Below are positions 1-39,826 of a DNA stretch of 39,826 nucleotides, piece by piece. Source of the DNA: a virus. The position numbers and the translations under genes were made by a program. The number at the start of each line of letters is the position of its first letter. The stretch's first letter is position 1. The notes under the pieces were generated by a model. It was not told the origin of the DNA. It saw nothing but the letters and a program-made list of their open reading frames with translations, and searched no databases. The stretch is taken from positions 1-39,826 of the IMG/VR virus record IMGVR_UViG_3300027608_000004; one strand, written 5' to 3'.

Positions 1-127
1 CCGAGTGGAATTCTTAAATTCACGCTGAAATGCGATATATTTGAATTCATCTCGGAATTTTCTAAGAGATTTTCGCATGTCCCCAATGCACATGGTGACG
101 AAGAGCGTGTTGGAATGGTAAAGCTCA
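1..127. repeat. Exact terminal overlap of a circular contig (left copy)
   Basis: These bases are identical to 39700-39826. The length of 127 equals a common maximum k-mer of de Bruijn assemblers, so this is best read as the overlap of a circular assembly rather than a biological terminal repeat. Collapsing one copy keeps a gene in frame across the junction, which supports circularity or circular permutation. Confidence 0.95.
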
Positions 128-279
128 CAGGCTTGCTTTGGATTTTCATTTTGAGCGTAGAAGCATAAGGCGAAACATCCAGAATCAGAAATAACAACGC
201 CAAAGCATAGATGCCAATAAAGCAATTTGTGAAAGTCTTCGCCATATATCTGTGTTGCTTTTTCAAAGTGTTGGTTCAT
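1..279 (-). CDS. Hypothetical protein, 5' part of a gene that crosses the contig junction
   Basis: The gene starts at an ATG at 277-279 whose first bases overlap the stop of the tail-fibre gene (ATGA), and it is still open at base 1. Joined to 39655-39699 it gives 107 residues ending at a TAA. The protein begins MNQHFEKATQIYGEDFHKLL, is rich in Cys and Phe in its first half and basic near the end (MRKSLRKFRDEFKYI). I do not recognise the family. Its place between the tail fibre gene and the internal virion proteins suggests a late, virion or assembly role (inference). The in-frame fit across the junction makes it a real gene. Confidence 0.8.
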   Translation of the reverse strand, partial: MNQHFEKATQIYGEDFHKLLYWHLCFGVVISDSGCFALCFYAQNENPKQACELYHSNTLFVTMCIGDMRKSLRKFRDEFKYIAFQREFKNSTR

Positions 280-959
280 CCAATAACAACGATTGAATTA
301 CTGCGGAAGTCATCGGCGGCACCTCCAGTATTTTCTGTCAATATTTGAAAGGATGTCGTAGTGTGACTGCTTGGAATTGAAGCAAACCCGTTGACGGCGC
401 TAGGATCATTACATGATCCCAATACGGCATATCCTGTAGTTGGAAGTGCTGTCGTCATCGTGATGGTGAAGTTGCCTGTTGACGTCTTTACTACTGACGT
501 AATGTTGCCACTGCAGTAAAGGTATCGTGCCGTGTTCGCGGAATCAGTCCCACCCGCAGCATTTCTGTCAGCGTCAAACGAGCACCATGCCCTCACTCCA
601 TAAATAGGAGCCGTCCCAGTTTGCGCACCGTCTAGCTTAGTGGCGGTAATGTTTGCGTCAAGAATCTTCACGGTGGTCACATTGGCGTCTGCAATCTTTC
701 CAGTTGTTACGCCTAAGTCCGCGATCTTTCCAGTTGTTACATTGAGATCAGTGATTGCGTTGGTTGTGACAGATCCAGTAGCAAGTTCATTCGAAGTAAT
801 CCCCTGAGAACGGACTTTTAACTTGCCAGAAACAACCTCAAGGGTAGTTCCAAAAATGGAATCAGTAGTCATCGTTGTCTGGTCGATGATGTTGTTCATT
901 TTCGAGCTAGTGATTGTATCAGTAGCCGTAAATGTGTAAGTTGTATCGACTGCGCCCAT
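276..959 (-). CDS. Tail fibre-like protein with repeat stalk
   Basis: This 227-residue protein has an N-terminal segment rich in Thr and Ser. A stalk of near-repeats follows at about residues 65-110 (ITDLNVTTGKIADLGVTTGK, IADANVTTVKILDANITATK), which is typical of trimeric phage fibres. The C-terminal beta-rich domain (about 120-227) resembles the head domain of many phage tail fibres (YLYCSGNITSVVKTSTGNF, then TTALPTTGYAVLGS). It lies 3 bp downstream of the tail hub gene and overlaps the next gene by ATGA, so it belongs to the late operon. The likely role is receptor binding or an accessory fibre. The specific attachment point is not evident. Confidence 0.7.
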   Translation of the reverse strand: MGAVDTTYTFTATDTITSSKMNNIIDQTTMTTDSIFGTTLEVVSGKLKVRSQGITSNELATGSVTTNAITDLNVTTGKIADLGVTTGKIADANVTTVKILDANITATKLDGAQTGTAPIYGVRAWCSFDADRNAAGGTDSANTARYLYCSGNITSVVKTSTGNFTITMTTALPTTGYAVLGSCNDPSAVNGFASIPSSHTTTSFQILTENTGGAADDFRSNSIVVIG

Positions 960-962
960 GTT

Positions 963-3893
963 TTATTTCTGTGAAACGATTTGCCTATTCGTCACTGAAC
1001 CAGCGACTTTGATTGAGTTGATCTTGGGTGATCCAATGGTTCTTGTCAAGATCATAGTTCCAGTATACCCCCTGATTCCTGCCAGCCTGCATCGAATGCT
1101 TGCTGTCTCTGCTTCATTTGCAGTGCTTGGAGCTAATACAACACCACCTAGAAACTGAGTAGTTGTCCCAATCTCGGAAGCATTGTCTGGATCTTCTGCT
1201 GCAAAAGCGATTGAATACTCTCCCGTATCACCAGCAAGGTTTTGCATGATGATTTGAGCATCCGTAAACCTTTTCCGCTCCATCGTCTTCAAATCATAGC
1301 CCCGAGTAGTCAATGATGCGTTGATTGGGGCGGTAACAAGCCCTACGCCAACATTTGCTACGTTAAGACGGTCAACTGAATTCTCAACAGCATCAATTTG
1401 ATGCAATCCACCATTCCCCGTGACTGCATACAGTTCATTTCGGACTCCAGCACCACCTGTAATAAAGTTTTTAATCAGGAAGCGAGAATCACCGTATGTA
1501 TCTAAGGACTCCCAACCTTTATTTTTGAAATTATACACCAAAACCGAGTTGTTTCCATAAGCATCATCAGCACCAACGACAGAATCAAGAGCAACGGCAA
1601 GGTAATATCGGTTATCAAACAAGATTCCGACAGCCTCTGATGCGTAATCTTTATTGATTCGGTCAATATATGGCTGGATGTTTTTGGAAAGTGGTTCTTC
1701 AGCACCACGCAGATTGTAATCGTTGAGGAACTCCACTCCATACACGCCATCGTCAGACAAAAAAAACATTGCGTTTCCTCTCATCACAACGGATTTGCGA
1801 GCTAAGCATCCGATTTCGGACGTCAACTCTTTTACGGTGACATCGAGAAGGCTTCCTAGAGTACCCTTAACAAGGTGGAGGCTGTTTCTGTTCAGAATAA
1901 CTAGTGCGTCATCGTAGAAGCCGTGCATCCCAACCACGTAGTCTGCTGTGCCGCCACTAATGCGGAATTGATTCTCGATCTGGTCGAAAGTAGTCGTATC
2001 TAGGATATCAGAAACTGAAATCTCATCAGTGATTTTCCTGCTTGTATAGGTGGGTGCATTAAACGCTCCAGATTGGTCGTAGTAATACGGAACCCAAAGC
2101 CTCCGTTGAAAGTGAACACCCCAAGGTGCTCCCGGTTGGTGCATAAATCCACCACCAGCACTAAACTGACCACCAACTTCAATTTGCAATGAACTGCGTG
2201 ACGGTTTGATCGCCGTTGCCCCAGTAGTTATCAGATCGTATTTCATTTGCGACAGTATTGGCGTCTGATATGTCACAGACGTGGATGCAGCTACAACAAA
2301 TGAAAGTTGATTGCTGTTTACCCGCGTGAAGAAACGATTTCCATTCAGAATAGCGTCTGCCCCAGTAAATGCACTGATTTCAGCCCACCCATTACCAGCA
2401 AATCCATGGGAGTTGATTGTAATTGTAATCACCCCTCCTGCTGCCCATGTTGCAGCAGTAGCATTCAATGGAGTCGGAATCGTATAGTATGGCAACGCTG
2501 CTGTTGCTGTATAGGTAAACACATCCCCACTAATGCTTGTTATGATCTGAGTTCCATTTGGCGGGGTGGTCCCTGCATGGATTCCAGTCAGTCCAGCAAC
2601 GCTAATTGAGTCGCTTACTGCAAAAGCGTGACCTTTGACGTTCGCAGTTACCGTAGTTCCGATTTGATATGCAGATACGATGTCTTGCGTAAAGTTTGGA
2701 ACTGGAGCGTAAAATTTAACTTCAGTTAATGATGCGCTTTCAATATAAAGCTGTTTGCCGATTAGCAATTCAAACTCTGGTATCGTGCATTCATAAACAG
2801 AAACAACGCTCCCCTTCTTCAGGGTGAGGTTTCCATCAACGCTTACTGTCACCAAGCCGTCTAATGCTGTAATAGCAAGACCATTAGCATTGAAAACCTG
2901 CGGCTGCGTGTATGCTCCACCCGGAGACAACGTGAAACCGTCAGTCACAATTGCCAAGTCAATACCAAAAACCTGAGTCTGACTCGACGTGAATTCATAT
3001 ATGAATGAGTCTTGATCAACAATCGACTTTACTGGGAACGTCCCATTGGCTGGTGTCCCACCAGTCAGTCCACTTATTGTTATGCTTGTTCCAACAGAAA
3101 GTCCATGCTCGCTGACATTCATGATTACGTCCACGCTGCCAGCCTGAGAAGCTGACAACACTGGCCTTCCATTTGCATACCACTCAAATGCTTGTTGGCC
3201 ATCTCGGAACAGCATTACCTTGTCGAACAACTGAATCATCTCAGTATCTGCCCCAACAGCCTGTCCAGCAGGATACAGAATATCAGTTACCGCGAATGTA
3301 GCCAAGTCGATCTTCTTCGCCACAGTGTCCATTGCAACAATGGCGTATTCCTTGTTGTTGGTATTTGGATCACTGAATATACAAGATGCCCTGACGTTGG
3401 CGTTGGCTACGTCGTTGATCACCATCTGGGATAGCGTTCCAACCTTGTCCGTTGGGGCGGTAGTCACGCCTGCAATCGTATATGACAACGTGTTCGCGTC
3501 AAAGTAGGTAAGCTCGTAGCTGCCATTGAACGAAGTATCTAAGCCCGCAATTGTAGCCCAACCAGAAGTTCCAGCTCCAAATCCATGAGCCGTAACGGTA
3601 ATGCGCACAGTTCCAGTGACTGGCACAGTGACATTGGAGATTGTCTTGGCAACATCAATTAAATAGAACGGCAACTGCAAAGGCGTCTGGCCAGTAGTCA
3701 ATGCCGTGGTCTTCTCCACAACTCCCTTGCGAGGCTTCCAGTATCCCTCCATGCGCCCATTCAACGACTCGCGAACCTCCCCCTCTTGGAGTTGGTTTAA
3801 CTGAAGTCTCTGGTTCACGCTGAAGAAACCACGATCAACGTCTTCGCCAATCGCATCATCCCCCGCACTACCACTCTGGGCAAATTGGGACAT
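963..3893 (-). CDS. Large tail hub / nozzle-like protein with four FCCH-like modules
   Basis: This 976-residue protein has an N-terminus (NQRLQLNQLQEGEVRESLNG, then KPRKGVV) like podoviral tail tube/nozzle or stabilisation proteins. The C-terminal half (about 600-900) reads like a beta-propeller, with FEWYANG-, VLVYNFKNKGWESL- and YYLAVAL-type strands. Four imperfect modules of about 55-60 residues are inserted at about 86-146, 250-304, 404-466 and 483-540. Each contains a T..(A/S/E)HG(F/L/A)..G motif, an I(S/A)G(L/F) strand and an NG turn, resembling the FCCH-like module often annotated in phage structural proteins. Its start overlaps the upstream gene's stop (TAATG). It is probably the central tail component contacting the portal-adaptor complex. 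Confidence 0.7.
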   Translation of the reverse strand: MSQFAQSGSAGDDAIGEDVDRGFFSVNQRLQLNQLQEGEVRESLNGRMEGYWKPRKGVVEKTTALTTGQTPLQLPFYLIDVAKTISNVTVPVTGTVRITVTAHGFGAGTSGWATIAGLDTSFNGSYELTYFDANTLSYTIAGVTTAPTDKVGTLSQMVINDVANANVRASCIFSDPNTNNKEYAIVAMDTVAKKIDLATFAVTDILYPAGQAVGADTEMIQLFDKVMLFRDGQQAFEWYANGRPVLSASQAGSVDVIMNVSEHGLSVGTSITISGLTGGTPANGTFPVKSIVDQDSFIYEFTSSQTQVFGIDLAIVTDGFTLSPGGAYTQPQVFNANGLAITALDGLVTVSVDGNLTLKKGSVVSVYECTIPEFELLIGKQLYIESASLTEVKFYAPVPNFTQDIVSAYQIGTTVTANVKGHAFAVSDSISVAGLTGIHAGTTPPNGTQIITSISGDVFTYTATAALPYYTIPTPLNATAATWAAGGVITITINSHGFAGNGWAEISAFTGADAILNGNRFFTRVNSNQLSFVVAASTSVTYQTPILSQMKYDLITTGATAIKPSRSSLQIEVGGQFSAGGGFMHQPGAPWGVHFQRRLWVPYYYDQSGAFNAPTYTSRKITDEISVSDILDTTTFDQIENQFRISGGTADYVVGMHGFYDDALVILNRNSLHLVKGTLGSLLDVTVKELTSEIGCLARKSVVMRGNAMFFLSDDGVYGVEFLNDYNLRGAEEPLSKNIQPYIDRINKDYASEAVGILFDNRYYLAVALDSVVGADDAYGNNSVLVYNFKNKGWESLDTYGDSRFLIKNFITGGAGVRNELYAVTGNGGLHQIDAVENSVDRLNVANVGVGLVTAPINASLTTRGYDLKTMERKRFTDAQIIMQNLAGDTGEYSIAFAAEDPDNASEIGTTTQFLGGVVLAPSTANEAETASIRCRLAGIRGYTGTMILTRTIGSPKINSIKVAGSVTNRQIVSQK

Positions 3894-4153
3894 TACGCGT
3901 AGTAAACGATAACCACACCGGATGTCAGAACCACCGAGCTAAAGTCACCACCAATTCCCAAGCCAGCAGGCAGGGTGATGGTCTGCAGCCGCGATGCACC
4001 AGTAATGCTACCAGATGCACTCGAAACGGTCGCTAGCACAGCGTCATTCACAACCTGAATCCAACGGATCTTGCCCGTGTAAGTAGTTGCAGCTGTCGAA
4101 AGCACAATGCCTCCGCCTTGGCCTTGAAGGTCGTATGATACAGGACTAGACAT
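3893..4153 (-). CDS. Small virion-associated protein, hypothetical
   Basis: This 86-residue protein is rich in Ser, Thr and Val and predicted to be all beta. It has the pattern GKIRWIQVVNDAVLATVSS, then ITLPAGLGIGG and VVLTSGVVIVYYA, which is seen in short accessory structural proteins next to phage tail genes. It lies directly upstream of the tail hub gene with a one-base TAATG overlap, and a promoter-like sequence lies 46 bp upstream of its start. The precise role is unknown; a trimming or decoration protein is possible. Confidence 0.6.
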   Translation of the reverse strand: MSSPVSYDLQGQGGGIVLSTAATTYTGKIRWIQVVNDAVLATVSSASGSITGASRLQTITLPAGLGIGGDFSSVVLTSGVVIVYYA

Positions 4154-4198
4154 AATATATTAAAGTGTCACCAACGCAACACGCATTGGCTCACGCGC

Positions 4199-4226
4199 AA
4201 ACTACCATATATTAACAACGTGTCAA
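4199..4226 (-). promoter_or_regulatory. Promoter-like site upstream of the tail genes
   Basis: On the minus strand a TTGACA box (4221-4226) is followed after 16 bp by TAGTTT (4199-4204). It shares the GCTTGAC start with two other promoter-like sites in the divergence zone. Transcription would start about 35-40 bases upstream of the 3893-4153 gene. The -10 box is weak. Confidence 0.35.
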
Positions 4227-5017
4227 GCGTGTTCATTGGAAGCAGCACTAATCCTAGCTTTGGCAATCTCCATGTATTCCTCATCGCGCTCGATACCAAT
4301 AAATCGCCTCCTAGTATTCACGCACGCAACTCCAGTAGTTCCGCTTCCCATTGTGTTGTCCAGAACTGTCTCTCCTTCGTTGGTGTAGGTGCGGATGAGG
4401 TATTCCATGAGGGCAACGGGCTTTTGGGTGGGGTGTGACCTTGCTCCATTGCAGTTAGGAACGCCGGGCATTTTCTGGACGGAGGACGGATACTTACCAC
4501 GTTCAAATGAAATAGAGTGAGGAGAAGACCCAAAGCCGCCGTGTATTCGGTTAGTGCTTTTTATGTTCTGCATATCGACATTGACCGAATCACCTTCTTT
4601 AAAGCGTTTTTTAACACTATCCGCATACTCTTGAAATTGAGGATGGTATGTTGTTTTCCCGCCTGAAAACACGAGCACACTTTCGTGGTATTTCATGGGC
4701 TGAAATTTTGCAGTGGCAAACCCGCCGCTGAAGTTTTTTTCCCATATCCACTCATGACGAAACATGGACGGGTTGCTCATCACCAGCGCACTCGTAAACG
4801 GCTGGCTCGCCGTGAGCACAATAGCCGCATTCTTTTTGCACACGCGCCGGTATTGCTCCCACAGTGGGGCAAAGGGAATCACTGCGTCCCATTTGCAAGC
4901 AGTCGTGCCATAAGGCAAATCAGCCATCACCATGTCCACGCTCCCATCTGGAATCTCCCTCATGCGCTCCAACGTGTCACCAAGCATCAACCACGGATCA
5001 AGCACGCTCTCAGTCAT
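4223..5017 (-). CDS. Beta-class DNA N6-adenine/N4-cytosine methyltransferase
   Basis: This 264-residue protein has methyltransferase motif IV DLPYG at 33-37, after GDTLERMREIPDGSVDMV. The AdoMet-binding motif DNTMGSGTTG is near residue 225, preceded by NPTQKPVALMEYLI. Motif IV before motif I, with the target-recognition region between them, is the beta-class order (N-4/N-6 methylase family, PF01555). DLPY rather than DPPY is an accepted variant. It is the first gene of the leftward operon. It probably modifies phage DNA against host restriction. No cognate endonuclease is present, so it is an orphan enzyme. Whether it methylates A or C cannot be decided from sequence alone. Confidence 0.9.
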   Translation of the reverse strand: MTESVLDPWLMLGDTLERMREIPDGSVDMVMADLPYGTTACKWDAVIPFAPLWEQYRRVCKKNAAIVLTASQPFTSALVMSNPSMFRHEWIWEKNFSGGFATAKFQPMKYHESVLVFSGGKTTYHPQFQEYADSVKKRFKEGDSVNVDMQNIKSTNRIHGGFGSSPHSISFERGKYPSSVQKMPGVPNCNGARSHPTQKPVALMEYLIRTYTNEGETVLDNTMGSGTTGVACVNTRRRFIGIERDEEYMEIAKARISAASNEHA

Positions 5018-5022
5018 GCACC

Positions 5023-5051
5023 TACCTACTCACGAATTAACCTAGCGTCAA
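5023..5051 (-). promoter_or_regulatory. Promoter-like site for the methyltransferase
   Basis: On the minus strand TTGACG (5046-5051) is followed after 17 bp by TAGGTA (5023-5028), embedded in GAGTAGGTAGG. The methyltransferase ATG (5015-5017) begins about six bases past the -10 box, so a transcript from here would be leaderless or almost so. Confidence 0.35.
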
Positions 5052-5186
5052 GCACAATGGCCACCTTTACGCATTTTTTGTCTGGCTGGTTTACCGCTCA
5101 GGCTTTTTCCCCGACGGCCAACCTCGACCCCCGCCCCCCCCCTACTGCAACTAACTTGCAATTGCACGTGGCTTGCGAATGAAACG

Positions 5187-5283
5187 CTTGTTTGAAACGC
5201 CCGCTTGTTGAGTAAGATGAGCAACTTGGTAAGGTAACGCGTGCGATGTGCCAACACTTGTTTGAATCGCTTGCTTGAATCGG
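5187..5283 (+). repeat. Iteron-like repeats, consensus CTTGYTTGAAWCGS
   Basis: Three near-identical 14-mers are CTTGTTTGAAACGC at 5187, CTTGTTTGAATCGC at 5257 and CTTGCTTGAATCGG at 5270, the last two abutting. Further partial copies (GCTTGCTTGC, GTTTGCATCGC) follow up to about 5315. Clustered short direct repeats in the divergence zone resemble initiator or regulator binding iterons. Confidence 0.5.
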
Positions 5284-5461
5284 ATGTTTGCATCGCTATC
5301 GTCGCTTGCTTGCTGATGCATATTGGTTGCGATTGTGCATTGCCGTGCCAAGTCGGATGTTAGAGAGATGATAGATGAAAATCGCTTTGAATTGTCGCTC
5401 GGTAGGACAGTGCCATATCCGTGCCCGACGCGTAGAATGGACATCCTGACGCAATGCGCAA

Positions 5462-5472
5462 GTTATCGACAA
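5462..5472 (+). promoter_or_regulatory. DnaA-box-like site GTTATCGACAA (copy 1)
   Basis: The core TTATCGACA differs at one base from the TTATCCACA DnaA box. An identical 11-mer occurs at 5879-5889. The phage encodes a DnaA-domain-IV-like protein at 9349-9702 that could bind such sites. Confidence 0.4.
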
Positions 5473-5482
5473 AATAAGAAGC

Positions 5483-5512
5483 TTGACTCGTTTTGATACG
5501 CATGAGTAGAAT
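5483..5512 (+). promoter_or_regulatory. Sigma70-like promoter for the rightward early operon
   Basis: TTGACT (5483-5488), an 18-bp spacer and TAGAAT (5507-5512) face the early genes. It shares GCTTGAC and TGAGTAG with the divergent methyltransferase promoter, which suggests recognition by the same holoenzyme. The leader to the first gene would be about 420 bases, so a closer promoter may also exist. Confidence 0.4.
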
Positions 5513-5878
5513 CCATCTGGAAGAGAGACAAGGATGATCACTTATCACCTATCGTTCGTTGGAGCGGAGCGGAGACGGTATAGGTACACAAGCCTCGCGG
5601 GATCACTGTCCTAGTATTAGTACGTACGCGTTGAGATTGTTTTATGGGCGGGGGAATGGATTTTACTGGGTGCTTCTGACTTGATCAATCAAATCGAAAC
5701 CAATCAAAACAAACAATCTGCGGCGGTTGACGGCGTGGTTCTATGGTTGTTTGTACGCTTTGTCCGGGGGTTTTGGCGTGCGGCGGGCGTACGATGGGAT
5801 TCCGTCCATGCTCTGGGATTGGCTTGTTTACTAGGTTTCTTGTCTCTTGTTAGGGTATTTTCAGCTTTGTGTCAGAAA

Positions 5879-5889
5879 GTTATCGACAA
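5879..5889 (+). promoter_or_regulatory. DnaA-box-like site GTTATCGACAA (copy 2)
   Basis: Identical to the 11-mer at 5462-5472, same strand, about 417 bp downstream and 50 bp before the first early gene. Confidence 0.4.
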
Positions 5890-5938
5890 TCTCGGAGCAT
5901 GGTCTAAGTTGTCTCCAGTTGCACGACGCAACGCCACA

Positions 5939-6109
5939 ATGAAAACAGACCAAGAAAGATTTTCCGCCGCTTATGATTTCTGGATTGCCGACGGTGCGCA
6001 TCCTGCCGCCGCTCGTGAGCTTGCTTGGGATCAACTAGATTTTGAGGACCATCAAAACGAGCCAGAAACTCTAGGCCCAATCGATAGCCTGCCGCTGCAC
6101 TCTTACTAA
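5939..6109 (+). CDS. Small early protein, hypothetical
   Basis: This 56-residue protein (MKTDQERFSAAYDFWIADGA at the start) is helical and acidic at the C-terminus. The ATG at 5939 follows a CCACA sequence. The same frame is open upstream to 5681, but that part is unlike a conserved protein and lies across the DnaA-box-like site. It is the first gene of the rightward operon. No family recognised. Confidence 0.6.
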   Translation: MKTDQERFSAAYDFWIADGAHPAAARELAWDQLDFEDHQNEPETLGPIDSLPLHSY

Positions 6110-6116
6110 AAAAACC

Positions 6117-6251
6117 ATGGAAACTGCCGACCTATGGCTTTCAACTGGAACTGTGACGGTAACTGACACGGGAGAAGAAAACACTTATTACTCGAACGAG
6201 TTTGGACACCTGTTTTTCTGTAAAAACCGCGATGGAGTCTCGTCATTCTGA
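6117..6251 (+). CDS. Small early protein, hypothetical
   Basis: This 44-residue protein starts METADLWLSTGTVTV and ends FFCKNRDGVSSF. It begins 7 bp after the previous stop behind an A-tract (AAAAAAACC), the leader type used throughout the early region. It is beta-rich in appearance. No family recognised. Confidence 0.5.
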   Translation: METADLWLSTGTVTVTDTGEENTYYSNEFGHLFFCKNRDGVSSF

Positions 6252-6296
6252 AACACTCACAAGCGGGTTCAATCTTCGCTTTACCCATACCACTGC

Positions 6297-6506
6297 ATGA
6301 ATCTTTCTTTATCTCATATCGTAAAACGTGAAGAAAAACACCGCTCTTTCGGCGACCGCCGCCGCAAAATCAATCACGTGATTGCCTCATACCGTGGAGA
6401 CGACGATGGTCTTGAGTATCGCAAATCATTTGAATCTTATGGCGTCCCTGTCGTGCCGGAATTCGGGGAAAACAATGAAATAACAAATCTAAAAATTCAA
6501 TATTGA
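6297..6506 (+). CDS. Small basic early protein, hypothetical
   Basis: This 69-residue protein has a strongly basic N-terminal half (REEKHRSFGDRRRKI) and an acidic, Gly-containing C-terminal half. The basic segment could bind nucleic acid, but no known domain is visible. Confidence 0.55.
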   Translation: MNLSLSHIVKREEKHRSFGDRRRKINHVIASYRGDDDGLEYRKSFESYGVPVVPEFGENNEITNLKIQY

Positions 6507-6517
6507 AACACACTCCC

Positions 6518-6679
6518 ATGAAAACATATGAAGAAATACTAAAGGCTTGCATCCGTTATTTCAAAACGAACGGACAAACTCAAGATACTTGCGATAAGCT
6601 GGAATCCATGCTACCTGGTGCATGGGCGGCGGAGTTGATAGCGGATGCACTGGATGCACTGGAAAGGGGGGAGGAATGA
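6518..6679 (+). CDS. Small early protein, hypothetical
   Basis: This 53-residue helical protein begins MKTYEEILKACIRYFK and ends with repeated ADALDALE. Its stop overlaps the next start (ATGA). The end of the gene carries a GGGGGGAGG stretch that serves as a Shine-Dalgarno sequence for the next gene. No family recognised. Confidence 0.55.
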   Translation: MKTYEEILKACIRYFKTNGQTQDTCDKLESMLPGAWAAELIADALDALERGEE

Positions 6680-6819
6680 ACTCAAGCTTATTCATTCTCG
6701 CGATTGTTTCCCTTGTCGGTTTGTCTTTGATCTTCGGGCGCAACGCTCCTAGAATATTCCTAGGCATTGCCGCCACGCTTTCCGCCGCTTGGATTGTCAC
6801 TACAATATTCACCGCTTAA
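6676..6819 (+). CDS. Small two-helix membrane protein
   Basis: This 47-residue protein has two hydrophobic helices, about 4-19 (SLFILAIVSLVGLSLIF) and 27-47 (RIFLGIAATLSAAWIVTTIF), separated by GRNAP. The start is set by the ATGA overlap with the previous gene and the GGGGGGAGG Shine-Dalgarno 5 bp upstream. A holin- or superinfection-exclusion-type early membrane protein is possible, but its early position argues against the main holin. Confidence 0.6.
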   Translation: MNSSLFILAIVSLVGLSLIFGRNAPRIFLGIAATLSAAWIVTTIFTA

Positions 6820-6829
6820 AAATAAAAAC

Positions 6830-7132
6830 ATGTATACCAGCAAAAAACGACTGAAAGAAATGATGAAAGATGCCGCAACATTTTTAGGAGTGGCCACGGC
6901 GAACGAAGTTCTTGCACACGCCTCCAAGGCAAGAGTGTTTTTCGAAAGGAAACTAGGAAAACATGGATTCGATTGCGTCCAACTTTCTCCCTATAAGGAC
7001 GGGGAATGGTTAATTTCCGGGATTATTCCCAGCGAAACGCGGTTTTTCTTCAAGACTCTTGAATTGGAGGATTGGATGGACTCGCCGAGCCAAACCGCGA
7101 GTATGATTATTGATCAATATTGCAAGAGTTGA
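6830..7132 (+). CDS. Early protein, hypothetical
   Basis: This 100-residue protein starts MYTSKKRLKEMMKDAATFLG, has a basic helical N-terminus and ends SMIIDQYCKS. Start chosen at the ATG after AAAATAAAAAC; an upstream in-frame extension would run back over the previous gene. Its last nine codons are part of the duplicated block found again at 7597-7716. No family recognised. Confidence 0.6.
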   Translation: MYTSKKRLKEMMKDAATFLGVATANEVLAHASKARVFFERKLGKHGFDCVQLSPYKDGEWLISGIIPSETRFFFKTLELEDWMDSPSQTASMIIDQYCKS

Positions 7133-7223
7133 AAATAAATCATTTTAATCTTGCTTGTCGGCATTTAGTCGCCATTCTATCCACAAGACAAGCGTGACCC
7201 GCGATGCAGGGCGAAACTCACAA
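7103..7223 (+). repeat. Direct repeat of about 120 bp, copy 1
   Basis: This block is about 85-90% identical by eye to 7597-7716. It covers the last nine codons of the 6830 gene and the following non-coding stretch. Within it, GCTTGTC (7153-7159) can pair with GACAAGC (7187-7193), and GTGACCC with GGG...TCAC forms a second hairpin. The last 30 bases (GCGTGACCCGCGATGCAGGG and the following CGAAACTCAC) are identical in both copies. Confidence 0.8.
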
Positions 7224-7232
7224 TTCTACCCG

Positions 7233-7400
7233 ATGCTAACCATGAGCAACCCAAGGCAATCGGGTTATGACATGGAAGGCGTGGTGAGCGTAGGCGGTCG
7301 CAAGTCCACTTGCTTTACGTCTTCCCAATTGTTCGAACTGCCTTGCGGAAAGCTTGTGGACGTAGCCGTGATCTTTTCCCGCTCTAAATTCAGACGTTAA
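7233..7400 (+). CDS. Small early protein, hypothetical
   Basis: This 55-residue protein (MLTMSNPRQSGYDMEGVVSV at the start) is beta-rich in its second half and ends in a basic tail (FSRSKFRR). The frame is open further up to 7155, but that part is repeat-derived sequence, so the ATG at 7233 is chosen. A second ATG at 7242 is possible. It lies between repeat copy 1 and a hammerhead ribozyme that begins two bases after its stop. Confidence 0.45.
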   Translation: MLTMSNPRQSGYDMEGVVSVGGRKSTCFTSSQLFELPCGKLVDVAVIFSRSKFRR

Positions 7401-7402
7401 AA

Positions 7403-7452
7403 AGTCGAAACTCCTTCGGGAGTCGCCGGATATTGTCCGGCCTGATGAGACT
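7403..7452 (+). ncRNA. Type II hammerhead ribozyme
   Basis: All core elements of a hammerhead ribozyme are present in the circular order of the type II permutation. Stem II is AGTC (7403-7406) with GACT (7449-7452). Core GAA is at 7407-7409. Stem III is ACTCC (7410-7414), loop TTCG, GGAGT (7419-7423), which includes the required A15.1-U16.1 pair. The cleavage nucleotide is C7424. Stem I is GCCGGA (7425-7430), loop TATTG, TCCGGC (7436-7441). Core CTGATGA is at 7442-7448. Every stem is perfectly paired. Cleavage is predicted between 7424 and 7425, separating the messages of the 7233 and 7472 genes. Stem II is short (4 bp), so activity needs testing. Confidence 0.85.
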
Positions 7453-7471
7453 ACAAACAAACTAATACACC

Positions 7472-7585
7472 ATGGAGAAAAAAACAATATGGGACGCGCT
7501 AGTCGAAAAACTAGGACGCAACCCGACGAACGCTGAATGCCGTGAAGAATGCTTGAGAATCATAAAGAAGGCCCGCCGCGCATGA
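7472..7585 (+). CDS. Small early protein, hypothetical
   Basis: This 37-residue protein begins MEKKTIWDALVEKLGRNPTN and ends in a basic stretch (RIIKKARRA). It starts 19 bp after the hammerhead ribozyme, so it would be the first gene on the 3' cleavage product. Its stop overlaps the ATG of a 14-codon remnant frame (ATGA). No family recognised. Confidence 0.5.
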   Translation: MEKKTIWDALVEKLGRNPTNAECREECLRIIKKARRA

Positions 7586-7626
7586 AAACCGCAAGGATGA
7601 TCATTGATCAATATTGCAAGAGTTGA
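7582..7626 (+). pseudogene. 14-codon remnant of the 6830 gene's 3' end
   Basis: The frame reads MKTARMIIDQYCKS. Its last nine residues are identical to the C-terminus of the protein at 6830-7132. It sits in repeat copy 2 and is best explained as the end of a duplicated gene whose body was lost or replaced. It could still be translated, by ATGA coupling to the 7472 gene. Confidence 0.6.
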
Positions 7627-7716
7627 AAATAAATCTTTTTATTCTTGCTTGTCGGCATTTTGTCGCCAATCTCTACACATCCAAGCGTGACCCGCGATGC
7701 AGGGCGAAACTCACAA
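7597..7716 (+). repeat. Direct repeat of about 120 bp, copy 2
   Basis: This is the second copy of 7103-7223, offset by about 494 bp. The outer stem is reduced to GCTTG/CAAGC (7647-7651 with 7682-7686), while the final hairpin and the CGAAACTCACAA end are unchanged. As with copy 1, a gene starts shortly after it (7742). Confidence 0.8.
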
Positions 7717-7741
7717 ATCAAATCAGATCAAATCAACTACG

Positions 7742-8068
7742 ATGAAAACTACACTCAGCACATATCAAATTGATGCTCTTAAAACCGACGAAAATGCCAA
7801 CTGGTCATGGAACGGGGCGAAAGCCTTGGCAGAATATTTGGAACAGCTTGAAGAGGACACAGGCGAGGAAATGGAATTGGACGTTTGCGCTATCCGCTGC
7901 GACTTTTCAGAATACGCCAGCTTGGAGGACTGGGCGGACGATTATGGAATGGATGAAGACATTTTAGACGGCGAAGATGAAGAGCGTGAGGATAAAATTA
8001 GGGATTACATCCAAGACCGTGGTCAGATCGTTGAATTCGACGGTGGAATCATCGTCTCAAGCTTCTAA
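7742..8068 (+). CDS. Acidic early protein, conserved phage hypothetical
   Basis: This 108-residue, very acidic protein begins MKTTLSTYQIDALKTDENAN and continues with WSWNGAKALAEYLEQLEEDT. The later part (CAIRCDFSEYASLEDWADDY) follows a pattern common in phage hypothetical proteins. Strong negative charge is typical of early anti-host or DNA-mimic proteins, but no such function can be claimed. Start chosen at the ATG at 7742; the frame is open upstream into the repeat. Confidence 0.6.
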   Translation: MKTTLSTYQIDALKTDENANWSWNGAKALAEYLEQLEEDTGEEMELDVCAIRCDFSEYASLEDWADDYGMDEDILDGEDEEREDKIRDYIQDRGQIVEFDGGIIVSSF

Positions 8069-8077
8069 ATTCAACAC

Positions 8078-8098
8078 GGCAAGGTTCGATCCCTTGCC
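8078..8098 (+). other. Hairpin after the 7742 gene
   Basis: GGCAAGG, loop TTCGATC, CCTTGCC, ten bases after the stop codon. No T-tract follows, so it is not a classical terminator. The loop resembles a tRNA T-loop, but the rest of a tRNA is absent. Confidence 0.5.
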
Positions 8099-8114
8099 AA
8101 TATTTCAAAACATC

Positions 8115-8267
8115 ATGAGAATCAAAATAGAATCAGACGTGAGAAAGACGGCATTCACTGCCACCTATCAGGGGACCGGGAGCGCCAGTTCGCAGCCGAT
8201 CAACCGATCAATCAACCCTGAAACTCAACTACAAGGCGTGTCTCTGTTGCGAGCACCGTCTTGTTAG
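8115..8267 (+). CDS. Small protein ending inside an attC-type R' box
   Basis: This 50-residue frame begins MRIKIESDVRKTAF and ends APSC. Its TAG stop lies inside the GTTAGCC box at 8263-8269 that opens the relic cassette. Its codons pass through the right arm of the attC-like site in a different frame from the array genes. It may be a genuine small gene or an attC-borne leader frame like that at 16260. Confidence 0.4.
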   Translation: MRIKIESDVRKTAFTATYQGTGSASSQPINRSINPETQLQGVSLLRAPSC

Positions 8268-8269
8268 CC
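8245..8269 (+). other. Relic attC right arm and R' box (GTTAGCC)
   Basis: The sequence ending in CACCGTCTTGTTAGCC matches the right arms of the array attC sites (CGTCTTGTTAGCC at 15470 and 17568). No clear left arm is found upstream. The R' box is the exact reverse complement of GGCTAAC at 8691, so it opens a cassette that carries the 8305 gene. Confidence 0.6.
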
Positions 8270-8304
8270 TTCTTCCGAATTATCAATCAACACTGATAAA
8301 CCAA

Positions 8305-8757
8305 ATGAGCAAAATACAACTAACCGACACTGCGCCCGCCATCCTCGCCAAGATGTCCGAAGGTAATCCCGGTGCAATCAACGTGATGATCCGAATGCTG
8401 GAAGAAGGTGAAGCCATCGACCCCCAAAGCGCGTTTGGTGGACTCGGCGCGATCCTCGCGCTCGATACCCACCGCATCTACGGCTCGAAAATCTGGATGC
8501 TCTACAAAGACGTATGCGGGCAAGACCTGGTCAAAATGCTGGCGGTGCTCCGTGCGTGCCAACTCGGGAAACTCACTGAGCGGGCGATGCTGCACGCAAT
8601 CGACAACTACGGAGACGGCTTGGACATCGCGGAGATTCTGAAAACGGTGAAAGCTGAACTGGAAGAATTCGATCGCGCGTCTGATTCTCTGGCTAACGAC
8701 CGCGCAATGTGGGAGGCCGCTCGCGCTGCAATCGCCAAGGCAAGGGGGGACGCATGA
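8305..8757 (+). CDS. Conserved phage hypothetical protein in a relic cassette
   Basis: This 150-residue protein contains AINVMIRMLEEG, GGLGAILALDTHRIYGSKIW and CQLGKLTERAMLHAIDNYGD, a pattern I associate with conserved phage hypothetical proteins. It is mostly helical. It begins 36 bp after the R' box at 8263. The matching inverse box GGCTAAC (8691-8697) lies in its coding region near the 3' end (codons for SLAND). The last 20 residues may therefore be encoded by what was the left arm of an attC site. Its stop overlaps the next start (ATGA). Confidence 0.65.
   Translation: MSKIQLTDTAPAILAKMSEGNPGAINVMIRMLEEGEAIDPQSAFGGLGAILALDTHRIYGSKIWMLYKDVCGQDLVKMLAVLRACQLGKLTERAMLHAIDNYGDGLDIAEILKTVKAELEEFDRASDSLANDRAMWEAARAAIAKARGDA
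8691..8720 (+). other. Relic attC left arm (R'' box GGCTAAC)
   Basis: TCTGGCTAACG matches the left-arm context of the array sites (TCTGCCGAACG at 14703, 15003 and 17485). The box is the exact reverse complement of the cassette's R' box at 8263. No right arm with CTTGTT is found downstream, so the site is decayed. Confidence 0.5.
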
Positions 8758-9131
8758 GTTGGACGTGCACAATGTGCGGGATTCGCCAATGGCCTGAATA
8801 CGTAAGCTCTTGCCCATTATGCAATGATGGGAGCGAGAACCCGGGCGAGCGGCAGGAAGGCATGTTCACAGCCAAGGAAATGGCAGTCAGCAGGTTTACA
8901 AGCGACGGATGCGCCAAATCATCCGCTGCTTTATGGTGGAAACGAATTGACAAGACGACTAACGAAGAATTGACGCCTGACATCATGGCGGAAAGCTTGG
9001 CACTCCTTCACGACGATGCCTGTGTTACCGCTTGGCAAGAGATGGAAACCGCGCCTTCAAGCTCAGCTTGGGCGGATGTTTGCGCCATTGCCGGGTTTGA
9101 TATCTGTAAAAACTACAACCAAAAACAATAA
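8754..9131 (+). CDS. Zinc-ribbon protein, hypothetical
   Basis: This 125-residue protein starts MSWTCTMCGIRQWPEYVSSC. Two CxxC pairs at residues 4-7 and about 20-23 form a zinc ribbon. The remainder is helical with Trp and Asp. A GGGGGG Shine-Dalgarno-like run precedes the ATG, which overlaps the upstream stop. The zinc ribbon suggests nucleic-acid or protein binding. Role unknown. Confidence 0.6.
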   Translation: MSWTCTMCGIRQWPEYVSSCPLCNDGSENPGERQEGMFTAKEMAVSRFTSDGCAKSSAALWWKRIDKTTNEELTPDIMAESLALLHDDACVTAWQEMETAPSSSAWADVCAIAGFDICKNYNQKQ

Positions 9132-9136
9132 ACGAA

Positions 9137-9352
9137 ATGAAAATATACAAAACCGAGACGTGCAATCAATACCAACTGGGGGACAAAACGCTTTGCGTAA
9201 CCACCGCAACATGGCGCAAAATACACCAAGTGACTCGGGAATGTCCCACCTTATTCATCGGCGGTGCATGGGGGGAAATTACTCCAAAGTTTGCCGCTGC
9301 CATCTTGAAACAATTTCGCCGCGAGTCTCCAAGGCAAGGGGGGGCAAAATGA
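9137..9352 (+). CDS. Small early protein, hypothetical
   Basis: This 71-residue protein begins MKIYKTETCNQYQLGDKTLC and ends KQFRRESPRQGGAK. It starts behind AACAATAAACGAA, a leader reused at 10937 and 14050. Its stop overlaps the start of the DnaA-like gene. No family recognised. Confidence 0.55.
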   Translation: MKIYKTETCNQYQLGDKTLCVTTATWRKIHQVTRECPTLFIGGAWGEITPKFAAAILKQFRRESPRQGGAK

Positions 9353-9702
9353 TTGCCGATTTCAACCTCCTAGTCGAAGAAACATCTCTTGCTTTCATGG
9401 TAGATCCGGAAGATATTCTGGGGCCACGGAGAACAAAGCTTGTGGCACTTGCACGTCATGTCGTCATGGCTCTATGGGCTGATTTCCACCCGTATCAGGA
9501 TGCGTCAACCCGTTGCAACCGAGGGTGCCACTCAACGGCAATGTGGGCGCGTCAACGGGTGCTTAACATGGCGGAGATTGACGAGTCTTTCGCCGCAATC
9601 GTGAGGAGCATTTCCCGGCGGTGCCAGCATGACTATTTTGCAATAAAGGAGCCGGAAACAGAAGAAAAACCCGAAGTGAAATATTTCACAATTTGTGCTT
9701 GA
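9349..9702 (+). CDS. DnaA domain IV-like DNA-binding protein
   Basis: This 117-residue protein contains VDPEDILGPRRTKLVALARH (residues about 18-37), matching the start of the DnaA C-terminal domain (..R.R..VLARQ...). GCHSTAMWARQRVLNM (about 64-79) aligns with the DnaA signature DHTTVLHACRKI, with the His-Ser-Thr core kept. No AAA+ domain is attached, so it can bind DNA but not load a helicase alone. Together with the DnaC-like loader at 20445 it suggests initiation at phage DnaA-box-like sites using host replication proteins (inference). ATGA overlap fixes the start. Alternatively it could be a regulator. Confidence 0.65.
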   Translation: MIADFNLLVEETSLAFMVDPEDILGPRRTKLVALARHVVMALWADFHPYQDASTRCNRGCHSTAMWARQRVLNMAEIDESFAAIVRSISRRCQHDYFAIKEPETEEKPEVKYFTICA

Positions 9703-9757
9703 ACCCGGCTGAATCCCGGATAAAACAAGCGCGTCTGACACCAAACAAACCAAAAAC

Positions 9758-10012
9758 ATGACCTCCAAGCTCCCAATTTACAGAAAAGGATCGATCCGCT
9801 ATGCAATCACCCCGCAGGGCGAGGCTCGCCCGCTGGTCCGCCGAAACCAGTATTCTGGCTGTTACCGCAACTCTAAAAAATCAGTCCCAGAAGGGCTCCC
9901 ATGGGGCCACTACCTCGGAAAACCAAGCAAAGTCGATCAGACTGAAATCGACTTTGTCGAGGTCGGGGTCTTTGAAACATCGGGCGACTGGACACGCCTC
10001 GTCTCTGCCTGA
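9758..10012 (+). CDS. Small basic early protein, hypothetical
   Basis: This 84-residue protein begins MTSKLPIYRKGSIRYAITPQ, with several Tyr and Gly residues and a basic middle (RRNQYSGCYRNSKKS). It starts behind the leader ACACCAAACAAACCAAAAAC. No family recognised. Confidence 0.55.
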   Translation: MTSKLPIYRKGSIRYAITPQGEARPLVRRNQYSGCYRNSKKSVPEGLPWGHYLGKPSKVDQTEIDFVEVGVFETSGDWTRLVSA

Positions 10013-10040
10013 GCGACACCAAACCAAACGAATCAAAAAC

Positions 10041-10235
10041 ATGAAAATCACCATTGAACCAACAGGCAAACAGCCCGAAAATATAGAGGATGCATATCCT
10101 CAAGTTTCAATCGCACTTGAAGGAGACTACCACAATCTGCAAGTGGTTGTCGATTGTCTTGTTGTCCCTGCTCTACGGGCATTCGGCTACCTTATCACGG
10201 AGGGTTGCATTAAGGTTCTCCCACATAATCTTTGA
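10041..10235 (+). CDS. Small early protein, hypothetical
   Basis: This 64-residue protein begins MKITIEPTGKQPENIEDAYP, a compact alpha/beta pattern. It starts behind ACACCAAACCAAACGAATC, a second copy of the repeated leader. No family recognised. Confidence 0.55.
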   Translation: MKITIEPTGKQPENIEDAYPQVSIALEGDYHNLQVVVDCLVVPALRAFGYLITEGCIKVLPHNL

Positions 10236-10285
10236 CATTAGATCCGACAATAAACCAAAAACATGACACCAAACCAAACGAAACA

Positions 10286-10918
10286 ATGGACCTAGACCAC
10301 AGCACACCAGAACTATTCGCCTCCATCGCTAAAATGCAGGGAGAGGTAGAGAACGCCACGAAGGGCAGCGTAAACCCGCACTTCAAAAGTAGATATGCAG
10401 ATCTTGCGGAGGTCCTGAACACCATCCGTCCAGTCTTAGCGGCAAACGGGTTATCAGTCATTCAGTCCCCGTCATTTGATGGGGTCCGGGTATGTGTCAC
10501 CACTGCCATTTGCCACTCAAGCGGAGGATATATTAGCGGGGAGATTTCATGCGTCCCTGCTAAACATGACGGGCAGGGTGTCGGAGCCGCAACAACCTAC
10601 CTTAGGCGCTATTCTCTGGCAGCATTTACCGGAGTTGCACAGGAAGACGACGACGGCCAAATGGCTCGCACGGAGCAACGTGCAACGTATCAGAAAATCA
10701 CACTAGCGCAGGCGTCTGCAATCAAGAGCGATCTAGAAGAGCTTGCAATTGATGAAGGCGCATTCTTGAAGCATTACGGAGTTGCTACGATTGCGGACAT
10801 TACGGCTGAAAAAATTCCGCTTATCGAAAAGGCGTTTTCCTCCAAGCGGAAGCCAAAAACCACAGAGGCAACGCTAAACGCTACCCTTGAGGCAATAACT
10901 AAGAAAGTCTTAGCCTAA
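10286..10918 (+). CDS. erf: ERF-family single-strand annealing protein
   Basis: This 210-residue protein has the ERF core ATKGSVNPHFKSRYADLAEV (about 25-44), TIRPVLAANGLSVIQS and VGAATTYLRRYSLAAFTGVA (about 110-129). The TYLRRY motif is diagnostic of ERF proteins. The C-terminal region (about 150-210) is helical and basic. It anneals complementary single strands in phage recombination, pairing with the exonuclease and SSB-like genes just downstream. Start at 10286 behind AACGAAACA; the upstream extension is out of keeping with the family N-terminus. Confidence 0.9.
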   Translation: MDLDHSTPELFASIAKMQGEVENATKGSVNPHFKSRYADLAEVLNTIRPVLAANGLSVIQSPSFDGVRVCVTTAICHSSGGYISGEISCVPAKHDGQGVGAATTYLRRYSLAAFTGVAQEDDDGQMARTEQRATYQKITLAQASAIKSDLEELAIDEGAFLKHYGVATIADITAEKIPLIEKAFSSKRKPKTTEATLNATLEAITKKVLA

Positions 10919-10936
10919 CATTAAACAATAAACGAA

Positions 10937-11095
10937 ATGAGAATCACACACACCCCGTTTAAGACAAGAACCCGCGCAATTGGAAGCGATGTTGAAATGA
11001 CGCTTGCATTTGTCGGCGCATTGAAGAACCCGAACAAAAGCGCATTCAGCAAACTTGGCAAGATCGCCACAACCCTCGCAAAGCTATTCAAATGA
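10937..11095 (+). CDS. Small basic early protein, hypothetical
   Basis: This 52-residue protein begins MRITHTPFKTRTRAIGSDVE and ends SAFSKLGKIATTLAKLFK, strongly basic. It lies between the annealing protein and exonuclease genes, overlaps the exonuclease start (ATGA) and uses the AACAATAAACGAA leader. Possibly a recombination accessory (inference from position only). Confidence 0.55.
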   Translation: MRITHTPFKTRTRAIGSDVEMTLAFVGALKNPNKSAFSKLGKIATTLAKLFK

Positions 11096-11895
11096 AAATC
11101 GAACAAGGACTAGGCAAGACGTATTACACGCGGTCAGCGACCCCTTCAGACCCCAAGGCGGGGCCAGTGTCAAAGTCGCTTCTGTGGGATTTCAACAAGT
11201 CCCCGTTTAAGTGGCGGCACGGAATCCCAAGGGAATCATCAAAGGCGATGGAACTAGGGACGCTTATTCATGCCGCGACTCTGGAACCTGAGACATTCGA
11301 CGACCTTGTTGTCGTCTCACCGTATCCAGACTTTCGCACAAAAGAAGCAAGGGAGTGGAAAATTGACCAGACTGGACTTGGCAAGATCATTACATCCGAT
11401 GAGGAAATCGAAAAAATTAAAGAGATTGCAACGGTTGTCCTCGATGACTACCACCTGAACTTCTTGGCGTCCTACAAAACCGAAATGGCGGTCTTCGGCA
11501 AGATCGGAGACACGGACATCAAAGGACTAATCGACCTTGTGCCTGATGGCTTAGATTGCTTGGTTGACCTGAAGACGACTGGGGAGATCGGGAGCCTTGA
11601 GTCCATCCAGCGGACCATCGTGAACCGGGGCTACCACTGGCAGGCAGCACTCTACCTTGACCTCTGGAACGCAGCAGCAAGCGAGAAACGCACACGGTTT
11701 GTCTTCTGCTTTGTGGAAGTGGACGCGCCGCACGAAACGGCATGGGTAGAAATATGTGAGAATTTGCTCGACATCGGGAGGGCTGGATATATGAATGCCG
11801 TAGCGAAATGGCAAACTTGCATTGCAACAAACCACTGGCCAAAGCAAATTGAAGGAATCGCAATCATCGAAACACCTAAATATATCCAACAATGA
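11092..11895 (+). CDS. RecE/exonuclease VIII-like PD-(D/E)XK nuclease
   Basis: This 267-residue protein matches the phage exodeoxyribonuclease VIII-like family (DUF3799/RecE C-terminal). Features are an N-terminal SKSLLWDFNKSPFKWRHG, AMELGTLIHAATLEPETF (the conserved G..H helix) and the catalytic core FGKIGDTDIKGLIDLVPDG then LVDLKTT, giving G..D and D.K residues of the PD-(D/E)XK fold. RGYHWQAALYLDLW supplies the trailing Gln-Tyr motif. It resects double-stranded ends to feed the ERF protein. Both neighbours overlap by ATGA, so the three genes are probably coupled. Confidence 0.85.
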   Translation: MKIEQGLGKTYYTRSATPSDPKAGPVSKSLLWDFNKSPFKWRHGIPRESSKAMELGTLIHAATLEPETFDDLVVVSPYPDFRTKEAREWKIDQTGLGKIITSDEEIEKIKEIATVVLDDYHLNFLASYKTEMAVFGKIGDTDIKGLIDLVPDGLDCLVDLKTTGEIGSLESIQRTIVNRGYHWQAALYLDLWNAAASEKRTRFVFCFVEVDAPHETAWVEICENLLDIGRAGYMNAVAKWQTCIATNHWPKQIEGIAIIETPKYIQQ

Positions 11896-12209
11896 AACAA
11901 ACAATTGATATCAGCCTTGACGTTAGCAAGATCGACAAAACGGCTCTTTACGAGTCTCCGAAGACTGGGAAGAAATACCTGAACATCTCGGTGCTTATCC
12001 GTGATGAAAAGGACCAATATGGAAACGATGGGTTCATCGTCCAGAAGATCAGCAAAGAACGTAAAGCATCTGGTGAAAAGGGGCCGATCCTAGGAAACGC
12101 GAAGATCATGGACTGGGATACGCCAAGGCAAAGCATGCACGGAAGTGAGAAATCGAACGGGTATGCACCGCAAGCTCAGGACGATGACGATTCTGAAATT
12201 CCCTTTTGA
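11892..12209 (+). CDS. SSB-like single-stranded DNA-binding protein
   Basis: This 105-residue protein has an OB-like beta-rich body (KTGKKYLNISVLIRDEKDQY) and a flexible tail ending DDDDSEIPF. That acidic tip is the typical partner-binding tail of bacterial and phage SSBs. It is shorter than bacterial SSB. Its start overlaps the exonuclease stop, completing a recombination module of annealase, exonuclease and SSB. Confidence 0.7.
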   Translation: MKQTIDISLDVSKIDKTALYESPKTGKKYLNISVLIRDEKDQYGNDGFIVQKISKERKASGEKGPILGNAKIMDWDTPRQSMHGSEKSNGYAPQAQDDDDSEIPF

Positions 12210-12227
12210 TCCAAACTAATCATCCGA

Positions 12228-12270
12228 GCGATAACGGAAGTTCATGTCTTATGGCCCGTGGGCTTATCGC
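12228..12270 (+). promoter_or_regulatory. Structured leader upstream of the 12296 gene
   Basis: GCGATAA (12228-12234) pairs perfectly with TTATCGC (12264-12270). An inner GCC-CGTG-GGC hairpin stacks directly on the closing stem. It occupies most of the 86-base gap between the SSB-like gene and the next gene. It could be a terminator-like or cis-regulatory RNA. No known riboswitch class is recognised. Confidence 0.45.
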
Positions 12271-12295
12271 AGGGTAACCTTTAACAAAAAAAACA

Positions 12296-12643
12296 ATGAC
12301 ACTAACCGAATACCATAGGGAAGTTTTTGAGTATTTTTGCAGAATTGACTGGTCAATACCCTACCCTCTTGTTAATGCGGGTTCTATTCAGCATGCTAAG
12401 GAAACCGTAATGAATAAGGTGCCAGCGCAATTAGCATACATGAAGGAGGAACATGGATCGGATATTAACAACCCTTTTGTTTTTGAAGTAGACCTTGGCC
12501 CCAGGGAATGGATGAGAGAAGGATTTGTTGGTATCTGGCTCAACCCAGTAGCCGATAAAGTTAGAGATTTACCGCGAAACAAAACCGGCAACATCATATG
12601 GCCAAGGGACTTGAAAATATTTGTTAATTCCAAGATCGCCTAA
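12296..12643 (+). CDS. Hypothetical protein
   Basis: This 115-residue protein begins MTLTEYHREVFEYFCRIDWS and contains PREWMREGFVGIWLNPVADK. It starts behind an A-tract leader (AACAAAAAAAACA) following a structured intergenic element. Mixed alpha/beta, no signature recognised. Confidence 0.6.
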   Translation: MTLTEYHREVFEYFCRIDWSIPYPLVNAGSIQHAKETVMNKVPAQLAYMKEEHGSDINNPFVFEVDLGPREWMREGFVGIWLNPVADKVRDLPRNKTGNIIWPRDLKIFVNSKIA

Positions 12644-12695
12644 TACATAAACAACCTTTAACATCACAACTTGTAATCTTTAACTTTAAAATCAA

Positions 12696-12908
12696 ATGCA
12701 ATTTGAAATACTAACACCAAAAGAGGCGGAACTTAACGGCTACCTTTCACTGACCACTCCATATCGTCAATCCAATGATCAAGAAATGGTTTGGATGAAG
12801 ACCGTCCTGAGAGACATGAGCGGCTGCAATGCGATTCTCATTGACACGGGGAAGGGCTATGAGGTAGCTCGTCACAGGTCGGAACTTAAACTAGCAGGCC
12901 AGCAATGA
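12696..12908 (+). CDS. Small conserved phage-type hypothetical protein
   Basis: This 70-residue protein begins MQFEILTPKEAELNGYLSLT and contains MVWMKTVLRDMSGCNAILID. This layout resembles short phage proteins of unknown role. The stop overlaps the next start (ATGA). Confidence 0.6.
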   Translation: MQFEILTPKEAELNGYLSLTTPYRQSNDQEMVWMKTVLRDMSGCNAILIDTGKGYEVARHRSELKLAGQQ

Positions 12909-13111
12909 GCGAACTGTTTCCAGAAATGGGCGAGCAGCTTTCTCCAAGGCTGAAATGGCAAGAACAAAAACAAATCAAAACAATGCAAAAAAAAGATGGA
13001 AATTGGATTGCATACAAGTCAGAGACTCGTTTCAATCACTCCGATGACAATGAAGTCAACGCGGTGATCGGACTCGCCAAGAAACTAAAATTTAAACTCT
13101 GGAACCAATGA
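12905..13111 (+). CDS. Small hypothetical protein
   Basis: This 68-residue, basic protein begins MSELFPEMGEQLSPRLKWQE. An internal ATG (MQKKDGNWIAYKSET) about 26 codons in, preceded by AAAACA, could be an alternative start. It overlaps both neighbours by ATGA. Confidence 0.55.
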   Translation: MSELFPEMGEQLSPRLKWQEQKQIKTMQKKDGNWIAYKSETRFNHSDDNEVNAVIGLAKKLKFKLWNQ

Positions 13112-13275
13112 CACTACAATGCCGAACACTGGACGAGTTCGTTTTTGAACAACTAAGAGCTCTGGAGGATTTCGAAGATTATTGGAGATCTAAAAATATA
13201 GAAGATGAAAAAGCATATCCGTTGGAACTTTTTTCTGGCGACTGGCTTGAGCAATTGAACCTATGGAATCAATGA
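13108..13275 (+). CDS. Small acidic hypothetical protein
   Basis: This 55-residue protein begins MTLQCRTLDEFVFEQLRALE and ends LEQLNLWNQ. It fills the gap between two genes exactly, with ATGA overlaps at both ends, which is the main support for it being real. Confidence 0.6.
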   Translation: MTLQCRTLDEFVFEQLRALEDFEDYWRSKNIEDEKAYPLELFSGDWLEQLNLWNQ

Positions 13276-13592
13276 AAACCGAACAACAAAGAATTGCAAT
13301 TGCTGAAGCTTGTGGCTGGTCGCTCGATTACATCAAACACCACGCGATGTATTACGTGCCATATAAGGACATTCACATTGGAGATCCTATCAACGACCTC
13401 AACGCGATTCACGAAGCTTGGAAGACGCTGACACCTAGAGAAAAACAACGCTTTGAATACGACATTTACTCGGTAGTTATCGGAGAAGCTGACTACAATC
13501 GGGACGTTGATGAAGCGCACATCACAAACGCCACCGCCGCCCAACGGGCCGAAGCATTCCTCAAAACAATTGGAAAGTGGGGGGAGTCATGA
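13272..13592 (+). CDS. Phage ABA-sandwich-like protein
   Basis: This 106-residue protein contains GDPINDLNAIHEAWKTLTPR and NATAAQRAEAFLKTIGKWGE. These patterns are typical of the small phage ABA-sandwich family, which is of unknown function. Start by ATGA overlap. Its end carries a GGGGGGAG Shine-Dalgarno for the resolvase gene. Confidence 0.6.
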   Translation: MKTEQQRIAIAEACGWSLDYIKHHAMYYVPYKDIHIGDPINDLNAIHEAWKTLTPREKQRFEYDIYSVVIGEADYNRDVDEAHITNATAAQRAEAFLKTIGKWGES

Positions 13593-14035
13593 CTGTAATC
13601 GGGATTGATCCGGGAGTCAAGGGGGGAATCGCATGGATCACGGACGGGGAACCATGCGTTGAAAAGATGCCCGACACCCTGTGGGACTTGTGGGAGTTAA
13701 TCCAAGACATTCGCGCAATATCCTCCCATCCACTTGGAGTGGGCGAGACAAAGGCAATGGCTTACCTTGAGCAAGTCCACTCCTCCCCTCAAATGGGTGT
13801 TGTCTCTGCATTTACCTTTGGTAATGGCTTCGGACACCTTGAGATGGGGCTAACCGCAGCGGGGATTCCCTTTACAAGAGTTCGTCCACAAGTCTGGCAG
13901 AAAGCAATGGGGTGTATGACGAAAGGAGACAAGAACGTCTCCAAACGTCGAGCGCAGGAGCTATTCCCAAACATGAAGGTCACGCACGCAACCGCAGACG
14001 CATTACTAATCGCCTCATACGGGGCAAAACAATAA
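13589..14035 (+). CDS. RuvC-like Holliday junction resolvase
   Basis: This 148-residue protein starts MTVIGIDPGVKGGIAW, with the first acidic residue of the RNase H fold (Asp7). A second acid lies in MAYLEQVHSS, then SAFTFGNGFGHLEMGL and TRVRPQVWQKAMG. The C-terminal pair lies in HATADALLIASYG. It resolves branched replication and recombination intermediates before packaging. The ATG at 13589 overlaps the upstream stop and has GGGGGGAG upstream; an in-frame ATG at 13577 is less likely. Confidence 0.85.
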   Translation: MTVIGIDPGVKGGIAWITDGEPCVEKMPDTLWDLWELIQDIRAISSHPLGVGETKAMAYLEQVHSSPQMGVVSAFTFGNGFGHLEMGLTAAGIPFTRVRPQVWQKAMGCMTKGDKNVSKRRAQELFPNMKVTHATADALLIASYGAKQ

Positions 14036-14049
14036 ACGAAACAAACGAA

Positions 14050-14334
14050 ATGAAATTGATCGAACGAAATCCAGACATTGACCTAGACACTGAAGCCGTC
14101 CCCAAAGGGATGCAGCTAGTGGAGGGTAAACACCTAATGCCGACAGCCAGAAGCGCGAATGTTCCATTTGGAATCGCAACTCGGATCAATCAAGCAAGCC
14201 GTCGTCCTAGACCTCAAACAGTTGGCCTTATTATCAAAAACTCTGATGTCGAAAAGCTCAATTCAGCAGTTGCAAAAAAAATAGAGAAGAACGTCGTAGC
14301 GCAGACGAGCGAGAAAGGACAAGCCAATGAGTGA
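14050..14334 (+). CDS. Hypothetical protein entering the first attC site
   Basis: This 94-residue, basic protein begins MKLIERNPDIDLDTEAVPKG. Its last 15 codons lie in the left part of attC A and its stop overlaps the start of the first cassette gene. It uses the AACAATAAACGAA leader extended by ACAAACGAA. It may be the last fixed gene before the cassette array, or the remains of a cassette whose R' box (expected GTTCTTC) is no longer visible. Confidence 0.6.
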   Translation: MKLIERNPDIDLDTEAVPKGMQLVEGKHLMPTARSANVPFGIATRINQASRRPRPQTVGLIIKNSDVEKLNSAVAKKIEKNVVAQTSEKGQANE

Positions 14335-14378
14335 AAATGAAGAGCTTATGATCGTCGATCTGCCGCAACTTGTTCGGC
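14286..14378 (+). other. attC site A
   Basis: R'' GAAGAAC at 14286-14292 and R' GTTCGGC at 14372-14378. The left arm AACGTCGTAGCGCAGACGA pairs with the right arm TCGATCTGCCGCAACTTGTT, leaving small bulges. It contains the stop of the 14050 gene and the start of the 14327 gene. Confidence 0.8.
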
Positions 14379-14500
14379 TTCTTCCATCGCGGCGGTATAA
14401 CTGCCGCGAATGCGGGGAAAAATATCGCCGGAACAATCGGGACAGGTGGAAAGAGCCAATCTGCCCTCGATGCACAAACAACCGACTATCCAAACCATGA
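14327..14500 (+). CDS. Cassette 1: small zinc-ribbon protein
   Basis: This 57-residue protein has CRECGEKY (Cys26, Cys29) and ICPRC (Cys46, Cys49), a classic four-cysteine zinc ribbon or finger on a basic background. The start lies inside attC A, and the R' box is read as Gln-Leu-Val-Arg (PQLVRLLP). No in-cassette ATG exists before the zinc motif, so translation must begin in the attC. Stop overlaps the next start (ATGA). Probably nucleic-acid binding (inference). Confidence 0.65.
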   Translation: MSENEELMIVDLPQLVRLLPSRRYNCRECGEKYRRNNRDRWKEPICPRCTNNRLSKP

Positions 14501-14763
14501 TCGCAATCGTAAACGTGGGGCCGCACGACGACCCCAACCCGCTAGGTGAACGCAACTATGAACTGCGGATCAACTTCGACGTGATCGCCACCTTCAAGCA
14601 CAAGCGGGGCGATGGTCTCGCTAAATGCTTGATGCTGGCCGCTGCCGCCGAAGAACGCCAAAAGTGGGAGTTCGCCGCTAAAATCGTGGCACGCCAATCT
14701 CTGCCGAACGTCAATGTGGACTCGACTGCGGAAGCGCCCCAAGACTATGAACTCGAAAATTGA
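14497..14763 (+). CDS. Cassette 1: conserved hypothetical protein
   Basis: This 88-residue protein begins MIAIVNVGPHDDPNPLGERN, continues with YELRINFDVIATFKHKRGDG and LAKCLMLAAAAEERQKWEF. This pattern resembles small phage and cassette-borne proteins of unknown role. Its 3' end runs through the left arm of attC B (codons for LPNVNVDS). It is the second gene of a two-gene cassette. Confidence 0.65.
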   Translation: MIAIVNVGPHDDPNPLGERNYELRINFDVIATFKHKRGDGLAKCLMLAAAAEERQKWEFAAKIVARQSLPNVNVDSTAEAPQDYELEN

Positions 14764-14804
14764 ACAACCCGCTTCCGCTGGTCGAATCTCACGACTTGTT
14801 CGGC
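14703..14804 (+). other. attC site B
   Basis: R'' GCCGAAC at 14703-14709 and R' GTTCGGC at 14798-14804. GCGGAAGCG (14728-14736) pairs perfectly with CGCTTCCGC (14770-14778), flanked by CTCGAC with GTCGAA and by the AACGTC / GACTTGTT ends. This is one of the strongest hairpins in the array. Confidence 0.85.
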
Positions 14805-14929
14805 TGGGCTATCGACTCCGCTACTACTGGCGGAAAATGGTCAACTTCATCGGACTCTGCCACCGCTGTGGATCGTCCGTAAACTACACCCGGCACGGAA
14901 AAGCCATCTGCCCGAAATGTGGAAAATAA
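14747..14929 (+). CDS. Cassette 2: small zinc-ribbon protein
   Basis: This 60-residue protein ends CHRCGSSVNYTRHGKAICPK followed by CGK, a zinc ribbon with two CxxC pairs. The N-terminal part is basic (RLVRLGYRLRYYWRK). The ATG at 14747 lies in attC B and overlaps the preceding gene by 17 bases in another frame; R' is read as Arg-Leu-Val-Arg. A shorter start inside the cassette (ATG at 14837, MVNFIGL) is possible. Likely nucleic-acid or protein binding. Confidence 0.6.
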   Translation: MNSKIEQPASAGRISRLVRLGYRLRYYWRKMVNFIGLCHRCGSSVNYTRHGKAICPKCGK

Positions 14930-14939
14930 CTTTGCTGCT

Positions 14940-14988
14940 GGGGGCGGAACGGATGAGCGAGGCGCAATGTAGCTCGCCCTCTGCCCCC
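14940..14988 (+). other. Hairpin in the non-coding tail of cassette 2
   Basis: GGGGGC (14940-14945) pairs with GCCCCC (14983-14988), and GCGAG (14957-14961) with CTCGC (14973-14977) inside. It sits just after the zinc-ribbon gene stop and before attC C. No T-tract follows. It could protect the message 3' end or be a second RNA element of the cassette. Confidence 0.5.
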
Positions 14989-15002
14989 GGTGGCAATCAT
15001 CT

Positions 15003-15127
15003 GCCGAACGTCGATGTGCTGGCACCCGCTGGCGAGAAAACTAACTGAACAGATAAGATGTCCGAAATAACTAAAAACTTTGACGAAGCCGCTGATAGCG
15101 GGTTGCTCCAGCCACGCCTTGTTGGTT
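15003..15127 (+). other. attC site C
   Basis: R'' GCCGAAC at 15003-15009 and R' GTTGGTT at 15121-15127. ACCCGCT (15024-15030) pairs with AGCGGGT (15097-15103), and GTGCTGGC with GCTCCAGCCAC around it. The start codon of the next gene (15058) is in the loop. Confidence 0.85.
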
Positions 15128-15429
15128 ATCTTTGTTTTGCTGGCGGCTTGGAAGTCAACGGCGAGGGAATCAACGGATGTGCGCTGGAAATCGAACGCTC
15201 CGCACTCTCTGCTCGACCACTGCCGATGCATAGGCAATGTGCTATCCTGCCCATCGGGGAATTGCGAAAAATGGAAGCAGTAGTCGAAGCGGCAAAGTGC
15301 ATCCGGCACTGGCACGATTGCGATGGTGGCGGAATGGTGGTGAGTTCGGAACACGCCCGCAAGCTGTGGGCTGCGCTGCATGATCTTGAGGCCGACGCTG
15401 AGCGCATCCGCAACGAGAAAGATGACTGA
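15058..15429 (+). CDS. Cassette 3: hypothetical protein
   Basis: This 123-residue protein begins MSEITKNFDEAADSGLLQPR, then LVGYLCFAGG over the R' box. A Cys/His-containing middle (AAKCIRHWHDCDGGG) is followed by a helical C-terminus (HARKLWAALHDLEADAERIR). Start inside attC C; the R' box is read Arg-Leu-Val-Gly. The helical end resembles short coiled segments. No family recognised. Confidence 0.6.
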   Translation: MSEITKNFDEAADSGLLQPRLVGYLCFAGGLEVNGEGINGCALEIERSALSARPLPMHRQCAILPIGELRKMEAVVEAAKCIRHWHDCDGGGMVVSSEHARKLWAALHDLEADAERIRNEKDD

Positions 15430-16255
15430 AAACCAAGAGAGACGTTGTCGCCGTCGGATGGCGCGTCTTGTTAGCCTCTTTGAAATTATGGAAACCACCG
15501 AATACACCAAACCGCAAAAACCCCTCGGGCAACGCGCCTATGGAAGCATCCCACATCTCCCCGGCTCGCGCCGTGGACCAGCCGACAAAGGGCTGTCAGA
15601 CCAGCAATCTAGCCTCCTCACCGAGAAAACCCGCGACCGTCACGACATCATCACCGTTCAAGAAAAGCTGGACGGAAGCAATGTGGCAGTGGCGAACATC
15701 GGCGGCGAAATCGTGGCACTGATCCGCGCCGGATACCGCGCCGATGGAAGCAACTACGAGCAACACCATCACTTCGCCCGATGGGTGGACAGTCACCGCC
15801 CGCGCTTCGCGGCACTACTGCAACCCGGCGAGCGAGTCAGCGGCGAATGGCTTATGGAAGCTCATGGAACGCGCTACAACCTCCCGCATGAACCGTTCGT
15901 GGCCTTCGACATTCTGACGGGCAACGCCCGCGCCATGGCTGCCGATGTGGCAAGCCGATGTGCAGCAGTGGAAATCGTCACCCCTCGCGTGATCCACGTA
16001 GGTGGCGCGTTGAGTATCGAGGACATGCTGGCGATGCTGGAACCGTCTGGGCATGGTGCGCTTGAGTATGTGGAGGGCGCGGTGTGGCGCATGGAACGCA
16101 AAGGAGTCGTGGACTTCCTCGGGAAATACGTCCGCCCTGAAAAGGTAGATGGGAAGTATCTGAACGGAGTTGGCGGGATCGAGCGCGAACCGATCTACAA
16201 CTGGCATCCTTCTCTGGCTAGCGCCGAGTCCATCCACCCCGAATCGAAGCCCTAA
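15422..16255 (+). CDS. Cassette 4: RNA ligase of the nucleotidyltransferase superfamily
   Basis: This 277-residue protein has motif I EKLDGSNVAV with candidate adenylated Lys82, GEWLMEAHGTRY (motif III, about 141-152), FVAFDIL (IIIa), EGAVWRME (motif IV, about 218-225) and FLGKYVRP (motif V, about 232-239). The order and spacing fit the Rnl2-like RNA ligase family (PF09414). It would join RNA ends using ATP, for example to repair cut tRNA or rRNA. The ATG at 15422 lies just before attC D and overlaps the previous stop; R' is read Arg-Leu-Val-Ser. An in-cassette ATG at 15488 (METTEYTKPQ) is a good alternative start. Confidence 0.8.
   Translation: MTENQERRCRRRMARLVSLFEIMETTEYTKPQKPLGQRAYGSIPHLPGSRRGPADKGLSDQQSSLLTEKTRDRHDIITVQEKLDGSNVAVANIGGEIVALIRAGYRADGSNYEQHHHFARWVDSHRPRFAALLQPGERVSGEWLMEAHGTRYNLPHEPFVAFDILTGNARAMAADVASRCAAVEIVTPRVIHVGGALSIEDMLAMLEPSGHGALEYVEGAVWRMERKGVVDFLGKYVRPEKVDGKYLNGVGGIEREPIYNWHPSLASAESIHPESKP
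15431..15476 (+). other. attC site D (short)
   Basis: R'' is AACCAAG (15431-15437), one mismatch from the expected AACCAAC; R' GTTAGCC is at 15470-15476. GACG (15441-15444) pairs with CGTC (15464-15467), and CGCC (15449-15452) with GGCG (15460-15463). At 46 bp it is the shortest site of the array, near the lower limit of known attC lengths. Confidence 0.65.
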
Positions 16256-16351
16256 AATCATGAACCAAAATCAGACTGAATCGAAGCCGCAAGACGTCGA
16301 AAAGCTGCGACTGGTGCAGGCCAAGGGGCGATACCACACGACTTGTTCTGC
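16216..16351 (+). other. attC site E
   Basis: R'' GGCTAGC (16216-16222; one mismatch from GGCTAAC) and R' GTTCTGC (16345-16351). Its left arm CGCCGAGTCCATCC is identical over 14 bases to the left arm of attC G. Pairing with the right arm (GGGGCGATACCACACGACTT) is weaker than in the other sites. Confidence 0.6.
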
Positions 16352-16370
16352 CTCTTCCGAATTACCATGA
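16260..16370 (+). CDS. attC-borne leader peptide coupled to the cassette 5 gene
   Basis: This 36-codon frame lies almost entirely in attC E, begins MNQNQTESKPQDVEKLRLVQ and ends SSELP. Its TGA overlaps the ATG of the cassette 5 gene (ATGA at 16367). Unlike the other sites, the R' box is read in a different frame (Thr-Cys-Ser). It is probably a short leader that delivers ribosomes to the next start, not a functional protein (inference). Confidence 0.45.
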   Translation: MNQNQTESKPQDVEKLRLVQAKGRYHTTCSASSELP

Positions 16371-16645
16371 AAGCAACGATACTCGATACAGTGACCGGAG
16401 AAAAGATGACGGTCGATGGTCCCCGCTCTTGGGAGTGGGCTGAAAACAACTGGTCATGCGACTGCAACCGAAACCCTTGGGATGTGGACACGGGAAAGCC
16501 CGAGAACGTCTGTGAGGGATGCGAGCGGTTCCTTGTGGTCGAGGCGGGCATGGATGATCCAGAGGATTATGAATACACGCTGGACGAACTTAACGAGGGC
16601 TACCCAGCAGAACTCCGCGCCAAATTTCTTGGGCAGAACGCATAG
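16367..16645 (+). CDS. Cassette 5: cysteine-containing acidic hypothetical protein
   Basis: This 92-residue protein contains WAENNWSCDCNRNPWDVDTG and CEGCERFLVVEAG, then an acidic end DDPEDYEYTLDELNEGYP. The four cysteines in CxC and CxxC spacing suggest a metal site. I recognise the pattern as a conserved hypothetical. Start at the in-cassette ATG 16 bp after R', overlapping the leader frame's stop. Its end (KFLGQNA) runs over the R'' box of attC F. Confidence 0.65.
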   Translation: MKATILDTVTGEKMTVDGPRSWEWAENNWSCDCNRNPWDVDTGKPENVCEGCERFLVVEAGMDDPEDYEYTLDELNEGYPAELRAKFLGQNA

Positions 16646-16743
16646 CTCTGGCACCTCGCCCGAATAATCACCGACTAAAATCATGCCTAAAACATCCGAA
16701 CAACCAACAGCCCGCGAGGTTGTCCAGCAGCGTCTTGTTGGGC
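16633..16743 (+). other. attC site F
   Basis: R'' GCAGAAC at 16633-16639 and R' GTTGGGC at 16737-16743. ACCTCGC (16653-16659) pairs with GCGAGGT (16714-16720), followed by CTGG with CCAG and the AACGC / GCGTCTTGTT ends. The start of the cassette 6 gene (16683) is in the loop. Confidence 0.85.
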
Positions 16744-16940
16744 TTTCTTTGGAATCCGTCTGCGCGGAAATCTACCAGCACAAGAACTGGCACAACCTCA
16801 CGTTCGAGGAAGAGGTGCTTGTCTCACGGCTGGAACAATCAGGCCACCTCCGCCCCTCATCGCAGGGATTCGTCGGTGGTCTTACTTCTCAGCCCAACGC
16901 CGAGTCCATCCGCCACCACCATAACCACGAAAAACAATGA
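16683..16940 (+). CDS. Cassette 6: small helical hypothetical protein
   Basis: This 85-residue protein contains LSLESVCAEIYQHKNWHNLT and FEEEVLVSRLEQSGHLRP. The start is in attC F and R' is read Arg-Leu-Val-Gly. There is no later Met, so the attC-borne start is required. The tail (SQPNAESIRHHHNHEKQ) is encoded by the left arm of attC G, including a His-rich end. Its stop overlaps the next start (ATGA). Confidence 0.6.
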   Translation: MPKTSEQPTAREVVQQRLVGLSLESVCAEIYQHKNWHNLTFEEEVLVSRLEQSGHLRPSSQGFVGGLTSQPNAESIRHHHNHEKQ

Positions 16941-17021
16941 ATACCAATACCGCTATACCGAAGGAATCCAACGCCGCCAAACAAGAGGCTGGTGGGGGTT
17001 GGATGAGACGCCTTGTTCGTT
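16892..17021 (+). other. attC site G
   Basis: R'' GCCCAAC at 16892-16898 and R' GTTCGTT at 17015-17021. The left arm AACGCCGAGTCCATCC pairs with the right arm GGATGAGACGCCTTGTT. The ATGA junction between the cassette 6 and 7 genes lies in the loop. Confidence 0.85.
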
Positions 17022-17155
17022 TTCTTTTGGAATCCATCGCGCTGATAGCCTGCATCGCTGCCATTCTATGGCTGGCAAAATGCCCCGGCGATCTTGAGTG
17101 GTGGAGGCCAATCTGCATTGGGCTTCTGCTTTCGATCATCAAACGCCTCTTGTGA
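16937..17155 (+). CDS. Cassette 7: small two-helix membrane protein
   Basis: This 72-residue protein has two hydrophobic helices, about 29-46 (FLLESIALIACIAAILWL) and about 57-72 (RPICIGLLLSIIKRLL), after a hydrophilic N-terminus. R' is read Arg-Leu-Val-Arg. An alternative start at ATG 17003 (MRRLVRFLL) would still lie in the attC. Small membrane proteins are frequent cassette cargo. Possible exclusion or membrane-targeting role (inference). Confidence 0.6.
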   Translation: MNTNTAIPKESNAAKQEAGGGWMRRLVRFLLESIALIACIAAILWLAKCPGDLEWWRPICIGLLLSIIKRLL

Positions 17156-17282
17156 AACGAACGCAAAAGAGATGACACCCCCACTGAGGGGTAGCGTCGA
17201 AACGGGAAAAGAATCATGAAATCAGATACGACTATGACGACAGAAAACGTAGTGGGGGTTGATCATCCTCGCCTTGTTCGGC
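17156..17282 (+). other. attC site H
   Basis: R'' AACGAAC at 17156-17162, directly after the cassette 7 stop codon, and R' GTTCGGC at 17276-17282. CCCCCACT (17178-17185) pairs with AGTGGGGG (17251-17258), and GATGA with TCATC outside it. Confidence 0.9.
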
Positions 17283-17497
17283 CAGCTTTTGCGCCGCGTG
17301 AGATGGTGAGCCACATCACGGACGAAAGCTCTGCTGGTATCATCGTAGCCTTCATGATGCGCGGATCAAATCACAGCTACGAAGTGCAATGGGGGATCGA
17401 AAAATGCACATGGCATCTTGACTTTGAACTCAGGGCAAAAGCTGACCAACCACGGCAAATCGGATTCTGGTCTGAAAATGGTCTGCCGAACGCATAA
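17216..17497 (+). CDS. Cassette 8: small beta-rich hypothetical protein
   Basis: This 93-residue protein contains REMVSHITDESSAGIIVAFM and NHSYEVQWGIEKCTWHLDFE, an SH3-like small beta-barrel pattern common in phage and mobile-element hypotheticals. The start is in attC H, and R' is read Arg-Leu-Val-Arg. An in-cassette Met (MVSHIT) is an alternative. The last residues (GLPNA) come from the R'' box of attC I. Confidence 0.6.
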   Translation: MKSDTTMTTENVVGVDHPRLVRPAFAPREMVSHITDESSAGIIVAFMMRGSNHSYEVQWGIEKCTWHLDFELRAKADQPRQIGFWSENGLPNA

Positions 17498-17574
17498 GCT
17501 CATGGATGCCGCATCACAGACTCCCGAACTCGCCAAAGACGCTGCGCGGCATTCCATGCAGCGTCTTGTTAGCC
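17485..17574 (+). other. attC site I
   Basis: R'' GCCGAAC at 17485-17491 and R' GTTAGCC at 17568-17574. CATGGATGCCGC (17501-17512) pairs with GCGGCATTCCATG (17546-17558) with one extrahelical base, as expected for attC. Confidence 0.9.
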
Positions 17575-18248
17575 CTCTTTTGGTGGCTGCGATACCATCG
17601 AAGGAGGCCGAACCGTTCTTACTGATGCGGCACTATGCAAAGCGGATGTGTCCGATCTCCTACGCCTTCGGAGCGTGGAGGGGAACGGAGCTTGTCGGGG
17701 TGGTGACATATGGAACGCCTGTAAGCTCAAATCTGCGGGATGGAATCTGCGGCAAGGAATGGTCGGCAAACGTGGTGGAACTGAATCGCCTGTGCTGCGA
17801 AAACTCCCCGAACGTGGCAAGCCTACTTGTGGGAAGGTCACTAAGACTTCTGCCGAAACCGTCCGTGGTGGTAAGCTACGCGGACACGGCGCAAGGGCAT
17901 GTCGGCTACATCTACCAAGCAACGAACTTCATCTACACCGGACTGAGCGCGAAGCGCACAGACTGGAAAATCAAAGGCCGCGAACATCTCCACGGCGCAA
18001 CCGTGGCAGACGAAAGCCGAGGCCAAGCCAACCGCGCCGAATGGATGCGCGCTAAATACGGCGACGACTTCTATCTCGATGACCGCCCGCGAAAGCATCG
18101 CTACGTCTTCGCAGTGGGAACGAAAAAGCAACAGGCCGCAATCAGGGCGGCTCTCAAATACCCTGTGGAACCATACCCGAAAGGACAAAGCCAACGCTAT
18201 GAAATCAACGCACCGATCACCACGCAAACCGCCTTTCTCTTGGGCTAA
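17502..18248 (+). CDS. Cassette 9: Mom-like DNA modification protein
   Basis: This 248-residue protein has an acetyltransferase-like (GNAT) core: MRHYAKRMCPISYAFGAWRG, LVGVVTYGTPVSS, VVELNRLCCENSPNVASLLV, then VVVSYADTAQGHVGYIYQAT and NFIYTG. This set, especially SYAD..(Q)GH.G.IY.ATN, is characteristic of the phage Mu Mom-like family, which converts adenine to a carbamoylmethylated form and blocks restriction. About 30 N-terminal residues through MQRLVS come from attC I; Mets before R' exist but none between R' and the core except LLMRHY. The stop codon falls in the R'' box of attC J. Confidence 0.7.
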   Translation: MDAASQTPELAKDAARHSMQRLVSPLLVAAIPSKEAEPFLLMRHYAKRMCPISYAFGAWRGTELVGVVTYGTPVSSNLRDGICGKEWSANVVELNRLCCENSPNVASLLVGRSLRLLPKPSVVVSYADTAQGHVGYIYQATNFIYTGLSAKRTDWKIKGREHLHGATVADESRGQANRAEWMRAKYGDDFYLDDRPRKHRYVFAVGTKKQQAAIRAALKYPVEPYPKGQSQRYEINAPITTQTAFLLG

Positions 18249-18330
18249 CGCCGATGTGGAGGCACGCGACCAATGAAGCCCGAATCCAACAATAAACGTC
18301 CCTCGCGTTGCCTCGCACGCCTTGTTCTCG
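18243..18330 (+). other. attC site J
   Basis: R'' GGCTAAC at 18243-18249 and R' GTTCTCG at 18324-18330. GGAGGCACGCG (18258-18268) pairs with CGCGTTGCCTC (18304-18314) with one extrahelical base, followed by the CACGCCTTGTT end. Confidence 0.9.
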
Positions 18331-18476
18331 GTAGCTGGCATTCAGTGTGGGCGTGTTACCACCTCGAAAGAGTGGATGACCTGAGAACATTCACGATGTC
18401 CGATGGATCATCCCACCATGACAACCGATACAAACACCACCGACGCGCACTAAATAAATTGTCCGAGAACAGTTAA
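18273..18476 (+). CDS. Cassette 10: small hypothetical protein
   Basis: This 67-residue protein begins MKPESNNKRPSRCLARLVLG, then SWHSVWACYHLERVDDLR, and ends in a basic His-rich stretch (NRYKHHRRALNKLSENS). The start lies in the loop of attC J and R' is read Arg-Leu-Val-Leu. No ATG lies near the cassette start. The last codons pass through the R'' box CGAGAAC at 18464. Confidence 0.55.
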   Translation: MKPESNNKRPSRCLARLVLGSWHSVWACYHLERVDDLRTFTMSDGSSHHDNRYKHHRRALNKLSENS

Positions 18477-18503
18477 TTATACCCACCTACGGGTGCCAAT
18501 AAC
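18464..18503 (+). other. Truncated attC at the end of the array
   Basis: R'' CGAGAAC (18464-18470) is the exact complement of the R' box of cassette 10, but no right arm or CTTGTT box follows. Instead a small nested hairpin occurs: GTTA (18472-18475) with TAAC (18500-18503) and ACCC (18481-18484) with GGGT (18491-18494). This marks the downstream edge of the array. Confidence 0.6.
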
Positions 18504-18523
18504 CACAAAAATAAAACAAGAAC

Positions 18524-18781
18524 ATGACCGAATACGAAACAATAACACTATCGCTAATCGTGAAACCTAAAGGCGAACCGATCTTCAGTGAACGCTCCAC
18601 AATCATTGGAATGACTGACGAAGCATCCGTGCCTTTTGTTACTATACGCCAAAAAAACGACGACATTCTAGCCGGAGAGATTCGGATGGACTCGTCTGAC
18701 TGGAAACCAATCCGCGAAGCTATCGAGATAATGATCAACATTTGCGAAACCCAAGACAAAAGCATTAATCCAGAACCATGA
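18524..18781 (+). CDS. Hypothetical protein
   Basis: This 85-residue, acidic protein begins MTEYETITLSLIVKPKGEPI; the second half is helical (SSDWKPIREAIEIMINI). It is the first gene after the cassette array, behind an A-rich leader (AAAATAAAACAAGAAC). Stop overlaps the next start (ATGA). No family recognised. Confidence 0.6.
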   Translation: MTEYETITLSLIVKPKGEPIFSERSTIIGMTDEASVPFVTIRQKNDDILAGEIRMDSSDWKPIREAIEIMINICETQDKSINPEP

Positions 18782-19143
18782 ACACACAATACAACGACCC
18801 AAAAGGCGCAGCGGGATCACTCAAAGCCCCGCTAGGCTTAATTCCACCTCACGCAATGGAGCAGACAGCATGGGTTCATCAGCTAGGTTCCAGAAAATAT
18901 GGTCCGTTTAACTGGCGAGACTCCAAAGTTTGCGCAAGCACCTATATCAACGCCATTATGAGGCACCTAAACGCTTGGCGGGACGGTGAGGACTTGGATA
19001 CAGAATCAGGAATCTCGCACTTAGCGCACATTGCTTGCAGTTGCAACATCATGATGGATGCCAACTACTGCGAAAAACTTCAAGACGACCGAAATAAAGT
19101 CTTGCAGATGGAAAAAAAACAGAAAAACTACCCACATGAATGA
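18778..19143 (+). CDS. dATP/dGTP diphosphohydrolase-like protein (DUF5664 family)
   Basis: This 121-residue protein has the DUF5664 pattern: APLGLIPPHAMEQTAWVHQL, GSRKYGPFNWRDSKV, YINAIMRHLNAWRDGEDLDT and ESGISHLAHIACSCNIMMD. The family is annotated as an all-alpha NTP pyrophosphohydrolase-like phage enzyme that adjusts purine deoxynucleotide pools. In some phages such enzymes accompany PurZ and 2-aminoadenine DNA; no PurZ is seen here. The end overlaps the next gene by eight bases. Confidence 0.75.
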   Translation: MNTQYNDPKGAAGSLKAPLGLIPPHAMEQTAWVHQLGSRKYGPFNWRDSKVCASTYINAIMRHLNAWRDGEDLDTESGISHLAHIACSCNIMMDANYCEKLQDDRNKVLQMEKKQKNYPHE

Positions 19144-19384
19144 AGTCGAAATCTGGAAATCACGTGCTCAAGCACACGAAGAGAATTACAATGAGATGCT
19201 CAAGCGGATTGACGTCTTGGCCGCTGAAAACAAATCATGGAAAGCTGAAGCAAAACTTTGGCGCGACATGTATATCCAATATGACGAAATCCTTGAGAAG
19301 GATCTCGACAAAGCCAAAAAACTCATCACCAACGTGATTGCTAAAATTAAATCTTTGGACAATGAAATAAACAACAAACACTAA
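19136..19384 (+). CDS. Coiled-coil hypothetical protein
   Basis: This 82-residue protein is almost entirely helical with heptad-like spacing (MNEVEIWKSRAQAHEENYNE, then LAAENKSWKAEAKLWRDMY). It has no further domain. A short oligomeric scaffold or partner protein is likely. Confidence 0.55.
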   Translation: MNEVEIWKSRAQAHEENYNEMLKRIDVLAAENKSWKAEAKLWRDMYIQYDEILEKDLDKAKKLITNVIAKIKSLDNEINNKH

Positions 19385-19387
19385 AAC

Positions 19388-19588
19388 ATGAAACCGAACT
19401 ACTACCAGATTATTAGGGATTGCGTTGAAACAGGAACCCGTCACGGAGTATCACGGGCGCATAAACATACCGACGACCCACCATATGACGTCATCGAAAC
19501 GTGCGTTCAAGATGCAATCATGTGCGAAATCACGAGTAAATTCAATTTCTCGTCAGACGAAGAACAACTTAACTACAACGAATTATGA
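19388..19588 (+). CDS. Small hypothetical protein
   Basis: This 66-residue protein begins MKPNYYQIIRDCVETGTRHG. It starts four bases after the previous stop behind AAAAC and overlaps the next start (ATGA). No family recognised. Confidence 0.55.
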   Translation: MKPNYYQIIRDCVETGTRHGVSRAHKHTDDPPYDVIETCVQDAIMCEITSKFNFSSDEEQLNYNEL

Positions 19589-19785
19589 AAAACAGTATAA
19601 TCAAGAATCTGGAATCATGGATGATGCGCGGATACGGAATCACCCAGCTACAAGCACTAGAAAAATGGGGATGCATGAGATTGTCAGCGAGAATCAACGA
19701 TCTAAGGAAGGCTGGACTCAATATCATCACGCACACTATTCACGCTAATGGCAAGAGCTTTGCCAGATACACCATCGCCAAATAA
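19585..19785 (+). CDS. Helix-turn-helix protein
   Basis: This 66-residue protein contains WMMRGYGITQLQALEKWGCM and RLSARINDLRKAGLNIITHT. This matches the small phage winged helix-turn-helix domain in which a recognition helix (RLSARINDLR) is followed by a wing (NGKSFARYTI). It probably binds DNA as a regulator of phage genes. No effector domain. Confidence 0.7.
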   Translation: MKNSIIKNLESWMMRGYGITQLQALEKWGCMRLSARINDLRKAGLNIITHTIHANGKSFARYTIAK

Positions 19786-19787
19786 TC

Positions 19788-19970
19788 ATGTCAGCAGGGA
19801 AAGGCAGCACACAAAGGCCCGTTGATGCAAAAATATACGGGGAGAACTACGAAAGCATATTTAGAAAAACGAAATGTCAAACTACACCAAAGATAACGGA
19901 TTCAGAATCATCACAGGACGACCACGACGAAAGCCTTGGGAACAACGAGTTACCGCGTCATTCCGATTGA
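19788..19970 (+). CDS. Short protein of the MSAGKGSxxRPVD type
   Basis: This 60-residue protein begins MSAGKGSTQRPVDAKIYGEN, then YESIFRK. This start is recurrent in many phages in short proteins of unknown role that normally end soon after this segment. Here the frame continues and overlaps the next gene by 97 bases, so the second half may be non-conserved read-on. Confidence 0.5.
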   Translation: MSAGKGSTQRPVDAKIYGENYESIFRKTKCQTTPKITDSESSQDDHDESLGNNELPRHSD

Positions 19971-20164
19971 CTTACGAAACGTATCAGCGCATTCAACGGC
20001 TCGCAAAGAGAGAGGGAATTAACCCATCCAAAGCCCTTGAACTGCTGGTAAGAACCGAAGAGTCAGAGAAAATAGAACCAACCCAGATTGTCGATTACGC
20101 CAAGATTAACCATCGAGGAACTGGATACACCGTGACGCATATATTAGACAAACACTTCAAATGA
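19874..20164 (+). CDS. Ribbon-helix-helix-like protein
   Basis: This 96-residue, basic protein contains RVTASFRLTYETYQRIQRLA followed by KREGINPSKALELLVR, a beta-strand then helix-helix pattern of CopG/Arc-type DNA-binding proteins. The C-terminal 35 residues are unfamiliar. Start behind AAAACGAA. Possibly a transcriptional regulator. Confidence 0.55.
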   Translation: MSNYTKDNGFRIITGRPRRKPWEQRVTASFRLTYETYQRIQRLAKREGINPSKALELLVRTEESEKIEPTQIVDYAKINHRGTGYTVTHILDKHFK

Positions 20165-20448
20165 AACTAAACGAAAAACAACTAAAAACCATCATCGCCT
20201 CATACGAGAGATTGGACTTGGCAACTAAGAACGCCGAAAGGGCAGGTTGCATTGATCCCAAGGGGCCGCTTTTCGACGCAATATGGACTGGGTTTGAAAA
20301 CATGCTTGCTATCGTGGACAAAGATTCATGGATATCATGGTATATTTACGATAATGACATGGGCAAAAAGGACTTCAGCGTGACGATCAACTCAAAGAAA
20401 TTCAAGGTGAAGACCGTCAAGACACTTCTCAGGATCATAAACTCATGA
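20161..20448 (+). CDS. Hypothetical protein upstream of the helicase loader
   Basis: This 95-residue protein begins MKLNEKQLKTIIASYERLDL and contains DSWISWYIYDNDMGKKDFSV, then a basic end. ATGA overlaps on both sides tie it to the helicase-loader gene; a small replication accessory is plausible by position. Confidence 0.6.
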   Translation: MKLNEKQLKTIIASYERLDLATKNAERAGCIDPKGPLFDAIWTGFENMLAIVDKDSWISWYIYDNDMGKKDFSVTINSKKFKVKTVKTLLRIINS

Positions 20449-21032
20449 AGACGCTAAAAGGATTCCCAAAACGATACGACGATGCCCCTGAGGCCACTGG
20501 AGATGAATGGACGGCACATTATAACAAAGCACTCGCCACGATCAATTCTGGAGGCATTGTGGTGATGTATGGCGGGCATGGCACGGGGAAAACTCGCATG
20601 TCATGGGAACTAGCTAAAAACTGCCTTCCAAAGAACGTGATGACGAGCATAAACGGCATTGGATGGACTTCGGCACAGCGTGAACGCCCAGCCATTTACA
20701 CCACAGCAGTTGGATTGTTCTTGGAAATTCGGGACACTTTCTCGAAAGAAGCTGAATTATCCGAGATGCAGGTGGTCAAGAAGCACACCGACGCTGGATT
20801 GTTGGTTATTGACGAAATGCAGGAACGCGGCGAGACTGAGTTTGAAGACAGAAAGCTTACCTCAATCATTGATTCCCGCTATGCCAGTGACCGACCGACG
20901 ATTCTGATTACTAACTATACTAGAGAAAAGCTGGCTGAGTCCTTGTCTCCAGCAATTTTGGATCGGATTCGCGAAAATGGATGCGGATTGCGTTTTTACT
21001 GGACAAGTTTCAGAAAGCAAAGCAGTATCTAG
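20445..21032 (+). CDS. DnaC/IstB-like AAA+ helicase loader
   Basis: This 195-residue protein has Walker A GGHGTGKT at residues 43-50, Walker B LLVIDEM at about 124-130, sensor-like PTILITNYTREKLAESL and a C-terminal arginine region AILDRIRENG. This is the compact AAA+ module of DnaC-like loaders. With no helicase or polymerase gene in the genome, it most likely recruits the host DnaB-type helicase to phage DNA. Last gene of the rightward operon. Confidence 0.85.
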   Translation: MKTLKGFPKRYDDAPEATGDEWTAHYNKALATINSGGIVVMYGGHGTGKTRMSWELAKNCLPKNVMTSINGIGWTSAQRERPAIYTTAVGLFLEIRDTFSKEAELSEMQVVKKHTDAGLLVIDEMQERGETEFEDRKLTSIIDSRYASDRPTILITNYTREKLAESLSPAILDRIRENGCGLRFYWTSFRKQSSI

Positions 21033-21229
21033 CTTCTTTCAGGCTGCTCTTGGCCCCACGCTTGGCCCGTCGTGGTGTGCTTCAGCCGAAACGGATAAGA
21101 GTCCAAATCCAATCCGAGTCAACGGGCCTTCACTTTTCGTTCCGCATCCCTGATGGCGTCCATCGTCTGGAAATAGCTACCAGATCTAGGAACAAACGCC
21201 TGACGGGAGCGGTTCGGACCACTTCAAGC

Positions 21230-21245
21230 CTGAATAGCTATTCAG
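21230..21245. repeat. Perfect 16-bp palindrome CTGAATAGCTATTCAG
   Basis: A self-complementary 16-mer in the convergence zone, suitable as a dimeric protein-binding site or part of a terminator. No spacer, so it would not form a stable RNA hairpin loop by itself. Confidence 0.6.
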
Positions 21246-21252
21246 CTTTCCT

Positions 21253-21282
21253 AAACAGGTTAGCCAGTCGCTATGACTGTTT
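21253..21282 (+). terminator. Weak terminator-like hairpin of the rightward operon
   Basis: CAGTC (21265-21269), loop GCTAT, GACTG (21275-21279), followed by TTTATA. An outer alternative pairs AAACAG with CTGTTT. The stem is short, so confidence is modest. Confidence 0.35.
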
Positions 21283-21299
21283 ATACTGAGGCCGAATTG

Positions 21300-21776
21300 T
21301 CAACCACCAAATCTAATCCTTGACCGGATCTTGTCTCCGTGACGAACCTTTTTATAAACGCCGTCTCCTTCTCGGGAACCTGCTCCATTGGTGTTCCCTT
21401 CACAGGTGGACACGTTTCCATCCGCGTCAGGAGGTCCAAGGGCAATCCCAATGTGGGAAAAAGTGAAGCAAATCACGTCTCCTCGCTTAATGTCGCCTTT
21501 GTGTGGTTTCTTTAGCATCACGGATCGGTCAACCGACTTGCACCAGTTCTCAAAGTCCCATGCGCCTGCCGTCATTGGCCGCTTAAAGGTCACTGTGCGG
21601 CCTTGAACGGCCTTCTGGACAACCCAACAGACAAACGCGGCACACCACGCCCATGGGCCAACTGGAAGCCATGTAGCCTTTTGATATTCGGTGATTTGCC
21701 CGCCGCCGTTTTTCTTTGTCTCACGGACGCCAATCTGGGATTCGGCAATGCTGGCGATGGCTTCGGCTAGTGTCAT
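21300..21776 (-). CDS. CHAP-domain endolysin
   Basis: This 158-residue protein has catalytic residues of a CHAP (NlpC/P60-like) amidase or endopeptidase: Cys45 in WAWCAAFV, His108 in FTFSHIGIALG, and Asn128 in CEGNTN. There is no signal peptide or separate cell-wall-binding domain, so it needs a holin for release. It cuts peptidoglycan peptide links at the end of infection. It closes the lysis cluster. Confidence 0.85.
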   Translation of the reverse strand: MTLAEAIASIAESQIGVRETKKNGGGQITEYQKATWLPVGPWAWCAAFVCWVVQKAVQGRTVTFKRPMTAGAWDFENWCKSVDRSVMLKKPHKGDIKRGDVICFTFSHIGIALGPPDADGNVSTCEGNTNGAGSREGDGVYKKVRHGDKIRSRIRFGG

Positions 21777-21788
21777 GAATTATGGATG

Positions 21789-21926
21789 TTATTTGTCTGC
21801 GTGAAGGACGATTGCGGCACGGGCAACCTGCTCGCCGCTGACTTTCCAGACTCGACTGCCATCAGGGGCAACAGTCAGCGTACAGGAGGTGACGCAAAAC
21901 GAAACGATGGAGAGAATGATCTTCAT
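21789..21926 (-). CDS. Small lipoprotein, candidate outer-membrane spanin
   Basis: This 45-residue protein begins MKIILSIVSFCVTSC, with a lipobox VTS-Cys15, and has a mature part of 31 residues. A very small lipoprotein between lysis genes fits an Rz1-type o-spanin, which would imply a diderm host. Proline richness typical of Rz1 is lacking, so the role is tentative. Start overlaps the DUF1353 stop (ATGA). Confidence 0.6.
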   Translation of the reverse strand: MKIILSIVSFCVTSCTLTVAPDGSRVWKVSGEQVARAAIVLHADK

Positions 21927-22306
21927 GTTAGTGCCGTGCCTTTAAAAAACCTCCACCCGGCGCAACGGACGGCAGAATAGATGATGGTGCGACGATGCCA
22001 TGGGACTCCGCATTCCTGCATGGCTTCTAGGAAAATCTCATCCGATTCGGATCGGGTGAACTCGTCGTTCATGGGGGAATAGAGGAAATCATGCACTAAG
22101 GCGGCTGGGAAGTATGCGCCAAATGGAGAAAGAATTGACCAGAACACGCGGGGAATGGATGCCCCGTCAGTGACGAAATTCTTCGGGACATACACCAGTC
22201 CAAGACTGGAATAATACCGAAATGAACTAGTAAGACGAAGCAGCATGGAGCCATGGGCGAATCCCGCTTCCTCAAAAACCAACTTGTCTGGAAATTTTGC
22301 GCTCAT
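21923..22306 (-). CDS. DUF1353-family protein
   Basis: This 127-residue protein contains YVPKNFVTDGASIPRVFWSI followed by AALVHDFLYSP and DEIFLEAMQECGV. This is the DUF1353 pattern found in phages, usually near lysis or tail genes, of unknown biochemical role. Start taken at MSAKFPDKL (22306); longer frames upstream overlap the holin-like gene. Confidence 0.75.
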   Translation of the reverse strand: MSAKFPDKLVFEEAGFAHGSMLLRLTSSFRYYSSLGLVYVPKNFVTDGASIPRVFWSILSPFGAYFPAALVHDFLYSPMNDEFTRSESDEIFLEAMQECGVPWHRRTIIYSAVRCAGWRFFKGTALT

Positions 22307-22488
22307 TTTCGGTTGCGGATCATGGATGCAATCAAGCGATAAAGGGTGATCGAGGCAACGGCGATGCCAAGAAACCCGCCCGTGATGCGAACCCACCAGT
22401 CAAGTTCGACTTGGAACGTGGAAATAACGGCTAGGCTGGATGATGCGACTCCCGCAATGCCGTTGCCAATGGTTTGATGGATAGTCAT
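22303..22488 (-). CDS. Putative holin, two membrane helices
   Basis: This 61-residue protein begins MTIHQTIGNGIAGVASSSLA. Hydrophobic helices lie at about 7-25 and 36-53 (ITGGFLGIAVASITLYRL), with a charged tail (MIRNRK). Size, topology and position next to the CHAP endolysin fit a class II holin. Start at 22488 is preferred over longer frames. ATGA overlap with the next gene. Confidence 0.65.
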   Translation of the reverse strand: MTIHQTIGNGIAGVASSSLAVISTFQVELDWWVRITGGFLGIAVASITLYRLIASMIRNRK

Positions 22489-22492
22489 GAGG

Positions 22493-22723
22493 TTATGCCC
22501 AGAAAACACTTGGAACGTCAGGGTTGAACTCAGGGCGGGGGACGGGGATTTCGTTGCCAGCATCGTCAATGAAGGACATGTCGGATGCCCAGAAGATGAA
22601 CTGCTCGCCACCTGCGGGAACCGGGATGCCTACTAGATCGGGCGAACCACCCTTGAGGAGTTGAATGCCAACGATGGAAAGCGTAGCGACGATGGTGAGA
22701 ATGCCGAGTGCGGTAGTTTTCAT
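22493..22723 (-). CDS. Small membrane-anchored protein
   Basis: This 76-residue protein has an N-terminal hydrophobic helix (LGILTIVATLSIVGIQLL, about 6-23) and a hydrophilic, proline-containing C-terminal part (NEIPVPRPEFNPDVPS). It sits between the tail spike and holin genes. It could be an inner-membrane lysis partner, but it lacks the coiled coil of an i-spanin. Confidence 0.55.
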   Translation of the reverse strand: MKTTALGILTIVATLSIVGIQLLKGGSPDLVGIPVPAGGEQFIFWASDMSFIDDAGNEIPVPRPEFNPDVPSVFWA

Positions 22724-22756
22724 ATGTATATTTGCAAGAAATAGAGAAAATTTTGC

Positions 22757-24007
22757 TTAAAGTTTGGCGAATACGGCTCCCGTTGTTGTTTGCTGCCAAA
22801 GCTCGCCTTGAAGGACTCCTCCTGTTCCAGCATCGGCATCGGTAGCGTAGGTAGTACGGATATCGTCGGACGCAAACACCCCGGTTAACGTGTGGTTGTT
22901 TACGAACTTCCACTTAGCACGTTCGGCGGCTGAGAGGTCAGTTATTGCGGCATACGTCCCAGAGAAAAACGAATCCTTTACGGTGTTTATTCCAGTTGGG
23001 GTTGCGCTTGCAAAAAACGGAGAATCAACAATACATCCAGTAAAATTAAGACCTCCACCAAGTGACTGGATCTTATTAGTTGTGGTTGAGTCACCGAAAA
23101 AATGTGAACCTGCAAAGGTAAATCCATTGTCCATACTGGCTTCAGCATTGACTGAAAATCCTGTATTATGGTTTATCATGCCGCCTACCCATGATCCATG
23201 CCCGTCATTGCCACCGTTGCGGATTCTTAAAGCGTGATTTGTGTTACCGTTGGCTTCGCATCCTAAAAACTTGATATTCCCAGCGTAAATATCGCATCCA
23301 GTCAGGTTTTTGTTAAAGGAAGAATTGCTAATACTCCAATACTCATTGGCTCCGTATAGGCCAAGTCCGATATTGTTTAAATCAGCATTGCACGAATGAA
23401 TGTGTCCAGTGGAATACTTTGCAGCACTGCCACCATATTCATCTGATACGAAAACTGCATTATTTCCTTGGATACCTGTCCCAGCAAAGTTTTTAAATGT
23501 TAATCCTTCAATCCTACATCTACGTGATGCGTTTGTATTGATGCCGATTTCGGCAGTAGCCGCTCCTCTCGCTGCTGTATCGCTGTTCGCTGCATAGCTA
23601 CCATCTAAAATGCCGGGGCCGATTATCGACCAATCATCAATCAGACTTGTGCCGTTGGTCGCAAACATACACGATGCGGTATCCGTAGATTTTTTATACA
23701 GCCTTGCGCCATTCAACCGGATGGTCATCCCATCAAGGATTGCGTATTGTGCAACAAACCCATTGATTGTGCTAGTGGATTTGGCAACGTAGTAGTTACC
23801 CGGCGAAAGGTCGATGGTATCAAAAGCAGCTGCGGCAGCAAACGCTGCCTCCAGAGCAATTCCTCGGGCAGTGTCGGTGTCTGCAGTTGGAACATAACCT
23901 GTGCATGATCCGTCTGCTTTCGTAACCTTTACGCCATAGCCAATTCCTAGTGATGCCCTAATCCCAGATTTTTCAGCTTCAGTCGCGGTCGTGATTTCTA
24001 ATGACAT
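22757..24007 (-). CDS. Tail spike with right-handed beta-helix
   Basis: This 416-residue protein contains IDLSPGNYYVAKS, ILDGMTIRLNGARLYKK and successive short strands with N/G turns (WSIIGPGILDGSY, RIEGLTFKNFAGTGIQGNNA, WSISNSSFNKNLTG, IKFLGCEANGN). This is the pectate-lyase-like parallel beta-helix of receptor-degrading tail spikes. The last 60 residues are a smaller end domain (GELWQQTTTGAVFAKL). It probably degrades or binds surface polysaccharide. The substrate cannot be inferred. Confidence 0.75.
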   Translation of the reverse strand: MSLEITTATEAEKSGIRASLGIGYGVKVTKADGSCTGYVPTADTDTARGIALEAAFAAAAAFDTIDLSPGNYYVAKSTSTINGFVAQYAILDGMTIRLNGARLYKKSTDTASCMFATNGTSLIDDWSIIGPGILDGSYAANSDTAARGAATAEIGINTNASRRCRIEGLTFKNFAGTGIQGNNAVFVSDEYGGSAAKYSTGHIHSCNADLNNIGLGLYGANEYWSISNSSFNKNLTGCDIYAGNIKFLGCEANGNTNHALRIRNGGNDGHGSWVGGMINHNTGFSVNAEASMDNGFTFAGSHFFGDSTTTNKIQSLGGGLNFTGCIVDSPFFASATPTGINTVKDSFFSGTYAAITDLSAAERAKWKFVNNHTLTGVFASDDIRTTYATDADAGTGGVLQGELWQQTTTGAVFAKL

Positions 24008-24011
24008 TTAA

Positions 24012-24137
24012 TTATGGAGTATATGTTAAGAATTCGTTTTGGTATTTTAGCCCTCGGCTCAAATAAGTAATACCAAAACTTGGGACAAGAGTTCCTTGTG
24101 TGATTGATCCGAAAGAGTTCGATAATGAAAAATACAT
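24012..24137 (-). CDS. Very small late protein, hypothetical
   Basis: This 41-residue protein begins MYFSLSNSFGSITQGTLVPS. It fits between the adaptor and tail spike genes with two- and four-base gaps, so it is probably real. No family recognised. Confidence 0.5.
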   Translation of the reverse strand: MYFSLSNSFGSITQGTLVPSFGITYLSRGLKYQNEFLTYTP

Positions 24138-24139
24138 AA

Positions 24140-25126
24140 TTAGTATCGCATTTGCATGTTCGCGTTAGTAAAGATGCGGTTTGAAACTAGTCCACTCGTA
24201 TGATTCTCGTCAAGCCTGATTAATTCATCCTGCAAGACCGCCTCCGCCTCTTGGTCTGCGAGCACTGACTTTTCTTGTTGTCCTTCAGATTTCAACCAGT
24301 CGGCGTAAGTTCCATGAGCCAGATAGTGAAACCACTCAACGGGAATGTCAGAGACTTCACCAGTATTGTCTCCATAAACGTCAGTCAATTGCTTTTTATA
24401 TGTTACAAATGCCGTCAGTGGGTTAAGGCTGCCAGAAACTAATTCAGCACCATCGGATGTGGCATAGTAATCAAACTCTTGAACTGACGCATTGCGGTAT
24501 GGCCTCTGAACAAATATACGCATGAACGTATCAATAGGATCTTTTCCAGCTTCAACATAAGGAACGGTTGAATCAGAAACCCTGACTGTTCCGTTTCCAG
24601 TCCCTGTTCCGGTAGCCAAGAAGTAGCTATCGACTGAAAACGACTTAAACGTTCTAGATGTCAATGCCGACTGAGTTGGTGATATCGTGTAAGTCCCAAC
24701 GCCACCAATCCCTGTCCCAAGTGCCGTTATTTGAACGCCTCCAGTCGTCAACCCTGTTCCAGTGATGTAGTCTCCAACTTGTATCACCCCAGATGTCACA
24801 GCGGTAACTGTAAGAACGGTGGTGGCGACACTCGCCGTGAACTCTGCATCAGGAGTAGCACCAATCAAACTGTAATCCGTCGTTCCTACACTCGCAATGA
24901 AATAACCGTTACCAGAAGTGGTTGTGGTTGCCGCGACCGGAGCTGGAGTGCAATACCGCTCTTCACCAACAACTAGAAATCTGGTCCAGTAATTGCTGGC
25001 GCGGAAAACTCTGGCGACACGACGGTTAATCAAAGACTTTACTCTGATTGACTCAGCAATAGAGAAGGAGATGCCACACAGAGCTTGGATAAGTCCGTAT
25101 AAATCAGAGTAAAGTCTAGTTTGCAT
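24140..25126 (-). CDS. Head-tail adaptor paralogue with inserted beta-rich domain
   Basis: This 328-residue protein is a clear paralogue of the upstream 25126-25764 product. Shared parts are the N-terminus ([20 protein letters not shown]), [35 protein letters not shown] and [20 protein letters not shown], then QEKS.LADQEA. Residues about 60-185 are an insertion absent from the paralogue, Gly/Thr-rich with [11 protein letters not shown] and [19 protein letters not shown], an Ig-like module common in phage virion proteins. Likely a portal-proximal connector ring. TAATG overlap with its paralogue. Confidence 0.65.
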
Positions 25127-25764
25127 TAACCTTGTGAAGTTCTCGCAACAGAATTAGCCGTTGCATTTCCACCTACGTTCGTCAGGAATCGTGTTCCAAA
25201 TGTAACTCCTGCGCCTTGTTGTTCAATTTGAACAAGTTCATCATTAAGAATCATTGAAGACTCTTGATCGGCCAGTTGGGATTTTTCCTGCTGACCTTCG
25301 GCTCGCAAATAGTCGGCGTAAACTCCATGTGCCATATAATCAAACCATTCACTAGGAATCAGTGGTTGCATACCAGTTGTCTCGCCATAAACGTCAGATA
25401 GGACTTTTTTATATGTAACAAATGCCACAGACGGACTTACGCTTGTTATCAATTTGGCTCCAGCGGAATCAACATAGAAATTAAAGTCTTGTGGACTAGT
25501 GGTTGTATAAGGAGCAACAGCCTGAATTTTTAAGAATGTGCCGATAGTATCAAGAACACCTTCCACATATGGAACGTTTTTGCTAGTCACGGCACGGGAT
25601 TGGCCAACGGTAATAAATCGAGGCCAGTTGTTTGAAGCTCGATATGCACGTTTAGCGCGACGATTCGCAAGAGCGTTAATTCGAGGAAGCTCAATAGTGG
25701 CGAATTCAACGCCGCAAAGCGACTTGACTTGATCTAGCAATTCTGTGTATGTTTTAGTAGTCAT
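25126..25764 (-). CDS. Head-tail adaptor-like protein
   Basis: This 212-residue protein has a helical N-terminus ([20 protein letters not shown]) and a conserved C-terminal half ([20 protein letters not shown], then [10 protein letters not shown]). Such proteins in podovirus-like phages form the dodecameric adaptor below the portal. It is followed directly by a longer paralogue, a tandem duplication. Confidence 0.65.
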
Positions 25765-25776
25765 ATTATTGTAATA

Positions 25777-26055
25777 TTAAATGTTTCCAGCCTTCAAATG
25801 AGACTGCGATTTGAAGAAGTCACGGACAAATGAACGGTCATCCCAGCATTCGGAACCGTATTTAGTTGCGATGTTTAGATACTCGTATTGAGGGATAGCC
25901 CCAACGGCCTTGCCTAGAATGGATTTAGCGTATCTCATTGATCTCGCTTCAGCCGCAGCTTCAATCTCCCTCTTGTTTTGAAGTGCTTCTTTGAACTTGC
26001 GTCCAGAACACAACTCTTTAACCAAGGCGTCAGTAAGCGCGTCACTACAAATCAT
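25777..26055 (-). CDS. Late hypothetical protein
   Basis: This 92-residue helical protein begins MICSDALTDALVKELCSGRK and contains KREIEAAAEARSMRYAKSIL. It is the first gene after the capsid-unit terminator. A minor head-completion role is possible. No family recognised. Confidence 0.55.
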   Translation of the reverse strand: MICSDALTDALVKELCSGRKFKEALQNKREIEAAAEARSMRYAKSILGKAVGAIPQYEYLNIATKYGSECWDDRSFVRDFFKSQSHLKAGNI

Positions 26056-26101
26056 TTGAAAAAGGAAAGGGAAGTGGCAACATTTTAAGCTACCCCTTCC
26101 C
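26056..26101 (-). terminator. Intrinsic terminator after the capsid genes
   Basis: On the minus strand GGGAAG (26096-26101) pairs with CTTCCC (26069-26074). An inner stem pairs GGTAGC with GTTGCC by wobbles, and TTTCCTTTTT follows. It lies just downstream of the 26111 gene stop, so it would end high-level capsid transcription. Confidence 0.65.
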
Positions 26102-26110
26102 GATTAGGAT

Positions 26111-26578
26111 TTAGAACGCTTGTGCGACAGGATCAACGATAGTAAGAGTGATAACAATCTTGCCGTCGAGTGCCGAATAGGCTCCCGTAGTAGTTCCAGC
26201 TGCAACAGTCAGGATTACTGGAATGTCGGCAGTAGTCGGAATATCAATTACGACAGGAATACCAGTAGTCCATCCACTGCCGCTGTTAAAGCGGGCAGCA
26301 GTATCAACAGTTGCGGGAGGAACGGCAGAAGCAATATGCTTTGCGGTGGTCCCCGTAATACCAACGGACACGGCACCGTTTGCAGCAACGGCGGTTGCAG
26401 TTCCGGAAGTAACAAACGTGCTTGCGGTTGAGATACTTGCACCACTAATGCCACCACCTTTTGGAATTAGACCAATGGTCTTCGTTCCTCCAGCAGCGGC
26501 GATTGCGGCAAGATCCGCCGAGGTGAGCACGATAACGTCAGTGAAACCGCGTCCAGATTCATTATTATTTAATTTCAT
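26111..26578 (-). CDS. Capsid-associated (decoration-like) protein
   Basis: This 155-residue protein has low-complexity Ala/Thr/Gly/Val composition: LTSADLAAIAAAGGTKTIGL, then beta-strand repeats ending KIVITLTIVDPVAQAF. It lies directly downstream of the major capsid gene, inside the same terminator-bounded unit, so it is probably abundant. Decoration or head-stabilising protein is the best guess. Confidence 0.55.
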   Translation of the reverse strand: MKLNNNESGRGFTDVIVLTSADLAAIAAAGGTKTIGLIPKGGGISGASISTASTFVTSGTATAVAANGAVSVGITGTTAKHIASAVPPATVDTAARFNSGSGWTTGIPVVIDIPTTADIPVILTVAAGTTTGAYSALDGKIVITLTIVDPVAQAF

Positions 26579-26599
26579 ATATTATGTTTCTAGTTATAA

Positions 26600-27595
26600 T
26601 TAGTAAGCAATCTTGCCGTGTGCTTGTGGGTGCTTGCAAACAAGCGTTCCAGCAACGTCAACGAAGCCACGCTCGCCGCCACCTTGGTTCTCAAGACGAG
26701 TGCCTCCCATTGGGATCAAGGTGTTGAAACCAAGATACTTAGGGTTGAGGACGTAACCGACGTTGGTCGATGCGGTTGGCATACAGCTTGGGTTGCCATT
26801 GATGATTTTTACAATACCAAAGTCGGAATCATAGAGGTTGACCGAAAGCGTAATCGCCTTGCTGGTAGCGTCTTGATTGACATGATACACATTGTTCGTG
26901 CTGACGGATGGAGCGCGAGTGAAGCCACTGATGATTTGACGAAGCGCAGTATTCGCAACAAGCGTCAGGCTGTTCATTTCTCCATTCTTGCTGAAGATCG
27001 AACCCAACATGGTGTTGAAGGTCGATTCGGTAACAGTGGTAGCAAGGATCGAACCGGAAGGGGTGCGATAATCAGAAGGAACAGCATTAGTAGCTTGAGC
27101 GGTGGATTGAATCCACTTGCCAAGGCCACGCATACCGTAAGGAGTGCCAGCACCGTTCTCAACAGTCATTTCGTTGTCAGAAGCGATGGTTGCTTCGATG
27201 TCACGCTTGATTTCACGCATCGACTTTGCTTCAGCCTGAGCAACATTGGCAGGACCAACGCTGGTAACAGCTTGTTGCAGGTTCGACACGATGTAATCGC
27301 GGCGCATCAGTTGGATGTAGTTACCCAGACGAGCGCGATCAGCAAACTTGTCGCTGAACGAGGTAACGTCGGAACCTTCGGAAATACCAGTCGTAACTGG
27401 GGATGCGAGGGAATCAACAGTCCATTCGGTAAACGTAGAAGCTGCCTTACCTTTGGAGCAAAGGGACAGGATTGGGGTTTCTTCTGGAGCAAGGATAGCA
27501 AGTTCGTTGCTGAGATCCTCACGATTGGAGATTGCGGAACCCTTGCCAGTTTTGGCTTGGGGCGCGTTTGGTTGATAAGTAGCACTAATGGGCAT
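26600..27595 (-). CDS. Major capsid protein, SU10/DUF5309 type
   Basis: This 331-residue protein contains SNREDLSNELAILAPEETPI, then TEWTVDSLASP, RARLGNYIQLMRRDYIVSNL, KSMREIKRDIEATIASDN and a C-terminal VDVAGTLVCKHPQAHGKIAY. These are hallmarks of the SU10 major head protein/DUF5309 family with an HK97 fold. The preceding acidic scaffold gene and following decoration-like gene support it. It starts behind AAATATCAAATATC with no Shine-Dalgarno. Confidence 0.85.
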   Translation of the reverse strand: MPISATYQPNAPQAKTGKGSAISNREDLSNELAILAPEETPILSLCSKGKAASTFTEWTVDSLASPVTTGISEGSDVTSFSDKFADRARLGNYIQLMRRDYIVSNLQQAVTSVGPANVAQAEAKSMREIKRDIEATIASDNEMTVENGAGTPYGMRGLGKWIQSTAQATNAVPSDYRTPSGSILATTVTESTFNTMLGSIFSKNGEMNSLTLVANTALRQIISGFTRAPSVSTNNVYHVNQDATSKAITLSVNLYDSDFGIVKIINGNPSCMPTASTNVGYVLNPKYLGFNTLIPMGGTRLENQGGGERGFVDVAGTLVCKHPQAHGKIAY

Positions 27596-27614
27596 GATAT
27601 TTGATATTTAGAAG

Positions 27615-28649
27615 TTATTTGAATTTAGCGATTCTGGCAGCAATCCATTCTTCTGGGCTACCACTTTTTTCAAAGCGGTTATACGCATCTCCTACCTTAG
27701 CCTTTGCGGGGGAAGAAGACTTCGCTGCACCAGCACCGTATGGGGTCGAAGATGGATTTACCTTCAACTTACTTCCCATCGCTGATTGCGTCTTGATCTT
27801 CTTGTTTCCGTAAAGGGAACGAGCGGCGTGAGCCAAGATATATTCAATTTGGAATCCGATTTCTGGAACTTGCGCTTTAATGCGGTCGATCAACGGGTCC
27901 GACACCAGTGCCTTGTAGCTCTTCCCGATCTCGGACTCTTCGTCTTGGATCTCGGGGACTTCGCTCTTAGCTGCCTCTGAATACTGCTTGGACATTTCCT
28001 CATACTGGGCAATCTTAATAAGATGCTGTTGCTGGGCGGGAATGTATTTAGTCAGTGCTTCTCGGGCATTTCGGTTTGCTTTCCGAATTTGCTTTTTGCT
28101 GAACTCTTTATCGCCAACTACGATGATGTCGTCAGGACCATAATCTTCATGTTCCTCTAGGATTTCATCAGTAGTTTCAAGCGTCCGTTCAAGTTCGTCA
28201 TACTTTCCCTTTAGTTCTTCAAACGAAGTAACTTCACGGAATGGATTCTCGTCTTGAGGAATGCTCTTGGCTTGCGACTGAGGCTGGGATTGAATCTTCT
28301 CCTCCAAGGCTTTCTTTTGAGCGGTTAGCTCACCAATGCGTTGCAGCAATCGGCTTTTACCTTTTTTGGCTAAAGATTGAATTTGCTCAGTCGTAAGAGA
28401 CAGCAAGTCAATTTCGGACTCTTCTTCGGCTTCCTCTTCAGATTCTTCTTCGGACTCCTCATCTGACTCTTGGATCTCCTCGTCGTCTGGACTGGCAGGA
28501 TCTTCTTCAAGTTCTTCGGAATCGTCGGATTCTTCTTCGGGTTCTTCCTCGGGAGAGGTTTGTCGGGCCACACGTTGAGCGACAAGCTCCTCGAATGACA
28601 AATTAGACACCGATTCAATAGCTTCGGCGGTAGCTTCTGGATTACTCAT
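27615..28649 (-). CDS. Capsid scaffolding protein
   Basis: This 344-residue, strongly acidic protein has a low-complexity Glu/Ser/Asp tract at about residues 34-80 (EEEPEEESDDSEELEEDPAS and on), a long helical middle (IQSLAKKGKSRLLQRIGELT) and a basic C-terminus (GSKLKVNPSSTPYG, then RFEKSGSPEEWIAARIAKFK). A helical rod with a basic C-terminal coat-binding end, directly upstream of the capsid gene, is the usual scaffold arrangement. It should be absent from mature virions. Confidence 0.8.
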   Translation of the reverse strand: MSNPEATAEAIESVSNLSFEELVAQRVARQTSPEEEPEEESDDSEELEEDPASPDDEEIQESDEESEEESEEEAEEESEIDLLSLTTEQIQSLAKKGKSRLLQRIGELTAQKKALEEKIQSQPQSQAKSIPQDENPFREVTSFEELKGKYDELERTLETTDEILEEHEDYGPDDIIVVGDKEFSKKQIRKANRNAREALTKYIPAQQQHLIKIAQYEEMSKQYSEAAKSEVPEIQDEESEIGKSYKALVSDPLIDRIKAQVPEIGFQIEYILAHAARSLYGNKKIKTQSAMGSKLKVNPSSTPYGAGAAKSSSPAKAKVGDAYNRFEKSGSPEEWIAARIAKFK

Positions 28650-28713
28650 AATGTTTGTTTAGAACGCCATTTACGCTCGGCGATGCGTGTTCGTGAGTAA
28701 CCAACACTATAAT

Positions 28714-28741
28714 CCTTACTATGTCAAGCAATTTAGTAAGG
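28714..28741. promoter_or_regulatory. Inverted repeat CCTTACTA-N12-TAGTAAGG upstream of the scaffold gene
   Basis: Perfect 8-bp arms (28714-28721 and 28734-28741) flank a minus-strand GCTTGAC. TATAGT follows on the minus strand at 28706-28711. The gap between the scaffold start and the preceding terminator makes this a natural promoter-operator site for the capsid unit, but promoter spacing is not canonical. Confidence 0.45.
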
Positions 28742-28756
28742 TATGGAAATTGACAT

Positions 28757-28795
28757 AAAAAAGGCCGCAAGGGAAACGAAACCCCTGCGACCTTT
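28757..28795 (-). terminator. Intrinsic terminator before the capsid unit
   Basis: On the minus strand GGTCGCAGGGG, loop TTTCGTTT, CCCTTGCGGCC, then TTTTTT. The stem is strong with two wobble or mismatch positions. It would end transcripts of the packaging/portal genes and separates them from the scaffold-capsid unit. Confidence 0.8.
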
Positions 28796-28867
28796 GATAT
28801 GACAAGAACCCCCAAACACGAACCTTTCAGTCCGCTAAGGAGACTAAAGCAGATCCTTAATCATCTG

Positions 28868-29083
28868 TCAAGCATTCCCTTGAGACAGCAAAGACAGCAG
28901 TTCATCAAGGGTGGAAACACTTCCAACAATTTTCATAACTTCATTAGGCTCAACACATTGGCGAAGATCAGCAAAGAACCTCTCGCGCTCCTCGCGAATG
29001 AACTGGATAATTGCTTTGAACTCATCACGATCGGATAGGGACTCGATTGCTTGCTGGACTGTTGGTTTAGGTAACGTCGTCAT
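28868..29083 (-). CDS. Small late hypothetical protein
   Basis: This 71-residue helical protein begins MTTLPKPTVQQAIESLSDRD and contains AIIQFIREERERFFADLRQC. This pattern recurs in short phage proteins near portal genes. Its function is unknown. Leader is AT-rich (AATCAAATAAT). Confidence 0.6.
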   Translation of the reverse strand: MTTLPKPTVQQAIESLSDRDEFKAIIQFIREERERFFADLRQCVEPNEVMKIVGSVSTLDELLSLLSQGNA

Positions 29084-29084
29084 A

Positions 29085-29318
29085 TTATTTGATTAGCTTG
29101 CGAGTAGTGGATGATTGACTTCCGCGAGCTTTGCGCTCTACTGCTCCACGAAGGCGAGCGGCATGGCGAGGATCTTTACCAATTTGATAAAAAGTAATGC
29201 CTCCTTGTGTGGGTGGACTGACATAAATTGGGGTGCTTCCAGCACTTCCAGTATTTTTTCGAATTATAGCCTCGGCTTCTTTTGCTAATTGCATTTCTGT
29301 TTTTCTTTTTGCTGGCAT
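29085..29318 (-). CDS. Small basic late protein, hypothetical
   Basis: This 77-residue protein begins MPAKRKTEMQLAKEAEAIIR and ends in a basic stretch (RGAVERKARGSQSSTTRKLI). It lies directly downstream of the portal gene. It could bind DNA or the portal. No family recognised. Confidence 0.55.
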   Translation of the reverse strand: MPAKRKTEMQLAKEAEAIIRKNTGSAGSTPIYVSPPTQGGITFYQIGKDPRHAARLRGAVERKARGSQSSTTRKLIK

Positions 29319-29354
29319 AATTTTAGGTGGTTAGTTTTTTATTTATTTGAGATT

Positions 29355-31421
29355 TTACTGCTTCATTTCCTGCGTTGTTACTCCGCCCATTTGAGCCGGA
29401 TTTGTGCCAATTTTGCCAATTTCGGCGTTCTGAGCTTGTTGCATCATAAATTGATACTGCTCCATATATTTCTGAAGGCGTCCAGCGAACGCTTCATCAG
29501 ACTGAGCTCGTTGAGCAATATCAGGTTGCTGAACATAGGCTTGAACCATCTGCATAGCGATTTGTGCGCCGTTTGCTTGGGCCGGAACTTCGATGCCAGC
29601 AAAGATCTTTGCAAGGTCATCAGTGACGTTCTTAGCGACCTTCTGCTGTGCTTCTTCAACTGGCTGCAGCACGTAGTCCGCGAAAATTGGGTTGATCGAG
29701 GAGGCTGTGAACTCAAGGAGCTTGTTGACATCAAGGATTCCATTCCGATCAAGTTGGACAAGAGAAACCATGTTCTTGAGTTGCGTCTCGGATGTTTCTG
29801 GATCGGTGGACAAAGAATCAAACGACACCGTAATGCTGAAGTTCTCGTCAGGACTTCCTTTGGTCATCGTCTGAGGATTTGGATTCCCTGTGACTTGGAA
29901 GAATACCTCATCAGGACCCATGCGTTGATACAGCTTCCAAGCCATATTGAGCACGTCACGAACATGATCCAAAAATTTGCCAATGTAGAACTGTTGGCGG
30001 GCTGCAGTAAGCGGGTTGGTTAAATCAAGACCAACGGCACGATCCGCTTGCGCCCGCATCGACATCTCAGCTTCAACCGATCCTTGATCCATTTGAGGAA
30101 CCGGACCCCAAGCAATCTCACCAAGACGACGGTAAGGGACACGGCGCCCTGGACCCCAATCAGACGGCGGACGTCCAGCAGGGTGCATTAGTGGGGGCAA
30201 CGTAGCCAGTGAAGCTCGGTCAATCCGGCTATCACGCTCAGTCTTGATCTGCATTTGCGCGCCACGGAGGACATCCGAGAATGTCTGGACCTCATACATG
30301 CGCTTCTGGTCATTTGCTAAGCGGGTCACTACAAACGGGTAATCGTCGTATCCATTGAGGAGTTCATGCTTTGCGTAGCCTTCCGTTTGTGGGTGAAACA
30401 CGGTGCAATAGATACCTTCGCTGCCGTCTTCCTCGTCAATCAAACGCTGGTAGCCATAGACAACCATTACCAAGTCGTTGTCATCAGTAATTGGGAGTCG
30501 AGTTACCGTCTTTACCTTCTCGCCATCGAGATACATGGAATCTTTCCCGCGAAGGTTTGAGATTGCGTGATCAACCCACTTGCGGTCCCATCCTTCATTT
30601 GTTGCCTTTTTCTCAAGTTCCTGAGCAGTCAAGAACGTGCGCCAGAAGATATACGGAGCGCGTTGAGGATCGGAAACATAAGGTGGAAAAACCACCTCGC
30701 CATCTGGAGCGCAAGAATAGACAATCGGGCAATCGACGGTTTGACGAGGAAGCGGGATCTCCGCCATTCCTGTTTTCCGCATGTCTCTGATTGCCTTCTT
30801 CGCACGCTTGTTCGACAGGTCTGGAAAAGCTTGCTGGATCAAGCCAAGCAGCATTTCGTCATCATTCCCGTCAATAATAAGATTGGCTAGATCAGGGGAT
30901 TGTTGGGCAATTTGTTCAATGGTTACTTGTTGTAAATATGTCCTTTTTTCTTGCTTCCATCCGACATATGATACCATAATCCCCTTCTCTAGCAAATAGT
31001 TCGCTCCAAGTTCCATCTGGTTCTTGAAGTCTGGAATATAAGTCGAACGCATCCATTTAAGGAACGAAGACACCATAGATGCTCGCGGCATTGAGGCCAT
31101 AGACGTTGGGAACGCCTTAATGTGGCTGCGTTGAAGCGCTTGGTCAAACAAGGACACATACATGTCAATCCGTTCGCCAACTACGTTCACTTCTTGATCT
31201 GAAGCTCCCTGCCACGGAAAAGCATTCGCGCCGTTCTTTCGCAAATCGTCAGACTTCCCGTCCCAGATATTGCGCCGATCATTGTAAGACCTAAGACAAG
31301 ACTCGAAATAATAGTCAAGATCAATCAAGCAGGTATCGTAAGCGTCGGCTAGCGCGCCAACATCCGGCTCTTTATCCGCATAGATAAGAGCGTCATCTTC
31401 TACTTTTTGTGATTCAATCAT
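29355..31421 (-). CDS. Portal protein
   Basis: This 688-residue protein matches large portal proteins of podovirus/SU10-like phages: an N-terminal FESCLRSYNDRRNIWDGKSD, WQGASDQEVNVVGERIDMYV, then DQKRMYEVQTFSDVLRGAQM and QIKTERDSRIDR in the middle. A Gln-rich helical C-terminus (AQRAQSDEAFAGRLQKYMEQ) fits the barrel/crown. It forms the dodecameric DNA channel and the nucleus for head assembly. It follows the terminase genes in transcription order, with a short gene between. ATGA overlap at its start. Confidence 0.85.
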   Translation of the reverse strand: MIESQKVEDDALIYADKEPDVGALADAYDTCLIDLDYYFESCLRSYNDRRNIWDGKSDDLRKNGANAFPWQGASDQEVNVVGERIDMYVSLFDQALQRSHIKAFPTSMASMPRASMVSSFLKWMRSTYIPDFKNQMELGANYLLEKGIMVSYVGWKQEKRTYLQQVTIEQIAQQSPDLANLIIDGNDDEMLLGLIQQAFPDLSNKRAKKAIRDMRKTGMAEIPLPRQTVDCPIVYSCAPDGEVVFPPYVSDPQRAPYIFWRTFLTAQELEKKATNEGWDRKWVDHAISNLRGKDSMYLDGEKVKTVTRLPITDDNDLVMVVYGYQRLIDEEDGSEGIYCTVFHPQTEGYAKHELLNGYDDYPFVVTRLANDQKRMYEVQTFSDVLRGAQMQIKTERDSRIDRASLATLPPLMHPAGRPPSDWGPGRRVPYRRLGEIAWGPVPQMDQGSVEAEMSMRAQADRAVGLDLTNPLTAARQQFYIGKFLDHVRDVLNMAWKLYQRMGPDEVFFQVTGNPNPQTMTKGSPDENFSITVSFDSLSTDPETSETQLKNMVSLVQLDRNGILDVNKLLEFTASSINPIFADYVLQPVEEAQQKVAKNVTDDLAKIFAGIEVPAQANGAQIAMQMVQAYVQQPDIAQRAQSDEAFAGRLQKYMEQYQFMMQQAQNAEIGKIGTNPAQMGGVTTQEMKQ

Positions 31422-31705
31422 GATACGTATTCGTAATAGTCTTCAGGGTCGGCAGATACTAAGCACACTTTGATGCGTTTGCCAAGGAGTTTCTGAGATA
31501 TGCGTGATGAGCATTTGACAGGGACAGCTAGGCCATCCATGCGAACAATCACCCAGCTTGTGTTGCTACACATACGGATTACCGTGAATTGGTCTTCAAT
31601 TTGCTGGTCAATAAGACTATTTAGACTGCATGTAGAATCTTCAACAATTAGGAACTTCTTGGCCGGACGACCCCGTTTCGCTGCTTTTTTTGCTTGTGTT
31701 TTCAT
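31418..31705 (-). CDS. Small basic protein between terminase and portal, hypothetical
   Basis: This 95-residue protein has a basic N-terminus with an AT-hook-like RGRP (MKTQAKKAAKRGRPAKKFLI) and a beta-rich remainder (FTVIRMCSNTSWVIVRMDGL). Start chosen at MKTQ (31705), one base after the terminase stop. It may be a DNA-binding packaging accessory (inference). Confidence 0.55.
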   Translation of the reverse strand: MKTQAKKAAKRGRPAKKFLIVEDSTCSLNSLIDQQIEDQFTVIRMCSNTSWVIVRMDGLAVPVKCSSRISQKLLGKRIKVCLVSADPEDYYEYVS

Positions 31706-31706
31706 A

Positions 31707-33305
31707 CTAATATCCACCAGACCCATGAGTTGTAACAAATGACTGGCTATTGTCAACATGATCGAGATTGGCTATCGCTGCATACCTGCAAACGTCAATT
31801 GGGTCTTTCCACGCTTCTTTAAGCCCGCCTTCGCCAGTGTATTCGGACAACGCCTGAATGATGTTCTCGCAGTCGGAACTGACGTAGAATTTGGGACGAT
31901 TGACGGAATCCAGAGGCTTGCTGGTATCCCACGACATCTTGCCGATAAGTGCCTGAAGTCCATCGTCAATATCAAGCCCCGGCGCTGGAATGCAGACCAT
32001 GCCTGACTCGTTCAAGTCCTCAATAATCGAGGAAGATCCATCTTGGACCTGATATTTGGCGGCTCCAAGGCGAGGATCAATAAGACGTTCAAAGATTTCC
32101 TCTTCGCCCTCCATCTCCTGAATGGCCTCAATGTAGTCCCTAATGCCGAATCCTTGACCCTTAGATCCCGGTCCCGGCATCCACTTCCCGCTTTTCCATT
32201 CTGCCCAGTCACCAACGTCAACTCCCGGCCACTCGCGGTAAACCCAAAATGTCCCAGTCTCGTCAATGGCTATCCAGCACATGAACCAGTTCTTTGCCCC
32301 AGCCGGGTCAATCACATGGTATCGAGTGATGTTTGCAGTCGGAATCTTGTCTGGAGGCACGACGTTGACCACTTTATTGAATTTGGGGAACTTGGTTGCG
32401 TGCGACTTCATCGGCACACCATAGGCGCGAATGAGGATTTCTTCGCGTGTTCGTCCAGAAAGTGTTTCCTTGATGCGCTCGTATCCGCCGAAAGCATTGT
32501 CCTGAGAATGAAAGTAATGCACTGAAGCATTTAGCTTTTTTGACTTCTGGACGTATGGAACTAGCTCACCGTTAAGCAGTTCTGCGGGACGGGACTCAAT
32601 TGTAGTGGCTCCATCGAGATATTCTTTGATGACTTCCGTCCAGCCGTCAATGGGTGTGAACGTCACTAGCATCTTGGCGTTTCTTGTTGCAAGACGAAAC
32701 CGAAGCGTATTGATCAATTCTGGCCCTAAAAGGTATTCGTCCAGCCATACTCCAACATTGTGCCACACTGAATTCTTTGATCCAAGTTCCGCACCTTCAA
32801 GAATGGTTGGATTGTTTTGATACTGAGAATACGTCTTGAAAATGATTTGTGATCCATTTGGAAGGATCAATGAAGAGTCGGTAAATCCAGTCTTCTTCTT
32901 ATACGAGATGTAAGTGTTCGCGCTTGTCTGCTTGGTCTTGAGGTTCTCTGGTAGCCAGTCCCACACAGCGCTTTGTTGCTGGCGAATACTCACCTCTGAT
33001 GTCTGAGCAAAGCAGAAGATTTCAGACTTAGGATTCTCGATGGCAGCGCGGACAACTGAGAAAGCACCCCACTGCGTCTTGCCGCTGCGATTTCCGCCTA
33101 GTGCCAAGATTTCGTTGACGTCATGAAGCTGTTCTTCGGCCTTGCTCCAATGAGGAAGCCTGAAACCATAGTGGTAGGGGTCTTTCTCGGCATTCTCAAT
33201 GGCTTCATGGTAAACTGAATGAAGACTTGCCAATTCTTCAGGTTCCATTGCCGCCATTTCCTCATCGGTTGGCGGAGACAAAATCGCATGTTTTTTCCAA
33301 ATCAT
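31707..33305 (-). CDS. terL: Terminase large subunit
   Basis: This 532-residue protein has Walker A GGNRSGKT at residues 70-77, Walker B VGVWLDEYLL near 180-190 and VTFTPIDGW after it (coupling motif region). The RNase H-type nuclease domain has Asp in RYHVIDPAGAKNWFMCW and ERLIDPRLGAAKYQ, and a C-terminal DVCRYAAIAN. It is the ATP-driven DNA packaging motor and headful or end-cutting nuclease. The adjacent small subunit gene overlaps its start. Confidence 0.9.
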   Translation of the reverse strand: MIWKKHAILSPPTDEEMAAMEPEELASLHSVYHEAIENAEKDPYHYGFRLPHWSKAEEQLHDVNEILALGGNRSGKTQWGAFSVVRAAIENPKSEIFCFAQTSEVSIRQQQSAVWDWLPENLKTKQTSANTYISYKKKTGFTDSSLILPNGSQIIFKTYSQYQNNPTILEGAELGSKNSVWHNVGVWLDEYLLGPELINTLRFRLATRNAKMLVTFTPIDGWTEVIKEYLDGATTIESRPAELLNGELVPYVQKSKKLNASVHYFHSQDNAFGGYERIKETLSGRTREEILIRAYGVPMKSHATKFPKFNKVVNVVPPDKIPTANITRYHVIDPAGAKNWFMCWIAIDETGTFWVYREWPGVDVGDWAEWKSGKWMPGPGSKGQGFGIRDYIEAIQEMEGEEEIFERLIDPRLGAAKYQVQDGSSSIIEDLNESGMVCIPAPGLDIDDGLQALIGKMSWDTSKPLDSVNRPKFYVSSDCENIIQALSEYTGEGGLKEAWKDPIDVCRYAAIANLDHVDNSQSFVTTHGSGGY

Positions 33306-33880
33306 ACGATTTCAGCTTCAATTGCACGTTCTCTGATCTTGTCAGCAATTCGCGTTCTGGCTTCTGAAATCATCTTGGCTGCATCATCCAGACTAGCACC
33401 CTTGCGATGTTCCACAATTGACGACGCCATTCCAGTAAGTTGCGCTGCCTTGTCAGTCAAGATGCCCACCGTCACTGCTAGCTTGTCAGGACTAATCTTA
33501 GCAAGCTCATCGGGATTATCAAACAATTGTTGGGAACGCTCAAAGAGCAAGTCCGTGTAATCCTGCGCCGCAATCGCGTATCTCATCGAGAACTCCTTGC
33601 GCTTCGTCTCCAGCGTATCGTTGTGACGCCATTGCAGGCCCCTGATCGTCTCTCTGCCAAGCCCCGTCTTCTTCTGGATGTCGGTTATCCTCGCACCTTG
33701 CGCGGCCAGCCAAAGGGCCATTGCCGCTTTGTTTGGAGCATAGTGTTCCACACACGTTCCCGGATTAAGTCGAGCACGTTCCTGAACCTCAAGAAACCAA
33801 GCAGTCTTGTCGGCGCGTTCGTCAACATATTCAGCTTTCAGCTTCTCGTTTGGGTCAATTGGTGCTGGTTCAGGCGTCAC
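33302..33880 (-). CDS. terS: Terminase small subunit
   Basis: This 192-residue protein contains RLNPGTCVEHYAPNKAAMAL and ITDIQKKTGLGRETIRGLQW, a helix-turn-helix that would read the packaging site. A long helical oligomerisation region follows and a C-terminal RIADKIRERAIEAEIV. The start codon is GTG (33878-33880) in a GTGA overlap with the previous stop. Position and length fit a small terminase. Confidence 0.75.
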   Translation of the reverse strand: MTPEPAPIDPNEKLKAEYVDERADKTAWFLEVQERARLNPGTCVEHYAPNKAAMALWLAAQGARITDIQKKTGLGRETIRGLQWRHNDTLETKRKEFSMRYAIAAQDYTDLLFERSQQLFDNPDELAKISPDKLAVTVGILTDKAAQLTGMASSIVEHRKGASLDDAAKMISEARTRIADKIRERAIEAEIV

Positions 33881-34005
33881 TTGGTTTTTTTAACCTTTAC
33901 CTTGCCAGTGTGCAACTCTTTTTTCAGCTTCGTTTGTTGCTTGCTAGTCAATGGCGATCCCTTACTGAGCAAATATCCAACCTGCTTCTTACTTTTGGTT
34001 TTCAT
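33877..34005 (-). CDS. Very small basic protein upstream of the terminase genes
   Basis: This 42-residue, lysine-rich protein begins MKTKSKKQVGYLLSKGSPLT and ends ELHTGKVKVKKTK. It is joined by overlaps to the ejection protein gene (ATGA) and the small terminase gene (GTGA). The composition suggests DNA binding, perhaps an internal virion or packaging accessory. Confidence 0.65.
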   Translation of the reverse strand: MKTKSKKQVGYLLSKGSPLTSKQQTKLKKELHTGKVKVKKTK

Positions 34006-37000
34006 TTTGAGTCAATTTCAGATTGGGCTTCAGCCTCGCTCTCTTTGATCCCATTGATCATTTTTGACATAGCTTCCGCAAAAGGTGGATCATTACCCAT
34101 TTGGTCGGTTATTTCTGCTAGCCCCGCCTTAGTCGTGAGCATTTTAGCAATCATACTTGAATACGCCTTTTCTGTGGCTGCCGACCCAACATCACGGGCG
34201 ATAACATCCAAGAATGGTTCAAGTGCTCCACGACCAAACGCAGCAGACATTATTCTGTTTTGAACAAATGATCCAAGCCCTTCGGCAAGATACGCTGAAA
34301 CTCCTCCGGCTCCAACAACTGCTCTTACCTCGTTTGAGTTTGTTTTTTTGCCAGAAGCCTGTGATGCCTGAATCATTTTTTGCGCTGCAACAAATTTATT
34401 AGTAGTTCTGTCGCCAAGAACAAGTTTCATTTTTTTAATTAACTCCCGACCTTCTTGACTTGATGCTTGCCCGGGAAGTTGTCCAGTGTCTTTCAGGAAT
34501 CTTCCGGCATCGGGCATGGCAATAAACGGTGCTTTCGCAAGTGGTTTCCCAGTTGCAGAGTAAGACCCTAAAAGCTCATACATGAAATCTTTTGAAAATG
34601 CTTTGCGCTCCTCAACTGGCATTGAATACCAAATTTTTGAAACGTTGCCCGACGAAACGTTTTTAGATATTGCTGATGATGCAAGTTCTCCATTTGTGAG
34701 CTTGTCCCATCTTTTATTGATGGCCAACTCAATAATTTTATTGTCTGCGAATTTTTCTAATTCTTCCTCAGCCGCTTTTTTCTGGGCAATGGTTGAAATA
34801 ACCTTTTTTGTTTGATCTTCTCCAATGGCGGAAGACAACATTGATATGTCACCACTCGTCAAGTTGTCCACGTTCAACCTTTGAACTTGGAACGCTCTAT
34901 TCAGATCGTCAAGTTTCTTCGACATTGTTTTTCCAGCAGAATCACCCCAAAGAGCATTAATCATCTCTGGATTATAGTCAATAGTTTTTGGCGCAACTCC
35001 GGCTTTAGATGTAAGGCCAATACTTGAAAAATAAGCCTGTTTTAATTGTTCTCTTATTGCTGGCTCAACTGAATTCCCTTCAGCATCTTTAGCTAGGCTG
35101 ACTGCCCGCAAAACATCAGTAGTGTTTCTTGGGTCTGAAAGCGCATTATCAACAATTTGAGATGGAGATAATTTAGTGTCACCAAGTGCTTGTTTCAAGG
35201 CAGCTCCAGGAGATGTTCTCTCATAAAGCAAGCGGTCTGAGGAATGTGACGCATTCACTGCTTTCCACTTATCCAACATTCCTTTTCCTTCTGCTAAACC
35301 ATCAACATATTTGTTGAATTTCGTTGAAATCAGAGATGCCAAGTTTTTGGAAGGATCTCCTTTTCCTGTTGTTCCACCAGCTGGAACGGCAGCAGCCAGT
35401 TCTTTTTGTAGTGAAGCAACATCTTGGAAAGTAAGTGAATTCCCAAATTTAGAAAGCTCATCAAGATTGGCCTGAACCTCTGGAGTAAGTTTGGTTTCCC
35501 CACTTTGAATCTTGCTTCTTAATTCTTTTGCCAATACTGAATTTTGCTTCAAGTCGTCAATTCGACCCATAAGTGAATAAATGCCACTGGCATCAGTTGT
35601 TTTAAATCCTTCGCGCCTTGTCTCGTTCAACAACGAACTAATTTTTTTCTTGGCGTCATCAAATGAAACATCTGCTCCAGCCCTGTCCATTTCGTCATAG
35701 AAATCATCATAGTTTTTTTGGTTTATTTTGATTTCCGTGTCCTCGGCTTCACGAAGTAACTTGTTTAGTGCCTTACCTGCTGGCTCCTTGTTAAATTGCT
35801 GGACTTGAAGTTTTTCAAGTTTGCGATCAAAATGCTGAGTTAGCATATTTTTCGCTCGTTGGTCTTTTCCCGCTATTTCGTCAACAAGACTCGCTTGCTG
35901 TTGTTTAAGCCTTGCTATTCCACTTTGAGCAATGCGTTCTGGATTACCTGCACCATTCCAAGATTGAACAATGTTTCCAAGTTGCTCCATGTTCTTGTTT
36001 AGCCGTTGAGCGTTGAGACTACCGGGATACATTGAACTTAGGATTTTTTGAGATTCCAAGGCGGCCTCTCCAAATTTGGCACCAACTGGGACCTCGACAT
36101 TATATCCAGATGATTCTAATATATTGCTTGCATTCTTTAAACTTCGCTCAAGCTCATTTACTACGGGACGACCCATCCTTCTAGATATGAATTTAGATGT
36201 TCCCGCAGTAGCTACATCAATAGGAAACGATATCGCTCCACCAATACCTTGTCTTGTTATAACTTCCATTGGTTGCAAATCAACACCAAGAGCTTTTCTG
36301 ATTGCTATGTCTTGCAGTCCAGATGTTGCCGCATAAAGTCCGGAACTTAACGCAGCAGAACCAAAAACACTTGGTGCGCCAGCAATCCCTCCACCAACTG
36401 CCGCTACTGTTGGCAACGCTTGAGTTGATGCCCCAGCCCCAAAAGCAGCAACATCTCCCCATGTTGTCCCGTAATCATTTGCCTTTATGAATTTGTCACC
36501 CTTGCGGACGAACGCTTCATTTTTACCATCGACAACAACAGGAACAACCTCTTTGTATTTACCTTTGAGCCATGACACGCGATCTTCATCTGTCGGCAAT
36601 GCAGCAAGAGCAAATCGTTCTTTCCCACTCAAACCGGAGTCAATATCAATATTTTCAGGATCAACATTAAACGCTCGGCTAGCAACATCAATCAGATTTG
36701 ACCTTGTTTGCTCTTGGTTGACTACCGGTGACTGAAAGTAAGAAGCATAAGAAGATGGATACTTTGGCATCGGCATAGTTGTTTGCCTAGATACGTAACT
36801 TCCTTCTTCCAGTTCTTTAAATGATTCTTTCTGTGACTCTTGAAGTTTTCCTTTTTCTGTTTCTTGCTGTTGGGCAAAAGATGACTCAAGATCCATTTTT
36901 GCATTGTTTAGCAAAATGAGATCATTTAGATAGTCTGCCTTTTGATCCGAGTTTTCTGCATTTTCCAATGCAAATCCAACTCCCCGAATAGCTTCTGAGA

Positions 37001-37043
37001 GTTTCTTTGCTTGTCCCTTAAAGTCTGTGATTTCTTGTTCCAT
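34002..37043 (-). CDS. Large internal virion / DNA ejection protein
   Basis: This 1013-residue protein is mainly helical. There are coiled-coil stretches (LNDLILLNNAKMDLESSFAQ), a Gly/Ala-rich hydrophobic region at about 200-260 (ALPTVAAVGGGIAGAPSVFG) suitable for membrane insertion, and a further hydrophobic region near 920-940 (VRAVVGAGGVSAYLAEGLGS). Large helical proteins with such patches next to two smaller injection-type proteins are typical of podoviral ejection machinery. No lytic transglycosylase motif seen. TAATG overlap with the upstream gene. Confidence 0.65.
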   Translation of the reverse strand: MEQEITDFKGQAKKLSEAIRGVGFALENAENSDQKADYLNDLILLNNAKMDLESSFAQQQETEKGKLQESQKESFKELEEGSYVSRQTTMPMPKYPSSYASYFQSPVVNQEQTRSNLIDVASRAFNVDPENIDIDSGLSGKERFALAALPTDEDRVSWLKGKYKEVVPVVVDGKNEAFVRKGDKFIKANDYGTTWGDVAAFGAGASTQALPTVAAVGGGIAGAPSVFGSAALSSGLYAATSGLQDIAIRKALGVDLQPMEVITRQGIGGAISFPIDVATAGTSKFISRRMGRPVVNELERSLKNASNILESSGYNVEVPVGAKFGEAALESQKILSSMYPGSLNAQRLNKNMEQLGNIVQSWNGAGNPERIAQSGIARLKQQQASLVDEIAGKDQRAKNMLTQHFDRKLEKLQVQQFNKEPAGKALNKLLREAEDTEIKINQKNYDDFYDEMDRAGADVSFDDAKKKISSLLNETRREGFKTTDASGIYSLMGRIDDLKQNSVLAKELRSKIQSGETKLTPEVQANLDELSKFGNSLTFQDVASLQKELAAAVPAGGTTGKGDPSKNLASLISTKFNKYVDGLAEGKGMLDKWKAVNASHSSDRLLYERTSPGAALKQALGDTKLSPSQIVDNALSDPRNTTDVLRAVSLAKDAEGNSVEPAIREQLKQAYFSSIGLTSKAGVAPKTIDYNPEMINALWGDSAGKTMSKKLDDLNRAFQVQRLNVDNLTSGDISMLSSAIGEDQTKKVISTIAQKKAAEEELEKFADNKIIELAINKRWDKLTNGELASSAISKNVSSGNVSKIWYSMPVEERKAFSKDFMYELLGSYSATGKPLAKAPFIAMPDAGRFLKDTGQLPGQASSQEGRELIKKMKLVLGDRTTNKFVAAQKMIQASQASGKKTNSNEVRAVVGAGGVSAYLAEGLGSFVQNRIMSAAFGRGALEPFLDVIARDVGSAATEKAYSSMIAKMLTTKAGLAEITDQMGNDPPFAEAMSKMINGIKESEAEAQSEIDSK

Positions 37044-38749
37044 TATTTGGATGGCTGTGTGTATTTGTCGATGACGGATTGAACATCAGGCGCAAACAAC
37101 GTGGAATCTTTGCTTTTTGTGGGAAGCCCCGTATTAGAAAAACCTTCAATACCTGATTCTGGAATCTTCATTCTATTGCGAAGTTGCAAGTATGCCTCTT
37201 GGGTTTTAGCGTTTTGCTCCTTAGTTATTTTGCCTTCTTTTATAGCTTTTTCCCGCTCTTCAGGACTTCCGTTTGAAGCATTAAACATTTTAATAGTCAT
37301 GTTTTGAAGCCTATTCCTTAAGTCATCTTTATTTGTTGCTGCTGAAAGGTTTCCATATTGCTGCCAAAATAGAGGCCATTCTTTTTCCGTCATGTTTCCT
37401 GCTGCCGCTCCAGTTGGGGATTTGTCCCTCATGTCTTGCATGACATTAAATGCAATATTTGCATTCATTGAACCAAGCTTTTCTACAACCTGTCCCGATG
37501 GTGTGCCGGGAACAATCTTGCCAAACCATTCGCCTACTTTTGCTCCGATTGGACTATCTGGCAAATTAGGAATCTCATTAAGTGTTTGCGCCGCCATGTC
37601 AAACATTTGATTTGTTGACGCTGCTTTTTGCCTTACTGCTTCGACTTTAGCTTCTTTTGCTGCTTCAGCTTTTTCTCCGCCTCCGCGAGTCATTTTAAAT
37701 CCGCCTTCAGGACTAAATTCGAATGTTTCTCCAGATTGACCGCCAATGTCTGCCCCACTAACCATAAAGCTGCCATCAGCAAGTGGTCTTGCATTAACTC
37801 GGAATCCTTGGGCAGCCAAACCTTGAACTTGTGCCGCAGTCATCTGGGTTTCCGCCTTTTTTTCTTTTTCAATTGGAGTTCCCCTTGGCGTCAATTTTGA
37901 ATCATCTTGGGTTGCTGGAGGTGTAATATCAAGTCCAGCTTGAACAGCTTGAGATTGATCTTGTTCAATTGATGATCCGACTGTTGGAGTTCCATCAATA
38001 TAGCCTGCGCTAGCTATGTCGATAGCCGCTTGAGCTTCTTTAGATAAAGTTGGAACATTTCTTTGCAATTTAGGTAGAACTATTCCAGTATCAACAGCTT
38101 GTGTTGATCCCATTGGCATAGCAGGCGCAACAAAAGCCCCGCCTTGCTCAAGAACCCTTTCAGCTGGAAGGCCTTTGGCATAACCCTGAAGATCAATGAT
38201 TTTCAGTTTTGTGGAAGGATCATAATAATTGCCAAAGTCGTCCATAAGCGTTGACACTTCAAGGCCACCAACAATCGCTTTTTCAGATTTTAATTTTGTC
38301 GGTTTGTTGGATTCAGCTTGCGACTCAGCTATGCGTGCGGCAACTCCTGCCTCGTATCGCGCTTTTTCAAGCCCAATCTCATTGGCTTTTATTCCGAAAT
38401 TCAGAACATTGCTAATGGAGTTCGATGCTTGTTGAGCATAAGCGGCAGCTTCAACAGGAGATACGTTTGGATCGTTGATCTTGTCCAAATAAGGTGTCAG
38501 GCTTGATTTGACATCAATACCAAGGCTTTCGCCCATCTTAATTGCGCTCTCGATACCAGTAACAGTTGCCTTAATGCCAGCGTCCAGTTTTTTACGCTCC
38601 TGCTTTTGCTCCCCATAACGCTCAATTCCTCCAGCGATCTGGCCTCCTAGGTTAGCCATGCTTTGCGCTTGAATGTCAGCAGCACGGGTAAAGCCTGAGT
38701 AGTCCTGAACGAACAGGCGTGGGTCAACGGTTGATCCTAGTAGTGCCAT
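37043..38749 (-). CDS. Internal virion / ejection protein
   Basis: This 568-residue protein begins MALLGSTVDPRLFVQDYSGF, is helical with many Ala and Gln, and contains AGGIERYGEQKQERKKLDAG and EKARYEAGVAARIAESQAES. The ATG at 38749 is chosen because a longer frame (from 38809) would overlap the preceding gene, while this start has the usual AT-rich leader. Position between two other injection-type proteins suggests an ejectosome component. Confidence 0.65.
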   Translation of the reverse strand: MALLGSTVDPRLFVQDYSGFTRAADIQAQSMANLGGQIAGGIERYGEQKQERKKLDAGIKATVTGIESAIKMGESLGIDVKSSLTPYLDKINDPNVSPVEAAAYAQQASNSISNVLNFGIKANEIGLEKARYEAGVAARIAESQAESNKPTKLKSEKAIVGGLEVSTLMDDFGNYYDPSTKLKIIDLQGYAKGLPAERVLEQGGAFVAPAMPMGSTQAVDTGIVLPKLQRNVPTLSKEAQAAIDIASAGYIDGTPTVGSSIEQDQSQAVQAGLDITPPATQDDSKLTPRGTPIEKEKKAETQMTAAQVQGLAAQGFRVNARPLADGSFMVSGADIGGQSGETFEFSPEGGFKMTRGGGEKAEAAKEAKVEAVRQKAASTNQMFDMAAQTLNEIPNLPDSPIGAKVGEWFGKIVPGTPSGQVVEKLGSMNANIAFNVMQDMRDKSPTGAAAGNMTEKEWPLFWQQYGNLSAATNKDDLRNRLQNMTIKMFNASNGSPEEREKAIKEGKITKEQNAKTQEAYLQLRNRMKIPESGIEGFSNTGLPTKSKDSTLFAPDVQSVIDKYTQPSK

Positions 38750-38756
38750 AAATTTA

Positions 38757-39647
38757 TTATTTTCCAAATCCGAGTGCGCCCAAACCAAGTCCAGCAAGTG
38801 AACCACCACCTGTTAATGGAGCAGAAAGAAGTGATCCTCCAATGCTTCCGAGCATCTCCATCATTCCCGAGCTTCTAGACGCTTGTGCTTGTGCGTTTGT
38901 CATTTGAGCTTGAAGCTGATTCTGCCTTTCGGTTGCCCCAAGGTTAAGTCCCGTGTCTGGGTTAATCAAGCCCGGAGTTCCCCGTCCAATTTGACCCATA
39001 CCCATCCCAAGCATTTGTTGCCCAGATTGATACGAAAGCGGTTGTTGACTCAGTAGAGCAAGTCCCGGCTGCGTGTAGAATCCCTGAGCAGCATTATATG
39101 ACTGATTAGCAGCTTGAGCGGCTTCAGCCCGTTTGCGCGCCATGACGTCTTCGCGTCCCATCGCCTCACCAACAATGCCAAGATTGCCCCCAAGTCGTCC
39201 AGACGATTGGAATCCTTCACGGACCTGCTGCTCGTAACCACGACGTTCTTGTGGACTGACTCCTTGTGCAGACGCTCTGGCTCGTTCGGCTTCAGTAGCA
39301 AATCCCTGAACTGCCGCTGCCTGTTCTGGTGAAAGACCTTGCATAACACCACGGGCCAATCCCGCTTGTCCAGCCATTTGACCCAGTTCGCCCTCACGCG
39401 CCGCTCCCAGTTGTTGTCCAGCTTCTTGTGACGCCATTCGACTCAGGCCGAACAATCCTTCTTGTCCGCCGACACCACCTAAGAAGCTGGAAATATCTCC
39501 AAGATTAAGTCCTTGGAATTCAGGTCTAAATTGTTTCTCAAATCCTAAAACTTGAGGCAATGATTCACCATACGCTTTTACGAACTTGCTTATGTCCTTG
39601 GCGTAATTGGCTTTTGGTGCTTTCACCTCATCTGGTTTTGATCCCAT
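38757..39647 (-). CDS. Internal virion / injection-type protein
   Basis: This 296-residue protein is Gln/Ala/Gly-rich. It contains EQAAAVQGFATEAERARASA, DVMARKRAEAAQAANQSYNA and a glycine-rich hydrophobic C-terminus (LGSIGGSLLSAPLTGGGSLA, then GLGLGALGFGK). This composition resembles small ejection proteins. First of the three-gene internal protein cluster. Start behind AAATAATAAAAAT. Confidence 0.6.
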   Translation of the reverse strand: MGSKPDEVKAPKANYAKDISKFVKAYGESLPQVLGFEKQFRPEFQGLNLGDISSFLGGVGGQEGLFGLSRMASQEAGQQLGAAREGELGQMAGQAGLARGVMQGLSPEQAAAVQGFATEAERARASAQGVSPQERRGYEQQVREGFQSSGRLGGNLGIVGEAMGREDVMARKRAEAAQAANQSYNAAQGFYTQPGLALLSQQPLSYQSGQQMLGMGMGQIGRGTPGLINPDTGLNLGATERQNQLQAQMTNAQAQASRSSGMMEMLGSIGGSLLSAPLTGGGSLAGLGLGALGFGK

Positions 39648-39654
39648 ATTTTTA

Positions 39655-39826
39655 TTATTTGAGTTTTGAGTAAAATTGCTGCATATCGTGCATTCTTATC
39701 CGAGTGGAATTCTTAAATTCACGCTGAAATGCGATATATTTGAATTCATCTCGGAATTTTCTAAGAGATTTTCGCATGTCCCCAATGCACATGGTGACGA
39801 AGAGCGTGTTGGAATGGTAAAGCTCA
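39655..39826 (-). CDS. Junction-crossing hypothetical gene, second listing of its 3' part
   Basis: This is the continuation of the gene listed at 1-279. Only 39655-39699 is unique; 39700-39826 repeats 1-127. It ends at TAA (39655-39657), eight bases before the next gene's start, with the tail MHDMQQFYSKLK. Confidence 0.75.
   Translation of the reverse strand, partial: ELYHSNTLFVTMCIGDMRKSLRKFRDEFKYIAFQREFKNSTRIRMHDMQQFYSKLK
39700..39826. repeat. Exact terminal overlap of a circular contig (right copy)
   Basis: Identical to 1-127. See that entry for the reasoning on assembly overlap. Confidence 0.95.

Follow-up and report, generated by a model that had tools for sequence, protein, structure and literature searches.

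Hammerhead ribozymes that occur in tandem in bacteria and prophages have been reported to cleave in vitro, and one set has been observed to do so in E. coli, while 4 of 18 consensus hammerheads were inactive in vitro (Perreault 2011, PMC3088659; cited throughout for the sections drawn on here). The same authors have proposed that such elements process transcripts into operon- or gene-length mRNAs. For HHphage, a hammerhead of the haloviruses HF1 and HF2, a transcript 5' end has been mapped at most 3 nt from the cut site, which is the nearest in vivo evidence in the parts of that work considered (PMC3088659). A 2017 review, in its relevant sections, has described the role of prokaryotic hammerheads as an open question (PMC6155905).

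The hammerhead considered here lies in a 39,826-base virus record, which has been analysed at its full length and is referred to as the window. Since the record carries a 127-base direct repeat at both ends, it is probably a complete circular map. Its plus strand encodes Erf, exonuclease VIII, a DnaC-like loader, a Mom-like protein and an RNA ligase, and its minus strand the major head protein, the large terminase and other structural genes; the ribozyme belongs to the plus-strand block, which is probably early as judged by gene content alone. The Mom-like DNA modification protein and a dATP/dGTP diphosphohydrolase N-terminal domain (17478-18248 and 18778-19143, plus strand) suggest that the phage may use modified DNA. 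No DNA similarity of positions 5600-12000 to named phages has been found, and the only named relative reached via the terminase is Phage C75C1 (41.5%), in which neither the descriptor nor the covariance model detected a ribozyme. As had been stated in the preliminary description, the element separates two small plus-strand open reading frames and begins two bases past a stop codon. The upstream frame (7233-7400, 55 codons) ends with TAA at 7398-7400 and has no relative among the 148 loci compared; the downstream frame (7472-7585, 37 aa) starts with the ATG at 7472, 19 bases past the ribozyme end, and has relatives of 54.5% identity in two ribozyme-bearing loci (L021 and L113).

Positions 7403-7452 of the plus strand have been confirmed, from the sequence and by modelling, as a complete 50-nt type II hammerhead of compact form with every core base present and predicted self-cleavage; descriptor, minimum-free-energy (MFE) fold and covariance model agree on this assignment, so that the full core and three stems claimed at the outset stand. 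Checked base by base, the order is AGUC-GAA-ACUCC-UUCG-GGAGU-C^GCCGGA-UAUUG-UCCGGC-CUGAUGA-GACU. The element starts with the 5' strand of stem II (AGUC, 7403-7406), an open stem of 4 bp that is completed by GACU at 7449-7452, and is preceded by A7402, denoted A(-1), a base conserved together with a loop-I U in 212 of the 221 unique copies with a 17-nt stem I. The core GAA (7407-7409), which we take to be G12, A13 and A14 in hammerhead numbering, leads into the stem III hairpin (7410-7423), in which ACUCC (7410-7414) and GGAGU (7419-7423) form five pairs under the UUCG cap already noted earlier (loop 7415-7418). C17 is found at 7424, where the cut had been placed, and the predicted scission therefore falls between 7424 and 7425; of 419 unique copies, 410 have GUC here. 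The 17-nt stem I hairpin (7425-7441) follows with six pairs between GCCGGA (7425-7430) and UCCGGC (7436-7441), a seventh U-G pair being possible within its UAUUG loop (7431-7435), and the core motif CUGAUGA (7442-7448) connects it to the closing strand of stem II. The hammerhead core is accordingly represented by CUGANGA, GAA, A15.1-U16.1 and an NUH cut site, and both descriptor and fold give closed stems I and III and an open stem II. For 7403-7455, the fold of lowest predicted energy is identical to this hammerhead structure, with -19.6 kcal/mol compared with a mean of -13.07 for shuffled versions (z -2.39).

With both strands searched, the descriptor has returned one match in the whole window. 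Among 300 Markov resamples of the window, three loose matches and none with stems II of at least 4, III of at least 5 and I of at least 6 pairs have been obtained. The Rfam search for a type II hammerhead that had been suggested as a check has given a divided answer: RF02276 (Hammerhead_II) does match when 81 bases are searched with laxer filters (27.5 bits, E 2.7e-4), while its gathering score of 37 is not reached, no family matched at the gathering threshold over the whole window, and no hammerhead appeared in a scan of 1,201 bases at E≤5. The score lies below the cut-off because the window copy belongs to a compact subclass, defined in this analysis, and not to the pseudoknotted form of the Rfam type. 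A covariance model built from 55 other compact sequences with the window excluded (R1) assigns the element 54.8 bits (E 3.4e-13), the next-best site in the genome scoring 9.9 bits.

A pattern scan of viral contigs has yielded at least 120 loci. Among the 120 listed, 114 hold descriptor-valid type II hammerheads, with 181 copies in total, and six gave no descriptor match; a Markov control of all 149 loci produced a single match, against the 181 copies in the real pattern loci. Regarding the length of stem I, 182 copies fall into two classes. In the longer class (118 of 182; stem I of 20-24 nt), 112 of 118 copies can form a pseudoknot of at least 4 bp between loop I and the tail, whereas shuffled tails allow this in a mean of 35.7 and a maximum of 48. 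The compact class comprises the window copy and 63 others, with a stem I of 16-18 nt (exactly 17 in 58) and a stem II of at least 4 bp in 63 of 64, nearly always 4 bp, and shows no pseudoknot excess (8 of 63 versus 6.0 by shuffling); UUGU in the window could pair with ACAA, although one of its U residues is a stem-I base and the class as a whole stays at this shuffled level. The same division is seen at the Rfam gathering threshold, at which 35 Hammerhead_II matches were found in 13 loci chosen for the longer-stem-I class and none of the 24 compact copies (descriptor count) in 14 loci was detected. The window copy has the 17-nt stem I, the 4-bp stem II and the combination of U7 in loop I with A(-1) that mark the compact subclass. 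It departs from the compact consensus in U9 and in an A-U pair closing the loop, where A at stem-I position 9 and G6 paired with C12 are each found in 79% of copies, as consensus and not invariant features; the third loop base, A in 79% of compact copies, is U in the window copy, whose tertiary contact may therefore be weaker. Exact patterns for the three permutations matched 0 stretches for type I, 6 for type III and at least 120 for type II, which is not a fair comparison because the fixed open stems differ in typicality, and descriptors in 294 loci, which had been chosen for type II or for gene relatives, gave 461 type II, 4 type III and 1 type I hammerheads.

Evidence that the helices are maintained comes from paired substitutions. 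The stem II pattern GGAC..GTCC was found in at least 120 stretches and its mismatched counterpart GGAC..GACC in one, a test that is free of selection by the search. Across the 55 compact sequences, both partners vary in 13 of the 16 pairs, full pairing there being partly due to selection, and the remaining three are fixed by the search patterns. Compensatory change is also present in L122, L123 and L130, which carry UUCC/GGAA as stem II. Positions 7 and -1 were left free in every search pattern, and they are linked: U7 and A(-1) occur together in 212 of the 221 unique copies with a 17-nt stem I, U7 without A(-1) in two, and in the seven copies that lack U7 the base before stem II is never A but T in five and C in two. 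The nominal probability of 8e-12 (Fisher, relatedness ignored) overstates the case, since the exceptions come from few loci. The window carries U7431 and A7402. From sequence covariation, this linkage suggests that loop I directly contacts the open end of stem II. Two compact copies each with exchanged bases, T or C before stem II, have been observed in L159, a contig of a Candidatus Lokiarchaeota MAG, and in L150.

The position of these ribozymes relative to genes is similarly constrained. Of 439 non-redundant copies, 399 have flanks of at least 300 nt and were counted (40 dropped). Measured from the inner 3-bp stem II, 344 of 399 copies have the stop codon of a frame of at least 40 codons at -3 to +12 nt, compared with 67 of 399 on the antisense strand, and a start codon follows 3-80 nt downstream in 387 versus 221 antisense. 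In an earlier set, from which 23 of 182 copies had been dropped for short flanks, the stop-codon placement was found in 135 of 159 copies; on the antisense strand it was seen for 13 of 159, and at random same-strand positions for 66 of 795. In the pseudoknot class, a UAG completed by the first base closes a frame of at least 40 codons in 43 of 52 copies; at large on those strands, 5,752 of 31,897 UAGs do so. Loci with several copies hold them all on one strand in 92 of 93 cases, with up to 11 copies at a median spacing of 503 nt, and in the sets that hold more than one copy the median gap to the next start is 19-24 nt. The adjacency to stop codons could be explained by nothing more than the dense gene packing of compact phage genomes.

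A 21-base match has led to a cultured carrier, Streptomyces phage Janus (NC_054660), which holds ten type II hammerheads by a relaxed descriptor and eight at the Rfam gathering score, one of the latter (L300 46285-46347) being new to the descriptor list. The total of about 11 copies lies on the minus strand in one block (L300 41285-48501), and these copies are of the longer-stem-I kind, not compact. All ten descriptor copies sit in gaps between annotated genes; eight begin at most 17 nt past an annotated stop, and nine end 23-39 nt ahead of the next annotated start. In the open-access literature searched, the one paper matching Streptomyces phages together with hammerheads concerns aminoglycosides. 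Among other carriers, the contig L119 contains a type-P5 twister ribozyme (10002-10065, minus strand) besides three compact hammerheads, and three compact-pattern hammerheads are found in L163 (1725-2311), a 4.2-kb contig labelled Clostridia bacterium and possibly derived from a phage.

Taking these observations together, the compact type II hammerhead probably acts as transcript punctuation that separates polycistronic RNA, the cleavage, the chemistry of the ends and the stabilisation being deduced. RNA polymerase would transcribe the 7233 frame, the ribozyme and the 7472 frame as one RNA, in which the 50-nt element would fold and, as expected from its complete core, cut after C7424. The upstream mRNA would then end in the UUCG-capped hairpin plus one base, with a 2',3'-cyclic phosphate about 24 nt past the stop codon, and the 6-7-bp hairpin would stand at the very 5' end of the downstream mRNA, which would bear a 5'-OH 47 nt before the 7472 start. 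Both predicted products do fold with terminal hairpins, which follows from stems III and I both being closed in the type II topology. Ends of this kind should be protected from 3' exonucleases and from decay that depends on a 5' phosphate, which would leave two separated messages, each stabilised. Of the two roles that had been offered, processing or decay of early mRNA, the processing of polycistronic RNA is the better supported, because hundreds of relatives are placed, on the coding strand, behind a stop codon and ahead of a start codon. Decay has become the less likely part: punctuation with end protection is favoured over it because both ends would bear hairpins and because 180 of 419 unique copies cap stem III with a UNCG or GNRA loop.

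Cleavage might nevertheless lower the expression of one neighbour, either by exposing the polycistronic RNA to decay or by uncoupling downstream translation. Some early genes need short-lived mRNA, and a cut between two open reading frames would end any translational coupling; we regard this down-regulation as unlikely, however, given the terminal hairpins on both products, the space left for a leader ahead of the following start codon (the medians of 19-24 nt) and the frequency of UNCG and GNRA caps, which is as for stabilising ends, though such caps also aid folding. A role in freeing gene-length RNAs, whose 5'-OH and 2',3'-cyclic phosphate ends would then permit ligation or circularisation, would agree with the tandem copies at a median spacing of 503 nt and with the RNA ligase domain PF09414 of the window phage (15422-16255, plus strand; 69.9 bits, cut-off 27). 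This role is very improbable: the window holds a single copy, so that its ribozyme alone releases no gene-length RNA, and among 40 ribozyme-bearing records PF09414 was found in one and RtcB in none, a count to be read with the provision that many may be fragments and that host RtcB is possible. As a general partner, phage-encoded re-ligation is unsupported by these counts. Spliced or circular products are likewise not reported in the sections drawn on of Perreault 2011 (PMC3088659).

The local history of the module bears on whether hammerheads spread between phage genes as selfish or vestigial elements that bring the phage no benefit. The gene at 7697 has relatives in 28 loci. Compact ribozymes occupy nearby junctions downstream of the 7697 homologue in L122, L123 and L130, a related ribozyme lies directly upstream of it in L127, and one is upstream in L057. 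In L122 and L123 nearly the same ribozyme has different flanking genes, and L147 retains upstream of its 7697 homologue a degenerate compact hammerhead with a broken core (700-750, 15.4 bits). Three loci with close relatives of the 7697 gene (L124, L125 and L131) show no ribozyme in the stretch examined, and the ribozyme is therefore not essential to the neighbouring gene. In the window, the module of two small reading frames and the ribozyme is flanked by a 94-base repeat of 90% identity (7092-7185 and 7586-7679) and by a second one of 38 bases and 97% (7189-7226 and 7682-7719); bounded by direct repeats, it looks inserted. The duplicated leader (7092-7226 and 7586-7719) also precedes the 7697 homologues in L122-L125, L130 and L131; a small hairpin, CCC-GCGATGCA-GGG, holds its ATG in the loop, and in the first leader copy this ATG opens a short reading frame that overlaps the ATG at 7233. 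While the differing flanking genes, the degenerate copy and the repeat-bounded module would suit mere spread, the strict strand and stop-codon placement, the stem II compensation and the 11 intact-core copies in the single phage Janus suggest continuing selection and leave a benefit-free origin scarcely credible. Chance resemblance or a transcription terminator is the least probable of all. In its favour stands a terminator-like site on the minus strand (7424-7409; two such sites in the region versus 1.9 expected by shuffling); against it, no equally good match arose in the 300 resampled windows, an independent model gives 54.8 bits, and the plus strand has no U-run behind either hairpin and no site at the ribozyme, so that the GC hairpin and U-run of an intrinsic terminator are missing on the coding strand.

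The punctuation reading may be carried further. It is possible that cleavage is gated by translation, and one may tentatively combine the findings into a joint picture, which we consider doubtful in its entirety: the compact type II hammerhead would be a distinct and widely used phage device overlooked by the Rfam cut-off, in which a single tertiary pair of U7 with A(-1), changed in 7 of 221 copies to A7 facing U or C, replaces the pseudoknot; as the element is anchored at the stop codon, the terminating ribosome would sit over the GAA core together with the 5' strand of stem II, cleavage would thus depend on translation of the upstream gene, and each cut would cap both mRNAs with hairpins. 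Reasoning from topology, no hammerhead permutation other than type II should place a closed hairpin on each side of the cut, and this would provide a concrete reason for phages to favour it. Many uncultured phages place compact hammerheads between genes, probably chopping a long message into end-protected messages. A covariance model of the compact class would let annotators detect copies below the Rfam cut-off, and the compact class, its anchoring at stop codons and phage Janus together make the role of prokaryotic hammerheads directly testable.

Self-cleaving RNA in tailed phages is also known from the Theta (HDV-like) ribozymes of gut phages, which, as described in the sections drawn on, differ in having another fold and a link to suppressor tRNAs (PMC10879173). 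HHphage of HF1 and HF2 shares with the window the position of a hammerhead in the early region of a virus, and differs by its variant core, its location 13 nt upstream of a start codon and its not being of the compact type II form (Perreault 2011, PMC3088659). In the open-access literature, as far as its accessible parts extend, the compact class, the U7/A(-1) rule and the stop-codon rule have not been found, with possible overlap in the tertiary contacts of Figure S5 of Perreault 2011. The closest likeness is to RF02276 and the hammerheads of that study, which, in the parts considered, have the same permutation, core and cut site and the same setting, in which genes of phages and prophages are flanked by multiple copies (PMC3088659). 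Their consensus combines a short stem II with a pseudoknot between loop I and the 3' tail, whereas the class to which the window belongs is distinguished by a stem I of 16-18 nt and no conserved pseudoknot.

Follow-up and report, generated by a model that had tools for sequence, protein, structure and literature searches.

A predicted array of attC sites with inverted gene cassettes in the genome of a tailed phage

The window, the whole 39,826-nt stretch of viral DNA analysed here (IMG/VR record IMGVR_UViG_3300027608_000004), contains ten copies of the motif CTTGTT in the same orientation, at positions 14369, 14795, 15118, 15467, 16342, 16734, 17012, 17273, 17565 and 18321. Neighbouring copies are 261–875 bp apart, and the original prediction had located them correctly. 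Each copy lies at the right end of a putative attC site that is associated with a plus-strand gene (Table 1). The cargo includes zinc-ribbon proteins, an RNA ligase and a Mom-like protein, the last matching PF25680 (E 2.5e-39) and phrog_1384 (E 3e-53); methyltransferases are found in other phages. A hydrophobic stretch suggests that the product of cassette 7 is a membrane protein. The start of the cassette 4 gene overlaps the stop of the cassette 3 gene (ATGA).

Table 1 Predicted features of the array and of two further elements in the window. R1 and R2 are the attC models described in the text.
Feature	Position	Strand	Description
attC-like partial solitary remnant (partial eleventh site)	8177..8269	-	outside the array; R2 E 1.6e-5 over positions 1-55 (half the model); R1 16.8 bits
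attC 1	14286..14378	-	R1 46.9 bits; R' core AAC 14290, R'' GTT 14372
cassette 1 gene	14327..14500	+	57 aa, zinc-ribbon-like, weak Pfam Zn ribbon E 7e-4; start inside attC 1
attC 2	14703..14804	-	R1 62.5 bits; R2 E 2e-4
cassette 2 gene	14747..14929	+	60 aa, zinc-ribbon-like, weak Pfam Zn ribbon E 4e-4; start inside attC 2
attC 3	15003..15127	-	R1 51.2 bits; R2 E 0.007
cassette 3 gene	15058..15429	+	123 aa, no assigned product; start inside attC 3, stop inside attC 4
attC 4	15391..15476	-	R1 47.9 bits; R2 E 4e-7; R' box degenerate (GAC for AAC)
cassette 4 gene	15422..16255	+	RNA ligase, 277 aa, PF09414 E 4e-19; start inside attC 4
attC 5	16217..16351	-	degenerate; R1 just 10.2 bits, R'' end only
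cassette 5 gene	16367..16645	+	92 aa, no assigned product; start after attC 5
attC 6	16633..16743	-	R1 56.3 bits
cassette 6 gene	16683..16940	+	85 aa; start inside attC 6
attC 7	16892..17021	-	R1 52.7 bits; R2 E 8e-5, partial
cassette 7 gene	16937..17155	+	72 aa; start inside attC 7
attC 8	17156..17282	-	R1 55.7 bits; R2 E 0.007
cassette 8 gene	17216..17497	+	93 aa; start inside attC 8; ends ...PNA* at next R' box
attC 9	17485..17574	-	R1 74.3 bits; R2 E 2e-5
cassette 9 gene	17502..18248	+	Mom-like DNA modification protein, 248 aa; start inside attC 9
attC 10	18243..18330	-	R1 75.2 bits; R2 E 3e-6
cassette 10 gene	18273..18476	+	67 aa; start inside attC 10
array-end anchor GAACAGTTAATTATNCCCACC...GGGTGCCAATAACC, conserved	18467..18512	.	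sequence comparison

Judged by sequence and predicted fold, the array consists of real attC sites of the Verrucomicrobia type, located among the early genes of a tailed phage. A score combining R box and arm (threshold at least 13) returns ten plus-strand sites and none on the opposite strand, versus 0.5 expected from dinucleotide-shuffled genomes. The comparison with attC models that had been proposed along with the original prediction likewise places the sites far above chance and bears out their identity. R1, a covariance model built from phage sites with five of the array sites in its training set, matches nine of the ten (E 3e-14 to 3e-8, 47–75 bits). R2 was built from bacterial attC sites only and contains no base pairs, which makes it a sequence-only model; it matches six array sites at E < 0.01 and part of site 7, without exception on the minus strand. 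Covariation of array-type sites is very strong (0.862 versus 0.207 for shuffled and 0.07–0.14 for slid alignments), and all 14 pairs of the L-box pairing show double, compensatory changes. The hairpins are flanked by R boxes (RYYYAAC / GTTRRRY), with AAC and GTT ends that are invariant in alignments A1 and A2; window sites 4 and 5 deviate. By definition, attC sites carry extrahelical bases on the R''-L'' arm and a G after the AAC of R' (PMC2727003). Folds and base counts place extrahelical bases on that arm, about 6 nt apart, the first being C more often than G. An Rfam scan of the window returned nothing at E ≤ 1.

The R' box is damaged in two of the ten array sites (4 and 5). At attC 5 it reads AGC, the arms do not pair and the left half resembles attC 7; this site is probably inactive.

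No PF00589 or TIGR02249 protein was detected in the window, as predicted, and no PF00589 protein in 37 related records. Since the window lacks a tyrosine recombinase, the array is classified as a CALIN, a cluster of at least two attC sites with no intI nearby; nine strong sites lie inside 4 kb.

The assignment of the R boxes in the original prediction had to be reversed. Our comparisons identify the left AAC|G as R', where the crossover takes place, and CTTGTT on the right as R'', which puts the attC sites on the minus strand, opposite the plus-strand genes. The recombinogenic bottom strand would accordingly be the plus strand, and the genes are opposite to the usual direction. R1 finds the class 1 dfrA21 attC (42 bits) as well as Vibrio, Shewanella and bacterial attC sites on the same strand as their genes, which fixes the polarity of the array. 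The left-end AACG is invariant, in agreement with the published G after the AAC of R', and the CTTGTT arm carries the extrahelical bases, as R''-L'' should. The longest ORF opposes the attC in 55 of 62 phage intervals (8/9 in the window, 29/34 in its relatives, 18/19 in IntI contigs) versus 3 of 47 control intervals (p = 2e-19), although longest-ORF calls are crude and some phage intervals scored as canonical are probably shadow ORFs. The controls are arrays of bacteria, plasmids and temperate phages, among them chromosomal arrays of Akkermansiaceae whose attC sites are of the type found here. While a standard cassette carries its gene on the attC strand and the attC at the 3' end, here the attC is found at the 5' end of the gene. 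The inverted arrangement recurs across many uncultivated phages.

Most phage cassette genes begin inside their own attC and continue in frame through R''. ATG-open leaders in the frame of the gene body are found at 25/40 versus 20/80 in the relatives and at 71/89 versus 30/178 in the IntI contigs; the window alone (3/6 versus 3/12) is underpowered. Some genes may instead use an in-frame GTG or TTG start after R''. Stops often fall in the following attC.

Related phages differ by whole cassettes, exactly at the predicted core. The same locus measures 278–284 bp in the array-free L003 and L007, holds 4 attC sites in L038 and 10 in the window. Between the window and L038, the array is bounded by AAC on both sides, with the left homology ending at the AACG of attC 1, the first cassette boundary. 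Whole cassettes are shared from AAC to AAC between the window and L008 (cassette 9, 93.6% identity), L010 and L049 (95.7%), and L021 and L038 (91.3%), and L011 differs from L012 by one additional AAC-to-AAC cassette. The cassette-wise gain and loss thus stands as predicted, but the boundaries lie at the left AAC instead of CTTG|TT; among the compared phage arrays, no segment is shared from CTTGTT to CTTGTT. Some exchanges, as seen in comparisons of related phages, end at R'', and therefore attC-encoded leaders and gene bodies appear to be shuffled separately. Homologous recombination can be a further route for the exchange of array segments.

We propose that the array is a CALIN of minus-strand attC sites, in which one cassette comprises an attC and the plus-strand gene that follows it, antisense to that attC, with a leader translated through R''. 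We estimate the probability of this reading at roughly 0.86. Most genes would start in the attC loop, and the array would form an operon of overlapping genes that is transcribed together with the early genes of the phage and not from an integron Pc promoter. IntI acting in trans, from a host chromosomal integron or a co-infecting IntI phage, would use the folded plus strand as substrate for excising and inserting cassettes. At R'', rarer events that recombine the other attC strand may exchange the N-terminal leaders encoded by attC between gene bodies. The cargo may serve counter-defence.

Other phages carry IntI together with inverted arrays of this kind. L139 and L134 encode a true IntI as well as portal and terminase. 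No terminase of family phrog_38 turned up in contigs of the L139 clade, and therefore only L139, L134 and L277 are well supported as phages, and L293 less so. A large viral IntI clade is nested among Verrucomicrobia IntI. An attC is shared at 91% between L139 and the CALIN phage L010, which come from one metagenome, and leaders are common to CALIN and IntI phages (L010/L139, L006/L139). We give even odds to such co-infecting phages as the source of IntI, the integrase of the host being an alternative source. That the enzyme belongs to a chromosomal integron of the bacterial host, whose pool would supply the phage cassettes, seems somewhat less probable. In its favour, the attC consensus of Akkermansiaceae and Luteolibacter arrays is almost that of the phage arrays (alignment A6), with scores of up to 64.8 bits; against it, cassettes of the host run in the opposite direction, which makes the two pools look separate. 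Of 254 genomes of the Akkermansiaceae family, one encodes a relative of the phage Mom protein, and the stretch retrieved around that gene contains no attC.

The host of the window phage is probably a member of the Verrucomicrobia. Against 260 Akkermansiaceae-family genomes, the matches of the window DNA were for the most part short and weak, and none of them could serve as a CRISPR or sequence link to a host. The terminase has weak relatives only among 387 genomes of the same order, and the Holliday junction resolvase a 68% relative in 1 of 388 Verrucomicrobiota genomes; with these matches, the host can therefore only be inferred.

The canonical polarity of the original prediction, with R' at CTTG|TT, a cassette made of a gene body and the following attC, and the minus strand as bottom strand, is very unlikely. 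Gene bodies shared without an attC do begin at the CTTGTT end (L008/L040, L010/L038/L021, L005/L010, L006/L049), but the shared whole cassettes and the L011/L012 difference all run AAC to AAC, and bacterial attC models match only the minus strand of the array; in bacteria, the genes lie on the strand that the attC models match. In view of the shared segments, the bacterial-model matches and the R1 match to class 1 attC, translational fusion by IntI at CTTGTT was rejected as the main crossover and kept for the minor R'' events. Least probable of all are regulatory or terminator RNA elements moved between operon genes by homologous recombination only, since the sites match bacterial integron attC, are associated with IntI and show cassette-wise boundaries at the core AAC, even though the strong covariation is RNA-compatible and the operon is tightly packed.

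The original prediction regarded such phage arrays as not an established class. However, CALINs in the virulent phages TJE1, PH101 and P12002L were published in 2023, and IntI1 was shown to act on their attC sites (Qi et al. 2023, PMC9892861); phage IntI genes exist as well. Like the window, these lytic genomes contain attC clusters without intI, and their methyltransferase cargo resembles that of the phage arrays described here. TJE1 has 3 attC sites (Figure 2A, PMC9892861), while the window has ten. Gene orientation in TJE1 and PH101 is described as typical (PMC9892861), whereas the window genes are antisense to the attC and start inside it. R1 found no match in TJE1, so its polarity is taken from the published description.

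The sedentary chromosomal integrons of Akkermansiaceae bacterium D14.bin.19 and Luteolibacter CoA8N_E16 come close to the phage arrays in attC consensus (A6), length and IntI neighbours. Their genes lie on the attC strand and start after the preceding R', in contrast to the phage arrays. Class 1 mobile integrons share the attC architecture, dfrA21 being recognised by R1, but have the other gene polarity, Pc-driven expression and untranslated attC sites. The temperate phages Vibrio Va_90-11-286_p16 and Shewanella M16-3 combine intI with an attC array, as do our IntI phages; their polarity is canonical, unlike that of the inverted arrays, and they have been described as fragments captured from host integrons. 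Our literature search found no report of cassettes with inverted polarity, of attC sites being translated or of this clade of phage IntI.

Descriptions of integrons present them as devices of bacteria, with the choice of attC strand guaranteeing gene expression from the platform promoter. With the polarity flipped across many phages, expression of each cassette pool, phage or bacterial, would be confined to its own context. This suggests that viruses maintain a cassette economy of their own, with genes for DNA modification and RNA repair. There is about an even chance that tailed phages have an integron lineage of their own, with inverted cassettes kept apart from bacterial ones by polarity. 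The attC would then be both a recombination site and a coding sequence, providing start codon and N-terminal leader. Because both attC ends would be exchange points, leaders and bodies would be shuffled in frame, a natural generator of protein fusions. The arrays are a naturally occurring example of recombination sites that are translated into protein, and they open the role of attC polarity to direct testing.

The window departs from a complete integron in having no intI; its conserved anchor at 18467 is a candidate attI-like site. The element recurs at the same array end in L038, L049, L357 and L358, next to different neighbours.

The window is a virus record of 39,826 bp and has a terminal repeat of 127 bp. 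Between positions 14369 and 18321 it holds ten CTTGTT sites. Ten sites on the plus strand reach a combined R-box and arm score of at least 13, compared with 0.5 in shuffled sequences and none on the other strand. A covariance model (R1), trained on 28 sites drawn from the window together with related phages, recovers nine of the ten array sites at 47–75 bits. As five of these nine were part of the R1 training set, the independent test is a second model (R2), made exclusively from bacterial attC sites and one class 1 site. R2 matches the array and one extra half-site, with all significant matches on the minus strand. The covariation evidence is decisive: 93.5% of cells are paired, double changes occur at 14 of 14 pairs, and the score is 0.862 compared with 0.207 after shuffling. 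The sites thus stand apart from shuffled sequence, as the original prediction expected.

Features of the window
Feature	Position	Strand	Remarks
attC and cassette array	14286-18503	attC minus, genes plus	ten attC sites
Site 4	15391-15476	minus	R' box carries GAC
Site 5	16217-16351	minus	degenerate
Partial solitary attC-like site	8177-8269	minus	R2 half-site match 8215-8269; 6 kb upstream of array; probably a remnant
Near-identical ~100-bp pair	~7108-7220 and 7605-7720		TTGATCAATATTGCAAGAGTTGAAAATAAAT...; between small early genes
Non-coding region	5140-5350		many copies of CGCTTGTTTGAA/GAATCGCTTG motifs; divergent gene blocks on either side; may act as an origin or in regulation

R1 was derived from the minus strand of the phage sites. 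In known integrons, its matches fall on the cassette-gene strand, including the dfrA21 attC of a class 1 integron (42 bits), aac(6')-29 and the Shewanella and Vibrio arrays; the same holds for bacterial arrays. An invariant AACG marks the left end in the phage sites and fits the G reported to follow AAC in R'. Extrahelical bases are located on the CTTGTT arm, and the arm bearing them is R''-L'' by definition (PMC2727003). Together, these three features place R' and the crossover on the left of the phage attC, and not at the CTTGTT end as had been proposed. A cassette consists of an attC and, after it, an oppositely oriented gene.

We compared the longest ORF of each inter-attC interval with the attC strand. 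It runs opposite to attC in 8/9 intervals of the window, 29/34 of related phages and 18/19 of four viral contigs encoding the integron integrase IntI (L139, L134, L141 and L144 together), but in only 3/47 of the bacterial, plasmid and temperate phage controls (p = 2e-19). Additional contigs with related IntI give 61 of 74. The inverted orientation is supported by homology, since Mom (E 2.5e-39) and RNA ligase (E 4e-19) are encoded on the plus strand of the window. The best bacterial attC matches come from Akkermansiaceae and Luteolibacter, whose arrays carry genes in the canonical orientation, in contrast to the phage arrays.

Most of the inverted genes begin within their attC. With the gene frame set solely downstream of R'', an ATG-open path inside attC is found in the gene frame at 25/40 sites of the phage family, compared with 20/80 for the other frames, and at 71/89 compared with 30/178 in IntI contigs; the window alone (3/6 and 3/12) is not significant. 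Read directly, nine of the ten window ORFs continue through CTTGTT as (R/Q)LV. The attC-encoded leaders and the downstream bodies recombine in matching phase. The leader ...PSDATACS is joined to different bodies in L010 and L139, and a single membrane-protein body occurs on two leaders in L008. CALINs in phages and functional phage attC have already been published (PMC9892861), so such arrays are an established class, contrary to the initial view. The literature searched, which did not include preprints, contained no description of cassettes inverted in this way or of attC being translated.

Related phages were found through their Holliday junction resolvase. The array locus spans 278–284 bp without attC in L003 and L007, 1,952 bp with four attC in L038 and 4,746 bp with ten in the window, and L011 has one additional cassette relative to L012, supporting the anticipated cassette-wise gain and loss. 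The L038 flanks show 91–93% protein-level identity; homology to the window ends on the left at AACG and resumes on the right at GAACAG. Whole cassettes are common to the window and L008 (Mom, 93.6%), L010 and L049 (95.7%), and L021 and L038 (91.3%), each from AAC to AAC, which replaces the suggested G^TT boundary. The gene body alone (CTTGTT to AAC) is common to members of four groups, and attC alone (AAC to CTTGTT) to members of two pairs. Loss of extrahelical bases raises top-strand recombination and moves it to R'' (PMC2727003), and such a shift could explain these partial shares; homologous recombination could also be their source. At L010 13449, a gene body with 100% identity to one in L038 directly abuts phage DNA and its own attC is missing, the recombination site having been lost from this cassette.

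As predicted, IntI is absent from the window, and also from 37 related records. Many IMG/VR contigs encode it. Portal, terminase and tail or head genes identify L139 and L134 as phages; their IntI proteins score 281 and 353 bits, respectively, against a curated cutoff of 265, and their cassette arrays are inverted. The L277 IntI is located in a phage contig; phage matches are weaker for L293. The largest viral IntI group is nested among Verrucomicrobia IntI (FastTree; deep support weak). L139 and the CALIN phage L010 originate from one metagenome and have one attC in common at 91%. A sizeable phage-encoded clade comprises L139, L134 and L272-L305, with 44–75% identity to the L139 IntI, compared with 44% for the best bacterial relative. 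Long inverted arrays are present in several of its contigs, L287 having about a dozen attC.

A relative of the Holliday junction resolvase (68% identity) occurs in 1 of 388 Verrucomicrobiota genomes. Among 60 cassette proteins of these phages are matches to C5 (5) and N6/N4 (5) methylases, RNA ligase (4), Mom (3) and Dam (1), suggesting a counter-defence role.

GAACAGTTAATTATNCCCACC is found at the same array end in the window, L038, L049, L357 and L358, next to differing genes. It could serve as an integration anchor, possibly an attI. The array end and flank of L355 (IMGVR 3300027659_000616) are as in the window, making it a second sample of this phage type.
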